Shown here: positions 1-64,000 of the stretch, piece after piece
How the letters are laid out: every line of letters begins with the position of its first letter
Numbering within the stretch: position 1 is the stretch's first letter
Origin: Streptomyces sp. ISL-87
GTDB taxonomy: Bacteria > Actinomycetota > Actinomycetes > Streptomycetales > Streptomycetaceae
Reading direction: 5' to 3'
DNA length: 64,000 bases
NCBI RefSeq assembly: GCF_018614095.1
Contig: NZ_JAGGOY010000046.1
Location: 94,797 to 158,796 of the forward strand
The notes under the pieces: model-generated
Told to the model about the DNA's origin: nothing
What the model saw: only the letters and a program-made list of their open reading frames with translations
Databases searched by the model: none
Made by a program: the position numbers and the translations under genes

Positions 1-224
1 TCCGGCCACGGCACTAGCCGGCGGGCGTACACCCGCCGGTCACGGGCGAGTGCGTCCCTTACGCGGGTCCAGTCCTCGGCCCGCTCGCCCAGCGCGTGCA
101 GCAGGGCCACGGGCGGGCGGCCGGGGTGACCCGGGCGGCCGGGGCGGCCGGGGTGGCCGGGGCATTCGCGGCGTCCGTGGGGCCCGCCACCTCCGTTCGC
201 CGTCACCACGTCGTGTCGCGTCAT
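1..224 (-). CDS. Alpha/beta hydrolase, 5' part only (runs off the window)
   Basis: Reading leftward from an ATG at 224 there is an open frame to the window edge. Residues about 45-60 read VALLHALGERAEDWTRVRDA, then RDRRVYA, which is the first strand and oxyanion-loop region of alpha/beta hydrolases. The DLRGHG motif expected right after VYA is replaced by RRLVPWP, so the last visible residues are atypical, or a frameshift lies near position 30. The N-terminus is Gly/Pro-rich from repeated CCGG-type triplets at 120-165. The catalytic Ser, Asp and His lie outside the window. Divergent from the dienoyl-CoA reductase gene. Family is likely; intactness is uncertain. Confidence 0.45.
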   Translation of the reverse strand, partial: MTRHDVVTANGGGGPHGRRECPGHPGRPGRPGHPGRPPVALLHALGERAEDWTRVRDALARDRRVYARRLVPWP

Positions 225-2593
<2,369 letters not shown>

Positions 2594-2640
2594 GCCACGG
2601 GGAGTTGTGGCGGCCCGGCCCGGGCCGCCACAATCACCGG

Positions 2641-3054
2641 GTGACGCTGACACCGGCAGACGCAGACAAGATCCTCGCCGACAATTTCGCCCCCTGGGTA
2701 CTCGCGCTCGGCCTCACCGTCCGGGAGACCGGTGAGCGGCACGCCGTCCTGCGGCTGCCCTGGTCCGACACCCTCGCCCGGGACGGCGGCGGCCTCTCCG
2801 GCCAGGCCCTGATGGCCGCCGCCGACACCGCCACCGTCATCGCGATCTCCGCCGCGCGCGGCGCGTACGGCCCGATGACCACCGTCCAGCAGTCAACGAG
2901 CTTCCAGCGCCCCGTGGTCGGCTCCGACGTGCTGATCGACGTACGGATCACCAAACTCGGCAAGCGCATGGCCTTCGCCGACATCACCATGACCCCCGAG
3001 GGCACCACCGAACCGGCCGCGAAGGCCTCCACGGTCTACGCACTGCTCGGGTGA
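2641..3054 (+). CDS. PaaI-type hotdog-fold thioesterase
   Basis: 137 residues from GTG 2641, reading TLTPADADKILADNFAPW onward. It has the single hotdog domain of the PaaI/YbgC acyl-CoA thioesterase family: the central helix segment SGQALMAAADTATVIAI, then TTVQQSTSFQRPV and the strand DVLIDVRITKLGKRMAF. Such enzymes hydrolyse acyl- or aryl-CoA thioesters. Placement 47 bases after fadH in the same direction suggests co-transcription and a role in acyl-CoA turnover, but the substrate cannot be read from sequence. Its stop is only nine bases from the end of the convergent secreted-protein gene. Confidence 0.8.
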   Translation: MTLTPADADKILADNFAPWVLALGLTVRETGERHAVLRLPWSDTLARDGGGLSGQALMAAADTATVIAISAARGAYGPMTTVQQSTSFQRPVVGSDVLIDVRITKLGKRMAFADITMTPEGTTEPAAKASTVYALLG

Positions 3055-3063
3055 CCCCGCGGC

Positions 3064-3528
3064 TCAGATGTCGATGACGCGGTAGGCGATCGTGTACACG
3101 CCGCCGGAGCCCTCCAGCGAGCGGTACTGGACCTCGCCGTTCACCTCGCTGCCGGTGACCAGCGTCGCGCCCAGCTTGTCGTCCGAGCTGGTCGTGTCGT
3201 AGTCCCACAGGGTCAGGGTGCGGGCCTGCTGCTTGCCGAGGACGAGCGCTGCGTTGCCGTTCGCGTCATCCAGCGAGCGCACGTAGTTCGTGCCCATCGT
3301 CTGGTACTTGGCACTCCCGGGCCAGACCTTGATCTGGTTCCCGTTCGCGTCCGTGATCTTGATGTACGCCTCGTCGTGGTCGCCCTCGCTCTGCTGGTGA
3401 CAGGTCAGCTCCAGCAGCTCGATCCGGACGTAGTCGACCGGCTCGGCCTGGGCGGCTCCGGCGAAGCCGGCGATGCTGCCGAGTGCGAGCAGGGCGGCGG
3501 TGGCGAGGCGGGCGGTGCTGCGGCTCAT
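3064..3528 (-). CDS. Small secreted protein of unknown function
   Basis: 154 residues. A clear Sec signal peptide (MSRSTARLATAALLAL, then GFAGAAQA) is cleaved near residue 28. The mature part begins EPVDYVRIELLELTC and is predicted mostly beta: VRIELLELTCHQQSEGDHDEA, YIKITDANGNQIKVW, a central RTLTLWDYDTTSSDD and a closing VYTIAYRVIDI. The pattern of acidic turns between strands resembles C2- or calcium-binding-like beta sandwiches, but I do not recognise a family. One Cys remains in the mature chain. Convergent with the thioesterase gene; the promoter lies in 3529-3695. Confidence 0.7.
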   Translation of the reverse strand: MSRSTARLATAALLALGSIAGFAGAAQAEPVDYVRIELLELTCHQQSEGDHDEAYIKITDANGNQIKVWPGSAKYQTMGTNYVRSLDDANGNAALVLGKQQARTLTLWDYDTTSSDDKLGATLVTGSEVNGEVQYRSLEGSGGVYTIAYRVIDI

Positions 3529-3695
3529 GACGGTGTCCCCCGTGTGTGGTGGTGTGGCGCCCCGGATCCGCCGGGGCGGTGTGCCGATCCCCCCGGCACG
3601 ACCACCACTCTGCCCCGCCGGCCCCGGCCGCCTCCACGCGTGTTCCGCTCAGCGGAACGCGCGTAGATGACCCGGTGGAGGAGATGGCGGCGCCG

Positions 3696-4406
3696 TCAGC
3701 GCAGCAGCCCCGGCGGGAGCCCCTCCGGCGCGGCCGGCCCGCGTGCGAGGGCGCGGGTGATCGCCGCCCCGGCCTCGGCGACGGCCTGCGCGAGCCGCTC
3801 CAGCGCCTGCCCCGCCGGGACCAGCGCGGCGAGCGCCGCCACCACCCTGCCGTCGGGCGCGCGCACGGGCAGCGCGGCGCAGCACACCCCCGCCATCACG
3901 TCCTCCCGGTCGAGCACCGCCCCCGGCCGCACGGGACCGCGCAGGGCGCGCCCGGCGGCCGTGTCCAGGCGGAACCCGGTGCCGTCGCGGACCGGCATCA
4001 CCGGCTCCAGGACACCGGGCACCGAACTGACGGTGAGCGCCTGGTCCTCGTACAGCACCGTCAGGACCACGCTGGCCCCGGTGGTGGCCCGCAGCCGGTG
4101 CAGCGGCAGCCGGGCGGCCGGGCGCAGCCCCGGGTGGGGCTGCCAGGCCTGGCCGATCCGGTACAGCTCCGCACCCAGCCGGTAGCGGGCGCCGCGCCGT
4201 TCGACGGCGCCGAGCGCCACCAGCTGGTCGAGCAGCCGGTGCACGGTCGCCTTGGGCACCCCGCAGGCCAGGGCGAGTTCGGTCACCCCGGCCTCGTCGT
4301 CGCCGTGCCGGCGCAGTGCCTCCAGCAGGGCGAAGGCTCCTTCGAGCACACCCCGGCCGCGCGCGGGCCGCGGCAATGGCGCGCGCTCTGGAACGGAAGC
4401 AGACAC
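3696..4406 (-). CDS. IclR-family transcriptional regulator
   Basis: 236 residues. The N-terminal winged helix-turn-helix (about 20-85) includes GVTELALACGVPKATVHRLLDQLVALGAVER, typical of IclR. The C-terminal effector-binding domain (about 95-225) includes LRATTGASVVLTVLYEDQALTVSSVPG and LDTAAGRALRG. It lies downstream of, and co-oriented with, the secreted hydrolase gene (152 bases between). IclR proteins usually control catabolic operons; no operator is evident to name the target. Both termini are rich in Pro/Arg/Ala, as in many Streptomyces regulators. Confidence 0.88.
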   Translation of the reverse strand: MSASVPERAPLPRPARGRGVLEGAFALLEALRRHGDDEAGVTELALACGVPKATVHRLLDQLVALGAVERRGARYRLGAELYRIGQAWQPHPGLRPAARLPLHRLRATTGASVVLTVLYEDQALTVSSVPGVLEPVMPVRDGTGFRLDTAAGRALRGPVRPGAVLDREDVMAGVCCAALPVRAPDGRVVAALAALVPAGQALERLAQAVAEAGAAITRALARGPAAPEGLPPGLLR

Positions 4407-4528
4407 AAGTCCCCCCGGACTTCTCCGGCCCGGCCGTGGTCCCCCGATGGCACGACCCGGGCACCGTCCATGATGAGGTGGGCGATGCCCGGGAGCGAAG
4501 GCTTTCCGGCGCGTGCCGCCAGCCCGGA

Positions 4529-4573
4529 CCGTGGATCAGAACCGGCCCGGGCCGTGGATCAGAACCGGCCCGG
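4529..4573. repeat. Two tandem 22-bp direct repeats
   Basis: The 22-mer beginning CCGTGGATCAGAACCGG occurs at 4529-4550 and again at 4552-4573. The second copy contains the TGA stop (4559-4561, minus strand) of the secreted hydrolase. Copy-number change here would alter the hydrolase C-terminus or 3' end. Confidence 0.85.
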
Positions 4574-6226
4574 CCCGGAAGGCAGCGGCAGCGGCAGCGG
4601 CAGCGGCAGCGGCAGCGGCTTCGGAGAGGCCGGCGACTCGCGCCGCTGCTCCGCGCTGCCCGGAGCCGTCCGGCAGGTCACGTCCTCGGCCGGCAGCCGA
4701 CCCGTGGTCAGATACGCGTTCACGGGCGCGTTCGCACAGGAGTTGGGGTCGGCCAGGTACACGCCGTGGCCCTCTCCGCCCATCGCCAGCACCATCCGTG
4801 AGCCCTTGAGGGCGCGGTGCAGACCCTGGCCGCTGAGCAGCGGGGTCTGCGAGTCCCACTCGTTCTGCACGGTCAGCACGTTCGCCCGGGTCTTCATCGG
4901 CGTGGCCGCCTCGATGGGCCGCTGCCAGAAGGCACACGGCTTGATGTTCGAGGCGAAGTCCCCGTAGAGGGGGTACGCGACCTTGTCCCTGGCAGCCTCG
5001 CGCCGGTACTGCCCGGGGTCGCGCGGCCAGGCGTCCGTGTCCCCGCACAGCACGCTCCAGAAGACGGCGGTGCCGTTGTCGGACGCGGGCTCGGACGCGG
5101 ACGCGGGCTCGGGCTCGGACTCGGGGACTTGGGAGGTGACCTGCCCCGTGACCTGCCCTGTAGCCCGTCCCGCGACCTGCCTGCTGTCCTGCAAGAACTG
5201 CTTCAGCTCGGGCGCGGAGCCGGCCGGTCGGCCCTCGGCCGCGTCCTTGAGGGCCTTGACGAGACGGGCCGCGTGCTCGGGGTAGAAGAAGAACCCCCGC
5301 GCCGTCCGGATCCGGTCACCCGTGACCTTCCCCCCGTCGAAGTCGATCGGGTCCTCGTCGGCTCGCGCCACCAGCGCCCAGAACGTCTCGGACACCGCCT
5401 TCGGGGTGTCGCCGAGCTGGTACTCGCGCGCGCGCTCGGCGGTCCACCCCGTCCACCGCTGGAACGCCGGCTCGGCCTCGGTCGCCCACACCTGGATCAT
5501 GCCGCGCCAGACCCGCTGCGGGTCGACCCCACTGTCCAGAACGAAGCGGTCGGTCTTGTTCGGGAACATCTGCGTGTACACGGCGCCGAGGTACGTTCCG
5601 TAGGAGTAGCCCAGGTACGAGATCTTCCGCTCGCCCAGGGCGGTACGGATCGCGTCCATGTCGCGCGCGGTGTTGCGGGTCGTGATGTACGGGAGCACCG
5701 CGCCGGCCTTCTCCCGGCACTTCTCCGCGACCGTGCGCGCCCAGGCCACGTCGGACGGGAACGTTCCGGGGCGATAGGGCCGGTCGGAGTTCTGCTCGGC
5801 GTCGGTGAGTCCGCAGCTGACCGGGCTGCTGGCCCCGACGCCGCGCGGGTCGAAGCCGATCAGGTCGTACTGGTCCCGCACCTCCTTGGGCATCGACTCG
5901 GCCGTCATCAACGGCAGATCCAGCCCCGGCCCCCCGGGCCCGCCCGGGTTGAGCAGCATGACGCCGTGCCGCTTGGCCGGATTCTCGCTCTTGATCCGGG
6001 ATATGGTGAGATCGATCGTTCGTCCCCGCGGGCGCCGGTAGTCGAGCGGGACCTTGATGGTCGCGCACTCGTACGAGGCGGGCTGGTCGGTGCTGCAGCG
6101 GTGCCAGGAGGGCTTCTGTTTGGCGTACTCCTCCGCCGGGGCGGCGGCCGCCTGCGTGGCGGACAGCAGGGGCACGGTGGTCGCGAGCAGTCCGGCTGCG
6201 GCGAGCAGCGGTGCAATTCGTCTCAT
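4559..6226 (-). CDS. Secreted alpha/beta hydrolase, tripeptidyl-aminopeptidase type
   Basis: 555 residues from ATG 6226 (MRRIAPLLAAAGLL, Sec signal cleaved near residue 28). It resembles the Streptomyces SlpD/SlpE and tripeptidyl aminopeptidase family. It carries PLDYRRPRGRTIDL, the oxyanion segment LLNPGGPGGPG, the nucleophile elbow GYSYGTYLG, and the TAP-like C-terminal domain with NEWDSQTPL (Asp) and GGEGHGVYL (His). It likely removes N-terminal tripeptides from extracellular proteins. Two oddities: a Gln/Val/Thr then Ser/Glu/Pro/Ala-rich insertion (about residues 356-386, DNA about 5069-5160) just before the conserved DNGTAVFWSVLCGD, and a C-terminal Pro-Leu tail coded by a hexanucleotide repeat. 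The catalytic set looks complete. Confidence 0.88.
   Translation of the reverse strand: MRRIAPLLAAAGLLATTVPLLSATQAAAAPAEEYAKQKPSWHRCSTDQPASYECATIKVPLDYRRPRGRTIDLTISRIKSENPAKRHGVMLLNPGGPGGPGLDLPLMTAESMPKEVRDQYDLIGFDPRGVGASSPVSCGLTDAEQNSDRPYRPGTFPSDVAWARTVAEKCREKAGAVLPYITTRNTARDMDAIRTALGERKISYLGYSYGTYLGAVYTQMFPNKTDRFVLDSGVDPQRVWRGMIQVWATEAEPAFQRWTGWTAERAREYQLGDTPKAVSETFWALVARADEDPIDFDGGKVTGDRIRTARGFFFYPEHAARLVKALKDAAEGRPAGSAPELKQFLQDSRQVAGRATGQVTGQVTSQVPESEPEPASASEPASDNGTAVFWSVLCGDTDAWPRDPGQYRREAARDKVAYPLYGDFASNIKPCAFWQRPIEAATPMKTRANVLTVQNEWDSQTPLLSGQGLHRALKGSRMVLAMGGEGHGVYLADPNSCANAPVNAYLTTGRLPAEDVTCRTAPGSAEQRRESPASPKPLPLPLPLPLPLPSGPGRF
4581..4619. repeat. Hexanucleotide microsatellite (GGCAGC)6
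   Basis: Six uninterrupted GGCAGC units plus GGC. On the coding (minus) strand they give the alternating Pro-Leu tail of the secreted hydrolase. A unit length of six keeps the frame when copies are gained or lost. Confidence 0.9.
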
Positions 6227-6550
6227 GCGCCCACCCTGTGGCACGCGGCGCGAGGGCGAATCATCCCGAAGGGTCGGCTCTCGTACTCCCCGCGAACGAG
6301 CCGAAATCCGGACAACTGGCTGACGTTTCACGGGAGTTGCCCCGCCCTTCGGCTCAGAGGGCGAACGCGGCACCGTACCAGCCTTTCGAGCTGTTGCCCG
6401 GATGTTTGTCCATTCGTGATGGGGCTTCAATGCGGGCACCACAACTGGCACTAGCGTCCCGTGCCACCCGGGAGAGCCGGTGCATCCGGCACGACGGCCG
6501 GGGTCTCGGAGACCCCGCAGCCCTCCCGGTCCACGGAGCAAGGAGGCACA
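6227..6550. promoter_or_regulatory. Divergent promoter region with a leader hairpin
   Basis: No gene is supported in these 324 bases between the hydrolase and the DUF4142 gene. A GGGGTCT/AGACCCC inverted repeat with a 3-base loop sits at 6500-6516, just upstream of the AGGAGG ribosome site (6541-6546) and GTG 6551. It may be an operator or 5'-leader structure. No clear -35/-10 pair can be assigned by eye. Confidence 0.35.
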
Positions 6551-7249
6551 GTGCTGTCAATCCGTCGGTCGGCCGTCGGCGGCATCTCGGTCGCTTCGAG
6601 GCACGTGATGGCCACGGGCATCGTCATAGGCGCCCTCGCCTTCACCCTGATCGCGTTGCTGATTCCCGTGCAGAAGTTCGGCGGCACCACCGCCGCGGCC
6701 GCCACCGCCCCCGCCGGTGACGACGACGGCGCCGGAACCCTGAGCACGGCCTTCGGGCCGCTGACGGCCCAGGACCGGGACTTCGTCCGCAAGGTACGGC
6801 TCGCCGGCCTGTGGGAGCTGCCCGCGGGACGGCAGGCCCAGCAGCGCGGCACCCGCCCCCTGGTGCGTACCGCCGGGATGCACCTCGTCGAAGGCCACAC
6901 CGAACTGGACCGTCGGGTCCGCGAGGTCGGCCAGGCCCTCGGCGTCGACCTGCCCAGCCAGCCGAACGCGCAGCAGCAGGACTGGCTCGCCCAACTGGAC
7001 CGCGCCCAAGGCGCCCAGTACGAACGGCTGTTCATCCAGCTGCTGCGCAGGGCGCACGGCAAGGTGTTCGCGCTGGTGGCCCAAGTGCGGGCGCAGACGC
7101 GCAACTCCATGGTCCGGGCCCTGGCCACGGACGCCAACACCACCGTCCTGGACCACATCTCGGTCCTCGAGGACAGCGGGCTCGTCGACTTCGACGGCCT
7201 CGCGGATGCCTCGTCCGCCCCTCCCACCGTTTCCCGACCGATGAAGTGA
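6551..7249 (+). CDS. DUF4142 domain-containing exported protein
   Basis: 232 residues from GTG 6551, preceded by AGGAGG. Residues about 20-42 form one hydrophobic segment (ATGIVIGALAFTLIALLIPV), a signal anchor or uncleaved signal. The DUF4142 domain (about 75-215) starts LTAQDRDFVRKVRLAGLWE and has the helical ferritin-like pattern with GMHLVEGHTELDRRV, GVDLPSQPNAQQQDWLAQL and LLRRAHGKVFALVAQVRAQTRN. Function of the family is unknown. It ends 11 bases before the DUF1996 gene, so the two are likely one transcript. Confidence 0.85.
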   Translation: MLSIRRSAVGGISVASRHVMATGIVIGALAFTLIALLIPVQKFGGTTAAAATAPAGDDDGAGTLSTAFGPLTAQDRDFVRKVRLAGLWELPAGRQAQQRGTRPLVRTAGMHLVEGHTELDRRVREVGQALGVDLPSQPNAQQQDWLAQLDRAQGAQYERLFIQLLRRAHGKVFALVAQVRAQTRNSMVRALATDANTTVLDHISVLEDSGLVDFDGLADASSAPPTVSRPMK

Positions 7250-7260
7250 AGTGATGAGAC

Positions 7261-8667
7261 ATGAGCAAAAAGGGCCATAAACGCCGCCTCCGGCCGTCAC
7301 ACAAGGCCCTCGCCCTGGTGTCCGCCCTGGTCTTGGGCGGCGGCGGGGTCGTGATCGCGGCCCAAGGCGCATCCGCGGGGCAGGGGGGCCGTACGGCGCC
7401 GGTGACCGCGACCATCGACTGTCCGGACGTGGGCGACCGGCTCCGCGACGTCCCCGACCAGGCCCGGACCGAAGTCGACGAGAACCTCGCGCAGTTGGAC
7501 ACCCAGATCGCCGACGCCTACCAGCGGCTGTCCTCGGGCGGGGCCCGCAGCGACGCACTGCTCGGCCAGCTGAAGGACGAGCGCGGCAAGACCATCACCC
7601 GCCTGTCCGACGCCATCGGACAGTCGGCGGCACGCCCCGAGGGGCTGGACGGGCTCAGCGCCTGTCGGATGAAGAAGGCCCCGGCCGCCGATCCGGCGGA
7701 CGAGGTGCCCTCCGGGAACCAGACCGAAGGCATCGCGCAGAACGCGGCGCAGGGCGTGGCGCAGAGCGGCGCGCAGCAGGGCAAGGGCGGCCCGGCGCGC
7801 AGCGACTTCGCGTCCATCACCTCGGTGCGGCCCAACGTGCGCCAGCCCGCCGCCCGTTCCGGCGCGTCCACCGGATCCTTCGCCGTGCAGTGCGGCCGCA
7901 ACGAGAACGGCCACTTCAACCCCGACAACGTCATCGTCGCGCCCGGTGTGAGCAACGGCGCCCACCACATGCACGACTACGTGGGCAACAAGACCACGGA
8001 CGCCTTCTCCACCAACAAGAGCCTCGCCGCCTCCGGGACGACCTGTACCAACGGCGACCAGTCCACCTACTACTGGCCCGTGCTGCGCGTGCGCGACGGC
8101 CGGGCGGAACGGGACGCCAACGCGCCCGGCGGCGGCAAGGACGCGAACGTGGGCACGATCCTGCGGCCGAAGCAGGTGACGATCGAGTTCAAGGGCAGCC
8201 CCGTGAGCCAGGTCGCCGCCATGCCCCGCTTCCTGCGGATCATCACGGGCGACGCCAAGGCCTTCACCAACGGCCCGGGCAACGCCAACGCCTCGTGGAG
8301 CTGCACCGGATTCGAGAACCGGCAGCTCAAGGACAAGTACCCGGTCTGCCCCAAGGGCAGTGACGTGGTGCGCACCTTCACCTTCCAGAGCTGCTGGGAC
8401 GGCAAGAACATCGACAGCGCCAACCACCGGACCCACGTGGCCTTCGCGGCCCGCGACGGGTCCTGCAAGGCCGGCTTCAAGGCCATCCCGCAGCTCGTGC
8501 AGCGCATCACGTACGCAGTGGCGCCCGGCTCGCGGTTCGCCGTGGACAGCTTCCCCGAACAACTCCACAAGCCGGTGACCGACCACGGCGACTTCATCAA
8601 CGTCATGTCGGACCGCCTGATGGCCGGCGCGGTGCGCTGCATCAACGGCGGGCGCGCCTGCCGCTGA
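7261..8667 (+). CDS. Secreted DUF1996 protein
   Basis: 468 residues. A basic N-terminus and hydrophobic run (KALALVSALVLGGGGVVIAAQGASA) form a Sec signal. A helical region (about 60-140) with a Gln/Ala-rich linker leads to the DUF1996 domain (about 200-465): FAVQCGRNENGHFNPDNVIVAPG, the His-rich GAHHMHDYVGN, STYYWPVLRV, and SCWDGKNIDSANHRTHVAF. The invariant HHMHD and NHRTH histidines suggest a metal site. Biochemical role is not established. It follows the DUF4142 gene by 11 bases. A hairpin and an 8-bp repeat lie downstream. Confidence 0.85.
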   Translation: MSKKGHKRRLRPSHKALALVSALVLGGGGVVIAAQGASAGQGGRTAPVTATIDCPDVGDRLRDVPDQARTEVDENLAQLDTQIADAYQRLSSGGARSDALLGQLKDERGKTITRLSDAIGQSAARPEGLDGLSACRMKKAPAADPADEVPSGNQTEGIAQNAAQGVAQSGAQQGKGGPARSDFASITSVRPNVRQPAARSGASTGSFAVQCGRNENGHFNPDNVIVAPGVSNGAHHMHDYVGNKTTDAFSTNKSLAASGTTCTNGDQSTYYWPVLRVRDGRAERDANAPGGGKDANVGTILRPKQVTIEFKGSPVSQVAAMPRFLRIITGDAKAFTNGPGNANASWSCTGFENRQLKDKYPVCPKGSDVVRTFTFQSCWDGKNIDSANHRTHVAFAARDGSCKAGFKAIPQLVQRITYAVAPGSRFAVDSFPEQLHKPVTDHGDFINVMSDRLMAGAVRCINGGRACR

Positions 8668-8684
8668 TCCGCCTCAGCCTGCGC

Positions 8685-8772
8685 TGATCCGCTGATCCGC
8701 TGATCCGCTGATCCGCTGATCCGCTGATCCGCTGATCCGCCGATCCGCCGATCCGCCGATCCGCCGATCTGC
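8685..8772. repeat. Eleven tandem copies of an 8-bp unit
   Basis: Seven copies of TGATCCGC (8685-8740) run straight into three CGATCCGC and one CGATCTGC (8741-8772), 88 bases in all. The array lies in non-coding DNA 17 bases after the DUF1996 stop. There are no spacers, so it is a slippage-type minisatellite rather than a CRISPR. Confidence 0.95.
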
Positions 8773-8845
8773 CGGATCCGCCTGATCCACCGAGACCTCG
8801 GGGCCGGCGCTCCCCCTCCCACCTCCCCTGCGTCGCCCCGAGAGC

Positions 8846-8880
8846 GGTGCCGGTTCCGAAGCCGACTTCGGGCCGGCACC
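8846..8880. terminator. Stem-loop downstream of DUF1996 gene
   Basis: GGTGCCGG-tt-CCGAAG pairs with CTTCGG-g-CCGGCACC around a 4-base loop. The long GC stem without a T-tract is the usual Streptomyces terminator form. It separates the DUF1996 gene from the sigma-factor gene. Confidence 0.65.
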
Positions 8881-8940
8881 GCGTACGTGCACGGCCGCTG
8901 CCCGAAGGGGCGGCGGGCTCCGGAACACATGAGGAGTGTC

Positions 8941-9759
8941 ATGTCCGGCTCTCATCACACCCCGGCGGGTCCGCACCGCGAGGTCGGGCCCGAGACCGCA
9001 CCCTCCGACCGGGAACTCATCCGGCAGCTCCGACGGTCCTTCGCGTCCGGCGCGGTGGACCAGGCGATCTGCGATCTCCTGTACCGGCGCCACAGCGGCG
9101 CCGCCCTCGCGTGTGCGCGCGCCTGCTGCCGGGCTCCGCAGGACGCGGAGGACCTCGTCTCGGAGGGCTTCATCCGGACCCTCCAGGCCGTCCGGTCCGG
9201 CGCCGGGCCCCGCGAGCACTGGCGCCCGTACCTCCTGGCGGTGGTCCGCCACACAGCCGTCGAGTGGCGGGCCGGCGACGGGCGGACCGTCCTGACGCCC
9301 GACGTCGAACCCTGGTGCCGTCCGGCGCCGCCCGAGGGCGACCCGCAGCGCGAGCTGCTGGACAGCGAGGACCGCCGGCTCGTCGCCCGCTCCTTCCACG
9401 CCCTGCCCGAACGCTGGAAGGCCGTCCTGTGGCACACCCTCGTCGAGGACGACTGCCCGCACCACGTCCCGATGCTGCTGGGCATCACCCCGAGCGCCGT
9501 CACGTCGCTGGCCTTCCGCGCCCGCGAGGGCCTGCGCGAGGCGTACCTGAGCGCCCACGTGGACACGGCGGCCGACGACCGGTGCCGCCACTACGGCACC
9601 GCGCTCGGTGCCGCGATCCGGCGCCGCGGGGCGCCCCGCGGCGCCGGCCTCGCCCGCCATCTCGCCGCGTGCCGGTCCTGCTCCGAGGCGTATGCCGAGC
9701 TGGTCGACCTCAACGCCGCGCTGCGCGCGGGCGGGCCGGCGGTACTCGCGGCCCGGTAG
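8941..9759 (+). CDS. Sigma-70-family (ECF-like) sigma factor with zinc-ligand tail
   Basis: 272 residues from ATG 8941, with GAGGAG at 8931-8936. Residues about 25-100 match sigma region 2 (AICDLLYRRHSGAALACARACCRAPQDAEDLVSEGFIRTLQ), and about 150-200 match region 4 (FHALPERWKAVLWHTLVEDDCPHHVPMLLGITPSAVTSLAFRAREGL). After region 4 a C-terminal extension has HLAACRSC, the HxxxCxxC of zinc-containing anti-sigma domains. It therefore carries an anti-sigma-like sensor in cis instead of having a separate partner gene next door. An in-frame ATG at 8929 is a possible alternative start. Its regulon cannot be told from here. Confidence 0.8.
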   Translation: MSGSHHTPAGPHREVGPETAPSDRELIRQLRRSFASGAVDQAICDLLYRRHSGAALACARACCRAPQDAEDLVSEGFIRTLQAVRSGAGPREHWRPYLLAVVRHTAVEWRAGDGRTVLTPDVEPWCRPAPPEGDPQRELLDSEDRRLVARSFHALPERWKAVLWHTLVEDDCPHHVPMLLGITPSAVTSLAFRAREGLREAYLSAHVDTAADDRCRHYGTALGAAIRRRGAPRGAGLARHLAACRSCSEAYAELVDLNAALRAGGPAVLAAR

Positions 9760-9767
9760 CACACGGC

Positions 9768-9822
9768 GGCCCCCGGCCCCCGGCCCGCACGTCGCCGTGA
9801 CGGGGGCCGGAAGCCGGGGGCC
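9768..9822. terminator. Bidirectional terminator
   Basis: A GGCCCCCGGCcccCGGCCC arm at 9768-9786 is complementary to GGGGGCCGGaaGCCGGGGGCC at 9802-9822. It lies between the convergent sigma-factor and PucR-type genes. Confidence 0.7.
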
Positions 9823-9838
9823 TTGGTGCGCGGGCTCA

Positions 9839-11038
9839 CTAGAGGCCGTTGACGCGGGCCATGCGTCCCACGCCCAGCGGTGGCCGGAATTCCGTGGTCA
9901 CGGCGCGCGCCCTGCGGGTCACACGGGAGTGCTGGCGCCGTACTTGGGCCATGAGGCGGCGGCTGCGCAGGGCCATCTCCAGTTCGAAGCGCGTACGGGG
10001 GTCACGCAGTCCGGGTCCGAAGAGCTTCTCCAGCTGCCGCATGCGGTAGCGCACGGTCTGCGGATGCACACTCAGCGCCTTCGCGGCCTCGGGTGCGCCG
10101 CCGCCCTCCAGCCAGGCGAGCAGGGTCACTTCGAGCCGTTCGCTCTGTCGCGGGGTCAGGTTCGCCAGCGGCCGCAGCCAGCGCGCGGCCAGGGCGTGTG
10201 CCAGGGGCTCGTCCTGGAGCAGCAACAGGGTCGAGAGGTGGTCGTCGACGAAGACGGGCCGCGCGTCCAGGCCGGCTCGGGCCGGGGTCAGGCTCAGCAG
10301 CCGCAGCGCCCAGCGCAGCGAGGAGGCGGTGTCCCGCAGTGCCACGGTGTGCCCGACGGCGGCGAACCGGCCGCGCAGTGCGGCCTCCAGGGCGGTACGG
10401 GCGTCGGGATCGGGATCGGGGTCGGGGCTCGGGACGAGCAGGCACGGCTGGGCGCCGACCATCCCGGCCAGGCCGTCTTCCAGGACGGCCGCCAGCTGCT
10501 GAGTCTCCCCGGGGCTGGCCAGGGCTATCGCCCGCACGGCGGAGGGAAGGGGCCAGCCGGCCGTCCGGGCGAGCTCGACAAGGGCAATTTCAGACATGGT
10601 CATGTCACCCGTAAGAGCGGTGAAGAGCTCCCGCCGGGCTCGTTCGGGTGTGGTGCAGAGACCGTCGCGGGCGACGACCGTCAGCGGGGCCAGCCGCCCT
10701 CGGTGAGGCTGTTGGTGCTGGTCCCGATCGCGGTCCGGGTCCCGGTCCGGGTCGGGGGCGGGGTCCGTCCGCCCGTCCCGGTCCTCATTGCGGGGCGCCG
10801 GCTGCTGCTCGTGCTTCGGGACCGCGGGCTCGACATATCCGAGGGTGGCGAGCAGGCCCGCCTCGACCTGCCGTCTGACCACGTCCTCGTCGATGTCCTC
10901 GATCAGTTCCGAGAATCCGGGGATCCCGTCGCGGAGCTCCTCCACGATCCCGGCGGCCAGCGCGGGCAGTTCCTTTCGCAGGACCCGGGTCCATTCGCCG
11001 CGCGGGCGGGACCAGATGCGGTTCAGAAGTTCGCACAT
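9839..11038 (-). CDS. PucR/CdaR-type transcriptional regulator
   Basis: 399 residues from ATG 11038 (CELLNRIWSRPRGEW), with an ACGAGG ribosome site; an in-frame ATG at 11053 lacks one. The C-terminal PucR helix-turn-helix (about 335-390) reads LTPRQSERLEVTLLAWLEGGGAPEAAKALSVHPQTVRYRMRQLEKLFG. The middle resembles the GGDEF-like CdaR region. Two Asp-Pro/Arg low-complexity runs (coded near 10405-10435 and 10700-10755) interrupt the chain. The gene is divergent from the heme-membrane-protein/NuoF-like operon, the most likely target. An effector cannot be named. Confidence 0.82.
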   Translation of the reverse strand: MCELLNRIWSRPRGEWTRVLRKELPALAAGIVEELRDGIPGFSELIEDIDEDVVRRQVEAGLLATLGYVEPAVPKHEQQPAPRNEDRDGRTDPAPDPDRDPDRDRDQHQQPHRGRLAPLTVVARDGLCTTPERARRELFTALTGDMTMSEIALVELARTAGWPLPSAVRAIALASPGETQQLAAVLEDGLAGMVGAQPCLLVPSPDPDPDPDARTALEAALRGRFAAVGHTVALRDTASSLRWALRLLSLTPARAGLDARPVFVDDHLSTLLLLQDEPLAHALAARWLRPLANLTPRQSERLEVTLLAWLEGGGAPEAAKALSVHPQTVRYRMRQLEKLFGPGLRDPRTRFELEMALRSRRLMAQVRRQHSRVTRRARAVTTEFRPPLGVGRMARVNGL

Positions 11039-11498
11039 TGTTACCTCGTTCATGCCGGGGTATGGCCAGTCCCGTGGAAGGGTGACGAGCCCGTCGAGGC
11101 CGCCGCCCCTCCCCGTCGGCGCCAGTGGCGACGGGGGAGTTGAGCACCTCGTACTCCTTCCAGGAGCGTGCCATCCACTTGCAGTCCCGCGGCTTTGCCT
11201 CATATTTGCCGTCGGGGAGGTGTGGCGGCGGACAAGGCGTCAGCCCGGTCGCCGCCCCACCACTGGAAGGGAATCTTCCGGGGACGTTCGATCTGATGAT
11301 GCCGTGGTCGCAAGAACTTGTCACGATTCGATAAATACTGTGGAGAGGTTGCGAACCTCCACGATGCTTCTGCACTCCGGCCCCCGCTCCCGGTCGGCGA
11401 GGCACCCATCTCCCGCCCGCTGCGGAGCAGTTCCGACGACTGCCCCGGGCGCCGAGTGCGAGGTGGAGTGCTCGGGCCTGGGCGTATGGGAGTACCAG
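11039..11498. promoter_or_regulatory. Divergent regulatory region of the redox operon
   Basis: 460 bases without a supported gene. An imperfect hairpin at about 11340-11362 (GTGGA-ga-GGTT-gcg-AACC-TCCAC) follows an AT-rich GATAAATACT stretch, the best candidate promoter zone for the rightward operon. A GGGAG ribosome site precedes the ATG at 11499. Confidence 0.4.
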
Positions 11499-12542
11499 AT
11501 GCCCTTGCCCCAGACGCGTATTCCGCGCTCACATCGGGCCCGCCGCACCAGACGTCATGCCAGTGCGGCCACTGCCGCGGCCGCCGGGCGGCGGGCCTTC
11601 CGACGCCCGCCCCTGCTCTCCGCCGCCGGCGGTCTGCACCCTTCGGCCCTGGGCGTCGCCGTCCTGGCTTCCCTGGCCTCCTTGGCCGTGGCGGCCCGGG
11701 CGGGTGCCCTGACGCACCTGTGGGACTTCCTCGACTACGGGGCGGGCGTGCTCTCGCTCGTCTCGCTCACCTCCGCCGTCCTGTGGGGCCTGGTGGCCAC
11801 GGACCGTACCCTGCTGACGTCCGGTCACCGGCTCCTCGCCCAAGGGGCGCACCGCGGCCTCGCCGTCTCCGGACTGGGCTTCCTCGCCCTGCACATCTGG
11901 GTCAAGGTGGCCGAGGCGCAGACGGGGGCCGCGTCCGTACTGGTGCCCTTCGCGGACCGGGACAGGCCCCTCCTCATCGGACTCGGCACCCTGGCCGGAT
12001 ACCTCTTCGTCGCCGTGGCGGTCTCCGGCGCGGTCCGCAGCGCGTTCGCCACCAAGGGCCGGTCCATGTGGTGGCGGGCCCTGCACATGGGCGCGTACCC
12101 GGCGTGGGGCGCTTCCCTGGTGCACGGGCTGAAGGCAGGCCGTCCCGCGAGCGGTTGGGTGACCGTGGCGTACGCCCTGTGCCTGATCGGCGTCGCGGGC
12201 GTGCTCGCCGTCCGCCTCCGGGCGAGGCTGCGGGCCGAGCCCACCCGGCCGGCCGTCGTGCCGCCCTCCGCTCCCCGGAAGCCGGAGCAGGCGCCGCCGC
12301 GCACCCCGAGGCCGTTCGTCCGGCAGCCCGCGGAGCAGTCCGCGGCCCGGCTGACGGCGCGGCTCGCCGGGCAGTTGGAAGGGCGCCCCTTCGCGCCGAC
12401 CCCGGAACAGCCCGCGCCCCGGCCCTCGTTCAGCGGGCAGCCAGTAGGGGAGTACACCGCGGTCTTCATCCCGAGGGCGCGGGGAGTCGCCGCGGAGGAC
12501 CGGCCGGGTGAGCCGCTCGACGGTGTCCGGGGGCGGCAGTGA
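11499..12542 (+). CDS. Multi-helix membrane protein, probable b-type cytochrome/ferric-reductase-like
   Basis: 347 residues from ATG 11499. An Arg-rich, Ala-rich N-terminus (about 1-50) precedes six hydrophobic segments (about 50-235). Histidines sit in or near helices: LAQGAHRGLAV, FLALHIWVKV, WRALHMGAYPAWGASLVHGL. That spacing fits heme ligation in the ferric-reductase/cytochrome b family. A cytoplasmic Pro/Arg-rich tail (about 245-347) has no domain I recognise. The stop overlaps the start of the NuoF-like gene (GTGA), indicating translational coupling and a shared electron-transfer role. Heme binding is inferred only. Confidence 0.7.
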   Translation: MPLPQTRIPRSHRARRTRRHASAATAAAAGRRAFRRPPLLSAAGGLHPSALGVAVLASLASLAVAARAGALTHLWDFLDYGAGVLSLVSLTSAVLWGLVATDRTLLTSGHRLLAQGAHRGLAVSGLGFLALHIWVKVAEAQTGAASVLVPFADRDRPLLIGLGTLAGYLFVAVAVSGAVRSAFATKGRSMWWRALHMGAYPAWGASLVHGLKAGRPASGWVTVAYALCLIGVAGVLAVRLRARLRAEPTRPAVVPPSAPRKPEQAPPRTPRPFVRQPAEQSAARLTARLAGQLEGRPFAPTPEQPAPRPSFSGQPVGEYTAVFIPRARGVAAEDRPGEPLDGVRGRQ

Positions 12543-13987
12543 CCGGTGTTCCGCGGCCGGCGCTGGGGTGCGTGGGACAGCCCCGGCTGCTCGCAGGACT
12601 CGACACGGCCGCGCGGCTCGATCGCACCGGCCACCTCTCCGTGCACGGCGCGCTGCCCGCGTACCGCCCCGATGACCTGGTGGAGCTCGCCGAGGGGATC
12701 GACCTGCGGGGCCGCGGGGGAGCGGGCTTCCCCTTCGCCCGCAAACTCCGGGCCGTCACCCGGTCCGCCCGCGGGCGGGACGGTGGAACCGCCGTCGTCG
12801 TCAACGGCAGTGAGGGCGAGCCGAGTTGCCTCAAGGACACGGCCCTGCTGCTGCACGTCCCGCACATGGTGCTCGACGGCGCCCTGCTGGCCGCCGGCGC
12901 GCTCGGCGCGGAGGACGTCGTCGTCGGCGTGACCCGTGAGGACGTGGAGCAGTCGGTGCGCGAAGCCGTCGCCGAACGGGGCCCGGCCGGCCGCCGGGTC
13001 CGCGTCATCAGGCTGCCCGAGCGCTTCGTCACGGGCGAGGGGACCTCCCTCGTCAACGGGCTGGACGGCGGCGCCGCGCTCCCCTCGGGGCAGAAGGTGC
13101 GGACCAGCGAGCGGGGGCTGGGCGGGCAGCCCACCCTGCTGTCCAATACGGAGACGTACGCCCAACTGGCCGTCGCCGCACGCCTCGGCGCGGCCGGCTA
13201 CCGCATGGCCGGGCTGCCGGCCGAGCCGGGCACCATTCTGCTGACGGTCGCCGGAGCCACGGTCGTCGAGGTGCCGACCGGGACATCGCTGGCGTACGTC
13301 CTGGACCTGTGCGGGACGGGGCCGGGCCAGGGTGTCCTGGTCGGCGGGTACCACGGCCGGTGGCTCAGCCCGGCCGCGGCCCGCTCGGCGGCGCTCTCCC
13401 GGCACTCCCTGGCCTCGTACGACGCGGTGCTGGGGGCCGGCGCGGTCCTGCCGCTGCCCGAGGACACGTGCCCGGCCGGCGAGATCGCCCGGGTGACCCG
13501 CTGGATGGCGGACGAGTCCGCGGGCCAGTGCGGGCCGTGCGTCAGAGGGCTGCCCTCGCTCGCCGACGCCGTGGAGGAGCTGGTGGGCGGGGGAGGGCGA
13601 GCCGCACTCGAAGCGGTGGAGGCGCGCATGCGCGCGGTACGCGGCCGCGGTGCGTGCAGCCACCCTGACGGCACGTCCTCCTTCGTGGCCTCCGGGCTCG
13701 CCGTCTTCCCCGACGAGCTCCGCGACCACGCACTCGGCAGCGGCTGCGGGCGCCGCGTCCTCGGGGCCCTGCCGCTGCCGGCCGACGAGAACCCCGAACG
13801 GCTCGTCGTGGACTGGACGCTGTGCAAGGGCCACGGGCTGTGCGTGGACCTGCTGCCCGACGTCGTCCGGCTGGGCGCCGACGGATACCCGGCGCAGGGC
13901 GTCATGCCCGTCCCCGGAAGGCTGCGGCCGAAGGCGCTCCGCGCGGTGCGCCGCTGTCCGGCGCTCGCCCTGCGCATTCAGGAATGA
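12539..13987 (+). CDS. NuoF-like NADH/Fe-S flavoprotein fused to a ferredoxin domain
   Basis: 482 residues from GTG 12539. The Complex I 51-kDa-like domain (about 45-260) has RGRGGAGFPFARKL and VVNGSEGEPSCLKD. An SLBB-like stretch (about 255-300) and an Fe-S domain with ESAGQCGPC and RGACSHPDG follow. NuoF normally has ESCGxCxPC, so the first ligand Cys is Ala here. The last about 65 residues are a ferredoxin: CKGHGLC, then RRCPALAL, three cysteines as in 3Fe-4S ferredoxins. It probably passes electrons between NAD(P)H or a quinone pool and the heme membrane protein coded just upstream. That role is inference. Confidence 0.78.
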   Translation: MTGVPRPALGCVGQPRLLAGLDTAARLDRTGHLSVHGALPAYRPDDLVELAEGIDLRGRGGAGFPFARKLRAVTRSARGRDGGTAVVVNGSEGEPSCLKDTALLLHVPHMVLDGALLAAGALGAEDVVVGVTREDVEQSVREAVAERGPAGRRVRVIRLPERFVTGEGTSLVNGLDGGAALPSGQKVRTSERGLGGQPTLLSNTETYAQLAVAARLGAAGYRMAGLPAEPGTILLTVAGATVVEVPTGTSLAYVLDLCGTGPGQGVLVGGYHGRWLSPAAARSAALSRHSLASYDAVLGAGAVLPLPEDTCPAGEIARVTRWMADESAGQCGPCVRGLPSLADAVEELVGGGGRAALEAVEARMRAVRGRGACSHPDGTSSFVASGLAVFPDELRDHALGSGCGRRVLGALPLPADENPERLVVDWTLCKGHGLCVDLLPDVVRLGADGYPAQGVMPVPGRLRPKALRAVRRCPALALRIQE

Positions 13988-14132
13988 GCTGCCGGTAAAC
14001 GGCTGTGGCCGATAGGAGTTCACCCTTTGGCGCGATCTGACAAATTCCCGGGAATCTGAATTCGACAGGCCCAGCAGGCCCTATGAATGACCGAGGACAC
14101 GAAAGCGCCGGGATTGACCCGAAGGAGAGATC

Positions 14133-15131
14133 GTGAACAAGAAGCGTCGTGGGGCAGCTGTCGGATCGGTCGCCGCGGTACTGCTGCTGGCGGCAGGATG
14201 CGGAAGCGGTGCCGACACCGCCCGTACGGTGAATTCCGTACAGCCCGCTGGCGGCAGCAAGGTCCTCGGAAGCGGGTATGACTCGGGATACGGGTCGAAC
14301 GGAAACGGGGCGGACTCCGCGGCCGGCGCCGGATCGAGCTACGGAAGCGGCTCCGGAACCGGCACCGGAAGTGACTCCGCCGCCGGGAAGACCGGGCCGG
14401 CCGGACAGCTGGCCCTGCGGGACATCCCGGAGGTGGGCAAGGTGGTCACCGACAGCGCCGGGGCCACCCTCTACCGCTTCGACAAGGACACGGCCAAGCC
14501 CCCGAAGTCCGCCTGCGAAGGCGACTGCGCCACGGCGTGGCCGCCGGTGTCGGCGTCCGACGCCTCAGCCGCCGAAGGCATCGACCCCGGCCTCCTCGGC
14601 GAGGTCGTCCGGTCCGACGGCAGCAAGCAGCTGACCCTCGCGGGCTGGCCCGTGTACCGCTACGCCAAGGACGGTCAGGCGGGCGACGCGAAGGGCGAGG
14701 GTGTCGGCGGTACGTGGCACGCGCTGGCAGCCGACGGGAAGAAGGCCATCGACCAGAATTCCAAGTCCGGTGACGAACTCTCCGTGGCCACGAACGAAAA
14801 GCTCGGAAAGATTCTAGTGGACGGCCAGGGACGCACGCTCTACCGATTCAACAAGGACAGTGCCTGGCCGATGAAGTTCGGCTGCCTCGGTGCCTGCCTG
14901 GACACCTGGAAACCCGCCGCGCCCGTCGACAAGACAAAGGCGTCCGGAATTCCCGGCAAATTGGTCGGATCGGTGAAGCGCCCCGACGGCACGGAACAAT
15001 TGACGATCGACTGCTGGCCGGTCTATCTGTTCACCGGCGACACCGAGCCCGGCCAGACCAACGGACACAACAAGCAGGGGCTCTGGTTCGCGGTCAACGA
15101 CGCCGGCAAGAAGGTCCCGGCGGGCGGGTGA
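14133..15131 (+). CDS. SCO0930-type lipoprotein with secreted repeats (PF03640)
   Basis: 332 residues. Lipobox LLAAGC, lipidated Cys 23. A Gly/Ser-rich linker (about 45-88) leads to the repeats typical of PF03640. Each pairs a strand like GATLYRFDKD or GRTLYRFNKD with a Cys pair in a Trp loop (CEGDCATAWPP; CLGACLDTW), then a GWPVYRY or CWPVYLF segment. A role in extracytoplasmic electron transfer or redox chemistry has been suggested for such lipoproteins and fits the upstream cytochrome-like and NuoF-like genes; direct function is unproven. A good AAGGAGAG ribosome site precedes ATG 14133. Confidence 0.85.
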   Translation: MNKKRRGAAVGSVAAVLLLAAGCGSGADTARTVNSVQPAGGSKVLGSGYDSGYGSNGNGADSAAGAGSSYGSGSGTGTGSDSAAGKTGPAGQLALRDIPEVGKVVTDSAGATLYRFDKDTAKPPKSACEGDCATAWPPVSASDASAAEGIDPGLLGEVVRSDGSKQLTLAGWPVYRYAKDGQAGDAKGEGVGGTWHALAADGKKAIDQNSKSGDELSVATNEKLGKILVDGQGRTLYRFNKDSAWPMKFGCLGACLDTWKPAAPVDKTKASGIPGKLVGSVKRPDGTEQLTIDCWPVYLFTGDTEPGQTNGHNKQGLWFAVNDAGKKVPAGG

Positions 15132-15138
15132 GCGAGCC

Positions 15139-15804
15139 ATGCCGGATTCACCCCGTATCACCGCCCGCCACGTGGTGCCCTGCGTCGCCGTGTTGATCGC
15201 CTCCCTGGTGTGCGGAGGGTGCACCGGGCAGGGGCAGGCGGCCCACCGGGGCGCGGGCGGTACCGATCCGGTCGAGACGCCCGCCTCCAGCCCGGTCTCC
15301 TCCGGCCCGGTCTCCTCCGCCCCGGCCGCGTCCGGCTCGGTCTCCTCCGGCCCGGCTTCCTCCGCCCGTCCCGCCACGCTCCAGGAGATCGCTGCCGCCC
15401 TCGGCTGCGCGGCCGAGGTCACGGTCGACGCGGAGGAACTGAAGGAAGGCGCCTGCGGGGCGGGGGAGGAGGGGTACCGCATGGTCACCTTCAGCGCCGA
15501 CCAGGGCCAGCGCGCGTGGCTCGCGGAGTCCCGGATGTACGGCGGCACCTACCTCGTCGGGAACCGCTGGGTGGTCACCGCCGCCTCGGCCGAGGCCCTG
15601 GCACCCCTACGCGAGCACCTCGGCGGAACCGTCGAAACCGGTGACTCCCACGGGGCCGAGCACACCCCGGGGCACGGCGGCTCAGAGCACAGCACTGCAG
15701 AGCACAGCACCCCAGATGCCAACACCGCAGACCCCGACACCGCAGACCCCGACACCCCAGCGCACCCCCACCCGGAGCACACCGTCTCGCCCCCGACCCC
15801 CTGA
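15139..15804 (+). CDS. Exported protein of unknown function, lipoprotein-like
   Basis: 221 residues, seven bases after the SCO0930-type lipoprotein gene, so in the same operon. A hydrophobic signal ends LVCGGC, which is near a lipobox but lacks the usual -3 residue. A Ser/Ala/Pro linker made of imperfect repeats (about 45-82) precedes a compact domain (about 83-165) starting RPATLQEIAAALGCAAEVTVD, with GYRMVTFSADQGQRAWL and GTYLVGNRWVVTA. The tail (about 170-221) is His/Thr/Asp/Pro-rich from short tandem repeats. No family is recognised beyond being a Streptomyces secreted protein. Confidence 0.65.
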   Translation: MPDSPRITARHVVPCVAVLIASLVCGGCTGQGQAAHRGAGGTDPVETPASSPVSSGPVSSAPAASGSVSSGPASSARPATLQEIAAALGCAAEVTVDAEELKEGACGAGEEGYRMVTFSADQGQRAWLAESRMYGGTYLVGNRWVVTAASAEALAPLREHLGGTVETGDSHGAEHTPGHGGSEHSTAEHSTPDANTADPDTADPDTPAHPHPEHTVSPPTP

Positions 15805-15819
15805 CACCTCCTCCTCCGT

Positions 15820-15849
15820 GGCCCTGTCCGCCGTCAGGCGGGCAGGGCC
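15820..15849. terminator. Bidirectional terminator hairpin
   Basis: GGCCCTGtCCGCC (15820-15832) pairs with GGCGGgCAGGGCC (15837-15849) around GTCA, with one mismatch. It lies between convergent genes and overlaps the last codons of the anti-sigma gene. Confidence 0.7.
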
Positions 15850-16580
15850 AACAGGATGAGGGGCTTGCTGGAGGGCTGGAGGGAGCCGCCTTCGGGTTCG
15901 AGGGTGAGTCCGACGGCATTGGCGCCCGCGAGGTCGCCTTGCATGAGGGTGGCGCCGTCGTGCCGCAGCAGGCCGGCCGGGCGCATGGTGCCGTGGTCGT
16001 CGAACCAGAGCTGGTAGGTCCTGCCCGCTCCGGGATCCGACAGGCCGGCGCCGATGAAGACGGCCCTGTTCCGCTGCCGCGAGCTGACGACCGAGGTGGT
16101 GGCCCCGCCAGCGGTGCGGCCGTGGACGGTACGGGCGTCGGGTGCGGCCATGACCGTGCTGAGGTCCTGGAGCCGTCGTTCGGTGCGCTGGGCCTGCTGC
16201 CTGGCCTCGTCGGCCTGTTGGTGCTGCCACGCGGCGATGCCCGCCAGGGCGGCTGCCGCGGCCAGGCAGGCGGCGATCACCAGCGGCGCGGCCTTCCGGC
16301 GCACGACGCCGGTGAAGGTGACGGGTGTGTCCGGCCCGGACAGCCGCGGAGGCAGCTGGCGGACCGAGTCGATGCCGTGCATGACCGAGGTCTTCATGCC
16401 GGGCGGCGCGGGCAGGGCGGCCGCGCCGGCCAAACGGCCGGCGGTGGCGGTGAATTCGGCCGCCTCCTGCCGGCAGGAGGCGCAGTGCGCCAGGTGTGCG
16501 GTGAAGGCGTCGTGCTCCTCGGGCGTGAGCGCGTGAAGGGCGTACGCGCCGGTGAGGGTGTGCATGTCGTCGTTTCTCAT
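15834..16580 (-). CDS. Anti-sigma factor, RskA type
   Basis: 248 residues. The N-terminal zinc-type anti-sigma domain (about 5-45) has ALTPEEHDAFTAHLAHCASC, the HxxxCxxC signature. One membrane helix (about 100-120: APLVIAACLAAAAALAGIAAW) and an extracytoplasmic RskA domain (about 150-248) with FIGAGLSDPGAGRTYQLWF and DHGTMRPAGL follow. Its ATG overlaps the sigma-factor stop (ATGA), the usual coupled pair. It should hold the sigma factor inactive at the membrane until regulated proteolysis. In mycobacteria RskA controls SigK. Confidence 0.9.
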   Translation of the reverse strand: MRNDDMHTLTGAYALHALTPEEHDAFTAHLAHCASCRQEAAEFTATAGRLAGAAALPAPPGMKTSVMHGIDSVRQLPPRLSGPDTPVTFTGVVRRKAAPLVIAACLAAAAALAGIAAWQHQQADEARQQAQRTERRLQDLSTVMAAPDARTVHGRTAGGATTSVVSSRQRNRAVFIGAGLSDPGAGRTYQLWFDDHGTMRPAGLLRHDGATLMQGDLAGANAVGLTLEPEGGSLQPSSKPLILLALPA

Positions 16581-17182
16581 GTGGTCACCCCCATGCAGTC
16601 GCGCAGCCGGATCAGCCCGTCGCGCATGCGTGTCTTGATGGTAGGCAGCGGGGTGCGCAGTGTTTCCGCGACCTCGCGATAGGTCAGGCCCTGGTAGTAG
16701 GCGAGGGTGACGGCCTGGCGCTGCAGTTCGGTCAGCCCGTGCATGCAGCGGCGGACCTGTTCGCTCTCCAGCCGGATCTCGACCTGCTCGGCCACCTCGT
16801 CGAAGGGCCGCTGCTGTTCCCGCGTGGCCTGGTGGTGATCGCGGTTGGTGGCGGCCTGGGCGGAGCGGACCCGGTCGACGGCGCGCCGGTGCGCGACGGT
16901 GGCGGCCCAAGCCGTGACGCTGCCCTGCTCGGGGCGGTAGCGGGCGGCCTGCCGCCAGAGGTCGATCATGACCTCCTGGGCGACCTCCTCCGACTGGGCG
17001 CGGTCGCGTACGACCTTGACGACGATGCCGAACACGGTGCCGGAGATGGCGTCGTAGAGGGCGGCGAAGGCGTCCTTGTCGCCGCGGGCCACCTGGGCCA
17101 TCAGGTCTTCGAGCCGGTTGCCGCCGGCCGCGCCGGCCCCGCTCCCGGTCCCGGTGCCGATGAAGGGGAGGGGTTCCCTCAC
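16577..17182 (-). CDS. ECF sigma factor, SigK type
   Basis: 201 residues from GTG 17182, which has GAGGGG about seven bases upstream; a GTG at 17203 in frame is an alternative. Region 2 (about 20-90) includes FAALYDAISGTVFGIVVKVVRDRAQSEEVAQEVMIDLWR, and region 4 (about 135-190) includes LTELQRQAVTLAYYQGLTYREVAETL followed by PTIKTRMRDGLIRLRDCM. Overlaps and is coupled to the RskA-type gene. In Mycobacterium SigK drives fasciclin-domain genes (mpt70/mpt83). Here a fasciclin fragment lies just across the divergent region, but it is broken. Confidence 0.9.
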   Translation of the reverse strand: MREPLPFIGTGTGSGAGAAGGNRLEDLMAQVARGDKDAFAALYDAISGTVFGIVVKVVRDRAQSEEVAQEVMIDLWRQAARYRPEQGSVTAWAATVAHRRAVDRVRSAQAATNRDHHQATREQQRPFDEVAEQVEIRLESEQVRRCMHGLTELQRQAVTLAYYQGLTYREVAETLRTPLPTIKTRMRDGLIRLRDCMGVTT

Positions 17183-17433
17183 AGGTGCCCCTCTCCGCCG
17201 CACGGCGTGCGGGGTCGCCCGGTGGTCGGGGGTGGTCCGTCAAGGTGCGTCCGTCTCATGGCAGTCCTTCGGTGTGATGCCGGTGATGCCCAGTTCGCTT
17301 CTTGACCGGACTTCGTAGCGCCCGCGCCTGCGGATGGGGCCGGTGATCCGGCGTCCCGGCGGCGGCCCGGAAACGTCAACTCCGCAACCGATCTTCATCT
17401 CATCGGAGGCTAGGCCAATCCGCCTCGCCGAGG
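17183..17433. promoter_or_regulatory. Divergent region between sigK-like gene and the broken target locus
   Basis: No gene is supported here. A SigK-type sigma factor would be expected to autoregulate and to fire toward the right. No ECF promoter pair could be assigned with confidence. Confidence 0.3.
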
Positions 17434-18150
17434 GTGCCGAATGGCGGGTGTGAGCAACTTCCGCAGGCCCAGCGCCGCCGCGAGCAGGCCGACGACGGTG
17501 AGGATGACCGGCGGGCGGGCGGCGCGGGGATGGTGGCCTTCGGGTTCGTGGGCGCGGCCGCGGCCGTGCTGCGGCCCGACGCGGGCGGAGCGGCCGATGC
17601 CCTGCCCTCGCTGGCCGGCGGCTTCGCCGGGGCCCTGGCGCTCTCCGTGCTCTCGGGAAGACTCACGCCCGCGGCCACGCCGTCCGGCGATGAGGGCGTC
17701 GGCGCGGGCTGGAGCCGGCGGGGGTTCCTGCTGGCGGCCTCCGCCACCACGGTGGCCGCCACGGGGGCGGGCGTCCTCGGCCGTGCGGTGAACGGCCGCC
17801 GCGGCCGGGGCGCGGCCGCCTCGCGCAACACGGTCGTCCTGCCGCCTCCCGCATCCCCGGCCCCCGCGATCCCCCGGGGCGCCGTACTGAACGTGCCCGG
17901 CATCAGTGCGTTCACCACACCGAACCGGGACTTCTACCGGGTCGACACCGCCCTGGTGGTCCCGAGGATCGACGCCGGGACCTGGCGGCTGCGCATCCAC
18001 GGCAAAGGGGTGGCCCGCCCGCGCACCTACACGTTCGAAGACCTTCTCTCCCGCCCGCTCAGCGAACGCGACATCACCTTGACCTGCGTGTCCAACGAGG
18101 TCGGCGGCCCGTACGCGGGAAACGCCCGCTGGCTCGGCGTACCGCTGGCC
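17434..18150 (+). pseudogene. Molybdopterin-dependent oxidoreductase, truncated 5' fragment
   Basis: The frame reads VAFGFVGAAAAVLRPDAGGAADALPSLAGG (end of the membrane part), then GWSRRGFLLAASATTVAATGAG, then VPGISAFTTPNRDFYRVDTALVVP, RIHGKGVARPRTYTFEDLL and the conserved ITLTCVSNEVGGPYAGNARWLGVPLA. These are the N-terminal portion of actinobacterial sulfite-oxidase-like, membrane-anchored molybdopterin oxidoreductases, with the cofactor-region Cys in LTCVSNEVGG. The chain stops matching after GVPLA at about 18150. About half the catalytic domain and the dimerisation domain are missing, and the sequence runs out of frame into a fasciclin gene. The usual transmembrane helices before VAFGFVG are also absent from this frame. 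Confidence 0.75.
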
Positions 18151-18545
18151 GAAACAACAACCCCGCCCTGTCCACCCTGGTCGCCGCGGTCAAGAAGGCC
18201 GGACTCGTCGACACCCTGAACAACGCCCGGGACATCACCGTCTTCGCCCCCACCAACGACGCCTTCGCCAAGATCCCGAAGGCCGACCTCGACAAGGTTC
18301 TCGCCGACAAGGCCTTGCTCACCAAGATCCTCACGTACCACGTGGTGGGCCGGCCGCTGACCCCGCGGCAGTTGGAGAACGGCTCCTTCGAAACCCTGCA
18401 GAAGGGGATGCTCACCAGCTCGGGCTCCGGCTCCGGCTCCGGCCAGTCCTACAAGGTCAACGGCAGCGCGAACGTGGTCTGCGGCAACGTCAGGACCGCC
18501 AACGCACAGGTCTACATCATCGACACCGTGCTCATGCCCAAGTAG
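18151..18545 (+). pseudogene. Fasciclin-domain protein, 3' fragment without start or signal
   Basis: In a frame shifted relative to the preceding fragment, codons from 18153 read NNNPALSTLVAAVKKAGLVD, then RDITVFAPTNDAFAKIPKADL, KILTYHVVGRPLTPRQLENG and NVRTANAQVYIIDTVLMPK, with TAG at 18543-18545. This is most of a FAS1 domain, including the H2 motif region, but it lacks the signal peptide and first strand. No start codon or ribosome site is positioned to express it. A (GGCTCC)-type repeat encodes SGSGSGSG near 18420-18444. Parent genes are normally secreted and SigK-controlled in mycobacteria. Confidence 0.8.
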
Positions 18546-18703
18546 GCAAGCCCGCAGGGCCGCTGGGCCGGACACCGCAGGGGGTGCCGGCCCAGCGCAT
18601 GCGCAACAACTCGCCGCAGCGAATAGGCCATTTGCGTGGCTCGTTAGGGCTGAATTCAAGGGGAGTTGATCGAACAATGTTTATAGGCAGCTAGTATCAC
18701 GAC

Positions 18704-19138
18704 ATGGTTACGGCTGTGGCGAAGGATCACCGGCCCGGCCGCCCATTGCTGCGCTGCCTCCTCTCCCTGGTGCACGGCACCCTGCTGCTGATGGCCGTCC
18801 TGTGCGCCGTGGGGCACGGGACGACCGAAGGGACGCACGGGGCGGTGCCCGCCCGCGCCGCCGTACCGGTGGTGGTGGCGGACTTCGCGGGGCACTACGG
18901 ACCTCACCGGCCACACGGGGCTGCGCAGTGCGCGCCGCCCGCGGCGGTGGTCCTCGCGACGGCCAGGGCCGCGGGATATCCGCCCGCGGCAGCGCTCGCA
19001 GCGAGCGTGCTCGCTGCCGTATCCGCGTCCGTGTCCATGTCCGGGCGGCGCCTGCTCGGACGCCCTGACGAATCGTTACGCCGACGAGCGCGCACGGGCA
19101 GGCTGGCCCTTGTCCGCACGTCCCGGTGGCGCATCTGA
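18704..19138 (+). CDS. Small membrane/exported protein of unknown function
   Basis: 144 residues. A hydrophobic helix (about 16-42: LLRCLLSLVHGTLLLMAVLCAVGHG) is followed by a His/Pro/Ala-rich middle (GHYGPHRPHGAAQCAPP), a second hydrophobic stretch (about 80-112) and a basic Arg-rich C-terminus. The start follows an unusually AT-rich upstream stretch (18640-18703), which supports a real promoter there. I do not recognise the family. It precedes the cysteine-synthase-like gene by 60 bases and could share its transcript. Confidence 0.5.
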   Translation: MVTAVAKDHRPGRPLLRCLLSLVHGTLLLMAVLCAVGHGTTEGTHGAVPARAAVPVVVADFAGHYGPHRPHGAAQCAPPAAVVLATARAAGYPPAAALAASVLAAVSASVSMSGRRLLGRPDESLRRRARTGRLALVRTSRWRI

Positions 19139-19198
19139 AGCACTCGCCCGAAATGAACCCGCCCCGCGCATTCATCGAGCGAGAACGAAAGAACAGAC

Positions 19199-20302
19199 AT
19201 GCAGCCACTGATCAACACCACGCCCCAGCCTGCCCAGTCCGAGCTGTCATCACTGGTGGGCAACACGCCACTGCTGCGCGTGTCGGAGCCACTGACTCCG
19301 GCCGGCCGCGGCTTCTGGGCGAAGCTGGAGGGATTCAATCCCGGCGGCATCAAGGACCGGCCCGGCCTGTTCATGGTCGAGCGGGCCCGGGCCCGCGGCG
19401 ACCTGCGCCCCGGCGGCAGGATCATCGAGTCCACCAGCGGCACCCTCGGCCTCGGGCTGGCCCTGGCCGGGATGGTGTACGGCCACCCCGTCACCCTCGT
19501 CACCGACCCCGGCCTCGAACCCTCCATGATCCGCCTGCTCGGCGTCTACGGGGCACAGGTCGACATCGTCACCGACCCGCATCCGACCGGAGGCTGGCAG
19601 CAGGCCCGCCGCGACCGGGTCACCGAACTGCTCGACACACACCCCGGCTCCTGGTGCCCGGACCAGTACGGCAACCCCGACAACACCACCGCGTACACCC
19701 CGCTGGCCCTCGAACTGGCCTCCCAAATGGGCCATGTCGACGTCCTCGTGTGCAGCGTGGGCACCGGCGGCCACTCCGCGGGCGTCGGCCGCGTGCTGCG
19801 TCAGCTGTATCCGGACATCCGGGTCGTCGGCGTCGACACGATCGGCTCGACCATCTTCGGGCAGCCCGCCCGTCCCCGGCTGATGCGCGGCCTGGGCTCC
19901 AGCATCTACCCGCGCAATGTCGCGTACGAGAACTTCACCGAGGTGCACTGGGTCAACCCCGCCGAAGCGGTGTGGACCTGCCGCCGACTGGCCGCCTCGC
20001 ACTACGCCACCGGCGGCTGGAGCGTGGGCGCGGTGGCCCTGGTCGCGGGGTGGCTGGCGCGCACCATGCCGGCCGACGCGCGCATCGCGGCCGTCTTCCC
20101 CGACGGCCCGCAGCGCTACCTCGGCACGGTGTACGACGACGAGTACTGCGCCGAGCACGGGCTGCTCGACGCGGATCCGCCCGTGGAGCCGGACGTCGTC
20201 GGCCGCCCGGACGAGAAGGAGGTCGTCCGCTGGACCCGGTGCACCGACGTGGTCGACCCCCTCACCCTCGACGGTTCCACCGCGCCGGAGGAGGCCCGGT
20301 GA
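19199..20302 (+). CDS. PLP-dependent cysteine-synthase-family enzyme
   Basis: 367 residues, fold-type II PLP enzyme. The lysine for the Schiff base is in [13 protein letters not shown] (about residue 52), and the phosphate loop is [11 protein letters not shown] (about 187). The asparagine loop of CysK (TSGNTG) reads [12 protein letters not shown] here, so the substrate-binding Asn is missing and the reaction probably differs from plain cysteine synthesis. The C-terminus (about 320-367) is an extra acidic segment. Coupled by GTGA overlap to an MFS transporter, which suggests it makes or modifies a small molecule that the transporter moves. Confidence 0.8.
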
Positions 20303-21597
20303 AGGGGACGCTCGCGCAGGTGCGTTCGTACGAGCGCAGTGTCCAGCTGCTGATGGTCAACCAGTTCACCATCAACCTCGGCTTCTACATGCTGATGCCC
20401 TATCTCGCCGCCCATCTGTCCGGCACCCTCGGTCTCGCCGGGTGGGTGGTCGGACTCGTCCTGGGCGTACGGAACTTCAGCCAGCAGGGCATGTTCCTGG
20501 TCGGCGGGACGCTCGCCGACCGGTTCGGCTACAAGCCGTTGATCGTGGCCGGCTGTGTGCTGCGTACGGTCGGCTTCGCGATGCTCGGCCTGGTGGACTC
20601 ACTGCCCGCCCTGATCGCCGCCTCGGCGGCCGCGGGACTGGCCGGGGCGCTGTTCAACCCGGCGGTCCGCGCGTATCTCGCCGCGGACGCGGGGGAGCGC
20701 AGGGTGGAGGCGTTCGCGCTGTTCAACGTCTTCTACCAGGCGGGCATTCTGCTCGGCCCGCTGGTGGGCATGGTGCTGACCGGGGTGGACTTCCGTATCA
20801 CCTGCCTCGTCGCGGCCGGCATCTTCGCCCTGCTCAGCATCGTGCAGATCCGCGCGCTGCCCGCCCGGCGCGCGCAGGACGGCGAGAGCCCGCGCGGTGA
20901 AGGCCGCGAGAGCGTGCGCGCGCAGTGGCGCGGCATCCTCGCCAACCGGCCGTTCCTGCTCTTCTCGGCCGCGATGATCGGCTCGTACGTCCTGTCCTTC
21001 CAGGTGTATCTGGCCCTGCCGCTGGAGGTACGCCGGCTCGGCGGGGACGGGGAGTTCGCCGCAGCCGCCGTGGCGGCGCTCTTCGCGGTCTCCGGCCTGA
21101 GCACGATCCTCTGCCAGACCCGGGTGACCGCATGGTGCAAGGCACGGTTGGAGCCCGGGCAGGCCCTGACCCGCGGTCTGGTCGTGATGGGCCTGGCGTT
21201 CCTGCCCCTGCTGCTCGCCACCGCCGTGCCCGTACCGGAATCCGGCGCGGGACTGCGGCTGCTCGCCGCGCTCCCACCGATGGCCGCCGCGCTGCTGCTC
21301 GCCGTGGGGACGATGATCGCCTACCCCTTCGAGATGGACACCATCGTCCGCCTCTCCGGTGACCGGCTCGTCGCCACCCACTACGGGCTGTACAACACCA
21401 TCTGCGGCATCGGAATCACCCTCGGGAACCTCCTCACGGGCGCGGCACTGGACGCCGCCCGCGCGGCGGGCATGCCCGCGCTGACGTGGATCGCCCTGTC
21501 CGCACTCGGCCTCGCCTGCGCGGCTTCCCTGTACGGCCTGCACCGCACGGGCCGCCTGGCGGCGCGGGAGCCCACGCGAAACACCGCGGCGGTCTGA
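20299..21597 (+). CDS. MFS transporter
   Basis: 432 residues from GTG 20299, overlapping the upstream stop. About twelve hydrophobic segments; the loop-2 motif of drug/solute antiporters appears as [12 protein letters not shown] (about 72). A hydrophilic central loop (about 190-215, Arg/Glu-rich) separates the two six-helix halves. The second half includes [26 protein letters not shown]. Probably an exporter in the cytoplasmic membrane. The tight coupling to the PLP enzyme is the only clue to substrate. Confidence 0.85.
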
Positions 21598-21622
21598 GGG
21601 ACATCACGACCTCGGGTGCCGT

Positions 21623-21790
21623 TCACGCGGAGTCGCGGCGGACCAGTTCCGTGGGGAGTATGACGGCGGCCGGGTCGTCGCCCCTGATGCGGGCCAGCAG
21701 CATCCGCACCATCTCGCTGCTGATCCGCTCCCAGGGCTGGCGCACCGTTGTGAGCGCGGGACGGGCGGACAGGGCCGCGGGACTCTCAGA
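21623..21790 (-). pseudogene. LacI-family regulator, C-terminal remnant
   Basis: The minus strand reads PAALSARPALTTVRQPWERI, then MVRMLLARIRGDDPAAVILPTELVRRDSA and TGA at 21623-21625. This is the extreme C-terminus of a LacI/GalR repressor; compare DPALTSVRQPTEEMG in the intact CebR gene of this window. No DNA-binding domain or start exists upstream, because the bglC 3' end is only about 55 bases away. It is a decayed regulator or a deletion scar beside the beta-glucosidase gene. It shares the family but not the exact sequence of CebR. Confidence 0.7.
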
Positions 21791-21844
21791 CCGCAGCCGG
21801 GCTCTCGGACCGGGCCCGGGGCCCCGGCCACGAATCGCCGCCGG

Positions 21845-23311
21845 TCAGGCTTCGCGCGGCGGGCCGACGGGAGCGGGCAGTTCGCCCGAGCTCGCCATCC
21901 GCCGGTACCAGTGGGCGCTCGCCTTGGGGGTACGGGTCTGTGTCTCGAGGTCGACGTGCACCATGCCGAAGCGCTTGGCGTAGCCGTACGACCATTCGAA
22001 GTTGTCCACGAGGGACCACAGGAAATAGCCGCGCACGTCGGCGCCGTCCTCCATGGCCCGGTGCACCGCCTCCAGATGGGCCTGTACGTAGGCGATCCGG
22101 TCCGGGTCGCTTACCGTTCCGTCGGCGGCGACCTCGTCCTCGTAGGCCGCCCCGTTCTCCGTGACGAGCAGCGGTAGCGCCGGGCGCTGCTTCGCCAGCC
22201 GCGTCAGGAGGTCGTACAGGCCGGAGGCGTCGACTGCCCACCCCATCGCGGTCCGCTCGCCGGGTGGCTGGTGGAAGGCCACTTCCTCGGAGCCGGGCCA
22301 CGGGGAGTGCTCGCTCGCGCCATGGCCGTCGGCACGCGGGCTCCGCTCGCCCTCGACCGGTGCGGCGACCAGCGTCGGCGTGTAGTAGTTGACGCCGAGC
22401 GAGTCCAGCGGCTGGTGGATGTCCGCGAGATCGCCGGGTCGCACGAAGGACCAGTCGGTCAGGTGCGCCGTGTCCGCCCGGAGATCCTCGGGGTAGGCCC
22501 CGTCCAGCATCGGGCCGGTGAAGATCCGGTTGCCCAGCGCGTCGATCCTGCGCGCCGCGTCCAGGTTCTCGGCGGACGGGGTGAGCGGCCGTACCTCGTG
22601 CAGATTGAGCGACACCGAGACCTGGGCGCGGGCCGGGAGCACCGAGCGCAGCGCCTGGACGGCGAGTCCGTGGCCCAGGTTGAGGTGGTGGGCGGCGTGC
22701 AGGGCGGCCACGGGGTCGGTGCGGCCGGGGGCGTGGACGCCGGAGCCGTATCCGAGGAAGGCGGTGCACCAGGGCTCGTTGAGGGTGGTCCACCGCTCCA
22801 CCCGGTCGCCCAGCGCCTCCCCCACCAGCGCGGCGTACTCCCCGAACCGCTCGGCGGTCTCGCGCCGCGGCCAGCCGCCGGCGTTCTCGAGTTCCTGCGG
22901 CAGGTCCCAGTGGTACAGGGTGGTGACGGGCGTGATGCCGGCGCCGAGCAGTTCGTCGGTGAGCGCGCGGTAGAAGTCCAGGCCGCGCTGGACGGCGGGT
23001 CCGCGGCCGGTGGGCTGGACACGGGACCAGGAGACCGAGAACCGGTACGCGGTCAGGCCGAGGTCCGCCATCATCCGTACGTCGTCGCGGAACCGGTGGT
23101 AGTGGTCGACGGCCACATCTCCGTTGTGCCCCTGGAAGATTTTGCCCGGTGTATGGGAGAAGGTGTCCCAGATCGACGGGGTGCGGCCGTCCTCGGCCGC
23201 CGCGCCTTCGACCTGGTAGGCGGCGGTGGCGGCGCCCCAGAGGAATCCGGGCGGGAACTGGCGGGTTGCGGTGACGGGCAAGGGTTCGGACATGGGTTCG
23301 GACGTAGTCAT
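21845..23311 (-). CDS. bglC: GH1 beta-glucosidase
   Basis: 488 residues, typical GH1 length. It hydrolyses cellobiose and short cello-oligosaccharides to glucose in the cytoplasm after CebEFG import. The acid/base is Glu179 in TTLNEPWC and the nucleophile Glu385 in [11 protein letters not shown]-terminal signature [18 protein letters not shown]. The start ATG at 23311 overlaps the CebR operator at 23311-23324. The only good ribosome site (GGGAG, seven bases before ATG) is part of that operator. It lies 142 bases downstream of cebG on the same strand, the standard Streptomyces ceb-bglC order. Confidence 0.95.
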
Positions 23312-23324
23312 GGGAGCGCTCCCA
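23311..23324. promoter_or_regulatory. CebR operator at bglC start
   Basis: Perfect 14-bp palindrome TGGGAGCGCTCCCA, the known CebR box. It touches the first base of the bglC ATG and contains its Shine-Dalgarno sequence. Bound CebR would block transcription reading into bglC. Confidence 0.9.
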
Positions 23325-23389
23325 ACGCAGAGGTGATTCTGATACGAAAACGAGGACCAGGAACGGGGGATGGGACGGGGCGCGTCGAG

Positions 23390-23447
23390 TCGGGTCGGGT
23401 CGGGCCGGGTCGGGTCGGGTCGGGCCCGGGCCGGGGCCGGGGCCGGG
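23390..23447. repeat. GTCGG/GGCCGG pentamer-rich low-complexity tract
   Basis: Runs of CGGGT units change into CCGGGG units between cebG and the bglC operator. Non-coding. It could form G-rich structures that weaken read-through from cebG into bglC. Confidence 0.6.
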
Positions 23448-23453
23448 TAAGCG

Positions 23454-24305
23454 TCAGCTCTTGACCGCGCCCGAGGTGATGCCGCCCACGATGTGCTTGC
23501 CGAGCACCGCGAACACCAGCAGCAGCGGCAGCGTCGAGATCAGTGCCCCCGTGAGCACGATCGCCTGGTTGACGGTGTGGTTGCCCGAGCCCAGCCCGGC
23601 CAGCGCCACTTGGAGCGTCGGGCTGCCGTCGGGCGTCAGGGCGATGAACGGCCAGAAGAAGTCGTTCCACGCCTGGACGAAGACGAGCATGCCGAGGACG
23701 GCCATGGCCGGCCGGGCGACCGGGAAGACCACGTGCCAGATGATCCGCAGGCTGTGCGCGCCGTCCATCCTGGCGGCCTCGACCAGCTCCACCGGCAGCG
23801 CCTCCAGCAGGTACTGCCGCATGAAGAACACCCCGAACGCGGCCACCAGCGACGGCAGGACGACGGACTGGAGCTGGTCCACCCAGCCCAGGTCGGTGAT
23901 GATCCGGTACAGCGGGATCACGCTCAGCTGGGGCGGAACGGTCATCGTCGCCACCACCAGGGCCAGCATGACGTTGCGGCCGCGGAACGGCAGTTTGGCG
24001 AAGGCGAACCCGGCGAGGGTGGAGAAGAGCACGGTGGACAGCGCCACCAGGCCCGCCACCACCGTGGTGTTGACCAGCGCCTCGCCCATGTCCACCTGGT
24101 TCCAGGCGAAGGTGAGGTTCTCGAGGAGGCGGGGCCCCGGCAGCAGCGGCGCCGGGGCCTCGACCACGCGCTCGCCGGAGTGGGATGCCGCGACGAGGTT
24201 CCAGTAGAGCGGGAAGAGGGAGACCAGTGCGGCGAGTCCCAGCAGGACGTACGTCAGGGGGCCGGCGTGGTGCTGCCGTCCCGCCGACTGCTTCATGGAC
24301 ATCAT
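23454..24305 (-). CDS. cebG: Cellobiose/cellotriose ABC transporter permease CebG
   Basis: 283 residues with six membrane segments (first about 18-38). The EAA loop that contacts the ATPase reads [29 protein letters not shown] (about 180-208). A MalG-type permease for sugar uptake. ATG 24305 overlaps the cebF stop (ATGA). As in other Streptomyces ceb loci no dedicated ATPase gene is present; MsiK coded elsewhere normally energises the system. Expression is controlled through the CebR box upstream of cebE. Confidence 0.93.
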
Positions 24306-25312
24306 CGGTGGTCAGCTCCCAGCTTCTTGCGGTTCGCACGTGCCACGAGGGTCTGGATGCCGCCGATCAGGAGCAGCAGCAGGAGTATCGCCCAGGCGAT
24401 CGCTGAGGCCTGGCCGAGCGCGCCGGTGATCCAGCCCTTCTCGTACATGAGCAGGCTCAGCGTCTGGAACTGGTTTCCGCTGCCGCCGCTGACGCCGAGG
24501 CTGCCGCCGAACAGCATCGGCTCGCCGAAGAGCTGGGTGGCACCGATGGTGGAGACGACGATGGTGAAGAGGATCGTCGGCCGGATCGAGGGAATGGTGA
24601 CGTTGATGAACTGCCTCCAGCGCGAGGCGCCGTCGAGTGCCGCGGCCTCGTACAGGTCCTGTGGTACCGCCTGCATGGCGGCGAGGTAGATCAGCGCGTT
24701 GTACCCGGTCCAGCGCCAGATGACGATCACCGAGATGGCGGTCTGGGCCGGCCACTTCGAGGACTCCCAGTCGACCGGGTCGAAGCCGGCCCAGCCGATC
24801 ACCGTATTGATCAGCCCGTAGTCGCTGTTGAACAGCTGGGCGAAGACCAGGGTGGCCGCGGCGATCGAAGTGGCGTACGGAGCCAGGATCGCGACTCGGA
24901 AGAAGCCGCGGCCGCGGAGCTTGTAGTTGAGCAGGTGCGCGAGGCTCAGGGCGAGCAGCAGCTGCGGGACGGTGGAGATGACGCCGATGGTGAAGGTGTT
25001 GGCCAGTGCGTTCCAGAAGAAGTCGCTGTCCCACAGGCCCGTGTAGTTACCGAAGCCGCGCCACTCGGACGCCCCGCCGAGTTCCACCCGGTGCAGCGAG
25101 AGCCAGCCCGTGTAGACCAGGGGGAAGAGCCCGAAGGCCGCGAAGCAGAGGAAGAACGGGGCGATGAAGGCGTACGGAGTCGCCTTGAGGTCCCAGCGGT
25201 ACAGCTTGCTGCGCCAACTCGCCTGGTCCGGCATCGGGTTCGGGCGTACGGCGGGGGGCGGCGGGGCGGGCGGCTGGGAGCCGTCGGCCGCCGCCCTGAC
25301 GGAGGTGGCCAC
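24302..25312 (-). CDS. cebF: Cellobiose/cellotriose ABC transporter permease CebF
   Basis: 336 residues. The N-terminus is Pro-rich and cytoplasmic (about 1-45); six membrane segments follow from AFIAPFFLCFAAFGLFPLVYTGWLSL. The EAA motif reads EAAALDGASRWRQFINVTIPSIRPTIL (about 230-256). MalF-type partner of CebG. It starts 143 bases after the cebE stop, beyond a strong stem-loop, so it is probably expressed below cebE. Confidence 0.93.
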   Translation of the reverse strand: MATSVRAAADGSQPPAPPPPAVRPNPMPDQASWRSKLYRWDLKATPYAFIAPFFLCFAAFGLFPLVYTGWLSLHRVELGGASEWRGFGNYTGLWDSDFFWNALANTFTIGVISTVPQLLLALSLAHLLNYKLRGRGFFRVAILAPYATSIAAATLVFAQLFNSDYGLINTVIGWAGFDPVDWESSKWPAQTAISVIVIWRWTGYNALIYLAAMQAVPQDLYEAAALDGASRWRQFINVTIPSIRPTILFTIVVSTIGATQLFGEPMLFGGSLGVSGGSGNQFQTLSLLMYEKGWITGALGQASAIAWAILLLLLLIGGIQTLVARANRKKLGADHR

Positions 25313-25410
25313 GGAGGGCGTCCTTCCAGGTCGGTGCGTGCGTCGGTGCGTGCGCGGTGCGCGCGTCGGTGCGTGCGGGTCTCGCGTGGGCGGGCACCGC
25401 GGTGCGCACG

Positions 25411-25442
25411 GGCAGTCGCCCGGCGCTCGCCGGGCGACTGCC
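25411..25442. promoter_or_regulatory. Stem-loop between cebE and cebF
   Basis: GGCAGTCGCCCGGCG (25411-25425) is perfectly complementary to CGCCGGGCGACTGCC (25428-25442), 14 bp or more around a tiny loop, starting 13 bases after the cebE stop. Position and strength fit an mRNA-stabilising or partial-terminator hairpin that raises binding-protein levels over permeases. Confidence 0.75.
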
Positions 25443-25455
25443 GCGGAGCCCCCCG

Positions 25456-26817
25456 CTACTTCTCGATCTTGTCGTTGACGAGCTTCCTGACGTTCTCCCA
25501 GGCCTTGGCCGGATCGGTGCCGCGCTGCTCGATGTCGAGGATCCCGTTGTCGGTGACGAAGGTCTTCACCTGGCCGTCCCAGCGGCTGATCGGCACCGCC
25601 TTGATGCCCGCCGCGACCTCGGAGTAGATCTGGCCGACCGGCGTCTCACCGAAGTACGGGAGCTTGGCGTCCCGGACCGCCGGAGAGGCCAGGGTGTCCT
25701 TGGTCGAGGGGATGTTGCCGTTGACCTGGAACACCTTGGCGTGCTGCTCCGGCGCGGTCAGCCAGGCCGCGAGCTCGGCGGCCTCCTCGGCGTGCTCGCC
25801 CGACTTGGGTACGGCGAGGAAGGAACCGCCCCAGTTCCCCGACTCCGGCGCCGGCGCGATATCCCACTTGCCCTGGTTCGCCGGGCCCGCCTGGTCCTTG
25901 ATGATGCCGGTCATCCAGCTCGGGCAGGCCACCGTGGCGAACTGCGAGTTCTTGAAGCCCGCGTTCCAGGTGCCCTTCTCGTCGAACTGGCGCAGCTTGG
26001 CGGTGAGCCCGCTCTGCGCCGCCTCGGCGGCGACGTCCCAGGCCTTCTTCACGCCCGGGCTGTTCTCGTAGTCCAACTCGCCCTTCTCATTGGCGTACTG
26101 GACCGGCTGGCTGGAGACCACGGCGTTGAAGAGACCGCTGGCGGAGTCGTGGAAGGCGGTCCCCTCCGGGGCGTTCTTCTGGTAGGTCTTGCCCGCCTCG
26201 ATGAACTTCGCCCAGTCGCCCTTCCACAGCGCCGCGACCGCCGCGCGGTCGGTGGGCAGTTTGGCCTTGGCGAACAGGTCCTTGTTGTAGCAGATGGCCA
26301 TCGGGCCGATGTCGGTGCCGAGGCCGATCAGCTTGCCGTCGGCGGTGGTGGCCTGCTTGGCCTTCCAGTCGAGGAACGCGCCGGGCGTCGCGCCGCCGGT
26401 CTTCGAGAGGTCCACCCACTTGCCGGCCATGGCCGGACCGGTGGCCTCGGCTATGTAGCCGACCTCGACGGCCTGGATGTCCGCGAGACCGCTGTTGCGG
26501 GAGAGGCGCAGCTTCAGGGTGTCCCAGTACTTCTGTCCGTCGGCCACGTTCGACTCGATGATCTTGATGTTCGGGTGCAGCCGCTCGTACTCGGCGTAGA
26601 GCTTGGCGCCCGTCGTGTTGTCGTAGCCGAACGAGCCGAAGGTGCCGATCCGCAGGGTGACCTGCTTGTTGCCGTCCTCCCCCTTGCCCGTCCCGCCGTC
26701 GCCGCCGCTGTCGCAGCCGGTGACCAGGACCGCGCAGGTCGCGAGCCCCGCGACCGCCGCGACCGCGTTACGGCGGCTTCTGGTTCTGCGTCCGCGGGTG
26801 CTGCTGGAAGTGCGCAT
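25456..26817 (-). CDS. cebE: Cellobiose/cellotriose-binding lipoprotein CebE
   Basis: 453 residues from ATG 26817, with GAGGAG upstream. A basic N-terminus leads to the lipobox LVTGC (Cys 35). The mature protein is a family-1 extracellular solute-binding protein: VTLRIGTFGSFGYDNTTGAKLYAEYE, the signature LFAKAKLPTDRAAVAALWKGDW, and DIAPAPESGNWGGSFLAVPKSG near the hinge. It captures cellobiose/cellotriose outside the membrane and delivers to CebFG. It also provides the uptake route for cello-oligosaccharide signals in plant-associated Streptomyces. Confidence 0.94.
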   Translation of the reverse strand: MRTSSSTRGRRTRSRRNAVAAVAGLATCAVLVTGCDSGGDGGTGKGEDGNKQVTLRIGTFGSFGYDNTTGAKLYAEYERLHPNIKIIESNVADGQKYWDTLKLRLSRNSGLADIQAVEVGYIAEATGPAMAGKWVDLSKTGGATPGAFLDWKAKQATTADGKLIGLGTDIGPMAICYNKDLFAKAKLPTDRAAVAALWKGDWAKFIEAGKTYQKNAPEGTAFHDSASGLFNAVVSSQPVQYANEKGELDYENSPGVKKAWDVAAEAAQSGLTAKLRQFDEKGTWNAGFKNSQFATVACPSWMTGIIKDQAGPANQGKWDIAPAPESGNWGGSFLAVPKSGEHAEEAAELAAWLTAPEQHAKVFQVNGNIPSTKDTLASPAVRDAKLPYFGETPVGQIYSEVAAGIKAVPISRWDGQVKTFVTDNGILDIEQRGTDPAKAWENVRKLVNDKIEK

Positions 26818-26939
26818 TCCACTCTCCTCGTCCAGGGTCGTGCTGATGTGCGCCATGACTGATGAGCGCCGTCGGCGCTGCGGGGGGTCCGGATTCGGCT
26901 TCAGCGGCTCGCCGGCGGCCGGATCGGGACGTACCTGAG

Positions 26940-26953
26940 TGGGAGCGCTCCCA
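26940..26953. promoter_or_regulatory. CebR operator upstream of cebE
   Basis: TGGGAGCGCTCCCA, perfect, 122 bases before the cebE start. Confidence 0.93.
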
Positions 26954-27116
26954 CGTCGTCTGCCGGAAGGTTGCTGCCTGGCGGGGGTGGGTGTCAAGAG
27001 ATGAATACGGATTTGTTTTCAGCGGAGGCATCGGACCGCATACCTGGGCACTGGAGGGGAGTTGACGTCAATTCCTGAAGACCGGCGACGCTCGACCGGG
27101 CTCTTCTTCGCTACAG

Positions 27117-27130
27117 TGGGAGCGCTCCCA
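27117..27130. promoter_or_regulatory. CebR operator upstream of cebR
   Basis: TGGGAGCGCTCCCA, perfect, about 100 bases before the cebR start, so cebR is probably autoregulated. The centre-to-centre distance to the cebE box is 177 bases, which would permit looping. Confidence 0.93.
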
Positions 27131-27233
27131 CCGGGAGTGGCCGCCCGGCCACTCCCACGCAGGCCGTGGAGGGGGCACCCTTGGCGTGGTGGCGAGCAGG
27201 GCTCGTGGATGGGAGACCGACGGCGGTGAACCG

Positions 27234-28262
27234 ATGGCGATGAGCGGACGGCAGACCGGGATGCCCACCCTGGAGGAGGTAGCGGCCCGGGCGGGGGTCG
27301 GGCGCGGCACGGTGTCCCGCGTGATCAACGGCTCCCCGAGGGTGAGCGAGCGCGCGAAGGCGGCGGTCGCGCAGGCCGTCGCCGAGCTGGGGTACGTCCC
27401 CAACCGCGCGGCCCGCGCACTCGCCGGCAGTCGTACGGACGCCGTCGCGCTGGTCATCCCGGAGAGCGAGGCCAGGCTCTTCGCCGAGCCGTACTTCATG
27501 GACATCATCCGTGGTGCCGGCGCCGAACTCGCCGATGCCGACATGCAGTTGCTGCTCACGCTGATCCGGACGGACAGGGAGCGCCAGCGCTTCCTCCAGT
27601 ACCTCGCCGCCCGCCGCGTCGACGGCGTGCTGCTGGTATCCGTACACGGTGACGATCCGCTGCCGAGCCTGGTGGAGGAGCTGCGGCTGCCCGCGGTGCT
27701 GAACGGCCGGCGCGCGGAGAACGAGGAGCTGGCGTACGTCGACTCCGACAACGTGGGCGCGGGCCGGTCGGCGGTGGACCACCTGGCCGGGCGCGGACGG
27801 CGCACGATCGCCACGATCACCGGGCCCCTCGACATGTACGCCGCCCGCTGCCGCCTCGACGGGTACCGGCAGGGCATCGAGGCCGCGGGGCTCCGCCACG
27901 ACGAACGCCTCGTCGCCGAGGCCGACTTCACCGAGGAGGGCGGCCGGCTGGCCATGCGGGAGCTGCTGGAGCGGTGCCCGGATCTGGACGCGGTGTTCGC
28001 CGCGTCGGACGTCATGGCGGCGGGGGCACGCGGCGTACTGCGTGAGGCCGGTCGGCGGATCCCCGACGACGTCTCCCTGATCGGGGTGGACGACTCGGCG
28101 GTGGCGCGCCATATGGACCCCGCGCTGACCAGCGTGCGCCAGCCGACCGAGGAGATGGGCCGCGCGATGGCCCGCGCCCTGCTCCGTGAGATCGCGGGTG
28201 AGGAGACGCTCCGTCCGCAGCTGGTGCTGCCGACGGAGCTGGTGGTACGCGAGTCCGCGTGA
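27234..28262 (+). CDS. cebR: LacI-family cellobiose-responsive repressor CebR
   Basis: 342 residues from ATG 27234; in-frame ATG 27186 has no homology before it and ATG 27240 is possible. Helix-turn-helix TLEEVAARAGVGRGTVSRVINGS (about 11-33), hinge helix PNRAARALAG, then a periplasmic-binding-protein-like effector domain with DAVALVIPESEARLFAEPYFMDIIRG and LDAVFAASDVMAAGA. It binds TGGGAGCGCTCCCA and is released by cellobiose/cellotriose. Divergent from cebEFG. Its operators also reach the GH5/GH10 promoters in this window. Confidence 0.94.
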   Translation: MAMSGRQTGMPTLEEVAARAGVGRGTVSRVINGSPRVSERAKAAVAQAVAELGYVPNRAARALAGSRTDAVALVIPESEARLFAEPYFMDIIRGAGAELADADMQLLLTLIRTDRERQRFLQYLAARRVDGVLLVSVHGDDPLPSLVEELRLPAVLNGRRAENEELAYVDSDNVGAGRSAVDHLAGRGRRTIATITGPLDMYAARCRLDGYRQGIEAAGLRHDERLVAEADFTEEGGRLAMRELLERCPDLDAVFAASDVMAAGARGVLREAGRRIPDDVSLIGVDDSAVARHMDPALTSVRQPTEEMGRAMARALLREIAGEETLRPQLVLPTELVVRESA

Positions 28263-28287
28263 ATACGCCGCTGTGACGGGGTGCGGG

Positions 28288-28332
28288 GCGAGCCCCCGCG
28301 CCCCGGGTCAGTGTCCGGGGGCGGGGGCTCGC
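28288..28332. terminator. Bidirectional terminator between cebR and GH6 gene
   Basis: GCGAGCCCCCGCgCCCCGG (28288-28306) pairs with CCGGGG-gCGGGGGCTCGC (28315-28332) apart from one bulge. It lies between convergent genes. Confidence 0.8.
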
Positions 28333-28345
28333 GTTCGGGGTGGGG

Positions 28346-30082
28346 TCAGAGTGCCGGGTAGGCGTTCTTCATCAACTCCTGGAACTGGACGGAGAACCAC
28401 TTCCCGGAGAGGGGGGCGTTCGGCAGGGCGCCGGACATGTTGTTGTTGTTCCGCGGGTTACCGGTGTATGTCGGGTCGCACATCCGGTCGAAGCCCTTGC
28501 CCTCGTCGTTCGGGATCTGCGTGCTCGACCCGTCCGACTCGCCCGGGGGCTTGACCCACACGTACGCGTCGATGCCCGCGGCCGGAGCCGCCTGCGGCCG
28601 CTCGCCCAGGCCGGCGCCGGCCTGGTTGCACCAGTTGCCCAGCTGGATGCGGCGGTCGTAACGGCCGCCGTCCACGAAGGTGTCCACGCTGGTCCGCGCG
28701 CCCGGGGCGGTGGGCCGGGCGGTGCCGCCCCAGCCGTTGCGGGAGGTGTCGATCAGCATGCCGAGGCCGGAGTCGAAGCCGATCGAGACGAGCTTGGCCC
28801 GCATCGCCTGGGCGTAGGAGAGCTCGTCGGTGTAGCGGTTCCAGTCCACCCACTTCGACTGGCGGACCGAGACCCCGTTCACGCTGTCGTCGATGGTGAA
28901 GTGGTTCTCCTTCAGTGCGCTGTAGTTGGCGGTGTTGACGATGAAGCCGTGCACCTTGCCGATCGTCGAGCCCTCGGCGGTCGCCGCCTGCTTGAAGATC
29001 TCGGCCGAGGCGCCGAAGTTGTCGTCCCAGCCGAGCCAGCCGTGGTGGCCGGCGTCGACGTAGTTGTAGACGTTGCCCACCGCGCCCAGCTTGTTCAGCG
29101 CGTAGCCGACCCCCTTGATGTAGTTGCCGTTGGCCTTCATCACGTCGCAGTTGGGGGTTGCCGTCGGACGCGGGGTGGTGTTGGTGACCAGGTTCGGCAG
29201 CGAGTCGATCTCGACGGTGGTGACGATCCGCAGCCCGGCGTACTTCGCGTCGCCGAGGATCGCCGCGATCGGGTGGATGTACTGCGTCTTGTACTTGTCG
29301 ATCTCGGTCGGGCCCAGTTCGCCGTTCGAGGCGAGCGCCGCGCAGTCCCGTCCGGGAAGGTTGTAGATCACCAGCTGGACGACGAGTTCGCCGCTGCCCT
29401 TCTGCCGCAGGGCCTCGTCGAGGTGGTCGCGCAGGCTCATGCCGCCTGCGACGCCCGCGATGGCGGCCGTACGGTCCAGCCAGACGGCGGTCGGCTGGTT
29501 GGCGATCCTGCTGCCGCCCGGCTCGGCCGCGGCCTTCGCGGACCACTCCGGGTTCACGTACACCTTGGCCCCGGCGTACGGGTTGTCCACCCGGCCCTTT
29601 TGCGGGTCGGTCGGGTCGGTTGGGTCCGTCGGGTCGGTGGGGCCCGGATCCGCGTTGCAGGTGACCCCGTTCAGCTTGAACACGGTCGGTACGGCGTTGG
29701 CCCCGCTGTAGGAGGCGTTGAAACCGAAGCCGGTGGAGCCTCCGGTGGCGAGCGTGCCGTTGTAGGAGACGTTCTTGGCGCTGACGGCGGTGCCGGTCTG
29801 GGTGATCGCGGCGTTCCAGCCCTGGGTGACCTGCTGGTTCCCGGCGTAGGACCACTCGACGTTCCAACTGCTGACGGCCGGGCCGGTGTTGGTCAGGGTG
29901 ACGTTGGCGCCGAAGCCGGTGTTCCACTGGCTGGTGACCTGGTAGTCGACCCGGCAGCCCGCGGCGGCGGCCGTGGCGGTGCTGCTCAGGGCGGTGGCGG
30001 TGGCGCCCGCCGCCGCGATCACGGTGCAGGCCGCGATCAGGGCCGTACGGGGGCGGGAGGGTGTCGTGGTGGTGCGGCTCAT
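28346..30082 (-). CDS. Secreted GH6 cellulase with CBM2, Cel6B/exocellulase type
   Basis: 578 residues from ATG 30082. Signal peptide (about 1-40); N-terminal CBM2 (about 42-145: CRVDYQVTSQWNTGFGANVTL to FKLNGVTCN, disulfide at its ends, surface Trp); Asp/Pro/Thr linker; GH6 domain (about 165-578). The GH6 signature VIYNLPGRDCAALASNG is intact with its catalytic-region Asp. The second signature is VEIDSLPNLV, the form seen in bacterial processive exocellulases (T. fusca E3 type). It releases cellobiose from cellulose chain ends, feeding CebE. It starts 47 bases after the GH5 gene, so it shares the CebR-controlled promoter. Confidence 0.93.
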   Translation of the reverse strand: MSRTTTTPSRPRTALIAACTVIAAAGATATALSSTATAAAAGCRVDYQVTSQWNTGFGANVTLTNTGPAVSSWNVEWSYAGNQQVTQGWNAAITQTGTAVSAKNVSYNGTLATGGSTGFGFNASYSGANAVPTVFKLNGVTCNADPGPTDPTDPTDPTDPQKGRVDNPYAGAKVYVNPEWSAKAAAEPGGSRIANQPTAVWLDRTAAIAGVAGGMSLRDHLDEALRQKGSGELVVQLVIYNLPGRDCAALASNGELGPTEIDKYKTQYIHPIAAILGDAKYAGLRIVTTVEIDSLPNLVTNTTPRPTATPNCDVMKANGNYIKGVGYALNKLGAVGNVYNYVDAGHHGWLGWDDNFGASAEIFKQAATAEGSTIGKVHGFIVNTANYSALKENHFTIDDSVNGVSVRQSKWVDWNRYTDELSYAQAMRAKLVSIGFDSGLGMLIDTSRNGWGGTARPTAPGARTSVDTFVDGGRYDRRIQLGNWCNQAGAGLGERPQAAPAAGIDAYVWVKPPGESDGSSTQIPNDEGKGFDRMCDPTYTGNPRNNNNMSGALPNAPLSGKWFSVQFQELMKNAYPAL

Positions 30083-30129
30083 GATGCTGAGTACCTCTCG
30101 GTGGGTCGGTGGGGAAGGGGTGTTGCCGG

Positions 30130-31632
30130 TCAGCGCAGGGCGCGCAAGTGGTCGCGCAGTCCGGCGCCGAACGCTGTGGGGGTTCCGTCGTAGCCGCTGA
30201 TCAGGGCAGGGCCGGAGGAGCAGTCCCAGGTGTTCCAGGTCCAGCCGAGGTAGGAGAGCCCGCGGTCGTCGAACCACTTCATGACGCGGTCGATGAAGGA
30301 GTGGGCGCAGGTGTTCTCGCCGATCTCCCCCGCGACGAGCGGGACGCGGGCGGCGACCGGAGCCAGGGTGGAGTCCCAGCAGGCCTCGCTCGAACAGGAG
30401 TTGAAGTTGTAGATGTGCCAGGCCGCGACGAGATTGCCGGCCGGGTCGGTGGGCGCGTACCGGAGCCACTGGCTGAGGTCGTTGGAGTACGCGACCCCCG
30501 GGACCAGTACGGTGTTGGTCGCGCCGGTCGCCCGTACCGCGTCGATCAGGTCCTGCATTCCGGCGACCTCGTAACCGATGCCGGGGCAGGTCCCGCCGTC
30601 CCGCCAGCAGGCCCACGCCTCTGCGGCGGTGGGTGTGGCACGGTCCGGATAGGGCTCGTTGAAGAGGTCGAAGACGACGCGGCGATCACCCTTGAACGTG
30701 TCGGCCGCGGAGGTCCAGAAGGCCGGGGTGTAGCGGGTGTCGGGCATCGGCTTCTGGCAGGAGGCGTGGATGTCGGAGCAGCCGGCGGAGCTGCCGGTGT
30801 ACTGGCCCCACGTCCAGTGGAGTTCGACGACGGGCGTCATGCCGTGGTCCTCGATCCGGCGGACCAGGGCCTTGACGGCGTTGATGTAGTTCGCGCCCCG
30901 GTACTCGGGCTTGATGTTGTCCAGGCCCAGCCAGCACTCCTCGTTGAGCGGTATGCGGACGGTGTTGGCGTTCCAGTCGGCGATCGCCTGGACGGACGCG
31001 TCGTCGACCGGGCCGTCGAAGATGCCGTGCCCCTGGACGCACATGTACTCGCCGCCGGAGCGGTTGACTCCGAGCAGGCGGCGGGTGGCGCCCTTCTGGT
31101 CGACGAGCCGGTTGCGGGTGACGCTCAGCTCGGGCGCGCCGTCGGCCGGGGCGGGCGGGTCGGTGGGGTCGGGCGGGTCGGTCGGATCCGGCGGGTCGGT
31201 CGGGTCGGTGGGACCCGGATCTGCGTTGCACAGCGTGCCGTTGAGCGTGAACGAGGCCGGGCGGGGGTTGGTCCCCGACCAGGAGGCGATGAACCCGGCC
31301 GTGACGCTCGCACCCGTGCCGAGCGAACCGTTCCAGCTCTCGTTGACCGCGGTGACGGCCGTACCGGTCTGGGACCACTTGGCGCCCCAGCCCTGTGTCA
31401 CCCGCTGGCCGGCAGGAAAGGCGAAGCCGAGGTTCCAGCCGCTGAGCGCGGATCCGTTGTTGGTGACGGTGACCGACCCCTGGAAGCCGCCGGCCCATTC
31501 GCTCACGGCGGTGTACTCGACCGTGCAGACGGGGGCGGCCCCGGAGGCCGGGACGACGTGGACGAGAGCGAGGCTCGCGGTCACGAGCGCCGCTCCTGCG
31601 AGCAGCGCGATGGAACGTGGGGGGTGTCGCAT
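30130..31632 (-). CDS. Secreted GH5 endoglucanase with CBM2
   Basis: 500 residues. Signal peptide (about 1-32); CBM2 (about 35-137, CTVEYTAVSEWAGGFQGSV to LNGTLCN); Pro/Asp/Thr linker (about 138-165); GH5 catalytic domain (about 170-500). Acid/base Glu326 in DLFNEPYPD, nucleophile Glu436 in VAGEIGENTC, plus VRIPLNEECWLG. It cuts internal beta-1,4 bonds in cellulose. First gene of a likely two-gene transcript with the GH6 exocellulase. A perfect CebR box lies at 31812-31825 and a degenerate one at 31679-31692 upstream. Confidence 0.93.
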   Translation of the reverse strand: MRHPPRSIALLAGAALVTASLALVHVVPASGAAPVCTVEYTAVSEWAGGFQGSVTVTNNGSALSGWNLGFAFPAGQRVTQGWGAKWSQTGTAVTAVNESWNGSLGTGASVTAGFIASWSGTNPRPASFTLNGTLCNADPGPTDPTDPPDPTDPPDPTDPPAPADGAPELSVTRNRLVDQKGATRRLLGVNRSGGEYMCVQGHGIFDGPVDDASVQAIADWNANTVRIPLNEECWLGLDNIKPEYRGANYINAVKALVRRIEDHGMTPVVELHWTWGQYTGSSAGCSDIHASCQKPMPDTRYTPAFWTSAADTFKGDRRVVFDLFNEPYPDRATPTAAEAWACWRDGGTCPGIGYEVAGMQDLIDAVRATGATNTVLVPGVAYSNDLSQWLRYAPTDPAGNLVAAWHIYNFNSCSSEACWDSTLAPVAARVPLVAGEIGENTCAHSFIDRVMKWFDDRGLSYLGWTWNTWDCSSGPALISGYDGTPTAFGAGLRDHLRALR

Positions 31633-31678
31633 GAGCGACTCCTCACAGCTCGGGCGCGGACTGTGCCGCGCCGACTGA

Positions 31679-31692
31679 CGGAATCGCTCCCA
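31679..31692. promoter_or_regulatory. Degenerate CebR-like box upstream of GH5 gene
   Basis: CGGAATCGCTCCCA matches the right half of the CebR palindrome exactly and the left half partially. It sits 47 bases before the GH5 start. A weak secondary site is possible. Confidence 0.45.
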
Positions 31693-31811
31693 CTGGTGGG
31701 CCCTGACCGTAGCGCCAACTTCCGTCGGGGGAAAGGGAAGTTGTCAACTTCGTCCGTCGAAATTCTTCGACTCTTCAAACACCTTGACCGAATTGGGGCC
31801 CGTCCCCATAG

Positions 31812-31825
31812 TGGGAGCGCTCCCA
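31812..31825. promoter_or_regulatory. CebR operator between GH5 and GH10 genes
   Basis: Perfect TGGGAGCGCTCCCA, placed between the divergent GH5 endoglucanase gene and the GH10 xylanase remnant, so it can repress both. Confidence 0.92.
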
Positions 31826-31896
31826 CTGGTTCAAAGCTTGTAGCTCATGCCTTCGTCACGCCCCTCACCCTCCCGAGCCGCGAGGAGAACAAGCGC

Positions 31897-32346
31897 ATGT
31901 CACCGCTGCCCTGGCCGGTCGCCTCCCGGCCGCGCGTACGACCACGACCACGCCCAGGTCCGTTTCCCGGACCGCTTCCGGGCCGTACCCGTATACGTCG
32001 TCTGACCACGGCGCTGCTCGCCGGCGCGGTGAGTGTGCTGACTCTCACCGCGCCGGCCCGGGCGGCCGAGGCACCGGTCCTCAGGGATCTCGCAGCCGGA
32101 CAGGGCATCACGTACGGCACGGCCGTGACCGCCGCCAAGCTGAGCGGTGCGTACGCGGCGGTGGCCGGTGAGCAGTTCGGCTCGGTCACGCCCGGCAACG
32201 AGATGAAGTGGGCGTCGGTGGAGCCCGTACGCGGCAGCCATACCTGCGGCCGAAACCCGCGTACGACGGGATCGCGGAGGCCCTGGGGTGGACGGGCGGG
32301 GGTGAACACGCCCCCGACCGGGCTGCGGTGCACCACGGGGTCGTGA
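31897..32346 (+). pseudogene. GH10 xylanase, internally deleted
   Basis: ATG 31897 has a good GAGGAG site. The product has a long Pro/Arg-rich signal region, cleavage after APARA, and the true GH10 N-terminus VLRDLAAGQGITYGTAVTAA to GSVTPGNEMKWASVEPVRGS. Homology then stops at about 32235. A few bases later, in another frame (from 32241), the codons read YLRPKPAYDGIAEALGW, the C-terminal end of a GH10 barrel. So about 250 residues, including both catalytic glutamates, were deleted and the ends joined out of frame. The remaining open frame ends at 32346 with unrelated residues. No enzyme activity is expected. Confidence 0.8.
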
Positions 32347-32423
32347 GGGCGGCGCCCACCTCGGGGTGTGGAAACGCGGCATGACCCCCTGAAATCGCCG
32401 TCAGCCGGGGGTCCGGCGTCCCG

Positions 32424-33284
32424 TCAGACCGTCTCGCTCCTGCGTCCGCCTTCGGGGATGACCAGGGGGGTGCCGGCGACGGGGCACTCGATGACCGCGG
32501 CGCGCAGGCCGAAGACCTCGTGCACCAGTTCCGGGGTGACGATCTCCGAGGGCCGACCGGCGGCGACCACGCGGCCGTCTCGCATGGCGATGAGGTGGTC
32601 GGCGTAGCGGCAGGCCAGGTTGAGCTCGTGCAGGACCATCACGACGGTGCGGCCCTCGGACCGGTTGAGCTCCGCCACCAGTTCCAGGACGTCGACCTGG
32701 TGGGCGAGGTCCAGGTAGGTCGTAGGCTCGTCAAGCAGGAGTACGGAAGTGTCCTGCGCGAGGGCCATGGCGATCCACACCCGCTGGCGCTGGCCGCCCG
32801 AGAGTTCGTCGATGGAGCGGTCCGCGAGTTCCGCCGAGCCGGTGGCCGCAAGTGCGGTGTCCACAGCGGCTTCGTCCACCGACGACCACTGGCGCCACCA
32901 GCGCTGGTGCGGGGTGCGGCCACGGGCCACCAGGTCCCGTACGGTGATCCCGTCCGGCGCGCTCGGGGTCTGTGGCAGCAGGGCGAGGCGCAGCGCGAAG
33001 TCCCGGGCGGACAGCGCGGCGATGTCCTCGCCGTCCAGCAGAACGGTGCCGTCCGCCGGCTTGAGCAGCCGGGCCAGAGCGCGCAGGGCGGTGGACTTGC
33101 CGCAGGCGTTCGGGCCGACGAGGGCGGTGACCCGGCCCGCCGGAATCGGCAGGTCGAGATCCTCGGCGACGATCCGGTCGCCGTAGCCCAGGCGCAGCCC
33201 CGCCCCGTGCAGCGCGGCGGGGCGGGCGTCGGCCGGTGGGTCGGCGGGTGGGTCGGTCGGTGGGGCGGTCAGCGGGGCGGTCAC
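32424..33284 (-). CDS. FecE-type siderophore ABC transporter ATP-binding protein
   Basis: 286 residues from GTG 33284. Walker [15 protein letters not shown] (about 57-70), Q-loop [12 protein letters not shown], signature [18 protein letters not shown], Walker [17 protein letters not shown] and switch His in LHELNLA. It powers iron-siderophore import with the two FecCD permeases directly upstream (one base gap). The N-terminus is a repetitive Pro/Ala/Asp stretch coded by a GGTCGG-type repeat at 33233-33275. The order permease-permease-ATPase corresponds to pvuCDE-like uptake genes. The iron box is upstream of the first permease. Confidence 0.93.
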
Positions 33285-33285
33285 G

Positions 33286-34341
33286 TCAGCCTCCCTTTCC
33301 GGCCCGGTTGGCCCGGGCGAGGAGCAGCAGCAGGTACGGGGCGCCCACGGCGCCGGTGAGCACGCCTACGGGCAGTTCGGTCGGGGCCAGTACGAGGCGG
33401 GAGGCCAGGTCGGCGAGGATCAGCAGCACCGAGCCGGTGAGGGCGCTGGTCACCAGCGGGATTCCGGCGGTGCCGGTGAGGCGGCGGGCGATCTGCGGTG
33501 CGCCGAGGGCGATGAAGGCGATGGGCCCGGCCGCCGAGGTGGCCAGCGCCGTGAGGCAGGTGGCGAGCACCAGGAGCGCGATGCGCGAGTGCTTCAGCGG
33601 GATGCCGAGGCTGCGCGCGGTGTCGTCGTCGAACTGCAGGAGCTGGTACGGGCGGGCCAGGGCGAGCGTCAGCGGCATGAGGAGCGCGAGGGCGAGGCCG
33701 GACCACTGGACGTGTTCGTAGCCGCGGCCGTTGAGGCTGCCGGTGAGCCAGACCATGGCGCGGGAGGCCTGGTCGATGTCGGCGCGGGCCAGCATCCAGC
33801 GGGTCAGGGCCATGAGGGCGCCGTTCGCCGCCAGGCCGACGAGGACGAAGCGGTAGCCGGTGACGGTGCCGTCGCGGTAGGCGAGCAGGTAGATCGCGGC
33901 GGAGGTGAGCAGGGCGCCCGCGAGGGCGCCGAACGGCACGGCGCCGAAGGTTCCGGCCCCGGCGGCGGTGACCCCGCCGATGAGGATGGCGGTGACCGCG
34001 CCCGCCCCGGAGCCGGCCGCGATGCCGATGAGGTCGGGGCTGGCCAGGGAGTTGCGGGTGACCGCCTGGTAGACGGCGCCGGCCAGCCCGAAGGCGGCGC
34101 CGACCAGGAGCGCGGTGAGGGCGCGGGGCAGCCGGAGTTGATGGATGATCAGGTCGGCGGCCCCGTCGCCGGTGCCGAGGACCGCGCCGAGCACCTCGTC
34201 GAGCGGGATGGCGTACGTCCCGAGGGACACCGAGACGACGAGCGCCGCGAAACCGGTGAGGGCCAGCGCGAGGACCGCGATCGCGACGCGGGGCCGCACG
34301 GCCACGCCGAGGGGGCCGGCCTCCATCCTCAAGAGGCTCAT
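33286..34341 (-). CDS. FecCD-family siderophore ABC permease (second)
   Basis: 351 residues from ATG 34341, which overlaps the stop of the first permease (ATGA). About ten hydrophobic segments, with the family hallmarks [37 protein letters not shown] and, at the ATPase contact, [22 protein letters not shown]. The substrate is presumably the ferric complex made or recognised by the adjacent siderophore operon. Confidence 0.93.
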
Positions 34342-35411
34342 CGGGTGTGCTCCTTGAGCTTGCCGCGCTTGACGAGCACTGCGAGGAACGGGGCGCCGAG
34401 CAGTGCGGTGACGACTCCGGCCTCCAGTTCGCCGGGGCGGGCGGCCATCCGGCCGACGACGTCCGCCGTCAGCATGAGGGCCGCGCCGCCCAGCGCCGAA
34501 CAGGGCACCAGCCAGCGGGCGTCGGGCCCGGTGAAGGCCCGTACGACGTGCGGGACGACCAGGCCGATGAAGGTGACCGGGCCCGCGGCGGCGACGGCCG
34601 CGCCCGCGAGCAGGATCACCGCCACGGCCCCCAGCGCCCGGGTCGCCTTGACCTTGGTGCCGAGGCTGCTGGCGAGGTCGTCGCCCAGCGCGAGGGCGTT
34701 GAGCCGGCCGCTGAGCCCGACGGCCAGCAGCAGCCCGACGGCGACGAACGGCAGCAGCTGCATGGCCAGCCCGGCTTCGCGGCCCGCGAGGGAGCCCACC
34801 GCCCAGAAGCGGTACTGGTCCAGGGTGCGGACGTCGAGCAGGACGAGGGTGTTGGTGCCGGCGTCGAGAAGGACCGTCACCGCGGCCCCGGCGAGCGCCA
34901 GTTTGGCCGGGGTGGCACCGCCGTATCCGGTGCCGCCGACCGCGTACGCGAGCAATCCGGCCAACGCGGCGCCGAGGAAAGCGAACCAGATGTACTCGTA
35001 CGGGCTCGTCAGTCCCAGCGCTCCGATGCTGACGGCGACGGCGAAGGCACCGCCCGCGCTGATGCCGATCAGGCCGGGGTCGCCGAGCGGATTGCGGGTG
35101 ATGTCCTGGGCGACCGCTCCGGCCGCACCCAGGGCCAGGCCGACGAGCAGGCCCAGGAAGGTGCGTGGCATGCGGAGTTCGCGGATCACCACGGCGTCTC
35201 CGTCGGTGCCGCCGCCTATCGCGGCCAGTACGTCGGAGAGCGGTACGGCCTTGGTGCCGATGGCGAACGAGGCGCAGACGGCGGCGAGAACGGCAGCGAG
35301 GAGAACGGCCGCCACCGTGGCGCGGGCGGCAACGCGCCGCGGTGGCGGGGGTGGTGGAGCGGCGCGGCGGGCTTCGGGAGCCAGCCCTCCGACGACGGGC
35401 TTCAGGGTCAC
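34338..35411 (-). CDS. FecCD-family siderophore ABC permease (first)
   Basis: 357 residues from GTG 35411. A Pro-rich cytoplasmic N-terminus (about 1-28) precedes roughly ten membrane helices; RMPRTFLGLLVGLALGAAGAVAQDITRNPLGDPGLIG and AAGPVTFIGLVVPHVVRAFTG are typical. First gene of the importer operon. An iron box (35422-35437) sits eleven bases upstream of its start, so repression would be direct. Confidence 0.93.
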   Translation of the reverse strand: MTLKPVVGGLAPEARRAAPPPPPPRRVAARATVAAVLLAAVLAAVCASFAIGTKAVPLSDVLAAIGGGTDGDAVVIRELRMPRTFLGLLVGLALGAAGAVAQDITRNPLGDPGLIGISAGGAFAVAVSIGALGLTSPYEYIWFAFLGAALAGLLAYAVGGTGYGGATPAKLALAGAAVTVLLDAGTNTLVLLDVRTLDQYRFWAVGSLAGREAGLAMQLLPFVAVGLLLAVGLSGRLNALALGDDLASSLGTKVKATRALGAVAVILLAGAAVAAAGPVTFIGLVVPHVVRAFTGPDARWLVPCSALGGAALMLTADVVGRMAARPGELEAGVVTALLGAPFLAVLVKRGKLKEHTR

Positions 35412-35421
35412 ATCCCATAAG

Positions 35422-35437
35422 GTAAGGCATGCCTTAC
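35422..35437. promoter_or_regulatory. Iron box upstream of importer operon
   Basis: GTAAGGCATGCCTTAC, a perfect 16-bp palindrome resembling DmdR1/IdeR/DtxR boxes (consensus TTAGGTTAGSCTAACCTAA), placed at the start of the FecCD operon. Confidence 0.8.
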
Positions 35438-35504
35438 AGGGAGTGGTGATTGCCCCAGGGGTGGATTCGATTTCGGACAGCCGCTATCCTCGCAGCGCGC
35501 TTAC

Positions 35505-35523
35505 ATAGGTAAGCCTTGCCTAA
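35505..35523. promoter_or_regulatory. Iron box upstream of siderophore-binding lipoprotein
   Basis: ATAGGTAAGCCTTGCCTAA matches the 19-bp DtxR/DmdR consensus at about 14 positions and lies 40 bases before the lipoprotein start. Confidence 0.8.
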
Positions 35524-35563
35524 GTCGTCACCCTCTGTACTGCATCTCATGGGAGAGACCCGA

Positions 35564-36586
35564 ATGAACACCTTCGCTCAGCGCCGCCGGCCCGGCCGGG
35601 TGGCCGCTGCCGTCCTCACGGCAGCACTGGCCTTCTCGCTGGCCGCCTGCGGAGGCGGCAGTGGTGACGACAAGCCGGCCTCCGACGCCTCGGGGAAGCC
35701 CGCCGCGGCCGACGCCGGCTTCCCGCGCACCATCACCCACGACAAGGGCACTACCGAGGTCAAGACCAAGCCCAAGCGCGTGGTCGCGCTGGACAACAGC
35801 CTGGTCGAGGCCGTCGTCGCGCTGGACGCCCCGCTGGTCGGCGGCATCAGCTCGTACCGCGACCAGAAGGGTTTCCCCGCCTACTTGGGCGACGCGGTCA
35901 AGGAGACCAAGGACGTCGGTCCGCTCGACAGCCCCAACCTCGAAGCGATCGCCGCCCTCAAGCCGGACCTCATCGTGTCGGCGACCGTCCGCCACGCGGA
36001 CCTGTACGACCAGCTGAGCAAGATCGCCCCGACCGTCTTCGTCAAGACGACGGGTCCGATCTGGAAGGAGAACGTCACCTTCCTCGGCCAGGCGCTCGGC
36101 CAGGAGGAGAAGGCCAAGGCGAAGCTCACGGCGTACGAGACCCGCGCCAAGAAGATCGGTGACGCCATCAACGCCCAGGGCGGCGGCAGCGGCGACGGCG
36201 GCAAGCCGACCGTCTCCGTCACCCGCTTCGTGGACGGCCCGACCCGCATCTACCTGCCGAAGAGCTTCAGCGGCATCATCCTGACGGACATGGGCCTGCT
36301 GCGGCCGGAGAACCAGCGCGACACCGTGAAGTTCAACATCGAGATCAGCGAAGAGCAGATCCAGCAGGTCGACGCCGACCACATCTTCCTGACGGCCTTC
36401 TCGGGTGGCGAGGAGCGGAAGAAGAAGTTCATGGCGAACCCGCTGTGGCAGCGCCTGAACGCGGTCCAGAAGGGCAATGTCCACGAGGTGGACGACGCCA
36501 CGTGGATGACGTCCGTCTCGCTCCAGGGCGCGGACATGGTCCTCGACGACATGGCGAAGATCTTCAAGGTCGAGCCCGCCAAGTAG
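35564..36586 (+). CDS. Iron-siderophore-binding lipoprotein
   Basis: 340 residues from ATG 35564, with GGGAGAG upstream. Lipobox SLAAC (Cys 29). Two-lobed TroA/FhuD-type fold: PKRVVALDNSLVEAVVALDAPLVGG, NLEAIAALKPDLIVS, and IQQVDADHIFLTAFSGGEERKKKF. It presents the ferric siderophore to the divergent FecCD/ATPase importer. Iron-regulated through the box at 35505-35523. A Gly/Ser-rich loop (about 206-215) is the only low-complexity part. Confidence 0.93.
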   Translation: MNTFAQRRRPGRVAAAVLTAALAFSLAACGGGSGDDKPASDASGKPAAADAGFPRTITHDKGTTEVKTKPKRVVALDNSLVEAVVALDAPLVGGISSYRDQKGFPAYLGDAVKETKDVGPLDSPNLEAIAALKPDLIVSATVRHADLYDQLSKIAPTVFVKTTGPIWKENVTFLGQALGQEEKAKAKLTAYETRAKKIGDAINAQGGGSGDGGKPTVSVTRFVDGPTRIYLPKSFSGIILTDMGLLRPENQRDTVKFNIEISEEQIQQVDADHIFLTAFSGGEERKKKFMANPLWQRLNAVQKGNVHEVDDATWMTSVSLQGADMVLDDMAKIFKVEPAK

Positions 36587-36606
36587 CCTGCGGCTGACGC
36601 CTTTCC

Positions 36607-36653
36607 GGGCCGGCACTGTGGACGTACGACTCGTACGCCTGCGGTGCCGGCCC
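36607..36653. terminator. Bidirectional terminator
   Basis: GGGCCGGCAC (36607-36616) pairs with GTGCCGGCCC (36644-36653); an inner GTACG/CGTAC stem extends the structure. It lies between the convergent lipoprotein and FhuF-like genes. A G-rich repeat tract follows at 36660-36727. Confidence 0.75.
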
Positions 36654-36734
36654 GCGCCATTCCCCCGGGGAGGCGACGGGGGAGGCCCCGGCGAGACCCC
36701 GGGGAAGGCCCCGGGGGAGGGCCGGGGCGTGAGG

Positions 36735-37616
36735 TCAGCCCTCGTCCTCCAGCCTGCGCAGCCGCTCCGCGTCGCAGGTGCGCGGGCAGGTGCCGCACGC
36801 CCGCGCGGCGTCGAGTGCGTAGTACAGGCAGCACCCGAGCCGGGTCCGCGTCGGGTACCGGTGCCCCTCACGACCCGCCAGCCGGCGGAAGTCCGCGCCG
36901 CCGGGGAACGGCGCTATGGCCGTCGGGAGCAGCTCGGTCGCGGCGCCCACCGCTCGTTCCTCCTGGCCGAGCACGCGGCCGAGGTACCAGATGCCCGAGA
37001 CCAGGTCGTCGGCCGCCATGCCCCACAGGGCCCGCGGCCCACGCCGGGCGGCCGGGCCGATCGCGGTCAGCAGCGGTCTCATGTGGTCGACCACGGCGGC
37101 CCGCAACTCCGCCCGCAGCGCCTCCTCGTGGCCAACCACCCGGACACCGGAGCGCCCGACTCCGGACTGTGGGCGGCCATCCGCCGCCGGATCATCCGGC
37201 AGGCAGGCGAATCCGGAGCCCGGGGCGACTTCGAAGGTGCCCGTCGCGAGGTCCAGCCGGATCTCCGCCGGCCGGATGCGCGGGACGCGCCGTTCCAGGT
37301 ACCAGGCGCCGCTCATCAGCAGGCTGACGGACCAGAGGTAGTCGTGCAGGGCCCGGGAGGCCGCGACGTCCCTGCGGGGGGCGAGCCCGTGCCGCTCCTT
37401 GATGCGCGCGGATTCGGCGTCGACGAATCGTTCCAGCGCCTCCGGCCGCTCCGTCAGATCCGTTCCGCTCACCCACGTTCCGGCCGACGGCACGGCGCCG
37501 GCGACCCGCACGTTCAGCACCTCGCACGATGCCGTGAGGCGCAGGTAGGTGGAGGCGAGCGGACGGCCCCCGTTCACGGAGGCGGGGGCCGCCGTGGTGT
37601 CCAGGGGCGTGGTCAT
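36735..37616 (-). CDS. FhuF-like 2Fe-2S siderophore-iron reductase
   Basis: 293 residues from ATG 37616, with GGAG five bases upstream. The C-terminus has the Cys pattern CC (RLGCCLYYAL) then CGTCPRTC, which is the C-C-x10-C-x2-C ligand set of the FhuF 2Fe-2S family. The rest is mostly helical, with RALHDYLWSVSLLMSGAWYLERRVPR. It likely reduces the imported ferric complex in the cytoplasm to free Fe(II). Transcribed opposite to the biosynthetic operon, with an iron box just upstream. Confidence 0.88.
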   Translation of the reverse strand: MTTPLDTTAAPASVNGGRPLASTYLRLTASCEVLNVRVAGAVPSAGTWVSGTDLTERPEALERFVDAESARIKERHGLAPRRDVAASRALHDYLWSVSLLMSGAWYLERRVPRIRPAEIRLDLATGTFEVAPGSGFACLPDDPAADGRPQSGVGRSGVRVVGHEEALRAELRAAVVDHMRPLLTAIGPAARRGPRALWGMAADDLVSGIWYLGRVLGQEERAVGAATELLPTAIAPFPGGADFRRLAGREGHRYPTRTRLGCCLYYALDAARACGTCPRTCDAERLRRLEDEG

Positions 37617-37640
37617 CGGCACTCCTTCACGGGTGTGAGA

Positions 37641-37659
37641 ACAGGTAAGCCTTACCTTA
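37641..37659. promoter_or_regulatory. Iron box upstream of the FhuF-like gene
   Basis: Contains AGGTAAGCCTTACCT, a perfect 15-bp palindrome within a 19-bp DtxR/DmdR-type site, 27 bases before the start. Confidence 0.85.
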
Positions 37660-37720
37660 GGTGTGTGATCGACGGCGATCAATCCATCCAAGGCGTATGA
37701 GTGAAGCCAGGGTTGATTGC

Positions 37721-37739
37721 TTAGGTTAGCCTAACCTAA
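37721..37739. promoter_or_regulatory. Perfect iron box upstream of the siderophore biosynthesis operon
   Basis: TTAGGTTAGCCTAACCTAA is a perfect 19-bp palindrome identical to the DtxR-family (DmdR1/IdeR) consensus. It lies about 95 bases before the ATP-grasp gene start. Confidence 0.93.
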
Positions 37740-37833
37740 GCTGTGTGAGCCGGTCCGCTTTCCGGCCATCGACGGCCAGCATCCAGGCCGTGACCACGCC
37801 TGCTCGCCACCTCCACGACTCGGAAGGGGCCCC

Positions 37834-39018
37834 ATGCGGCTGTACCTGCTCGCCCTCAACCTCACCGATTCGGTCACCGACGGCTTCCTCCCCGCCGCTG
37901 CCCGGCTCGGCCTGGACGTCACCGTGCTGACCGACCAGCCCGACGCCCACCGCGCCCGCTACGCCGCGGACGTCGAGGTCCTGCAGTGCGACGTACGCGA
38001 CTTCCGCGCCGTCATCACCCGGATGGCGACCCACCACACGCCCGACGCGGTGTTCAGCAACAGTGACCATCTCCAGTTGCAAGCCGCCCTGGCCGCCGAA
38101 TACTTCGGCCTGCCGGGCAAGAACTGGCAGGCCGCGCTGCGCGTGAAGGACAAGGCGCAGATGCGCCGTCACCTCGCCGCCTCCGGCACCGACTCCGTGT
38201 GGTCCGTGGAGATCGGCCCCGGGGACGTACCCGCGACCGCCGGGGTCCCCTACCCCTGTGTGATCAAGCCGCGTGAGGGGGTGGCCAGCGAGGACGTGGT
38301 CATGGTGCACGGGCCCGAGGACCTGCTCCTGCACTGCAAGGCGATCCAGGCGAGGCGGCCCGGCGCGCCCCTGGTCGTCGAGGAGTACCTCGCGGGCCAG
38401 CTGTACACGCTGGAGACGCTCGGGGACGGCGCCACCCGCCACGTCCTGGGCGGATTCCGCACCGATCTGACCCCGCCGCCGCTCTTCATAGAGCAACGGC
38501 TGACCTTCGTCCCGGCCCATCCCGAGCCGGTCGTCGCCCAGATCCTCGCCCAGCTCGACGCGCTCGGCATCGGCTTCGGCATCTGCCACACCGAGTTCGT
38601 GGTGCACGAGGGACGCGCCCGCATCATCGAGGTCAACTACCGGGCCATCGGCGACCAGTGTGACCTGCTGCTCGCGGATCTGCTCGGCATCCCGCTCTTC
38701 GAACTCGTGCTGCGGACCCACCTCGGGGAGCCGCTCCCGGCCGACCTGTGCGCCCGCCGTGACGGTGCGGCCCGGATCTCGTGGCCGCTCGCCGACCGCG
38801 CCGGCACCCTGACGGCCGCGCCCGCCGCCACCGACGTGGACGTGGACGGCGTACGGCTGACGTACCGGCCGATGCGCGACGTGGGGGAGTGGCGCGAGCT
38901 GGCCCGCACCCACCGTGACTACCTCGGCGCCGTGCGGGTCGTCGGCACCGGCCAAGCGAGCGTCAACCGCGTCCACGCCGATTTCCTCGATACCCATCAC
39001 TGGGAGATCAAGCCGTGA
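37834..39018 (+). CDS. ATP-grasp ligase, PvsA-like
   Basis: 394 residues. An N-terminal Rossmann-like part (MRLYLLALNLTDSVTDGF, VFSNSDHLQLQAALAAEYFGLPG) precedes the ATP-grasp domain (about 105-300): PYPCVIKPREGVASEDVVMV (ATP lysine), VVEEYLAGQLYTLETLG, and metal ligands in CHTEFVVHEGRARIIEVNYR. It should form an amide bond using ATP. As the first gene of an A-B-C-D-E order identical to pvsABCDE, the expected reaction by analogy joins alanine and 2-ketoglutarate-type units. Directly behind the perfect iron box. Overlaps the next gene (GTGA). Confidence 0.88.
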   Translation: MRLYLLALNLTDSVTDGFLPAAARLGLDVTVLTDQPDAHRARYAADVEVLQCDVRDFRAVITRMATHHTPDAVFSNSDHLQLQAALAAEYFGLPGKNWQAALRVKDKAQMRRHLAASGTDSVWSVEIGPGDVPATAGVPYPCVIKPREGVASEDVVMVHGPEDLLLHCKAIQARRPGAPLVVEEYLAGQLYTLETLGDGATRHVLGGFRTDLTPPPLFIEQRLTFVPAHPEPVVAQILAQLDALGIGFGICHTEFVVHEGRARIIEVNYRAIGDQCDLLLADLLGIPLFELVLRTHLGEPLPADLCARRDGAARISWPLADRAGTLTAAPAATDVDVDGVRLTYRPMRDVGEWRELARTHRDYLGAVRVVGTGQASVNRVHADFLDTHHWEIKP

Positions 39019-40844
39019 CCCGCGCCGCCACGACCGACGCTGCCGAAGCTACCGACGGCGCCGAAGCCGCCGAAGGGGCCCTGCTGCTGCGCGTGCTGAG
39101 CGCCTTCCTCCGCGAGGACGTCGTAGGCCTGCGCACCCGCTCCACCACCGTGGACCGCGAGGACGGCCGCTGGCTGCGCTTGCCCCTGCCCCTGTCCGTC
39201 GGCGAAGACGTGGCGGCGCTGCTGCTCCCGGTCGCCGAGGACGGCTTCCAGGGCGAGTACGCCGCCCGCGTGCCGCTGCTGGTCAAGGAGCCGGACGGCA
39301 CTGAACTCACCGGCTGCGATGCGATCCTGACCGCGCTGACCGCGCTGTCCGACCCCCTCGACCGCCCCGGCTTCGAGGCCTTCGCCGAGGAATGCCGCCA
39401 GACCCTGGCGACCATGCGGCTGCACGACCGGACCGCCGCCGAGGTCTTCGACGACCTGACCGCCCGCTACGGCGCCGACCCCGCCGACTGGACCGGGCCG
39501 GCCGCCTCCCTCGCCCACGACACCCTCGCCGCCCGCCTCGACCACCCGGTCTACCCGACCGCGCGCGGCCGCTCCGGCCTGGACGACGCGCAGCTGCGGG
39601 CGTACGCACCCGAGTTCCACCCGCGTTTCGGCCTGCGCTGGCTGGCCGTACCCCGGGGCGCGCTCACCATCCCCGGCGGCCCCGCGATGCTGCCCGCGAG
39701 CTGGCCCTCGCCCGCCGACCTAGGCCTGCCCGAGCTGGCCGCGAGCCACCTCGCGCTCCCGGTCCACCCGCTCACCCTCGGCGCCCCGCTGCGCGACGCC
39801 CTGCGCGAGACCGGGTTGGAAGGCACGGCCGTCCTCGCCGACGGACCGTACCTGGAGGCCGTACCGACCCTGTCGATGCGTACGGTCGGCCTCGTGGGCG
39901 AGGCCGACCTGCACCTCAAACTGCCCCTGGCCACAGCCACCCTGGGCCTGCGCAACCGCCGCACCATCGACCCCCTCACCCTCGTGCACGGCGCCGCCGG
40001 ACAACGGCTGCTGGAGGCGGTGACCGGGCGGGAGCCGCGGTTCAAGGACGCGATCCTGCACGCCGACGAGACGGTCTACGCCCACGCCGGGCACGAGCTG
40101 CTCGCCGTGCTCTGCCGCCGCTACCCGGCCGGCCTCGACCGCGCCGTCGTGCTGCCCCTGGCCGCGCTGCTGAGCACCGCGCCCGGCGGGCGGCTGGTCA
40201 TCGACCACCTCGCCGACCGCTTCCACGACGGTGACCCGGTCGCGCTGCTCGACGCCTTCCTCACGCTGCTGTTCGACTGGCAGACCACGCTCTACGGCTA
40301 CGGCATCGCCCTGGCGTCCCACCAGCAGAACGTCTCCCTGGTGCTCGACCGTACCCCGGAGGACGGCCTCACCCGCCTGCGCCTGCTGTTCAAGGACGAC
40401 GACAGCCCCCGCCTCAACGTCCCGCGGCTGCGCCGGACCCTGGGCGCGGAGGCCGACGGGCTGCTGGCCGGGTTCCAGGACCCGCGCATGTTCGGCGAGG
40501 ACTACCGGGCCGTCACCGACATGCTCACCACCATCACCCTCCACCTGTGCGCGGGCTCGTACGCCTTCGGGCTGGCGGAGCACGGCCGCATCGCCTCGCC
40601 CGAGGCGGTACTGGGACTCGTACGCGAACGGCTGACCGAAGCCGCCGAGCGGCTCGGGACGGGCAGCGGGCAGCCGGGCGCGGTGCTGCGGGAGCGGGTA
40701 CTGGACGCCGCCGAGCTGCCGGTAAAGGCGATGGTCACCGCCGGAACGCTGCTCACCAAGGAACGCTCGGGCGCCTCCGACGTCAACACGCACTACACGA
40801 CCGGCCCCAACTACCTGCGACGGCGAGCGAGGGACCTGCGATGA
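39015..40844 (+). CDS. IucA/IucC-family siderophore synthetase, PvsB-like
   Basis: 609 residues from GTG 39015. An NRPS-independent siderophore (NIS) synthetase, which adenylates a carboxylate and condenses it with an amine or alcohol. Motifs: LALPVHPLTLG, LSMRTVGLVGEADLHLKLPLATATLGLRN (ATP/phosphate-binding Lys and Arg), YGYGIALASHQQNVSLV and LRLLFKDDDSPRL. The C-terminal ferric-reductase-like helical segment continues to 609. The N-terminus (about 1-20) is Ala/Thr-rich. By order it corresponds to PvsB. Its exact carboxylate cannot be read from sequence. Confidence 0.92.
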   Translation: MTRAATTDAAEATDGAEAAEGALLLRVLSAFLREDVVGLRTRSTTVDREDGRWLRLPLPLSVGEDVAALLLPVAEDGFQGEYAARVPLLVKEPDGTELTGCDAILTALTALSDPLDRPGFEAFAEECRQTLATMRLHDRTAAEVFDDLTARYGADPADWTGPAASLAHDTLAARLDHPVYPTARGRSGLDDAQLRAYAPEFHPRFGLRWLAVPRGALTIPGGPAMLPASWPSPADLGLPELAASHLALPVHPLTLGAPLRDALRETGLEGTAVLADGPYLEAVPTLSMRTVGLVGEADLHLKLPLATATLGLRNRRTIDPLTLVHGAAGQRLLEAVTGREPRFKDAILHADETVYAHAGHELLAVLCRRYPAGLDRAVVLPLAALLSTAPGGRLVIDHLADRFHDGDPVALLDAFLTLLFDWQTTLYGYGIALASHQQNVSLVLDRTPEDGLTRLRLLFKDDDSPRLNVPRLRRTLGAEADGLLAGFQDPRMFGEDYRAVTDMLTTITLHLCAGSYAFGLAEHGRIASPEAVLGLVRERLTEAAERLGTGSGQPGAVLRERVLDAAELPVKAMVTAGTLLTKERSGASDVNTHYTTGPNYLRRRARDLR

Positions 40845-42199
40845 GTGCCACAGCGGCCGCGGCGGCGTACACCGGCTCGATGACTGCGAGGCGGGCGACC
40901 CCGTCGCACACACCGACTCCGCCGGACGGACCGGCCCCGTCGCACACACGGGCCCCGTCGCACACACCGACCCCGTCGGTTCCGTCCGCGTCGTCCCCGC
41001 CCTCGCTGGGGCGGCGGCAGGTGAACGCCGTCGCCGGGTGCTACTTCGTGGCGTCCTTCGCCGCCCTCGGGCTGCCCCCGTACCTCACCGAGATCCTCCC
41101 CGGTTTCGGCGACACCACCGCCCAGTGGGCGGGCGTGCTGTACGTCGTACCAACCGTATGCGCCGCCGTCGGGGCGCCGCTGTGGGGCCGGCTCGCCGAC
41201 CGGTTCGGCCGCAAGCGGCTGCTTCTGCGCGCCCAGCTCGGGCTCGCCCTGTCGTTCCTGCTGGCCGGGTGGGCCGACTCCCTCGCCACCTTCATCCTGG
41301 CCCTGGTGCTCCAGGGCATCCTCGGCGGCACGTTCGCCGCGTCCAACGGGTATCTGGGCGCCGCCCTGGACGGCCCGGAGCTGTCCAAGGCGCTCACCCT
41401 GATGCAGGGCGCGGCGCGGGCGGCCCTGGTCTTCGCGCCCGTGGTCGTCGGCTCGCTGTCGCCCTGGCTGTCGCCGCACCGCCAGTACGCGCTGCTCGCC
41501 GTCCTGCCGCTCACGGCGGCCGTGCTGATCGCGGCCCTGCCGGAGTCGCGCGGGCCGAGACGGGCGCCCGCCGCCGAAGCGGCCGGGCCGGTGGCGGAGG
41601 TGACCGAAGAGCCTTCCCCGGCGTCGGAACTCCGCACCCTCTACGCCCTCGAATTCGCCTTCGTCTTCTCCACCGTCATCTCCTATCCCTACCTGATCCG
41701 GCTGATCGGCGAGCGCATACCCGGCACCTCCCCGTTCCTGTCCGGCGTCCTCTTCGCCCTCCCGCACCTCTGTTACCTGCTGACGGCGATGGTGGTGCAC
41801 TCCGCCTTCCACCGTCGCCCCCGCCTCGGCATGGCGCTGGGCTTCACCTGCATCGCGCTCGGCCTCGCCGGGCACGGTGTGGCCGACGGCCCGGTCACAC
41901 TGACCGCCGTACGACTGCTGCTCGGCGCCGGTCTGACCCTCGGGCTCGTATGCCTGTCCGTACTGGCCGCCGAGTGTGTCAAGGGACGCGCGCCGGGCAG
42001 GCTGTTCGGCGCGCGGGAGTTCTTCTCCAAGGCGGGTGCGGTCGTCGCCGGGGTCGCCGCCGCCATAGGCACTGGCCACTACGGCCCGGCCGCGCCCGTA
42101 CTGACCGGCGGCGCCATGGCCCTGGTGGCCGCGTGCGCCCTCGTTCTTCCCCGCTCTCGTCGCAGCCTCCGCACCCTCCGTACCCGCTGGAGCCGTTGA
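40841..42199 (+). CDS. MFS transporter, probable siderophore exporter (PvsC-like)
   Basis: 452 residues from ATG 40841, overlapping the upstream stop (ATGA). Residues about 18-55 are a repetitive Pro/Ser/His/Thr extension coded by CCGTCGCACACA-type repeats (40903-40980) and absent from typical MFS proteins. Twelve helices follow, with motif A as GRLADRFGRKRLLL. Its position between the two NIS synthetases, as in pvsC, makes export of the finished siderophore the likely role. Confidence 0.9.
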   Translation: MSATAAAAAYTGSMTARRATPSHTPTPPDGPAPSHTRAPSHTPTPSVPSASSPPSLGRRQVNAVAGCYFVASFAALGLPPYLTEILPGFGDTTAQWAGVLYVVPTVCAAVGAPLWGRLADRFGRKRLLLRAQLGLALSFLLAGWADSLATFILALVLQGILGGTFAASNGYLGAALDGPELSKALTLMQGAARAALVFAPVVVGSLSPWLSPHRQYALLAVLPLTAAVLIAALPESRGPRRAPAAEAAGPVAEVTEEPSPASELRTLYALEFAFVFSTVISYPYLIRLIGERIPGTSPFLSGVLFALPHLCYLLTAMVVHSAFHRRPRLGMALGFTCIALGLAGHGVADGPVTLTAVRLLLGAGLTLGLVCLSVLAAECVKGRAPGRLFGAREFFSKAGAVVAGVAAAIGTGHYGPAAPVLTGGAMALVAACALVLPRSRRSLRTLRTRWSR

Positions 42200-44076
42200 T
42201 GCCCCCGCTGAACAAGTCACTCGCCACCGCCCCAGTGGCCAGCGCCCCACTCGCCACTGCCCCAGTGGCCAGCGCCCCACTCGCCACCGCCCCAGTGGCC
42301 CCCGCCCCACACGCCACTGCCCCAGTGACCACCGCCCCAGTGGCCCCCGCCCCTTCCGGCCTGCCGAGCGCGGACGACGTCGTCGCCCACACCCTCCTCA
42401 ACTGCCTGCTGCGCGAAGTGTCCGGACCGGAGCACCAGAGCGCCGTCACCGAGGGCCATCTGCTGCTGCGTCTGCCCCGGCGCGGCGTACTGCTGCGCAT
42501 CGCCCTGCGCCGTACCTCCCTGCTGGGCGCCCACCGGTTCACCGGCCCGGTGCTGGAGCAGTACGGCGACCGCTGGGCGCAGATCGACTGGCGGCGCCTG
42601 GCCGAGTACACCCAGGACGAGCTGTCGCTGCGTACGGGCGTGCGGAACGAGGAGTTCCTGGATCAGGTCGCCTCCGGTCACCAGGCCGTCACCGCAGCAC
42701 TTGCCGCCCGCACGGGGGCAACGGCCTCCGCCCTGTCGCAGGGCGGAGACGAGCTCGCGACGTACGTCGCCTCCGAGCAGTCCCTCCTCTTCGGCCACCG
42801 CTTCCACCCCACCCCCAAGGCACGCACCGGCGATCCCGGGTCCTGGCTGTCGTACGCGCCCGAGGCCGGTGCGGTCTTCCCGCTGCGCCACCTCGCCGTC
42901 CGCGCCCACCTGATCGCCGAGGAGCGCGCCGAGGAGTGCGCCACCGACCCGCTGGACCGGCTGCACCCCGACGTCCCGGACGGCTACCGGCTGCTGCCCG
43001 CGCACCCCTGGCAGTACGAGATGCTGCGCGAGCACCCCGAGCTGCGGGCGGCCTTCGACCGGGGCGACATCCTTGACCTCGGACCGGGCGACACGCCCTT
43101 CGCCGCCACCGCGTCGGTGCGCACCCTCTACGACGGTGAGACCTTCCTGAAGTTCAGCCTCAACGTCCGCATTACCAACTGCCTGCGCAAGAACGCGAGT
43201 TACGAACTCTCGGGCGCCGTGGCCATGACCCGGCTGCTGGAGCCCGCGCTGACCGACCTGGCGGCCCGCTTCCCCGGCAGCGCCATGCTCCGCGAACCCG
43301 CCTACCGCAGCCTCGCCCTGCCCGGCCCCGACGGGACCCCCGACCGGACTCTGCTCGAAGGCTTCGGAGTGATCGTCCGCGAGGGCCTGTCCCGGCAGCT
43401 CCTGCCGGGCACGACCCCGCTGCTCGCGGCCGCGGTCGCCGACGAATACCCGACGGGCCCGGGTCACGTCTCCCGCCTCCTGGAGGGAGCGGGGCCGCGG
43501 AACGTCCTCGACTGGTGGACGGCGTACCTCAGGCTGCTCGTGCCGCCCGTCCTGGCCGCCTACTTCGACCACGGGCTGGTCCTGGAGCCGCATCTGCAGA
43601 ACGTCATCGTCTGCGTCGACGACGACGGCATGCCGGCCCAGGTCCTCTTCCGCGACCTGGAGGGCACCAAGCTGCTCCCCGAGCGGCACGCCGCCACCCT
43701 CGCCACGCTGCCCGCCGACGTCGCCGGTCCCATGACGTACGACGCGCAGCGCGGCTGGGACCGGGTCGTCTACTGCCTGCTGGTCAACCACGTCGCCGAC
43801 ATGCTCGCCGCGCTCGCCGACCTGCATCCGCAGTCCGAGCCCGCGCTGTGGGCCCAGGTGCGGGCCACCATGCGGACGTACGCCGACCGAAACGGCTGCC
43901 CGCCCCGGCTCGCCGCCCTCCTGGCCGGAGTGCCGCTGCCGGCCAAGGCCAACCTGCTCACCCGCTGGGAGCGCAAGGCCGACCGCGAGGCCGGCTACGT
44001 GCGCCTCGCCTCCCCCTTCGCCGAGGACGTGCTGTCGGAAGCAGCCCACGACCAGGACACCTGGAGCGCCCGATGA
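42199..44076 (+). CDS. IucA/IucC-family siderophore synthetase, PvsD-like
   Basis: 625 residues from ATG 42199, sharing bases with the upstream stop (TGATG). After a 30-bp-repeat-coded extension (about 8-50), the NIS fold has ASEQSLLFGHRFHPTPKAR, LLPAHPWQYEML, ATASVRTLYDGETFLKFSLNVRITNCLRKN (ATP site), and YFDHGLVLEPHLQNVIV with RDLEGTKLL. Second synthetase of the operon. By analogy with PvsD it would join citrate to serine; by sequence alone only carboxylate-amine/alcohol condensation can be claimed. Confidence 0.92.
   Translation: MPPLNKSLATAPVASAPLATAPVASAPLATAPVAPAPHATAPVTTAPVAPAPSGLPSADDVVAHTLLNCLLREVSGPEHQSAVTEGHLLLRLPRRGVLLRIALRRTSLLGAHRFTGPVLEQYGDRWAQIDWRRLAEYTQDELSLRTGVRNEEFLDQVASGHQAVTAALAARTGATASALSQGGDELATYVASEQSLLFGHRFHPTPKARTGDPGSWLSYAPEAGAVFPLRHLAVRAHLIAEERAEECATDPLDRLHPDVPDGYRLLPAHPWQYEMLREHPELRAAFDRGDILDLGPGDTPFAATASVRTLYDGETFLKFSLNVRITNCLRKNASYELSGAVAMTRLLEPALTDLAARFPGSAMLREPAYRSLALPGPDGTPDRTLLEGFGVIVREGLSRQLLPGTTPLLAAAVADEYPTGPGHVSRLLEGAGPRNVLDWWTAYLRLLVPPVLAAYFDHGLVLEPHLQNVIVCVDDDGMPAQVLFRDLEGTKLLPERHAATLATLPADVAGPMTYDAQRGWDRVVYCLLVNHVADMLAALADLHPQSEPALWAQVRATMRTYADRNGCPPRLAALLAGVPLPAKANLLTRWERKADREAGYVRLASPFAEDVLSEAAHDQDTWSAR
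42221..42340. repeat. Four tandem 30-bp repeats inside a synthetase gene
   Basis: Units starting at 42221, 42251, 42281 and 42311, each close to TCGCCACCGCCCCAGTGGCC plus ten bases. They encode the decapeptide-like (L/H)ATAPVASAP. In-frame expansion lengthens a disordered N-terminus only. Confidence 0.9.
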
Positions 44077-45293
44077 CCGCACCCAGTCCCTCGGTGAGCG
44101 ACCGGATCCTCGCCCTGCCCGCCACCGGACTGCCCGCGTACGTCTACGACCTGGCGGCCCTGCGCGAGCACGCCGCCTCGGTCCGGGCGGCCCTCCCCGC
44201 GGGCGTCGAGCTGTACTACGCCGCCAAGGCGAACCCCGAGGCCGGGATCCTGGCCGCGCTCGGCCCGTACGTCGACGGTTACGAGGTCTCCTCGGGCGGC
44301 GAACTCGCGCACGTCGGCAAGGCCGTCCCGGGCCGCCCGCTGGCCTTCGGCGGCCCCGGCAAGACCCCGGCCGAGATCGCCACCGCGCTGGAGCAGGGCG
44401 TGACCCGCTTCCACGTAGAGAGCGTGCACGAACTCCACATGCTGGCGGAACTGGCGGCGCGGACGTCCCCCGACGCCCCGGTGGCCGTCCTGCTCCGCTT
44501 CAACCTGCCGCTGTCCAACGCCTCGCTGGCGGGCAGTTCACTGGCGATGGGCGGCCGCCCGACCCCCTTCGGCCTCGACCCCGCCGACGCTGACACCGTC
44601 GTAGGCCTCCTCACCGACGGCAGGTGGCCGCAGCTCGAACTGCGGGGCGTCCACGCCCACCTGGCCAGCGGCCTCGAAGCCGCCGAGCAGCTGGCCGTCG
44701 CGCGGTCGGTGGTGACGTGGACCACGGGCCTGTTCGCGCGCCACGGAATCCCCCTCCGCCTCGCCGAGGTCAACGTCGGCGGCGGCATGAACGTCGACTA
44801 CACCGCGCCCGAGCGCCGCTTCGACTGGACCGCGTACGGCGCGGGTCTCGCCCTCCTCGCAGCCGCCCACCCCGGCCTGACGCTGCGGATCGAACCCGGG
44901 CGCGCCCTGACCGCGTACTGCGGCTGGTACGCCACCGACGTGCTGGACGTGAAGCTCAGCCACGGCGAGGAGTTCGCGGTCGTCCGGGGCGGCACCCACC
45001 ATCTGCGCACCCCGGCGACCAAGGGCCACGACCAGCCCTGCTCCGTCCTGCCCACCGACACCTGGCCGCACCCCTGGCCACGCCCGGCCGCCCGCCAGGA
45101 CCGGATCACCCTCACCGGCCAGCTGTGCACCCCCAAGGACGTCCTCGCCCGCCAGGTCCCGGCGCCCGGACTGCGAGCCGGCGACCGGGTGGCCTTCGCC
45201 CTCGCGGGCGCCTACGCGTGGAACATCTCGCACCACGACTTCCTCATGCACCCCCGCCCCGGCTTCCACTTCATCGACCGGCAGGAAACCTGA
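44073..45293 (+). CDS. Type III PLP decarboxylase, PvsE/SbnH-like
   Basis: 406 residues from ATG 44073 (ATGA overlap). Alanine-racemase-like barrel plus C-terminal beta domain, as in diaminopimelate decarboxylase. The PLP lysine is Lys52 in YYAAKANPEAG; other motifs are EVNVGGGMNVDY (phosphate loop), RIEPGRALTAYCG, and a GQLCTPKDVL/GDRVAFALAGAYAWN pair at the active site (Cys in LCTPKD). In NIS pathways such enzymes decarboxylate a seryl- or diaminopropionyl-citrate intermediate. It ends the five-gene operon. Confidence 0.9.
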   Translation: MTAPSPSVSDRILALPATGLPAYVYDLAALREHAASVRAALPAGVELYYAAKANPEAGILAALGPYVDGYEVSSGGELAHVGKAVPGRPLAFGGPGKTPAEIATALEQGVTRFHVESVHELHMLAELAARTSPDAPVAVLLRFNLPLSNASLAGSSLAMGGRPTPFGLDPADADTVVGLLTDGRWPQLELRGVHAHLASGLEAAEQLAVARSVVTWTTGLFARHGIPLRLAEVNVGGGMNVDYTAPERRFDWTAYGAGLALLAAAHPGLTLRIEPGRALTAYCGWYATDVLDVKLSHGEEFAVVRGGTHHLRTPATKGHDQPCSVLPTDTWPHPWPRPAARQDRITLTGQLCTPKDVLARQVPAPGLRAGDRVAFALAGAYAWNISHHDFLMHPRPGFHFIDRQET

Positions 45294-45776
45294 CAGCCCG
45301 GCCAGTTGGCGGCGATTCGCGGAGCCGGCGTGCCGTGGCTGCCGCGGGCTCACCGGCCGGCAGGGGCGGATCTGCTCCGGTTTGTCATGCTCGCGCCGCG
45401 TGGCGGGTCGGGGGTCGGGAGTCATGGTGGGCAGACGTCAGAATCTGATCGTTTTATTGCATCTTAGGCACGGTGATTGGTCTTTTTATGGGTCCGGAAT
45501 GACCGGTGGAGGCTGTCATTTCGGCAAGGTCACATGGCGAACCCGAACTGACTATGCTCCCCGATGTGTTGCGCTGCGCTCACAGCGAGTCATGGACGCT
45601 GTGGTGCGCGCGGACGGAGCGTGGCTGCAAAGGGAAGCGACCATCGGCGCGATCTCGAAGCGACCCGTCGGGGCCTCATCGGAGCACTCGTACATGCCCG
45701 AGTGAAGCCCGTCGTTCCTTTCGGCGCATCGCATCGCCTCAGTCCGCTCATTTTCAGACTGTATAGGGACCCCCTG
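45294..45776. promoter_or_regulatory. Intergenic region before the conservon
   Basis: 483 bases, clearly less GC-rich than its surroundings between about 45440 and 45560 (runs such as GTTTTATTGCATCTTAGG and TCTTTTTATGG). Open frames run through it in continuity with cvnA (possible upstream ATG 45564), but no homology appears before MVRSGAIS at 45777. It most likely holds the cvn promoter and leader. No siderophore-operon terminator hairpin is obvious. Confidence 0.45.
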
Positions 45777-47273
45777 ATGGTTCGTTCAGGTGCAATTTCC
45801 AGAGCCCGGCCAACTGTAGTTGCCCGGGTATGGCTGCTCCCTCCCGGAGTTCTGGCGGGAGCCTCCGCCATAGCGTTGCTCTTTTCCCCTGCACACATAC
45901 GGACACCGGTTGCCTGGTGCGGCCTTGCCGCGGTCGTCCTGACGGTCATCACCTCGGCCGAGACCGCGCGCCGACTGCGATCGGCAGAAGCGGCCCGCCA
46001 CGCGCAGGCGAGTGCCGAGGCAGACGAGTACCACGCGCAACGTGAGGCCGCGCTGACCGGACGCCTGGCCGATCAGCGGGCCACCGCAGTCTGGTTCGCC
46101 GAAGAGCTCCTTCCCGCGGCTGTCGCCCGTCTGCAGAAGGGCGTTCCCGCCTCGGAGATCCTGCAGGCCGTCGCCTTCGGCAAACACCTCGACGGCGAGT
46201 TCAGCGAAGCGCTCAGGGGGGCTCTGCAGACGCTCCTGGAAGCCGTGGAGGCCGAGGAGCACACACGGGACTCCTCCCAGCGGGCACTTGTGGCCGTCGC
46301 GCGCAGGGTTCAGGCGATCGTGCATCAGCTCGCCAAGGACCTCCATTCCATGCAGATCCTCCACGGTACGGATGTCGTGGTCTCCCGCGGTCTGCAGGAC
46401 ATCGACCATCGCAATGCGCTGATCGGCCGCCTCGCGGCCAGCATCGCGGTCCTGGGTGACGCTCGGCCCGGGCGTCAGTGGTCGAAGGCGATTCCGCTCT
46501 ACGACGTCTTGCGGGGGGCCATGTCACGCATCGTGGACTATCCCCGCGTGAAGCTGCAGGCGGTGACAGAGGTGGCTGTGATCGGCCCGGGAGCCGAGCC
46601 GCTGATCCATCTGCTCGCCGAGCTGCTCGACAACGCCACGACGTTCTCGCCGCCGAACACCCCGGTGGAGGTGACCGCGAGCGAGGTGCCCTCCGGTATC
46701 GCAATCGAGATCGAGGACCGTGGGGTCGGACTCACCGAAGAAGTCCGGCAGCACATCGGACGCGTCATGGCGCAGGCATTGTCGGGTATCCATCTGGCGG
46801 GCCTGGGCGAGGTTACACAGCTCGGCCTGCCCGTCGTCAGCAGGCTGGCCCGCGAGCACGGCTGCGAGGTCGACCTGCGCACCTCCGCCTACGGAGGTGT
46901 ACGGGCCGTCGTGCTCGTGCCCAGGCGTCTGATCACCACGGTGCCGCAGCCTGTCGTGAGGCCCCAGGAGCCCGTCCGGAAGCGCACGGGCGGCCCGATC
47001 CTGCCCCGGCCGACGCCGGCGCGCGATGCCGCCATGGATTCCGGCGAGGTCAGGAAGACCGCCAACGGACTTCCGCAACGACGACGGGAGTCGCCCGTCC
47101 CGAAACCGGTCGTACTGGCGACTCCCACGCCCCCCGTCGCTCCGGCTGCCCCCCGGGGCACCTCCGGCACATCCCGCCAGCCGGGTCTGATGTGGGAGGC
47201 GTTCAACGGCGAGAAGAGATCAGTCGCCGAACCTTCCACTCCCCACAGCGAACCGTCAGATGAGGTTGAGTAA
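45777..47273 (+). CDS. cvnA: Conservon sensor kinase-like protein CvnA
   Basis: 498 residues from ATG 45777. Two membrane helices (about 14-36 and 41-62), a helical coiled region, and a histidine-kinase-type ATPase domain (about 225-390) with N-box LLAELLDNATTFSPP, G1 IEIEDRGVGL and G2-like LGLPVVSRLAREHGC. A Pro/Arg-rich disordered tail (about 395-498) follows. Conservons assemble CvnA-D into a membrane complex likened to a eukaryotic G-protein-coupled receptor. Overlaps or abuts cvnB. Confidence 0.92.
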   Translation: MVRSGAISRARPTVVARVWLLPPGVLAGASAIALLFSPAHIRTPVAWCGLAAVVLTVITSAETARRLRSAEAARHAQASAEADEYHAQREAALTGRLADQRATAVWFAEELLPAAVARLQKGVPASEILQAVAFGKHLDGEFSEALRGALQTLLEAVEAEEHTRDSSQRALVAVARRVQAIVHQLAKDLHSMQILHGTDVVVSRGLQDIDHRNALIGRLAASIAVLGDARPGRQWSKAIPLYDVLRGAMSRIVDYPRVKLQAVTEVAVIGPGAEPLIHLLAELLDNATTFSPPNTPVEVTASEVPSGIAIEIEDRGVGLTEEVRQHIGRVMAQALSGIHLAGLGEVTQLGLPVVSRLAREHGCEVDLRTSAYGGVRAVVLVPRRLITTVPQPVVRPQEPVRKRTGGPILPRPTPARDAAMDSGEVRKTANGLPQRRRESPVPKPVVLATPTPPVAPAAPRGTSGTSRQPGLMWEAFNGEKRSVAEPSTPHSEPSDEVE

Positions 47274-47274
47274 C

Positions 47275-47682
47275 GTGCAGCCACTGCCCAACATGGACTG
47301 GATGCTCAAGGAACTCGCGGGCGGCGTCCCCTACGTGCGACACGTGGTCGTCCTGTCGTCGGACGGCCTGTGCATCGGGCAGGCGAACACGGCGCCCGAC
47401 ACCGCTGACGCGATCGCCGCCGCCTGCTCCGGTATCCAGAGCCTGGCGAGGGCCATCGCGCAGATGTTCCCGCACGGCGACGGTTCGACGCGGATGGTCG
47501 GGATCGAGGCCGACGGCGGGTACTTCTCCTTGATGGCGGCCGGTCCCGGGGCCTATCTCGCGGTGCTGGCCGACCAGGAGGTGGACGCCGGACTTCTGGG
47601 CGACCGCATGCGGACGTTGGTGGTCCGGATCGGCCAGCACATGACCAGCCCGCCTCGTGAGGACGTCGGGCAGGCGGTGTGA
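47275..47682 (+). CDS. cvnB: Conservon roadblock/LC7 protein CvnB
   Basis: 135 residues from GTG 47275, reading QPLPNMDWMLKELAGGVPYVRHVVVLSSDGLCIG onward, with GAGG nine bases upstream; ATG 47260 in frame is an alternative. Roadblock/LC7 fold through TRMVGIEADGGYFSLMAAGPGAYLAVLAD. In other systems roadblock proteins act as activating partners of small GTPases, here CvnD. Coupled to cvnC by GTGA. Confidence 0.92.
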   Translation: MQPLPNMDWMLKELAGGVPYVRHVVVLSSDGLCIGQANTAPDTADAIAAACSGIQSLARAIAQMFPHGDGSTRMVGIEADGGYFSLMAAGPGAYLAVLADQEVDAGLLGDRMRTLVVRIGQHMTSPPREDVGQAV

Positions 47683-48035
47683 CATCAGAGAACCAGGACC
47701 CCTGGGATGAAGGCACCCCCGTTCCGCTCTATGTCATTACCGGTGGCCCGGGTTCCTCGGCCAAGACCTTCAACCTGGTCACCCTCATCGCGGCGAGGTC
47801 CGAGCCCGAACCCGCGATGCAGCCCGAGCAGGCGGCCATCCTCTCCATGTGCACATACCCGCTCTCGGTGGCCGAGGTGTCGGCGTACCTCAGTCTTCCG
47901 TTCAGCGTCGTCACCGTGCTGCTGTCCAAACTCGTCGACGACGAGCGGGTCGAGGCCATCGCGCCCGTGCCTGTGGCGGCATACCCCGAACGCGGCCTTC
48001 TGGAGGCGGTGATCCATGGACTACGTAAGCTCTGA
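47679..48035 (+). CDS. cvnC: Conservon DUF742 protein CvnC
   Basis: 118 residues from GTG 47679. DUF742 pattern: PLYVITGG near the start and a winged-helix-like core PEQAAILSMCTYPLSVAEVSAYLSLPFSVVTVLLSKLVDD. Probable adaptor or regulator in the conservon complex. Its 3' end overlaps cvnD by 20 bases, as is usual in these operons. Confidence 0.92.
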   Translation: MTSENQDPWDEGTPVPLYVITGGPGSSAKTFNLVTLIAARSEPEPAMQPEQAAILSMCTYPLSVAEVSAYLSLPFSVVTVLLSKLVDDERVEAIAPVPVAAYPERGLLEAVIHGLRKL

Positions 48036-48639
48036 CGCGCCTGATGCCGGCCCGCGTGACACCGATGTACTGCTGCCTCACGGCGCCAGGGGAGTCAAGG
48101 TCGTGATCGTCGGCGGCTTCGGAGTCGGCAAGACGACCATGGTCGGGGCGGTGAGCGAGATCCCGCCCCTGACCACCGAAGAGACCATGACTCAGGCGGG
48201 CGTCGGGATCGACCACAACCCCGGCGCCGAAGGCAAGAACACCACGACCGTCGCGATGGACTTCGGACGGATCAGCATCAACCAGGAGCTGGTCCTCTAT
48301 CTGTTCGGGACTCCGGGACAAGAGCGTTTCTGGTTCCTGTGGAACGGCATCTTCGAAGGCGCGCTCGGCGCCGTGGTCCTCGTCGACACACGCAGGATCG
48401 AAGTCTGTTTCGAGGTCATCACCCGTCTCGAAGACCGCCGCGTCCCGTTCGTCGTGGCCGTCAACGCCTTCCCGGAGGCTCCGCAGTACCCCGTACCAGA
48501 TTTGCGCACTGCTCTGGCCCTCAGCGAATCCGTGCCCATCGTCACCTGTGACGCACGGGACCGGGCGTCCTGCCGCGACGCCCTGCTCTCGCTGATGGCC
48601 TACCTGTGCACCCTCGCCGCCGCCCAGGAGACCGCATGA
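48016..48639 (+). CDS. cvnD: Conservon small GTPase CvnD
   Basis: 207 residues. P-loop GGFGVGKTTMVGAV (about 33-46), switch-II-like LYLFGTPGQERFWFLW, and VVAVNAFPEA in place of NKxD. Ras-like, MglA-related GTPase of the conservon. It begins inside cvnC and its stop overlaps the P450 start (ATGA), so all five genes are one translation-coupled operon. Confidence 0.93.
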   Translation: MDYVSSDAPDAGPRDTDVLLPHGARGVKVVIVGGFGVGKTTMVGAVSEIPPLTTEETMTQAGVGIDHNPGAEGKNTTTVAMDFGRISINQELVLYLFGTPGQERFWFLWNGIFEGALGAVVLVDTRRIEVCFEVITRLEDRRVPFVVAVNAFPEAPQYPVPDLRTALALSESVPIVTCDARDRASCRDALLSLMAYLCTLAAAQETA

Positions 48640-50081
48640 CCATTCCACCTGCTGAACACGCCACCGCGAAGCCCGGGCCGACCCCGCCCCCGGGCTGCCC
48701 GGCCCACACCGCCACAGGAACCGACGGAGCCACCCGGCTCTACGGCGCCGCAGCGGCGACGGACCCCATGGGTCTGTACGAGAAGTTGCGTGCCACCCAC
48801 GGTCCGGTGGCGCCCGTTCTGCTCGACGGCGACGTACGCGCCTGGCTCGTCCTGGGGTACCTCGAGAACCGTGACGTGGCCAGCCGCCCGACCCAGTTCT
48901 CCCGCGATCCCCGCGTCTGGCACGGCTGGACGAGCGGGGAGATCGACCCCGCCACCTCGCCGCTCGTGCCGATGATCGGCTGGCGTCCCGACTGCGTCTG
49001 CGCGGACGGCGAGGAACACCAGCGACTGCGTGGTGCGGTCACGGCCAGCCTCAGCCAGTTCGACCACCGCGGAATCCGCCGTCACATCACCCGTTTCGCC
49101 CACCAGCTGATCGACACATTCTGTGAGAGCGGCGAGGCGGAACTGGTAGGCCAGTTCACCGAGCACCTGCCCATGCTCACTCTTACCCATCTGCTCGGAA
49201 TGTCGGACGAGTCCGGCCCCAAGCTCGTGCACGCCGCCCGTGACCTCTTCAAGGCCACCGAGACGTCGCTCGCCAGCAACGCCTACGTGCTGGAGAGCCT
49301 CGAACAGCTCGTCGTCGCCAAGCGTGCCCGCCCAGGGCACGACATCGCCTCCGCGTTGATGGCCCATCCCGCCAACCTCACGGACGAGGAGGTCCAGCAT
49401 CACCTACGCCTCATCCTGCTCGCCGGCTACGAAACGACCGCCAACCTCATGTCCAACGTCGTCCGCATGGTCGTCACCGACCCCCGGTTCCGCGGTTCGC
49501 TGGCCGGCGGTCAGATGACCTTGCCCGAAGCCGTGGAGCAGGTCCTCTGGGACGAGCCACCGCTGATGGTGTGCCCGGGCCGCTGGGCCAACGGTGACAC
49601 CACCCTCGGTGGACAGCAGATCAAGGCGGGAGACATGCTCCTGCTGGGCCTGGCCGCCGGAAACGTCGACCAGGCGATCCGCCCGGATCCCTCGACCCCT
49701 GTGCACCACAACCGCGCGCACCTGTCCTTCAGCGCCGGTACCCACGAATGCCCCGGCCAGGACATCGGCCGCATCATCGCCGACTCCGGCATCGACATCT
49801 TGCTCACCCGCCTTCCCGACATCACCCTGGCCGTCCCCGAGGAAAGTCTGACCTGGCGTTCCTCCACCTGGGCCCGGCATCTCACGGCACTACCAGTGAA
49901 CTTCGCTTCCCGCTCTCCCCAGGCCAACGACGTCCCGGGCCCGCTTCCGGCCCCGCCCGCCCAGAGCAACGGGATGCCATCAGCGCCGCTGCGTCCGGTG
50001 CCCGGCCCCGAGTCGGAACGCCGGCCTGAACCCCGTGCCTCGTGGTGGACGCGCGTCGGACGCCTCCTGCGGAGGCGGTAG
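48636..50081 (+). CDS. Cytochrome P450 of CYP157 type lacking ExxR
   Basis: 481 residues from ATG 48636. I-helix LLAGYETTANL (about 261-271) and heme-ligand loop FSAGTHECPGQD with Cys372. The K-helix, where P450s carry ExxR, reads EQVLW (301-305), so the Arg is Leu. The CYP157 family from Streptomyces conservons is known to share this (EQSLW in CYP157C1). The protein has a Pro-rich then strongly basic C-terminal tail (about 435-481, ending RVGRLLRRR) that could bind membrane. Fifth gene of the conservon. A terpene synthase follows, convergent, and could share a pathway. Confidence 0.9.
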   Translation: MTIPPAEHATAKPGPTPPPGCPAHTATGTDGATRLYGAAAATDPMGLYEKLRATHGPVAPVLLDGDVRAWLVLGYLENRDVASRPTQFSRDPRVWHGWTSGEIDPATSPLVPMIGWRPDCVCADGEEHQRLRGAVTASLSQFDHRGIRRHITRFAHQLIDTFCESGEAELVGQFTEHLPMLTLTHLLGMSDESGPKLVHAARDLFKATETSLASNAYVLESLEQLVVAKRARPGHDIASALMAHPANLTDEEVQHHLRLILLAGYETTANLMSNVVRMVVTDPRFRGSLAGGQMTLPEAVEQVLWDEPPLMVCPGRWANGDTTLGGQQIKAGDMLLLGLAAGNVDQAIRPDPSTPVHHNRAHLSFSAGTHECPGQDIGRIIADSGIDILLTRLPDITLAVPEESLTWRSSTWARHLTALPVNFASRSPQANDVPGPLPAPPAQSNGMPSAPLRPVPGPESERRPEPRASWWTRVGRLLRRR

Positions 50082-50119
50082 ACCGGCACGGCCAGTGCAT
50101 AAGCGCCGAGCGCCACAGC

Positions 50120-50155
50120 CGAGGGTACCGACGAGTGTCTGTCGGTACCCTCGGA
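50120..50155. terminator. Bidirectional terminator
   Basis: CCGAGGGTACCGAC (50120-50133) and GTCGGTACCCTCGG (50142-50155) form a perfect 14-bp stem with an 8-base loop between the convergent P450 and terpene synthase genes. Confidence 0.9.
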
Positions 50156-50170
50156 TCCGGCCCGCTGCCG

Positions 50171-51202
50171 TTACTCCTGGAACGAGACGTCCGCGGGGGC
50201 GTAGCGGGGTGCTCCGGTGTACCAGGCATGGAGGCCGGACAGAAAACTGCATGCTCCCTGGAGCCACGTTGCCAGCTCGGCTCGCTCATCGTGGTGCAGC
50301 CCGGATCGCCGGACGAGCTGGGGCAGGTCTTTTTGTCTGAGGTGCTCGAAGTCACGTAGGCGGGCGTTCACCAGATTCAAGGCAGCGGGTACGGCGTCGT
50401 GGCGGCTTATGCCCAATGACGTTCCGACGACCAGGACGAGGTTGTTGACGTCGTGTTCCTCATGGACTTCCCTTTCATAGGAGGCAATGTCATTCGCCAG
50501 TCCCATGAAGTCCATGAAGGCATCGAGCAGGGCGCGGACGGTCCGGGTGTGCCGGATCTTCTCAGGTATTCGAGTGCCGGTGGCCAACTCGACGGAATAG
50601 GAGGCGGTATAGGCGGCGAAGCTCTCACGTCGGAACGGGGCGTAATCGATCAGGTGGGGAATGCGGCCGCTGCGGCTGTTGGCCAGTTCCTCGACTCCCG
50701 CATCGATGTATCTCGCCAGGGCCCGGTTGAACTCGTTTCGCCAGTGCGCCAGACTCGGGGGGAAGAGGTGTTGTTGCAGATCGGCAATTCCCCTCTCGAC
50801 GGCATTCGTCGGCTCCGGTAACCGGGCGCCGTGCTCCGGTCGCAGGAAGGCGTGCAGCCGGGCGGTGAAGACCAGCGCGCCGGGGAGGTCACCGGTCTGT
50901 TTGAAGGCGGAGGCGAAGTAGTCGTCCCAGGCCAGAGCCCACACATTGAACCGGTGGTTGAGCCGGAGGCCGGCGAGTGAGGCGTCAGGAAGGGTCCAGG
51001 CAGTCAGCTGGTCAACGGTCATGGCACGGAACTTGGGCCGGGTCCATATCGCGCGGCGGGCCGACGGCCCCTCGTAGCCGTCCAGCATGCCCATCTTGCG
51101 CGCCCAGGATTCGCTCTCCTCGTGAAGGGCCGACAGATACGGATTCACCCGCAGCGGATAGGGCATCCACAGCTGGGGGAGCTCGACGGTACGTACTGTC
51201 AT
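50171..51202 (-). CDS. Class I terpene synthase
   Basis: 343 residues from ATG 51202, with AAGGAG upstream. All-helical terpene cyclase with the first metal motif at WDDYFAS (Asp93/94) and the NSE triad NDIASYERE (Asn237, Ser241, Glu245), which bind three Mg(II) and the diphosphate. Also RRESFAAYTASYSVELATG. Length and motifs fit bacterial sesquiterpene-type cyclases, but the product cannot be predicted. Convergent with the conservon operon and its P450; other Streptomyces conservons also sit next to P450 and terpene cyclase genes. Confidence 0.9.
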   Translation of the reverse strand: MTVRTVELPQLWMPYPLRVNPYLSALHEESESWARKMGMLDGYEGPSARRAIWTRPKFRAMTVDQLTAWTLPDASLAGLRLNHRFNVWALAWDDYFASAFKQTGDLPGALVFTARLHAFLRPEHGARLPEPTNAVERGIADLQQHLFPPSLAHWRNEFNRALARYIDAGVEELANSRSGRIPHLIDYAPFRRESFAAYTASYSVELATGTRIPEKIRHTRTVRALLDAFMDFMGLANDIASYEREVHEEHDVNNLVLVVGTSLGISRHDAVPAALNLVNARLRDFEHLRQKDLPQLVRRSGLHHDERAELATWLQGACSFLSGLHAWYTGAPRYAPADVSFQE

Positions 51203-51708
51203 GGGGACCAATCTCCTTCTCTCTTCGGCCCGCATCGGTGTGCGGACCACCATGCGAGCGGCCTGCCTGCACGAAGTTGGTTCCCCCTGTCGTTCTCACC
51301 TCGCCGCTGGGAGCTCGGGCACGCCGTCGGACGGCCTGCCAGAGGGATGCGGTGCGCTGCGGGCGCTCCCGCAATGTGGTGACGACCGCCCCTGCCGTGA
51401 GGCCGGACCATGCCCGTCCCGCGGCTCTCCAAACCTGCCCGCCACGGACTGCCGATCAGAACAGGTCCCTTGCGGAATGGAACGATCCCTCCGGAGCGCT
51501 TTCCGTAAGTCCGCGCAAGTGCCACGAGGTGACGGTCTCGACGGAGGTGGTCTCGCCCTCCGAGGAGGGTGCAGGGCTCCACTCGAGCGCCAGCTGGTCA
51601 CCAGCGAAAGGGCCTGCAGTTGGGCAGGACAGCGGCTGCGCGTGCCGTGGCCACCGGTATGCGGCCCGGACGGGCGGGCGCACGCCGGCCGGGGGCCGCC
51701 CGCGGTCA
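51203..51708. promoter_or_regulatory. Intergenic region upstream of the terpene synthase
   Basis: 506 bases between two leftward genes. It must contain the terpene synthase promoter and the 3' end of the binding-lipoprotein transcript. Overlapping reading frames here are Arg/Pro/Gly-rich shadows. No promoter motif or repeat stands out. Confidence 0.4.
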
Positions 51709-52854
51709 TCAGCCCGAGACGGCCTCGGCCCAGCCGCGGTTGACGGCCTGTCTCGCCTTCTCCCTCTGCGCTTCCGTCGGAAACGTCGGCGTGCCCTCGA
51801 CCGTCGGCAGTTTCTCCGCGGCGGCTCTGTCGAGGGTGCCGTCCTTCTCCATGGCGTCCATGAGGACGGGGCGTGCATAGGCGCCGAGCCGGATGTTCTG
51901 GCCTTCCGGGCTGAAGACGTACTCCTGCCACAGACGTGCCGCCGCGGGGTGTGGGGCGTCCTTGTTCACCCCGTTCGCGTAGTACTGGGCGAAGCTGCCG
52001 TCGAAGGGGATGGCGGTCCGCCAGCCGACGTCCGTGCCCTTCTCGCGGAACTCGTCGGCGTATCCGAGGTTGAGGAAGTCCCAGTCGATGCTGATCGGGG
52101 TCTGGCCCTTCGCGATCGTGGCCGGGGTGGATTCGACCGGGATGAAGTTGCCGTTTTTGCTGAGCTCGGCGAAGAAGTCGATGCCGGGCTGGATGTCGTC
52201 GAAGGAACCCCCGTTCGCCAGAGCCGCCGCGTACACCCCGGCGAAGGCGGAGCCGGACTTGGTGGGGTTGCCGTTGAGCGCGACCTTGCCTTTGTACTCG
52301 GGCTTGCGCAGGTCGGCGAAGGTCGCGGGGCAGGTCTTGACGCGCTTGGCGTCACAACCGATCGAGATGTAGCCGCCGTAGTTGTTGTACCAGCGGGCGT
52401 GCGGGTCCTTCTGTTCCTTGGGGATCTCTTCGTACGCGGCGACCTTGTACGGAGCGAGCAGGCCCTGCCGTGCCGCGGCCTGCGCGAACGAGCCCCCCAC
52501 GTCGATCACATCGGGGGCGCGGCCTTCGCCCCTGTGCTCCTTCAGGGCGTTGATCTCGTCCTGGCTGGTACCTTCCGGGTTCTCCACCTTGACCTTGATC
52601 CCGTACTTCTTCTCGAAGCCGTCGATCAGTGCGCCGTAGTTGGCCCAGTCGCTCGGGAGCGCGATCGTGTTGAGCGAGCCTTCCTTCTTCGCCGCTGTGG
52701 TCAGTGCCGCCATGCCGCCGGCGTCCGCGGCGGAGGTGGCCACCACGGGTGCTCTGGGCGCGGCGGTGGGTTTGTCTCCGCAGCCGCCGAGGGGCGCGGC
52801 CGTGAGGGCCAGGCAGGCGGCGACGGTGGCTGTCCGGAGACGGGGTGCGGGCAC
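51709..52854 (-). CDS. ABC transporter substrate-binding lipoprotein (polyamine/iron type), orphan
   Basis: 381 residues from GTG 52854, with GGAG upstream. Lipobox PLGGC (Cys 25). Mature protein of the PotD/AfuA-like class: EGSLNTIALPSDWANYGALIDGFEKKYGIKVKVENPEGTSQDEI, APDVIDVGGSFAQAAARQGLLAPYK, and ISIDWDFLNLGYADEF. Ligand probably a small cation, polyamine or ferric complex. No permease or ATPase gene lies within the window on either side, so its transporter is elsewhere or it acts as a sensor. Confidence 0.8.
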   Translation of the reverse strand: MPAPRLRTATVAACLALTAAPLGGCGDKPTAAPRAPVVATSAADAGGMAALTTAAKKEGSLNTIALPSDWANYGALIDGFEKKYGIKVKVENPEGTSQDEINALKEHRGEGRAPDVIDVGGSFAQAAARQGLLAPYKVAAYEEIPKEQKDPHARWYNNYGGYISIGCDAKRVKTCPATFADLRKPEYKGKVALNGNPTKSGSAFAGVYAAALANGGSFDDIQPGIDFFAELSKNGNFIPVESTPATIAKGQTPISIDWDFLNLGYADEFREKGTDVGWRTAIPFDGSFAQYYANGVNKDAPHPAAARLWQEYVFSPEGQNIRLGAYARPVLMDAMEKDGTLDRAAAEKLPTVEGTPTFPTEAQREKARQAVNRGWAEAVSG

Positions 52855-52978
52855 GAAGGCTCCATAACGGGCGGTCGCGTACTGATCTAGGCCAGCGTAC
52901 GTTCGGCGGGCCTCGGCAGCGCCGTCCCAGATGGTGGTGTCCGCTGTCTTCCCTGCGGCTGCCGTACCCGGCGCGTTC

Positions 52979-55750
52979 TCAGAACCCCTCGTCGTCCCAC
53001 CCGGCCAGGAGCGCCTCCCCGAGATCCATCGCGGGCGGTGCGGCCCCGTCGTGGAGGGCCTGCTCGCTCCAGATGATCTTGCCGCGGGCGGTGTAGCGGG
53101 TGCCCCAGCGCTCGGCGAACTGCGCGACGAGGAACAGGCCGCGGCCGCCCTCGTCGGTGGCCTCGGCCCGGCGCAGGTGCGGGGAGGTGCTGGACCCGTC
53201 GGAGACCTCGCAGACCAGGCTGCGGTCGTACAGCAGCCTCACCCGGATGGGCTCGGTGCCGTAACGGATGGCGTTGGTTATCAGCTCGCTGAGGATGAGT
53301 TCCGTGGTGAAGGCCATGTCCTCCAGGCCCCAGTCCGCAAGTCGGCGGGCGCAGGCGTTGCGCACCGGGGACACCGCCGCAGGGTCGGGGGGCACGTCCC
53401 ACTCGGCGATCCGCGCGGGGTCCAAGCGGCGGGTGCGGGCCACCAGCAGCGCGACGTCGTCGCTGGGCCTGGCGGGCAGCATCGCGTCGATCACCGCGGT
53501 GCAGGTTTCCTCCGGGGTGCGGGCGGGCCCGGCCAGGGCGGCGCGCAGCGCTGCCAGGCCCGCGTCCGGATCGCGGTCGCGGCTCTCGATCAGCCCGTCG
53601 GTGAAGAGTGCCAGCCGGGAGCCTTCGGGCAGGGTGACCGTCATGGTCTCCACGGGCATACCCGCGCCCAGGCCCAGCGGCGGGGAGACCGGCACCTCGG
53701 GGAAGGACACGGTTCCGTCGGGGCGGACAAGAGCGGGGCCCGGATGACCGGCGGTGGCGGCGGTCACCTGCCCCGAGACGGGATCGTAGACGGCGCACAG
53801 GCAGGTGGCTCCGGTGATCCCCTGCCACTCCTGCTCGTCGGTGTCGATGTGGGTGACCAGCTCGTCCAGGTGGCTCAGGAGTTCGTCCGGGGGCAGGTCG
53901 AGGGTGGAGAAGTTGTACACGGCGGTGCGCAGGCGGCCCATGGTGGCGGCGGCGTGGAGACCGTGGCCGACGACGTCGCCGACCACCAGGGCCACTCGGG
54001 TGCCGGGCAGCGGGATGACATCGAACCAGTCACCGCCCACCCCGGCCTGGGCGGCCAGATAGCGGTGCGCGACCTCGACGGCGGACTGCTCCGGTACTCC
54101 CCGGGGCAGCAGGCTGCGCTGCAGGGTCACGGCCATGTTGTGCTCGCGGGTGTAGCGGCGGGCATTGTCGACGGACAGTGCCGCCCGGGCGGTCAGCTCC
54201 TCGGCGAAGGACACATCCTCCTCGTCGAACGGCGGGGAGTCCTGCCCCCGCCAGTAGCCGGCCATCCCCAGCACCACGCCCCGGGCCCGCAGGGGCACGA
54301 CGATCAGGGAGTGGATGCCGCGGTCCAGGATCTGCAGGGCGTTGGCCTGGTCCTGGGCCCGCCAGCGGTGGGTGGCGCGCAGGTCCGCCTCCAGGACCGC
54401 ATGGCCGCCGGCCAGCCCGGCGGCCATGGGACCGGTGGGACCGAACCGGATCAGCTCGCCGACGGGGGAGAGCGGGTGGTCGCCCTGAAGGCCGACGACG
54501 GCGGTGCGGCGCATCTCGGTGCTCGTTTCGGGCGGCTCCTCGCCGCGCAGCACCGGGTCCAGTAGGTCGACCGTCACCACGTCGGCGAACCGCGGGACCG
54601 CCACCTCCGCCAGTTCCTCCGCGGTGCGCTCCACGTTCAGCGTCGTTCCGACCTGCACCCCCGCGTCGTACAGCAACTTCAGCCGCTCGCGGGCCACCTC
54701 GGCCCTGCCGGAGAGTGCCCGCAGCTCGGTGGTGTCCCGCAGCGTGACGACGGTCCCGGCCTGCCCGTAGGGGGCGGTGGGCCGGATGTTCACCGCCAGC
54801 AGCCGATCGGCTGCCATGTGCAGCTCGTCGGTCGCGGAACGGCCCGATGCGATGGGATCGGCGATCCCCTCCTCCAGACCCAGGTCCGTGACGGAGAGCC
54901 CTTCCGCGTCCACCGGCAGATCCAGCAGCCGCCGCGCCTCGTCATTGGCCAGCAGCAGCCGTCCGCCGCCGCCGACGATCAGTACGCCCTCTCGCACCGC
55001 GTGCAGCACCGCGTCGTGGTGCTCGTACATCCTCGTCATCTCGGCCGGTCCCAGGCCGTGGGTCCGGCGCAACAGCCGACGGCTCACCAGAGCCGTCCCG
55101 CCCGCGGACAGGGCGAGCACCGCGGCTGCGCTGCCGAGGACGACCGGCAGCTGCCGGTTCACCATGCTCTGGACGTTCTGGACCGTGACCGGGGAGGAGA
55201 CGATGGCGATGACGCGGCCGTCGGAGTCCTTGACGGGGACCACCGAGACCACGGACTGCCCCAGGGACCCTTCGAACGTCTCGGTGAAGGACTTGCCGGC
55301 CGCCGCCTTGGAGAAGGGGCCGACGACGTGCTTCCCGATCTGCCGCGGGTCGCTGTGGGTGAGGGTGACCCCGTCGAGTGTGTACACGTTGATGCCGTCG
55401 ACCCCGGCGATCTTCCGGGCCGCCTGGGCGCTCGGCTGTAGCACCGCGCTCGGATGGGGGCTGCGCAGGGCGGCGACGATTCCCGGAGACTCCGCGAACG
55501 TTCCGGCGGCGGCGAGCGTACGGTCCCGGGCGTCCAGCATGGCGTCGCTCCGGGCCTGCACCACGAGCGCCACCACCGCGGCGGCGACGAGAAGCACCAC
55601 GACGGCCAGCTGCAGGAGGAACACCTCGCCGGCCACGCTGCGCACGCTCAGCAGGGAGGACAGACGCTGCGGCCGCGGCGCCCTTCCCTTGGGGGGCTGG
55701 GCGTGCTCCTGATGCTCCTGGCGCCGGAAATATCCAAGGAGGTCGCTCAT
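52979..55750 (-). CDS. Membrane SpoIIE/PP2C phosphatase with PAS, GAF and ATPase domains
   Basis: 923 residues. N-terminal helix (about 43-65), extracytoplasmic sensor (about 66-190), second helix (about 198-220), PAS (about 235-345), GAF (about 365-545), PP2C-type SpoIIE phosphatase (about 570-785: VGGDWFDVIPLPGTRVALVVGDVVGHGLHAA, TAGHPGPALVRPDG, LALFTDGLIESR) and C-terminal HATPase_c of anti-sigma kinase type (LILSELITNAIRYG, GGRGLFLVAQFAERWG). It likely dephosphorylates anti-anti-sigma factors while its kinase-like domain phosphorylates or binds them. Divergent from a second SpoIIE phosphatase. Confidence 0.92.
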   Translation of the reverse strand: MSDLLGYFRRQEHQEHAQPPKGRAPRPQRLSSLLSVRSVAGEVFLLQLAVVVLLVAAAVVALVVQARSDAMLDARDRTLAAAGTFAESPGIVAALRSPHPSAVLQPSAQAARKIAGVDGINVYTLDGVTLTHSDPRQIGKHVVGPFSKAAAGKSFTETFEGSLGQSVVSVVPVKDSDGRVIAIVSSPVTVQNVQSMVNRQLPVVLGSAAAVLALSAGGTALVSRRLLRRTHGLGPAEMTRMYEHHDAVLHAVREGVLIVGGGGRLLLANDEARRLLDLPVDAEGLSVTDLGLEEGIADPIASGRSATDELHMAADRLLAVNIRPTAPYGQAGTVVTLRDTTELRALSGRAEVARERLKLLYDAGVQVGTTLNVERTAEELAEVAVPRFADVVTVDLLDPVLRGEEPPETSTEMRRTAVVGLQGDHPLSPVGELIRFGPTGPMAAGLAGGHAVLEADLRATHRWRAQDQANALQILDRGIHSLIVVPLRARGVVLGMAGYWRGQDSPPFDEEDVSFAEELTARAALSVDNARRYTREHNMAVTLQRSLLPRGVPEQSAVEVAHRYLAAQAGVGGDWFDVIPLPGTRVALVVGDVVGHGLHAAATMGRLRTAVYNFSTLDLPPDELLSHLDELVTHIDTDEQEWQGITGATCLCAVYDPVSGQVTAATAGHPGPALVRPDGTVSFPEVPVSPPLGLGAGMPVETMTVTLPEGSRLALFTDGLIESRDRDPDAGLAALRAALAGPARTPEETCTAVIDAMLPARPSDDVALLVARTRRLDPARIAEWDVPPDPAAVSPVRNACARRLADWGLEDMAFTTELILSELITNAIRYGTEPIRVRLLYDRSLVCEVSDGSSTSPHLRRAEATDEGGRGLFLVAQFAERWGTRYTARGKIIWSEQALHDGAAPPAMDLGEALLAGWDDEGF

Positions 55751-56160
55751 ACTCCATTTTCTAACCTCTACGGGTCGTCGGCAGCGGGGAGCGACGGTCG
55801 CCGAGCGGTAGCGATCCGGGCGCCCCTCCGCGGAGGGGTGGACGAGCTCGTGCTGGTCGCCGTCGGCCCTGGGTGGCGTCCCGGGAAGGACCGTTTGGAC
55901 AGTCCCGGTCGGGCTCGCCGCTGGCCATCTCGCCGGGCCGGGAGTCACTCACCCGGCAGCCGGCGACGTTTGCCGGCCACCGTCGGTGGCTCCTGGCCGA
56001 GGCAGGAGGGCGCCGGGCGTTGGACGGCTGGCGCAGCCGCTCCCGGACCGAGGCCGGCGTGATGCTCTATCCCTACGCCGGTTCCGGCAGCGACCGGCCG
56101 CCCACGGGGACCGGTGAACCGGAGTGGCGGCCATGCGTCCGGGCGAGGCAGGCTGTACTC
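55751..56160. promoter_or_regulatory. Divergent promoter region between two phosphatase genes
   Basis: 410 bases. Frames continue upstream of ATG 56161 (possible starts near 55873), but that part has no homology. A GAGG-type site lies shortly before ATG 56161. No clear promoter motif could be assigned. Confidence 0.4.
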
Positions 56161-57339
56161 ATGAGAGCGCCTTTGCGCTCGCCCCCGGGACCGGGAGCTG
56201 GCGGCCACCACCAGGTCCTTTTCGCCCTCGCGGAGTGCCTGCCCTTCGCGGTCGCCCTGCTGGTGCTCCTCGTCGAGCTCACGCCGGCGCACGTCGTGTA
56301 TACCGGCCCCTTGCTGGTTGCGACACCCGCTCTGGCGGCGGTGACGATGGGTCCCAAGGGCACGCTCGCGGCGACGGGAGTGGCCGTCGGCGTCAGCGTG
56401 ACCACCGCCACCTACAACCATGCCTGGGGTGGCCAGCAGGTCTACACGAACTTCCTCGCCTTGTTCCTGGTCTCGGTGGCGAGCTTCATGACGAGCCGCG
56501 CCGCGCGCACGCGCCGGGAGAACGAGCTCAACCAGCTCCGCCGGATCGCCACGGCCGCCCAGGAGGTCCTGCTGCGGCCGGTGCCGGACCGGCTGGGCCC
56601 CGTACGGGCGGCCAGCATGTACCTGGCCGCTGAGACGGGCGCGCAGATCGGCGGAGATCTGTACGACGCGGTCCAGACCCGGTACGGAGTCCGGATGATC
56701 GTCGGGGACGTCCGGGGCAAGGGACTGCCCGCCGTACGGGCCGCCGCGGTCGTGCTGGGCGCATTCCGGGAGGCCGTGCACTACGAGGACGACCTGGTGG
56801 AGGTCATCAACCACTGCGGAGCGGCCCTGCGGCGGGACGCCGTCGTCGTGGGCGCGGGCGCGGTCGGCGGTGACGACGCCCTTCTCGAGGCATTTGTCAC
56901 CGCTCTGGTGGCCCAGATCCCGGACGGCCCCCGTGTTGAGGTGATCAACCGGGGCCATCCGCCGCCGCTGCTGCTGCGCAGCGGCACGGTCCGGTCCCTG
57001 ATGCCCACCGCCCCCCTGCCGCCGCTCGGTCTTGAGGAATTCATCAGCGGTCCTCCCGGGCGGACCGACAGCTATCCGTTCGCACCGGGGGACCGGCTGC
57101 TGTTGTGCACCGACGGCGTCATCGAGGCCCGCGACCGGGACAGCACCTTCTTCGACTTGCCCGAGGCCATGGTGACCATGCGCGACCACACCCGGCAGGC
57201 GTTCCTGGAGGGCTTGCGCCAGGCGTTGTTTCGCCACACTCAGGGCCGCTTGGCGGACGATGTGGCGGTCATCCTCGTCGACCGGCGCGAAGACGAGGGG
57301 CGCGGGTCGGCCGGAGGCCCGGCCCAGGGTCCGCTATAG
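56161..57339 (+). CDS. Membrane-bound SpoIIE/PP2C phosphatase
   Basis: 392 residues from ATG 56161. Three or four hydrophobic segments (about 18-115, including LPFAVALLVLLVELTP and NFLALFLVSVASFMT) lead to a PP2C-type domain (about 135-380) with IGGDLYDAVQTRYGVRMIVGDVRGKGLPAV, INRGHPPPLLLRSG, and LLLCTDGVIEARDRDSTFF. The metal-binding Asp residues in GGDLYD, VGDVRGKG and TDGV are present. No HATPase or sensor domain beyond the membrane part. Typical Streptomyces short PP2C protein; the target is unknown but probably an STAS-domain anti-anti-sigma factor. Confidence 0.88.
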   Translation: MRAPLRSPPGPGAGGHHQVLFALAECLPFAVALLVLLVELTPAHVVYTGPLLVATPALAAVTMGPKGTLAATGVAVGVSVTTATYNHAWGGQQVYTNFLALFLVSVASFMTSRAARTRRENELNQLRRIATAAQEVLLRPVPDRLGPVRAASMYLAAETGAQIGGDLYDAVQTRYGVRMIVGDVRGKGLPAVRAAAVVLGAFREAVHYEDDLVEVINHCGAALRRDAVVVGAGAVGGDDALLEAFVTALVAQIPDGPRVEVINRGHPPPLLLRSGTVRSLMPTAPLPPLGLEEFISGPPGRTDSYPFAPGDRLLLCTDGVIEARDRDSTFFDLPEAMVTMRDHTRQAFLEGLRQALFRHTQGRLADDVAVILVDRREDEGRGSAGGPAQGPL

Positions 57340-57350
57340 GCCCCGTGATT

Positions 57351-57385
57351 ACGCGTCGGGCAACAGCCCGAGAGGCCCGACGCGT
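57351..57385. terminator. Terminator hairpin after phosphatase gene
   Basis: ACGCGTCGGGC (57351-57361) and GCCCGACGCGT (57375-57385) form an 11-bp perfect stem with a 13-base loop, 12 bases after the stop. Confidence 0.8.
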
Positions 57386-57544
57386 ACCCGGCCTCGCCCG
57401 GGTCGTGCCGACCACCACCGACCAGGCCAAGGCCCGAACGGCCGGCGACCGGCCAGGACGAGCCCGGAGCCGGCGTGATCGGGGGATCCAGGGATCGGTG
57501 ATGACGGATCAACGGTGGTTGCTAGCCTTGCAGGGCCTCGTCCG

Positions 57545-58300
57545 ATGACCGCGGGAGTTCTTGTGAGTGATGGGCCTGCTCAGGACCTGATCGGCACGGT
57601 GCGTCGGATCGACTCGCTGTTGGACCGCATGGGATTGAACCGCGGGGACGTGCTGCGGGTAGAGGGCGAGGGCGGGCTGTCGTATGCCTCCGGGGTGGCC
57701 GTGGAGGAGGTACGGGAGCTGCTGCGCGGCGAGCGGTCCGCTGAGCCCGGCCCGGGTGTGGACGTGGTCGAGGCGCGCCACCGGCGCGTGGTCGAGCGGA
57801 TCCTGTTCCTGCGCGCGACGCGGCTGCGCGCGGCCGCGGACGGCAGCAGACGGGCGTACTCCATAGCGGAGATCGCGGTCGGCGCGGGAACCAGTGCGCA
57901 GTGGCTCGACAAGATGATCAAGACAGGCAGGGCGCCGAACCTCGACCACGCCGCCGGGATCGCGGCATTCTTCGGAGAGAAGATCGAGTTCCTGGTCGCC
58001 GAGCCGGCCGAGGCGCTGGACCGGGTCCTGCAGCAGATCCACAAGGACCTGCTGGAGCGGACTGTGGAGCGCCAGGACAAGGACCTGCGGCGCCTGCGAA
58101 CCGCGGGGCCCGCGAGCGAGGTGGATCCCTCGCTCGGCGTTGTCGCGTACGCTGCCCGGGCTCTGGCCGACGTACCGGACGACACCGCCCAGCCCCTGAT
58201 CGCCCTGATCGAGTCCGTCGCACGGCGTTCCCGGGAGGAGCGCGCCCGGGAGGCCCGCGCGGCCCTCGAGACCGGGATGGTGCACAATGACGTCGATTGA
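57545..58300 (+). CDS. HTH regulator paired with a metallopeptidase
   Basis: 251 residues from ATG 57545. A helical N-terminus (IGTVRRIDSLLDRMGLNRGDVLRV) precedes a xenobiotic-response-element-like HTH (about 108-155) reading YSIAEIAVGAGTSAQWLDKMIKTGRAPNLDHAAGIAAFFG. The C-terminal half is charged and helical (ERTVERQDKDLRRLR). In Streptomyces this gene type is usually annotated as a regulator beside an ImmA/IrrE-like toxin component and a DUF6545 membrane protein, which is the layout here. By analogy with ImmR/DdrO it may be the repressor cleaved by the downstream peptidase. Confidence 0.75.
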   Translation: MTAGVLVSDGPAQDLIGTVRRIDSLLDRMGLNRGDVLRVEGEGGLSYASGVAVEEVRELLRGERSAEPGPGVDVVEARHRRVVERILFLRATRLRAAADGSRRAYSIAEIAVGAGTSAQWLDKMIKTGRAPNLDHAAGIAAFFGEKIEFLVAEPAEALDRVLQQIHKDLLERTVERQDKDLRRLRTAGPASEVDPSLGVVAYAARALADVPDDTAQPLIALIESVARRSREERAREARAALETGMVHNDVD

Positions 58301-58354
58301 CCGCGGCGGCGTGGAAACCACGTCTCACCAGCGGTAACGCGCAAGGAACGATGC

Positions 58355-58927
58355 ATGGGGGGCTGTGCATCCGGCACGAGGGACGGGTGGCACGGGGTGG
58401 GGGTCTCGCGAGAGATGAGACGGTATCGCGACGCGCTGATCATGGATCTGCCGCAGCTGGTTCCCGAGCGACCGGTGGAGCTGCTGAAGGCGTTCTGCGC
58501 GTGTGCGGCACGGAGCAGCGGGCGCGAAGTGCGCCTGATGCTCGAAGAGTTCCCGCCGGACACGGTGACGGGCCTGTGGCTGGACATGGGCGACTACGAC
58601 CTGATCGTCCTCGAGGCGAACACCTCTCCCCTGCACCAGGTCGTGATACTGGGGCATGAGCTGTGGCACCTCAAGGAGGGGCACTGCGGTCATGGCAGCG
58701 CGGCCGGTGCGATGGCCGCAGCCCGCATGCTGGGGGACCGCTGGAGCCTTGCCGACGCAGTCACCCACGTCGCCGCCCGTACGGAGCCGGACCTCGAAGA
58801 GGAGCGGCGTGCGGAAAAGTTCGGCCGGATGCTGGCCGACCGGGTAAGGCCCCACCTGGAGCGCAGCCGTAGCACGACACCCTCCGGCGGAGTGCCCGGC
58901 CGCATCTGGGCGTCGCTCAGAGGATGA
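58355..58927 (+). CDS. ImmA/IrrE-type metallopeptidase
   Basis: 190 residues from ATG 58355 (AAGGAA six bases upstream); ATG 58415 is an alternative that begins at RRYRDALIMDLPQL. Zinc motif HELWHLKEGHCGH: HExxH in VVILGHELWHLKEG, the hallmark of the ImmA/IrrE (COG2856) family. Such enzymes cleave a partner HTH repressor in response to a signal or damage. Flanked upstream by the HTH gene and downstream, after 13 bases, by a membrane protein, which suggests a three-component operon. The Streptomyces label toxin component is historical; no toxicity can be read from sequence. Confidence 0.8.
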   Translation: MGGCASGTRDGWHGVGVSREMRRYRDALIMDLPQLVPERPVELLKAFCACAARSSGREVRLMLEEFPPDTVTGLWLDMGDYDLIVLEANTSPLHQVVILGHELWHLKEGHCGHGSAAGAMAAARMLGDRWSLADAVTHVAARTEPDLEEERRAEKFGRMLADRVRPHLERSRSTTPSGGVPGRIWASLRG

Positions 58928-58940
58928 CGGGCGAGAAGAC

Positions 58941-60221
58941 GTGAATCTCTACTTCCCGGCCGCCGCGCTCGGCATCGTGCTGGTCGTCAAACTTCCCTCG
59001 TTGGTGAGGCGCTGGCACAGCCCCGTGGTCCGCAGCGTCAACGCCGTGATCTTCCTGCAGGCCGCGGCGTTCTTCTTCTCGGCGCCCCCGACAATCACGG
59101 TCGTCAACGAGATGACCGGCGTCAGCAACTTCTCGGTGGTACTGGTCTACTGCATCCTCTCCGCCTACGCGTGTGCCTGCCGGGTCCTCATGGAGAACTG
59201 GCGCGAGGACGTGGAGGTCCTCCCCCACACCCGCCGCCGGGTCAGGCGTTGGATCTGGGGCCACGGTGTCGTGACCATCCTGCTCATCGGCTGTTTCGTA
59301 TGGGGCGAGGCGCCGGTCGAACGGCAGCGTGACTTCGAGACGTATTACGCCAACACCCCCTTCATGCGCGAGATGGTGCTGCTCTGCCTGTTCGCCGTCA
59401 CCGCCTCTGCCGCCGCGGCGGCCGCCGCGTGCTGGAAATGGGCGCGCGACATCCGCAGGGAGTTCCCCGAGCGGAGGACACCGGCCGGAGGCTTGCTGCG
59501 CATCGGGCTCGGTGTCCTGGCCGTCGGCTTCCTGACCAACGTCACCTACGGTACGGCCAAGCTGGCCGCGGTCGTGGCCGCCTGGAGCGGCCGGGACTGG
59601 GAACCGCTCAACCGGGCGGCCATGTCCTTCGCCTGCCTCGGCACCCTCCTCGTCGCCGTCGGCTTCCTCATCCCCATCGTCGGACCCTGGATCACCCCAC
59701 AGGTCTTCGGGCCTCTGCGGACTCTGCGCTCCCTGGGCCCCCTGCGGCGGACCATATGTAGCGTCGGCGGTCCCCGTGGCCGGATGCGGCTCCCCACTCC
59801 CTGGTACGCCGGCCCCGGCCGGCGCCTCACGGACCGGATGACCGACATCCACGACCGGATGCTGGAGTTGGGGGCGTACTGCTCGGAGGAGGTACGGGCA
59901 GACGCCTACGCCCGGGCCCGCGAGGGCGGCAAGACGGAGGCCGAGAGTGTCGCCTTCGGCCTGGCCGCCATGTTCAGGGCCGCGGCGGACGCCCGCGCCC
60001 TCGGGATGCCCGCCGACAAGGAGCAGGGCGTGGCGGCGGTTCGGGCGCTGCGGGCCGCCGAAGCCAAGTACCGCGACCTTCTGGTCGGCATCTCCCGGGC
60101 TCTTCCGGCCCTGGCCGTCATGCCGCACGGGGCTCCTGCCGGAGCGGCAGATTCCCCGAGTCCGGACCGGCACCCCTCCGGGCAGTCGCCGGACGGGGCC
60201 GCCGGCATGGAGGCCGCCTAG
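58941..60221 (+). CDS. MAB_1171c/DUF6545-family membrane protein
   Basis: 426 residues from GTG 58941. Seven or so membrane helices in the first about 250 residues (NLYFPAAALGIVLVVKLPSLVRRW, VVLVYCILSAYACACRVLMENWRED, WGHGVVTILLIGCFVWG, MVLLCLFAVTASAAAAAAACW, GVLAVGFLTNVTYGTAKLAAVV, LGTLLVAVGFLIPIVGPW). The conserved cytoplasmic domain follows (about 270-395: RLTDRMTDIHDRMLELGAYCSEEVRADAYARAR). Called a putative transporter, but more likely a signalling or sensor membrane protein. Third gene of the HTH-metallopeptidase unit. Confidence 0.82.
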   Translation: MNLYFPAAALGIVLVVKLPSLVRRWHSPVVRSVNAVIFLQAAAFFFSAPPTITVVNEMTGVSNFSVVLVYCILSAYACACRVLMENWREDVEVLPHTRRRVRRWIWGHGVVTILLIGCFVWGEAPVERQRDFETYYANTPFMREMVLLCLFAVTASAAAAAAACWKWARDIRREFPERRTPAGGLLRIGLGVLAVGFLTNVTYGTAKLAAVVAAWSGRDWEPLNRAAMSFACLGTLLVAVGFLIPIVGPWITPQVFGPLRTLRSLGPLRRTICSVGGPRGRMRLPTPWYAGPGRRLTDRMTDIHDRMLELGAYCSEEVRADAYARAREGGKTEAESVAFGLAAMFRAAADARALGMPADKEQGVAAVRALRAAEAKYRDLLVGISRALPALAVMPHGAPAGAADSPSPDRHPSGQSPDGAAGMEAA

Positions 60222-60436
60222 GTGGCGGCCTGTGGGTCAGGCCGCCACCTTGTCAGATCCAGGCAGCGGTTGCGTGCCGCGGAAGGTGGAGCCGCCCAGC
60301 GGGTGCCGCCGTCCTGCGCGTGGACGACGAGGGCATTGCCGTCGAGGGCGGCGTACGCTCCGGCGCTGTTCCAGCTCTCGGTGGCCCAGAGGTTAAGGGG
60401 GCCGACGGCATCTCTGCCGCCGGCCCCACAGGGTGT
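60219..60436 (-). pseudogene. Bulb-lectin-like fragment
   Basis: The minus strand between in-frame stops codes GPLNLWATESWNSAGAYAALDGNALVVHAQDGGTRWAAPPSAARNRCLDL. LWATESW...GAYAALDGNALVVH resembles the repeats of mannose-binding bulb-type (B_lectin) domains. There is no start codon or ribosome site, and it directly follows the stop of the 1120-residue exported protein on the same strand. It may be the severed C-terminal domain of that protein or of a former neighbour. It is short, so the call is tentative. Confidence 0.4.
60221..60249. terminator. Bidirectional terminator
   Basis: GGTGGCGGCCTG (60221-60232) and CAGGCCGCCACC (60238-60249) make a perfect 12-bp stem with a TGGGT loop. It overlaps the last base of the DUF6545 stop codon. 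Confidence 0.9.
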
Positions 60437-60453
60437 TTCAGTCCGTCACCGCG

Positions 60454-63400
60454 TCAGTGAATCAGCCGGTTGACGATCGCCCCGAAGCCGTCATACGCGG
60501 CACTCGTGAGCTCCTTGGCGACGTGGGAGACTCCGGGAATCTTGCTGATCAGCCTCGCCTTCCCCATGGTGATGAGGCTGAGCCCCGCGACTCCGAGGGA
60601 CTGCCAGAACTCCTTGCTGTCGAATCCGTAGCCCATACCGGTGAAGAACGCGGTCGCGAAGTCGAGGACGACAGTGGTCACGCTCAGGACGATGGCCACC
60701 CCCGCAAGTTCCATGGCGAGGGGAATACCGGCAACGGTCAAGCCGGCGAGCACACCGGCGACACCGGCTGCCACGCTGCCCACGGCGGTGTAGAAGGCCA
60801 GTTCATGGGTGTCATGGGCCCAGTCCTTCCACTCCGACGTGGGTATGCCCCACCTGACCTTGTCGTGCTCGGGGGCGTCGGCCAGGTTCGTCTTGGCAGC
60901 CTCGGCCGCCGCTATCTCCTTCGCTGCGTATTCGGCCGCCGCCCTGTCTTCGGCCTCCCGCTTCAGCTTCGCCTCCAGGTGAGCCTCGCTGGCTGCGGTG
61001 GCCGCTTCGATCGCGTTCTTGCCCGCCAGGATCGCGGAGGCGCGGGCCTGAGTCGCGTACGCCTTCGCGTTGGCGGCGGAGGTGAGCGCGCTCCGAGCGG
61101 ACGTGATGGCCTGGTTGGCGGAGTAGTTCGCCGAGCGGGCGGCGAAGCGGGCGGTGGCCGCTGCCTGCTTCGCCTGGTCGGCCGAGGCCTGGGCGTTACG
61201 GGCGGATGCTTCGGCCTGGTCCGCGTAAGTGTTCGCCTGCTGCGCGGAGGTGACGGCTCGAGCGGCCGCCGCCTCCGCCTTCCCTGCCCACTCCCTCGCT
61301 TCCGTGGCAGCGTTGCGAGCCGTGGCCGCGGCCTCCTGGGCGCGGGCGGCATCCTCCTGTGCCTTGTCGGCGATCTTCGCGGCCGCGGCGATGGCACCTT
61401 GCATGGCCGCGACGTGAGTGGCGAAGTCGTGGTCGAGCTGTGCGGTCTCGTACTGGGCGGAGGCGAGGAACTTCCGGCGCATCCACGCGGGGCCCTCGAG
61501 AATTGCCTGGGCATGGGCCTTGGTGTAGGGCCCCGCAGTCTTGAGGAGGGCAGCGGTGGCCACCGCGTCGTCCTCCCGCTGCGCCTTCTCGTACGTGACG
61601 TAGAGGAACTCGTACAGCGCCTCGGGCGTTCCGGCGCTCAGTGCTGCGTTGGCCGCCTCGGCCACCGCGCGGCCGGGCTTCTCGGCCAGCAGGCGGGCGA
61701 CCACGACGCGGTTGTCCATGGCCGCCGCCTGGATGGCACCGGTGCGGAGGAACGTTGCCGCAGCGTCGGGATCGCTGCTCTGCAGCGCCGCGGTCGCGGC
61801 GAAGGCGACCTTCGAGGGGGAGATCCGGGCGAGGTGGACGGTGCTCTCGCGGTCGTCCTGCCGCTGGGCGATCTGCCGGTCGCTGTCGACCCAGGCGTGG
61901 ATGTCGGCGTCCGTGCCGGCCAGGGCGAACTGCGCGGCCTCCCGGGACCAGATGCCGTGGGAGTCCATGACGGCGAGGGCCGCCTTGCGGCCCGTAGCCG
62001 TGGCCGCTGCCAGGTTCCCGGCCCGCAGCGCCGACTCGGCCTGCGCGATGAGGTCCTTCGTCGTCTGGGAGGTCTGCTCGGCCTGGCTGCGCTTCGCCTC
62101 GGTCGCTGCCCGCTCGCGGGCTTCGGCCTGGGCGAAGAGGCGCATTTCCTCGATCGCCCGCTGGGTTTCGTGGTCCAGTCGCTGCTGTTCGGCCTCGCGC
62201 GCGTCCTTCTCCACCTTGATCGCCTCGACGACCGCTGCCGTGGCCTTTTCGGCGGCCTTGGTGGCCTCGTTGGCGAACTCGGTGGACTTGTTCGCATAGT
62301 CCAATGCCTGGCCGGCGTACGTGACGGCCCACTCGCAGGCCTCCGCGGCCTTTATCGCATGGGCGGCCGCACTGTAGGCGGCATTGCGGGCGTTACGCGC
62401 CGCGGTCGCGGCCGCGCTCGCGAGAGCCTGCGCCGTTCCGGCGGCGTTCGTGGCGATCCGGGCGTTCGTGGTGGCGATCTGTGCCTGACGCTGGGCCTCC
62501 GCGGCCTCCGCCCCGGCCACACCGGCTGACCTCTCCGCGGATCGCTGGGCGGCCTCCGCCGTGGCGGCGGCCTGGCGTGCCGCGCCGGCGGCGTTGGAGC
62601 CGATGTCAGCGCACTTCTGCGCGGCGCTGGCGGCCTGCTCGGCCTGATCCGCCGTGGCCAGGGCGTGGGCGGCGATCTTCCGGCACCAGGCGGCATCTTC
62701 CTTGGCCTTGCCCGACAGTGCGGCGTTCTTGGAGGCGTCGATGGCCGACCTGTAGGCCCGCGATGCGGCGTTGCCCGCGGCGGCTGCCGCCTGGCTCGCG
62801 GCCATGGCGGCGTTCGAGGCGCGACGGGAAGCCTGAATCGCAGCATTCGCGGCGTTGGTGGCCATCCGTGCCGCGTCGGAGGCTCCCTTCGAGGCTTCGG
62901 CCGCCTTGCGGGCCGCCTGGGCGGCCTTCACGACGTCGTTCTCCGCCAAGCGGGCCTCGGCCTCCGCGGTCTCCGCGGCCTCCTTGGCCTTGGCCGCGGC
63001 TTCCACGGCCCGGGCGCAGGCCTCTTCGGCCTCCTTCGTCTTCGCTTCGGCCGTCTTGCCCTCGCGCGTGGCGACTGCGACGAGCTCCTCGATCTTGGAC
63101 TGCTCCTGATCGCGGGCGCGGGCGATGTGCTGGCCGGTGTCGAGGAACCACTCGACCTCGGCTTCCGTGCCCGACAGGGCCCGGTTGGCGTACTTCTGCA
63201 CCTCCGGGCCCGCCAGCATCAGCAGTTTGGAGGCCTCGACGCGCATGTCCTCCAGTCGGGCCGTGAACTGGTCCGTGGTGAGGAACTTCTCCAGCGCGGC
63301 CGCGGAGCCGTCGGTGAGGGCGGCGTTGCCCGCCTTGGTCACGGCCTTCCCACTGGTGGCCATGACCGTGGCGGTGGCCACCCGCAGGTCCTCCACGTGG

Positions 63401-63816
63401 GCGGACTTGAAGCCGCCCGCCAGGAACGCGGAGATGGCGGAGTCGCCACCGTTGAGCGCGGCGGTCGCTTCACGACGGGTGCCCTTGCCGGCCGCCGCGA
63501 GGCTGTTGAGGAGCGAGGTGCGGTTGTCCACCGCGGTCTCCGACGCGTACCTGACGGCCAGGAAGTTCTGCACGTCGGCGTCGGACCCGGTCAACGCGGC
63601 AGCGGCGGCGGCACGAACGGCCGTTCCGCCCAGCACCCACGCCTTGACGACCTTGGCGCGGTCGGTGTCCGGCAGTCGGAACGGGTCGCCTTCCGGGGGC
63701 GGCGTCTCGGCCCAGGCTGCCGTGGGGTTGAGAACGAGGCTGGAAGTGGTGACGACGGCAGCAGTGGCCGCGACGGCGCCAAGAATGCGCCGCCTACTCC
63801 AATAAATGGTGTCCAA
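60454..63816 (-). CDS. Large Tat-exported ALF-repeat coiled-coil protein
   Basis: 1120 residues from TTG 63816, with AAGGA about seven bases upstream. The N-terminus SRRRILGAVAATAAVV is a twin-arginine signal with cleavage after AAWA (about 37). Two clusters of ALF-type repeats (short Ala-Leu-Phe-like helical units: AAAAALTGSDADVQNFLAVRY, EATAALNGGDSAISAFLAGG, AANAALSAGTPEALYEFLYV) flank long Ala/Glu/Lys coiled coils (about 250-600 and 830-960). Near the C-terminus are two hydrophobic helices (about 1010-1055) and VRWGIPTSEWKDWAHDTHELAF. The layout resembles Streptomyces polymorphic-toxin-like exported proteins, yet no catalytic toxin domain is visible at the end. Confidence 0.8.
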   Translation of the reverse strand: MDTIYWSRRRILGAVAATAAVVTTSSLVLNPTAAWAETPPPEGDPFRLPDTDRAKVVKAWVLGGTAVRAAAAAALTGSDADVQNFLAVRYASETAVDNRTSLLNSLAAAGKGTRREATAALNGGDSAISAFLAGGFKSAHVEDLRVATATVMATSGKAVTKAGNAALTDGSAAALEKFLTTDQFTARLEDMRVEASKLLMLAGPEVQKYANRALSGTEAEVEWFLDTGQHIARARDQEQSKIEELVAVATREGKTAEAKTKEAEEACARAVEAAAKAKEAAETAEAEARLAENDVVKAAQAARKAAEASKGASDAARMATNAANAAIQASRRASNAAMAASQAAAAAGNAASRAYRSAIDASKNAALSGKAKEDAAWCRKIAAHALATADQAEQAASAAQKCADIGSNAAGAARQAAATAEAAQRSAERSAGVAGAEAAEAQRQAQIATTNARIATNAAGTAQALASAAATAARNARNAAYSAAAHAIKAAEACEWAVTYAGQALDYANKSTEFANEATKAAEKATAAVVEAIKVEKDAREAEQQRLDHETQRAIEEMRLFAQAEARERAATEAKRSQAEQTSQTTKDLIAQAESALRAGNLAAATATGRKAALAVMDSHGIWSREAAQFALAGTDADIHAWVDSDRQIAQRQDDRESTVHLARISPSKVAFAATAALQSSDPDAAATFLRTGAIQAAAMDNRVVVARLLAEKPGRAVAEAANAALSAGTPEALYEFLYVTYEKAQREDDAVATAALLKTAGPYTKAHAQAILEGPAWMRRKFLASAQYETAQLDHDFATHVAAMQGAIAAAAKIADKAQEDAARAQEAAATARNAATEAREWAGKAEAAAARAVTSAQQANTYADQAEASARNAQASADQAKQAAATARFAARSANYSANQAITSARSALTSAANAKAYATQARASAILAGKNAIEAATAASEAHLEAKLKREAEDRAAAEYAAKEIAAAEAAKTNLADAPEHDKVRWGIPTSEWKDWAHDTHELAFYTAVGSVAAGVAGVLAGLTVAGIPLAMELAGVAIVLSVTTVVLDFATAFFTGMGYGFDSKEFWQSLGVAGLSLITMGKARLISKIPGVSHVAKELTSAAYDGFGAIVNRLIH

Positions 63817-64000
63817 AACGGTCCTTCGCTATCGGCGCATGGCGCGCCGCGAAAAGTGCGGCGTGGCCAGGGCAGCAAGGTGTGAGTCGCGTTTCATTCG
63901 CCGGACCATGGAACGCATTGCGAGGTCCGAGAGGTGCGCAGCATGACCCTACGCGGGACACATCGCTTTGGCTAGACGATAGATGATGGAGAATCAACTT
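63817..64000. promoter_or_regulatory. Upstream region of the ALF-repeat gene
   Basis: 184 bases to the window edge. The terminal part (63955-64000) is AT-rich (e.g. AGACGATAGATGATGGAGAATCAA) and is the likely promoter of the leftward gene. No CDS is supported. Confidence 0.4.

Follow-up and report, generated by a model that had tools for sequence, protein, structure and literature searches.

A cytochrome P450 gene that stands in a conservon, carries EQVLW in its K-helix in place of the ExxR motif and has a terpene cyclase gene as its neighbour raises the question of what such a P450 does, and whether the cyclase belongs to its function. We analysed this locus in a stretch of 64,000 nucleotides from Streptomyces sp. 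ISL-87, referred to below as the window, and surveyed relatives of the P450 together with the genes around them.

A complete conservon with a P450 as its fifth gene

The operon is a conservon, an actinobacterial G-protein system, and consists of the following genes.

45564..47273, + strand: cvnA, histidine-kinase-like protein (Pfam HATPase_c)
47260..47682, + strand: cvnB, Roadblock/LC7 protein (Pfam PF03259, E 3.1e-19)
47679..48035, + strand: cvnC, DUF742 protein (Pfam PF05331, E 1.2e-29)
48016..48639, + strand: cvnD, small GTPase-like protein (Pfam PF03029, ATP_bind_1, E 1.9e-27; Ras below the cut-off)
48636..50081, + strand: cvnE, CYP157-family P450 of 481 aa (translation, Pfam, alignment and tree)

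The Pfam matches place cvnA-cvnB-cvnC-cvnD in this order at 45564-48639, upstream of the CYP157 gene, and the ATG of cvnE overlaps the stop codon of cvnD as ATGA. The initial annotation had called the P450 a conservon P450, and both observations confirm cvnE as the fifth gene after cvnA-D. HATPase_c was the sole Pfam match in CvnA, the Pfam scan finding neither NIT nor HAMP. The start of cvnA is uncertain; in the 539-aa product used as query, which began at 45654, hydropathy windows revealed two close membrane segments at residues 59-79 and about 84-104. A CvnA that lacks a recognised sensor domain and is accompanied by CvnE is as expected for conservons with CvnE.

Promoter-like and terminator-like sites were sought between cvnE and the cyclase gene and none were found. 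Further along the window, a gene on the minus strand (52979-55948) encodes a protein with sCache, GAF, SpoIIE phosphatase and HATPase domains by Pfam, and is adjoined by a gene for a solute-binding protein (51709-52854); both are absent from the surroundings of the cassette in most loci. Upstream of the conservon, 41038-45293 encodes what look by eye like siderophore-synthetase-like and PLP decarboxylase-like proteins.

The K-helix lacks ExxR in CvnE and in its relatives

The segments of CvnE considered here are listed below.

49422..49439, + strand: I-helix AGYETT, residues 263-268, with the acid-alcohol pair intact
49536..49550, + strand: K-helix EQVLW, residues 301-305, replacing ExxR (alignment to CYP154C1)
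49728..49757, + strand: heme loop FSAGTHECPG with Cys372 (translation)
49917..50078, + strand: Pro-rich linker and Trp/Arg-rich end, residues 428-481 (tail survey and model)

In the alignment, VEETLR of CYP154C1 corresponds to VEQVLW of CvnE, such that the Glu and Arg of ExxR become Q302 and W305. Only three ExxR strings occur in CvnE, at residues 49, 127 and 459, all of them outside the K-helix. A structural model (mean pLDDT 76.4, built from 37 sequences) was identified by Foldseek as a P450 fold, since all 50 PDB matches shown were P450s, CYP154C2 being the best.

Relatives were collected from 221 loci, which gave 217 distinct P450s once four identical rows had been dropped. The genus sample of 140 loci comprised most of the matches listed, best first, in 121 Streptomyces genomes; the other 81 loci were the best 80 of 116 matches and the second copy of the window genome, and close relatives are over-represented in the survey. 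The window's own P450-cyclase pair stands outside all counts of relatives. Trp occupied the Arg position of ExxR in 217 of 217 relatives, which excludes chance as the origin of the motif, and EQVLW was thus not peculiar to this locus. The Glu position was Gln in 179, Glu in 27 and another residue in 11, and the heme Cys was invariant (217/217). We also ruled out that another ExxR lies hidden close to the K-helix, because none of the relatives (0/217) has one at 15 aa or less from its Trp. The absence of ExxR from the K-helix, proposed from the sequence at the outset, therefore holds with no substitute Glu-Arg pair nearby, and the Cys372 loop and AGYETT segment that had been described as intact are both present in the translation.

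CvnE belongs to the CYP157 family

Replacement of ExxR is described for CYP157 enzymes in a passage of PMC3599690 that cites Rupasinghe 2006, with E297-QSLW in CYP157C1, EQSLW in CYP157C2 and EVLW in CYP157A2. A sequence 100% identical to CYP154C1 was present in one of 392 Streptomyces genomes (G115), and the best CYP157 of that genome, L179, has the Glu of its EQSLW exactly at residue 297 when read from a GTG start. On these two grounds L179 is presumably CYP157C1. CvnE of the window is 54.5% identical to L179 over 431 aa and is thus a CYP157 by the family rule quoted in PMC3599690, which asks for an identity above 40% with a named member; the same value sits at the border of the rule for subfamily CYP157C, more than 55% to a C member. 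When placed in the tree afterwards, the window P450 fell among EQxLW relatives, as sister to L021 inside a clade in which 36 of the 37 other rows are linked to cyclases of group T2 (see below). Identity to the presumed CYP157C1 and position in the tree both bear out the suspected CYP157 membership, and the loss of ExxR, being a known trait of that family, is then no surprise.

CYP157C1, as L179, resembles the window P450 in having EQSLW for ExxR, cvnD upstream and a long tail. Its genome differs from the window, however, in that its six CYP157-like genes all lie away from its four cyclase-domain matches. In the same S. coelicolor-like genome (G115 C1:6122751-6131975), a further conservon and the two-domain cyclase are separated by about 7 kb.

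The C-terminal tail

After its P450 core, CvnE continues for 54 aa with 13 Pro, 9 Arg/Lys and 4 Asp/Glu, and ends in ASWWTRVGRLLRRR; a short helix is predicted with low confidence at tail residues 470-479. The long basic tail noted initially is thus real, but its standing as an oddity is not, for a Trp/Arg-rich end recurs by a simple criterion in 169 of 217 relatives, and a tail unique to this locus is ruled out. Relatives of the EEVMW group have no tail, and so the tail is dispensable for linkage to a cyclase. The tail may tether CvnE to the membrane complex.

Two kinds of CvnE

The catalytic I-helix Thr and the heme-side Arg have roles known from P450s in general. The group with EQVLW, to which the window P450 belongs, keeps the Thr in 78 of 81 copies, the acid in 77 and the heme-side Arg in 78, whereas in the EQSLW group, which includes CYP157C1, Ala replaces the Thr in 43 of 47 copies and Tyr replaces the Arg in all 47. 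Given these differences in Thr and Arg, which amount to a single difference at clade level, the window type may still be able to turn over a substrate and the CYP157C1 type may not. Across the survey, the Thr was present in 95 of 107 cyclase-linked copies versus 50 of 110 others, and the Arg in 98/107 versus 67/110. A copy-by-copy tie between cyclase linkage and better catalytic equipment was nevertheless set aside as unsupported: tests on independent pairs gave a median p of 0.625 for Thr and 1 for Arg, and the tie rests mainly on the EQSLW clade.

The cyclase of the window

50171..51253, - strand: class I terpene cyclase of group T2 (Terpene_syn_C_2, PF19086, E 6.8e-40)

This gene is convergent with cvnE, 89 bases separating the two open reading frames, and its true start may be Met18 (51202), the residue from which it aligns with geosmin synthase. 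DDYFA (residues 110-114), NDIASYERE (254-262) and Arg350-Tyr351 identify the product as a class I cyclase, and all 12 cyclases in an alignment share D110, D111, N254 and R350. It is 87% identical to its nearest T2 relative and at most 28% identical to other groups. Germacradienol/geosmin synthase is its nearest solved relative (phmmer, 178.7 bits). Unlike geosmin synthase, however, the window cyclase has one domain, and it reached 270.2 bits where NCBIfam NF041168 demands 1200, so that an identity as geosmin synthase was rejected.

CYP157 genes are recurrently paired with cyclases

A relative was scored as linked when a class I terpene cyclase lay downstream of cvnE at a distance between -500 and 2000 bp. 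Seven of the 217 loci, which lack 2 kb of downstream sequence, were dropped, and 210 remained. Such a cyclase was found in 107 of 210, and these 107 are all the linked loci among the 217. One hundred of these were convergent with cvnE, 95 of them within 250 bp, while an upstream cyclase appeared in 1 of 203 loci, as a fragment at the locus edge. In the close-relative set 61 of 76 assessable loci were linked, and in the genus sample 46 of 134. For the latter, a binomial calculation gave 0.00145 expected, treating related loci as independent and assuming a mean genome of 8.6 Mb; because of these two assumptions we prefer local controls. Other conservons served for this purpose, drawn from five genomes minus nine known to adjoin CYP157-like P450s, and none of 39 had a cyclase within about 6 kb, although 7 of 39 carried a P450 match; one control (L296) adjoins a 43% match among the matches listed, and the 39 regions include five overlapping pairs. 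In the window genome itself, a cyclase adjoins each of the two CYP157 genes, but no other P450 match (23) and no other conservon (7). The pairing of P450 and terpene cyclase, suspected from this one locus, is thereby substantiated as a recurrent linkage (107/210 versus 0/39), and the cyclase next door can no longer be regarded as an oddity of the locus. We found no description of a CYP157-cyclase module in the open literature on conservons, CYP157 and terpene cyclases; it is this recurrent module, and not the already known loss of ExxR, for which we found no precedent.

Linkage varied with the K-helix motif, at 67 of 78 assessable loci for EQVLW, 18/35 for EQTLW, 13/22 for EEVMW, 6/45 for EQSLW (each 505-1732 bp away) and 0/8 for DQVLW. 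A cvnD match on the same strand was present at 207 of 217 loci. At L215, L249 and L251 a CYP157 gene stands beside a cyclase with no conservon genes in the fetched flanks; among solo CYP157 copies with full flanks, five of eight have no cyclase. Eight of 21 matching plasmid records were examined, two of which hold a cyclase and five a cvnD match; one plasmid carries a complete conservon with its P450, and the convergent gene behind it is annotated as 7-epi-alpha-eudesmol synthase.

Several individual loci deserve mention. On plasmid L263 (4145-8305), a selinadiene synthase lies one P450 away from a CYP157-like P450, with no conservon in the stretch. On a Kitasatospora plasmid (L260:12222-13640), the gene for a Family 2B encapsulin shell follows a conservon P450 at a distance of about 4 kb. 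At L095:9341-10459 (-) the cyclase gene following cvnE falls into two open reading frames, likely a broken copy or a sequencing error. Contig C98 of the window genome holds, at 5-146 kb, four cyclase genes (one of them two-domain) and two CYP157 conservons with cyclases.

BLAST among the cyclase-less loci revealed, in the position of the cyclase and likewise convergent with cvnE, a conserved gene encoding about 560-580 aa at ten loci (L226:4463-6202 (+), L054, L212, L218, L220, L225, L233, L236, L238 and L246). Pfam, PDB and profile searches with it gave no match, and a single-sequence model was meaningless at pLDDT 36. Its product contains Cys pairs as well as RVIDDMADVRAD, which reads NDMVDVRAD in L054, and may represent a new enzyme, perhaps an isoprenoid-related one.

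Many cyclase groups, inherited with their P450 partners

Clustered at 40% identity, the 107 linked cyclases fell into ten groups, with 44, 36, 15, 3, 2, 2, 2, 1, 1 and 1 members. PF19086 was matched by all ten representatives of T1 and T3-T9 and, for T2, by the window cyclase; by the pattern used, T6 and T9 are without a textbook NSE motif. L073 of the first group scored 649.7 against the NCBIfam cut-off of 450 for selina-4(15),7(11)-diene synthase, and L235 of the third group 690.4 against the cut-off of 680 for 7-epi-alpha-eudesmol synthase. In a tree that included six unlinked domains of the window genome, T2 grouped with the four domains of that genome's two-domain cyclases, which by architecture alone look like geosmin synthases. 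A single clade of linked cyclases was rejected (p-AU 1.4e-37; quick tree of 42 linked versus 6 unlinked rows, leaving out one plasmid cyclase near a CYP157-like gene). As the ten groups share less than 40% identity and the linked cyclases are not one clade, the association of cyclase and P450 probably arose more than once; the tree is unrooted, and descent of unlinked families from linked ones is also compatible with it. The six EQSLW-group loci, whose distant cyclases make up T6, T7, T9 and T10, may in part be coincidence.

When the ten groups were mapped on the P450 tree they required nine changes, which is the minimum. Finer divisions behaved alike, with 13 changes for 13 groups at 50-60% identity (minimum 12) and the minimum of 25 for 26 groups at 75%, whereas shuffled finer groups needed about 63-67, the 26 groups about 67. 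Cyclase and P450 partners are thus inherited together. Presence of the cyclase changes at least 24 times on the same tree.

Conservons beside biosynthetic genes

A conservon beside biosynthetic genes is in itself of a known kind, as Cvn8, the indole prenyltransferase clusters and the conservon reported upstream of the frankiamicin cluster (PMC4383371) exemplify. Cvn8 resembles the window in being a conservon with a fifth, accessory gene beside a biosynthetic cluster, which it represses; in contrast to the window, its accessory protein is the GAF protein CvnF and the cluster makes a lanthipeptide (PMC13343842, PMC8510531). In various actinomycetes a conservon is described as always upstream of prenyl-type genes, as in the window, but these indole clusters combine a prenyltransferase with tryptophanase or an FMO and have no terpene cyclase in the account given (PMC3617294). 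In the case of epi-isozizaene synthase, a P450 adjoins a sesquiterpene cyclase as in the window, yet that P450 is described as the maker of known oxidation products, and the word conservon is absent from PMC6604706.

What the P450 may do

According to a 2026 paper on conservons (PMC13343842), which calls the function of the accessory CvnE and CvnF proteins unknown, these proteins occur with CvnA proteins without sensor domains and are proposed as inputs; CvnF8 can control CvnA8, and AlphaFold predicts CvnE11 touching the HATPase domains of CvnA11. With the cyclase linkage added to these data, the simplest reading is that CvnE reads a terpene and informs CvnA. We thus favour, with a probability of about 0.4, a role in which CvnE binds or oxidises the product of the cyclase and reports its state to a sensorless CvnA. 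The cyclase would make a terpene, probably a sesquiterpene; CvnE would bind it at the heme pocket, where the acid-alcohol pair and heme Cys for O2 activation are in place, and may oxidise it; the state of the ligand would be passed to the HATPase part of CvnA, which would act through CvnB and CvnC on the GTP/GDP state of CvnD, and gene expression would be tuned in step with terpene output. The putative elements of this scheme are the cyclase product as ligand, the contact between CvnE and CvnA, and any output. Sensing a terpene would in any case not be the sole task of CvnE, since 103 of 210 loci, including most with EQSLW, have no cyclase.

Nearly as likely as this sensor is a plain tailoring monooxygenase acting on the product of the adjacent cyclase, with the conservon merely regulating a two-gene pathway. 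Retention of Thr (78/81), acid (77/81) and heme-side Arg (78/81) in the EQVLW group is consistent with such an enzyme, and the CYP157 genes beside cyclases without a conservon in the fetched stretches (L215, L249, L251 and plasmid L263) favour an enzyme role over sensing. The P450 next to epi-isozizaene synthase is an example of such a pair as a biosynthetic unit (PMC6604706), and repression of an adjacent cluster by Cvn8 (PMC13343842) would suit the regulatory part. A tailoring enzyme sits less easily with the overlap of cvnE and cvnD, with a same-strand cvnD match at 207 of 217 loci, with cyclase-less copies that retain the same operon, five of eight solo copies with full flanks being without a cyclase too, and with an EQSLW clade in which the catalytic Thr is mostly gone (Ala in 43/47) although the operon place is kept; the association of CvnE with sensorless CvnA proteins (PMC13343842) likewise points elsewhere.

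Two further explanations appear much less probable. It is unlikely that CYP157 conservons and cyclases merely travel between genomes side by side, with no functional tie: four cyclase genes on the window contig, a linked cassette on a plasmid and at least 24 changes in cyclase presence on the tree would agree with such mobility, but not the strict side, orientation and spacing (95/217 convergent within 250 bp, 1/203 upstream), the 0/39 among other conservons, or several unrelated cyclase groups occupying one slot with partners inherited together. Slightly more remote is the idea that CvnE senses redox state or a gas on behalf of the G-protein relay, with the cyclase as just one of the regulated outputs. 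All 217 copies retain the heme Cys while other catalytic residues vary, and most EQSLW copies have no cyclase, as such a sensor might predict, yet it does not account for the prevalence of cyclases, from so many groups, as the linked gene.

Returning to CvnE as a reader of the cyclase product, a broader version, which we consider rather doubtful, is that CYP157 CvnE proteins are terpenoid receptors, each matched in evolution with a different cyclase family that would make its ligand, and that a strain could read its own or a neighbour's volatile terpene in this way. The pairing may have gone unremarked because the genome of the model species, as represented by the single genome G115, lacks it. 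The conservon signalling system may be tied to scent-type molecules; each cyclase-linked CvnE gains a testable candidate ligand or substrate, and many cyclases of no known role gain a candidate partner.
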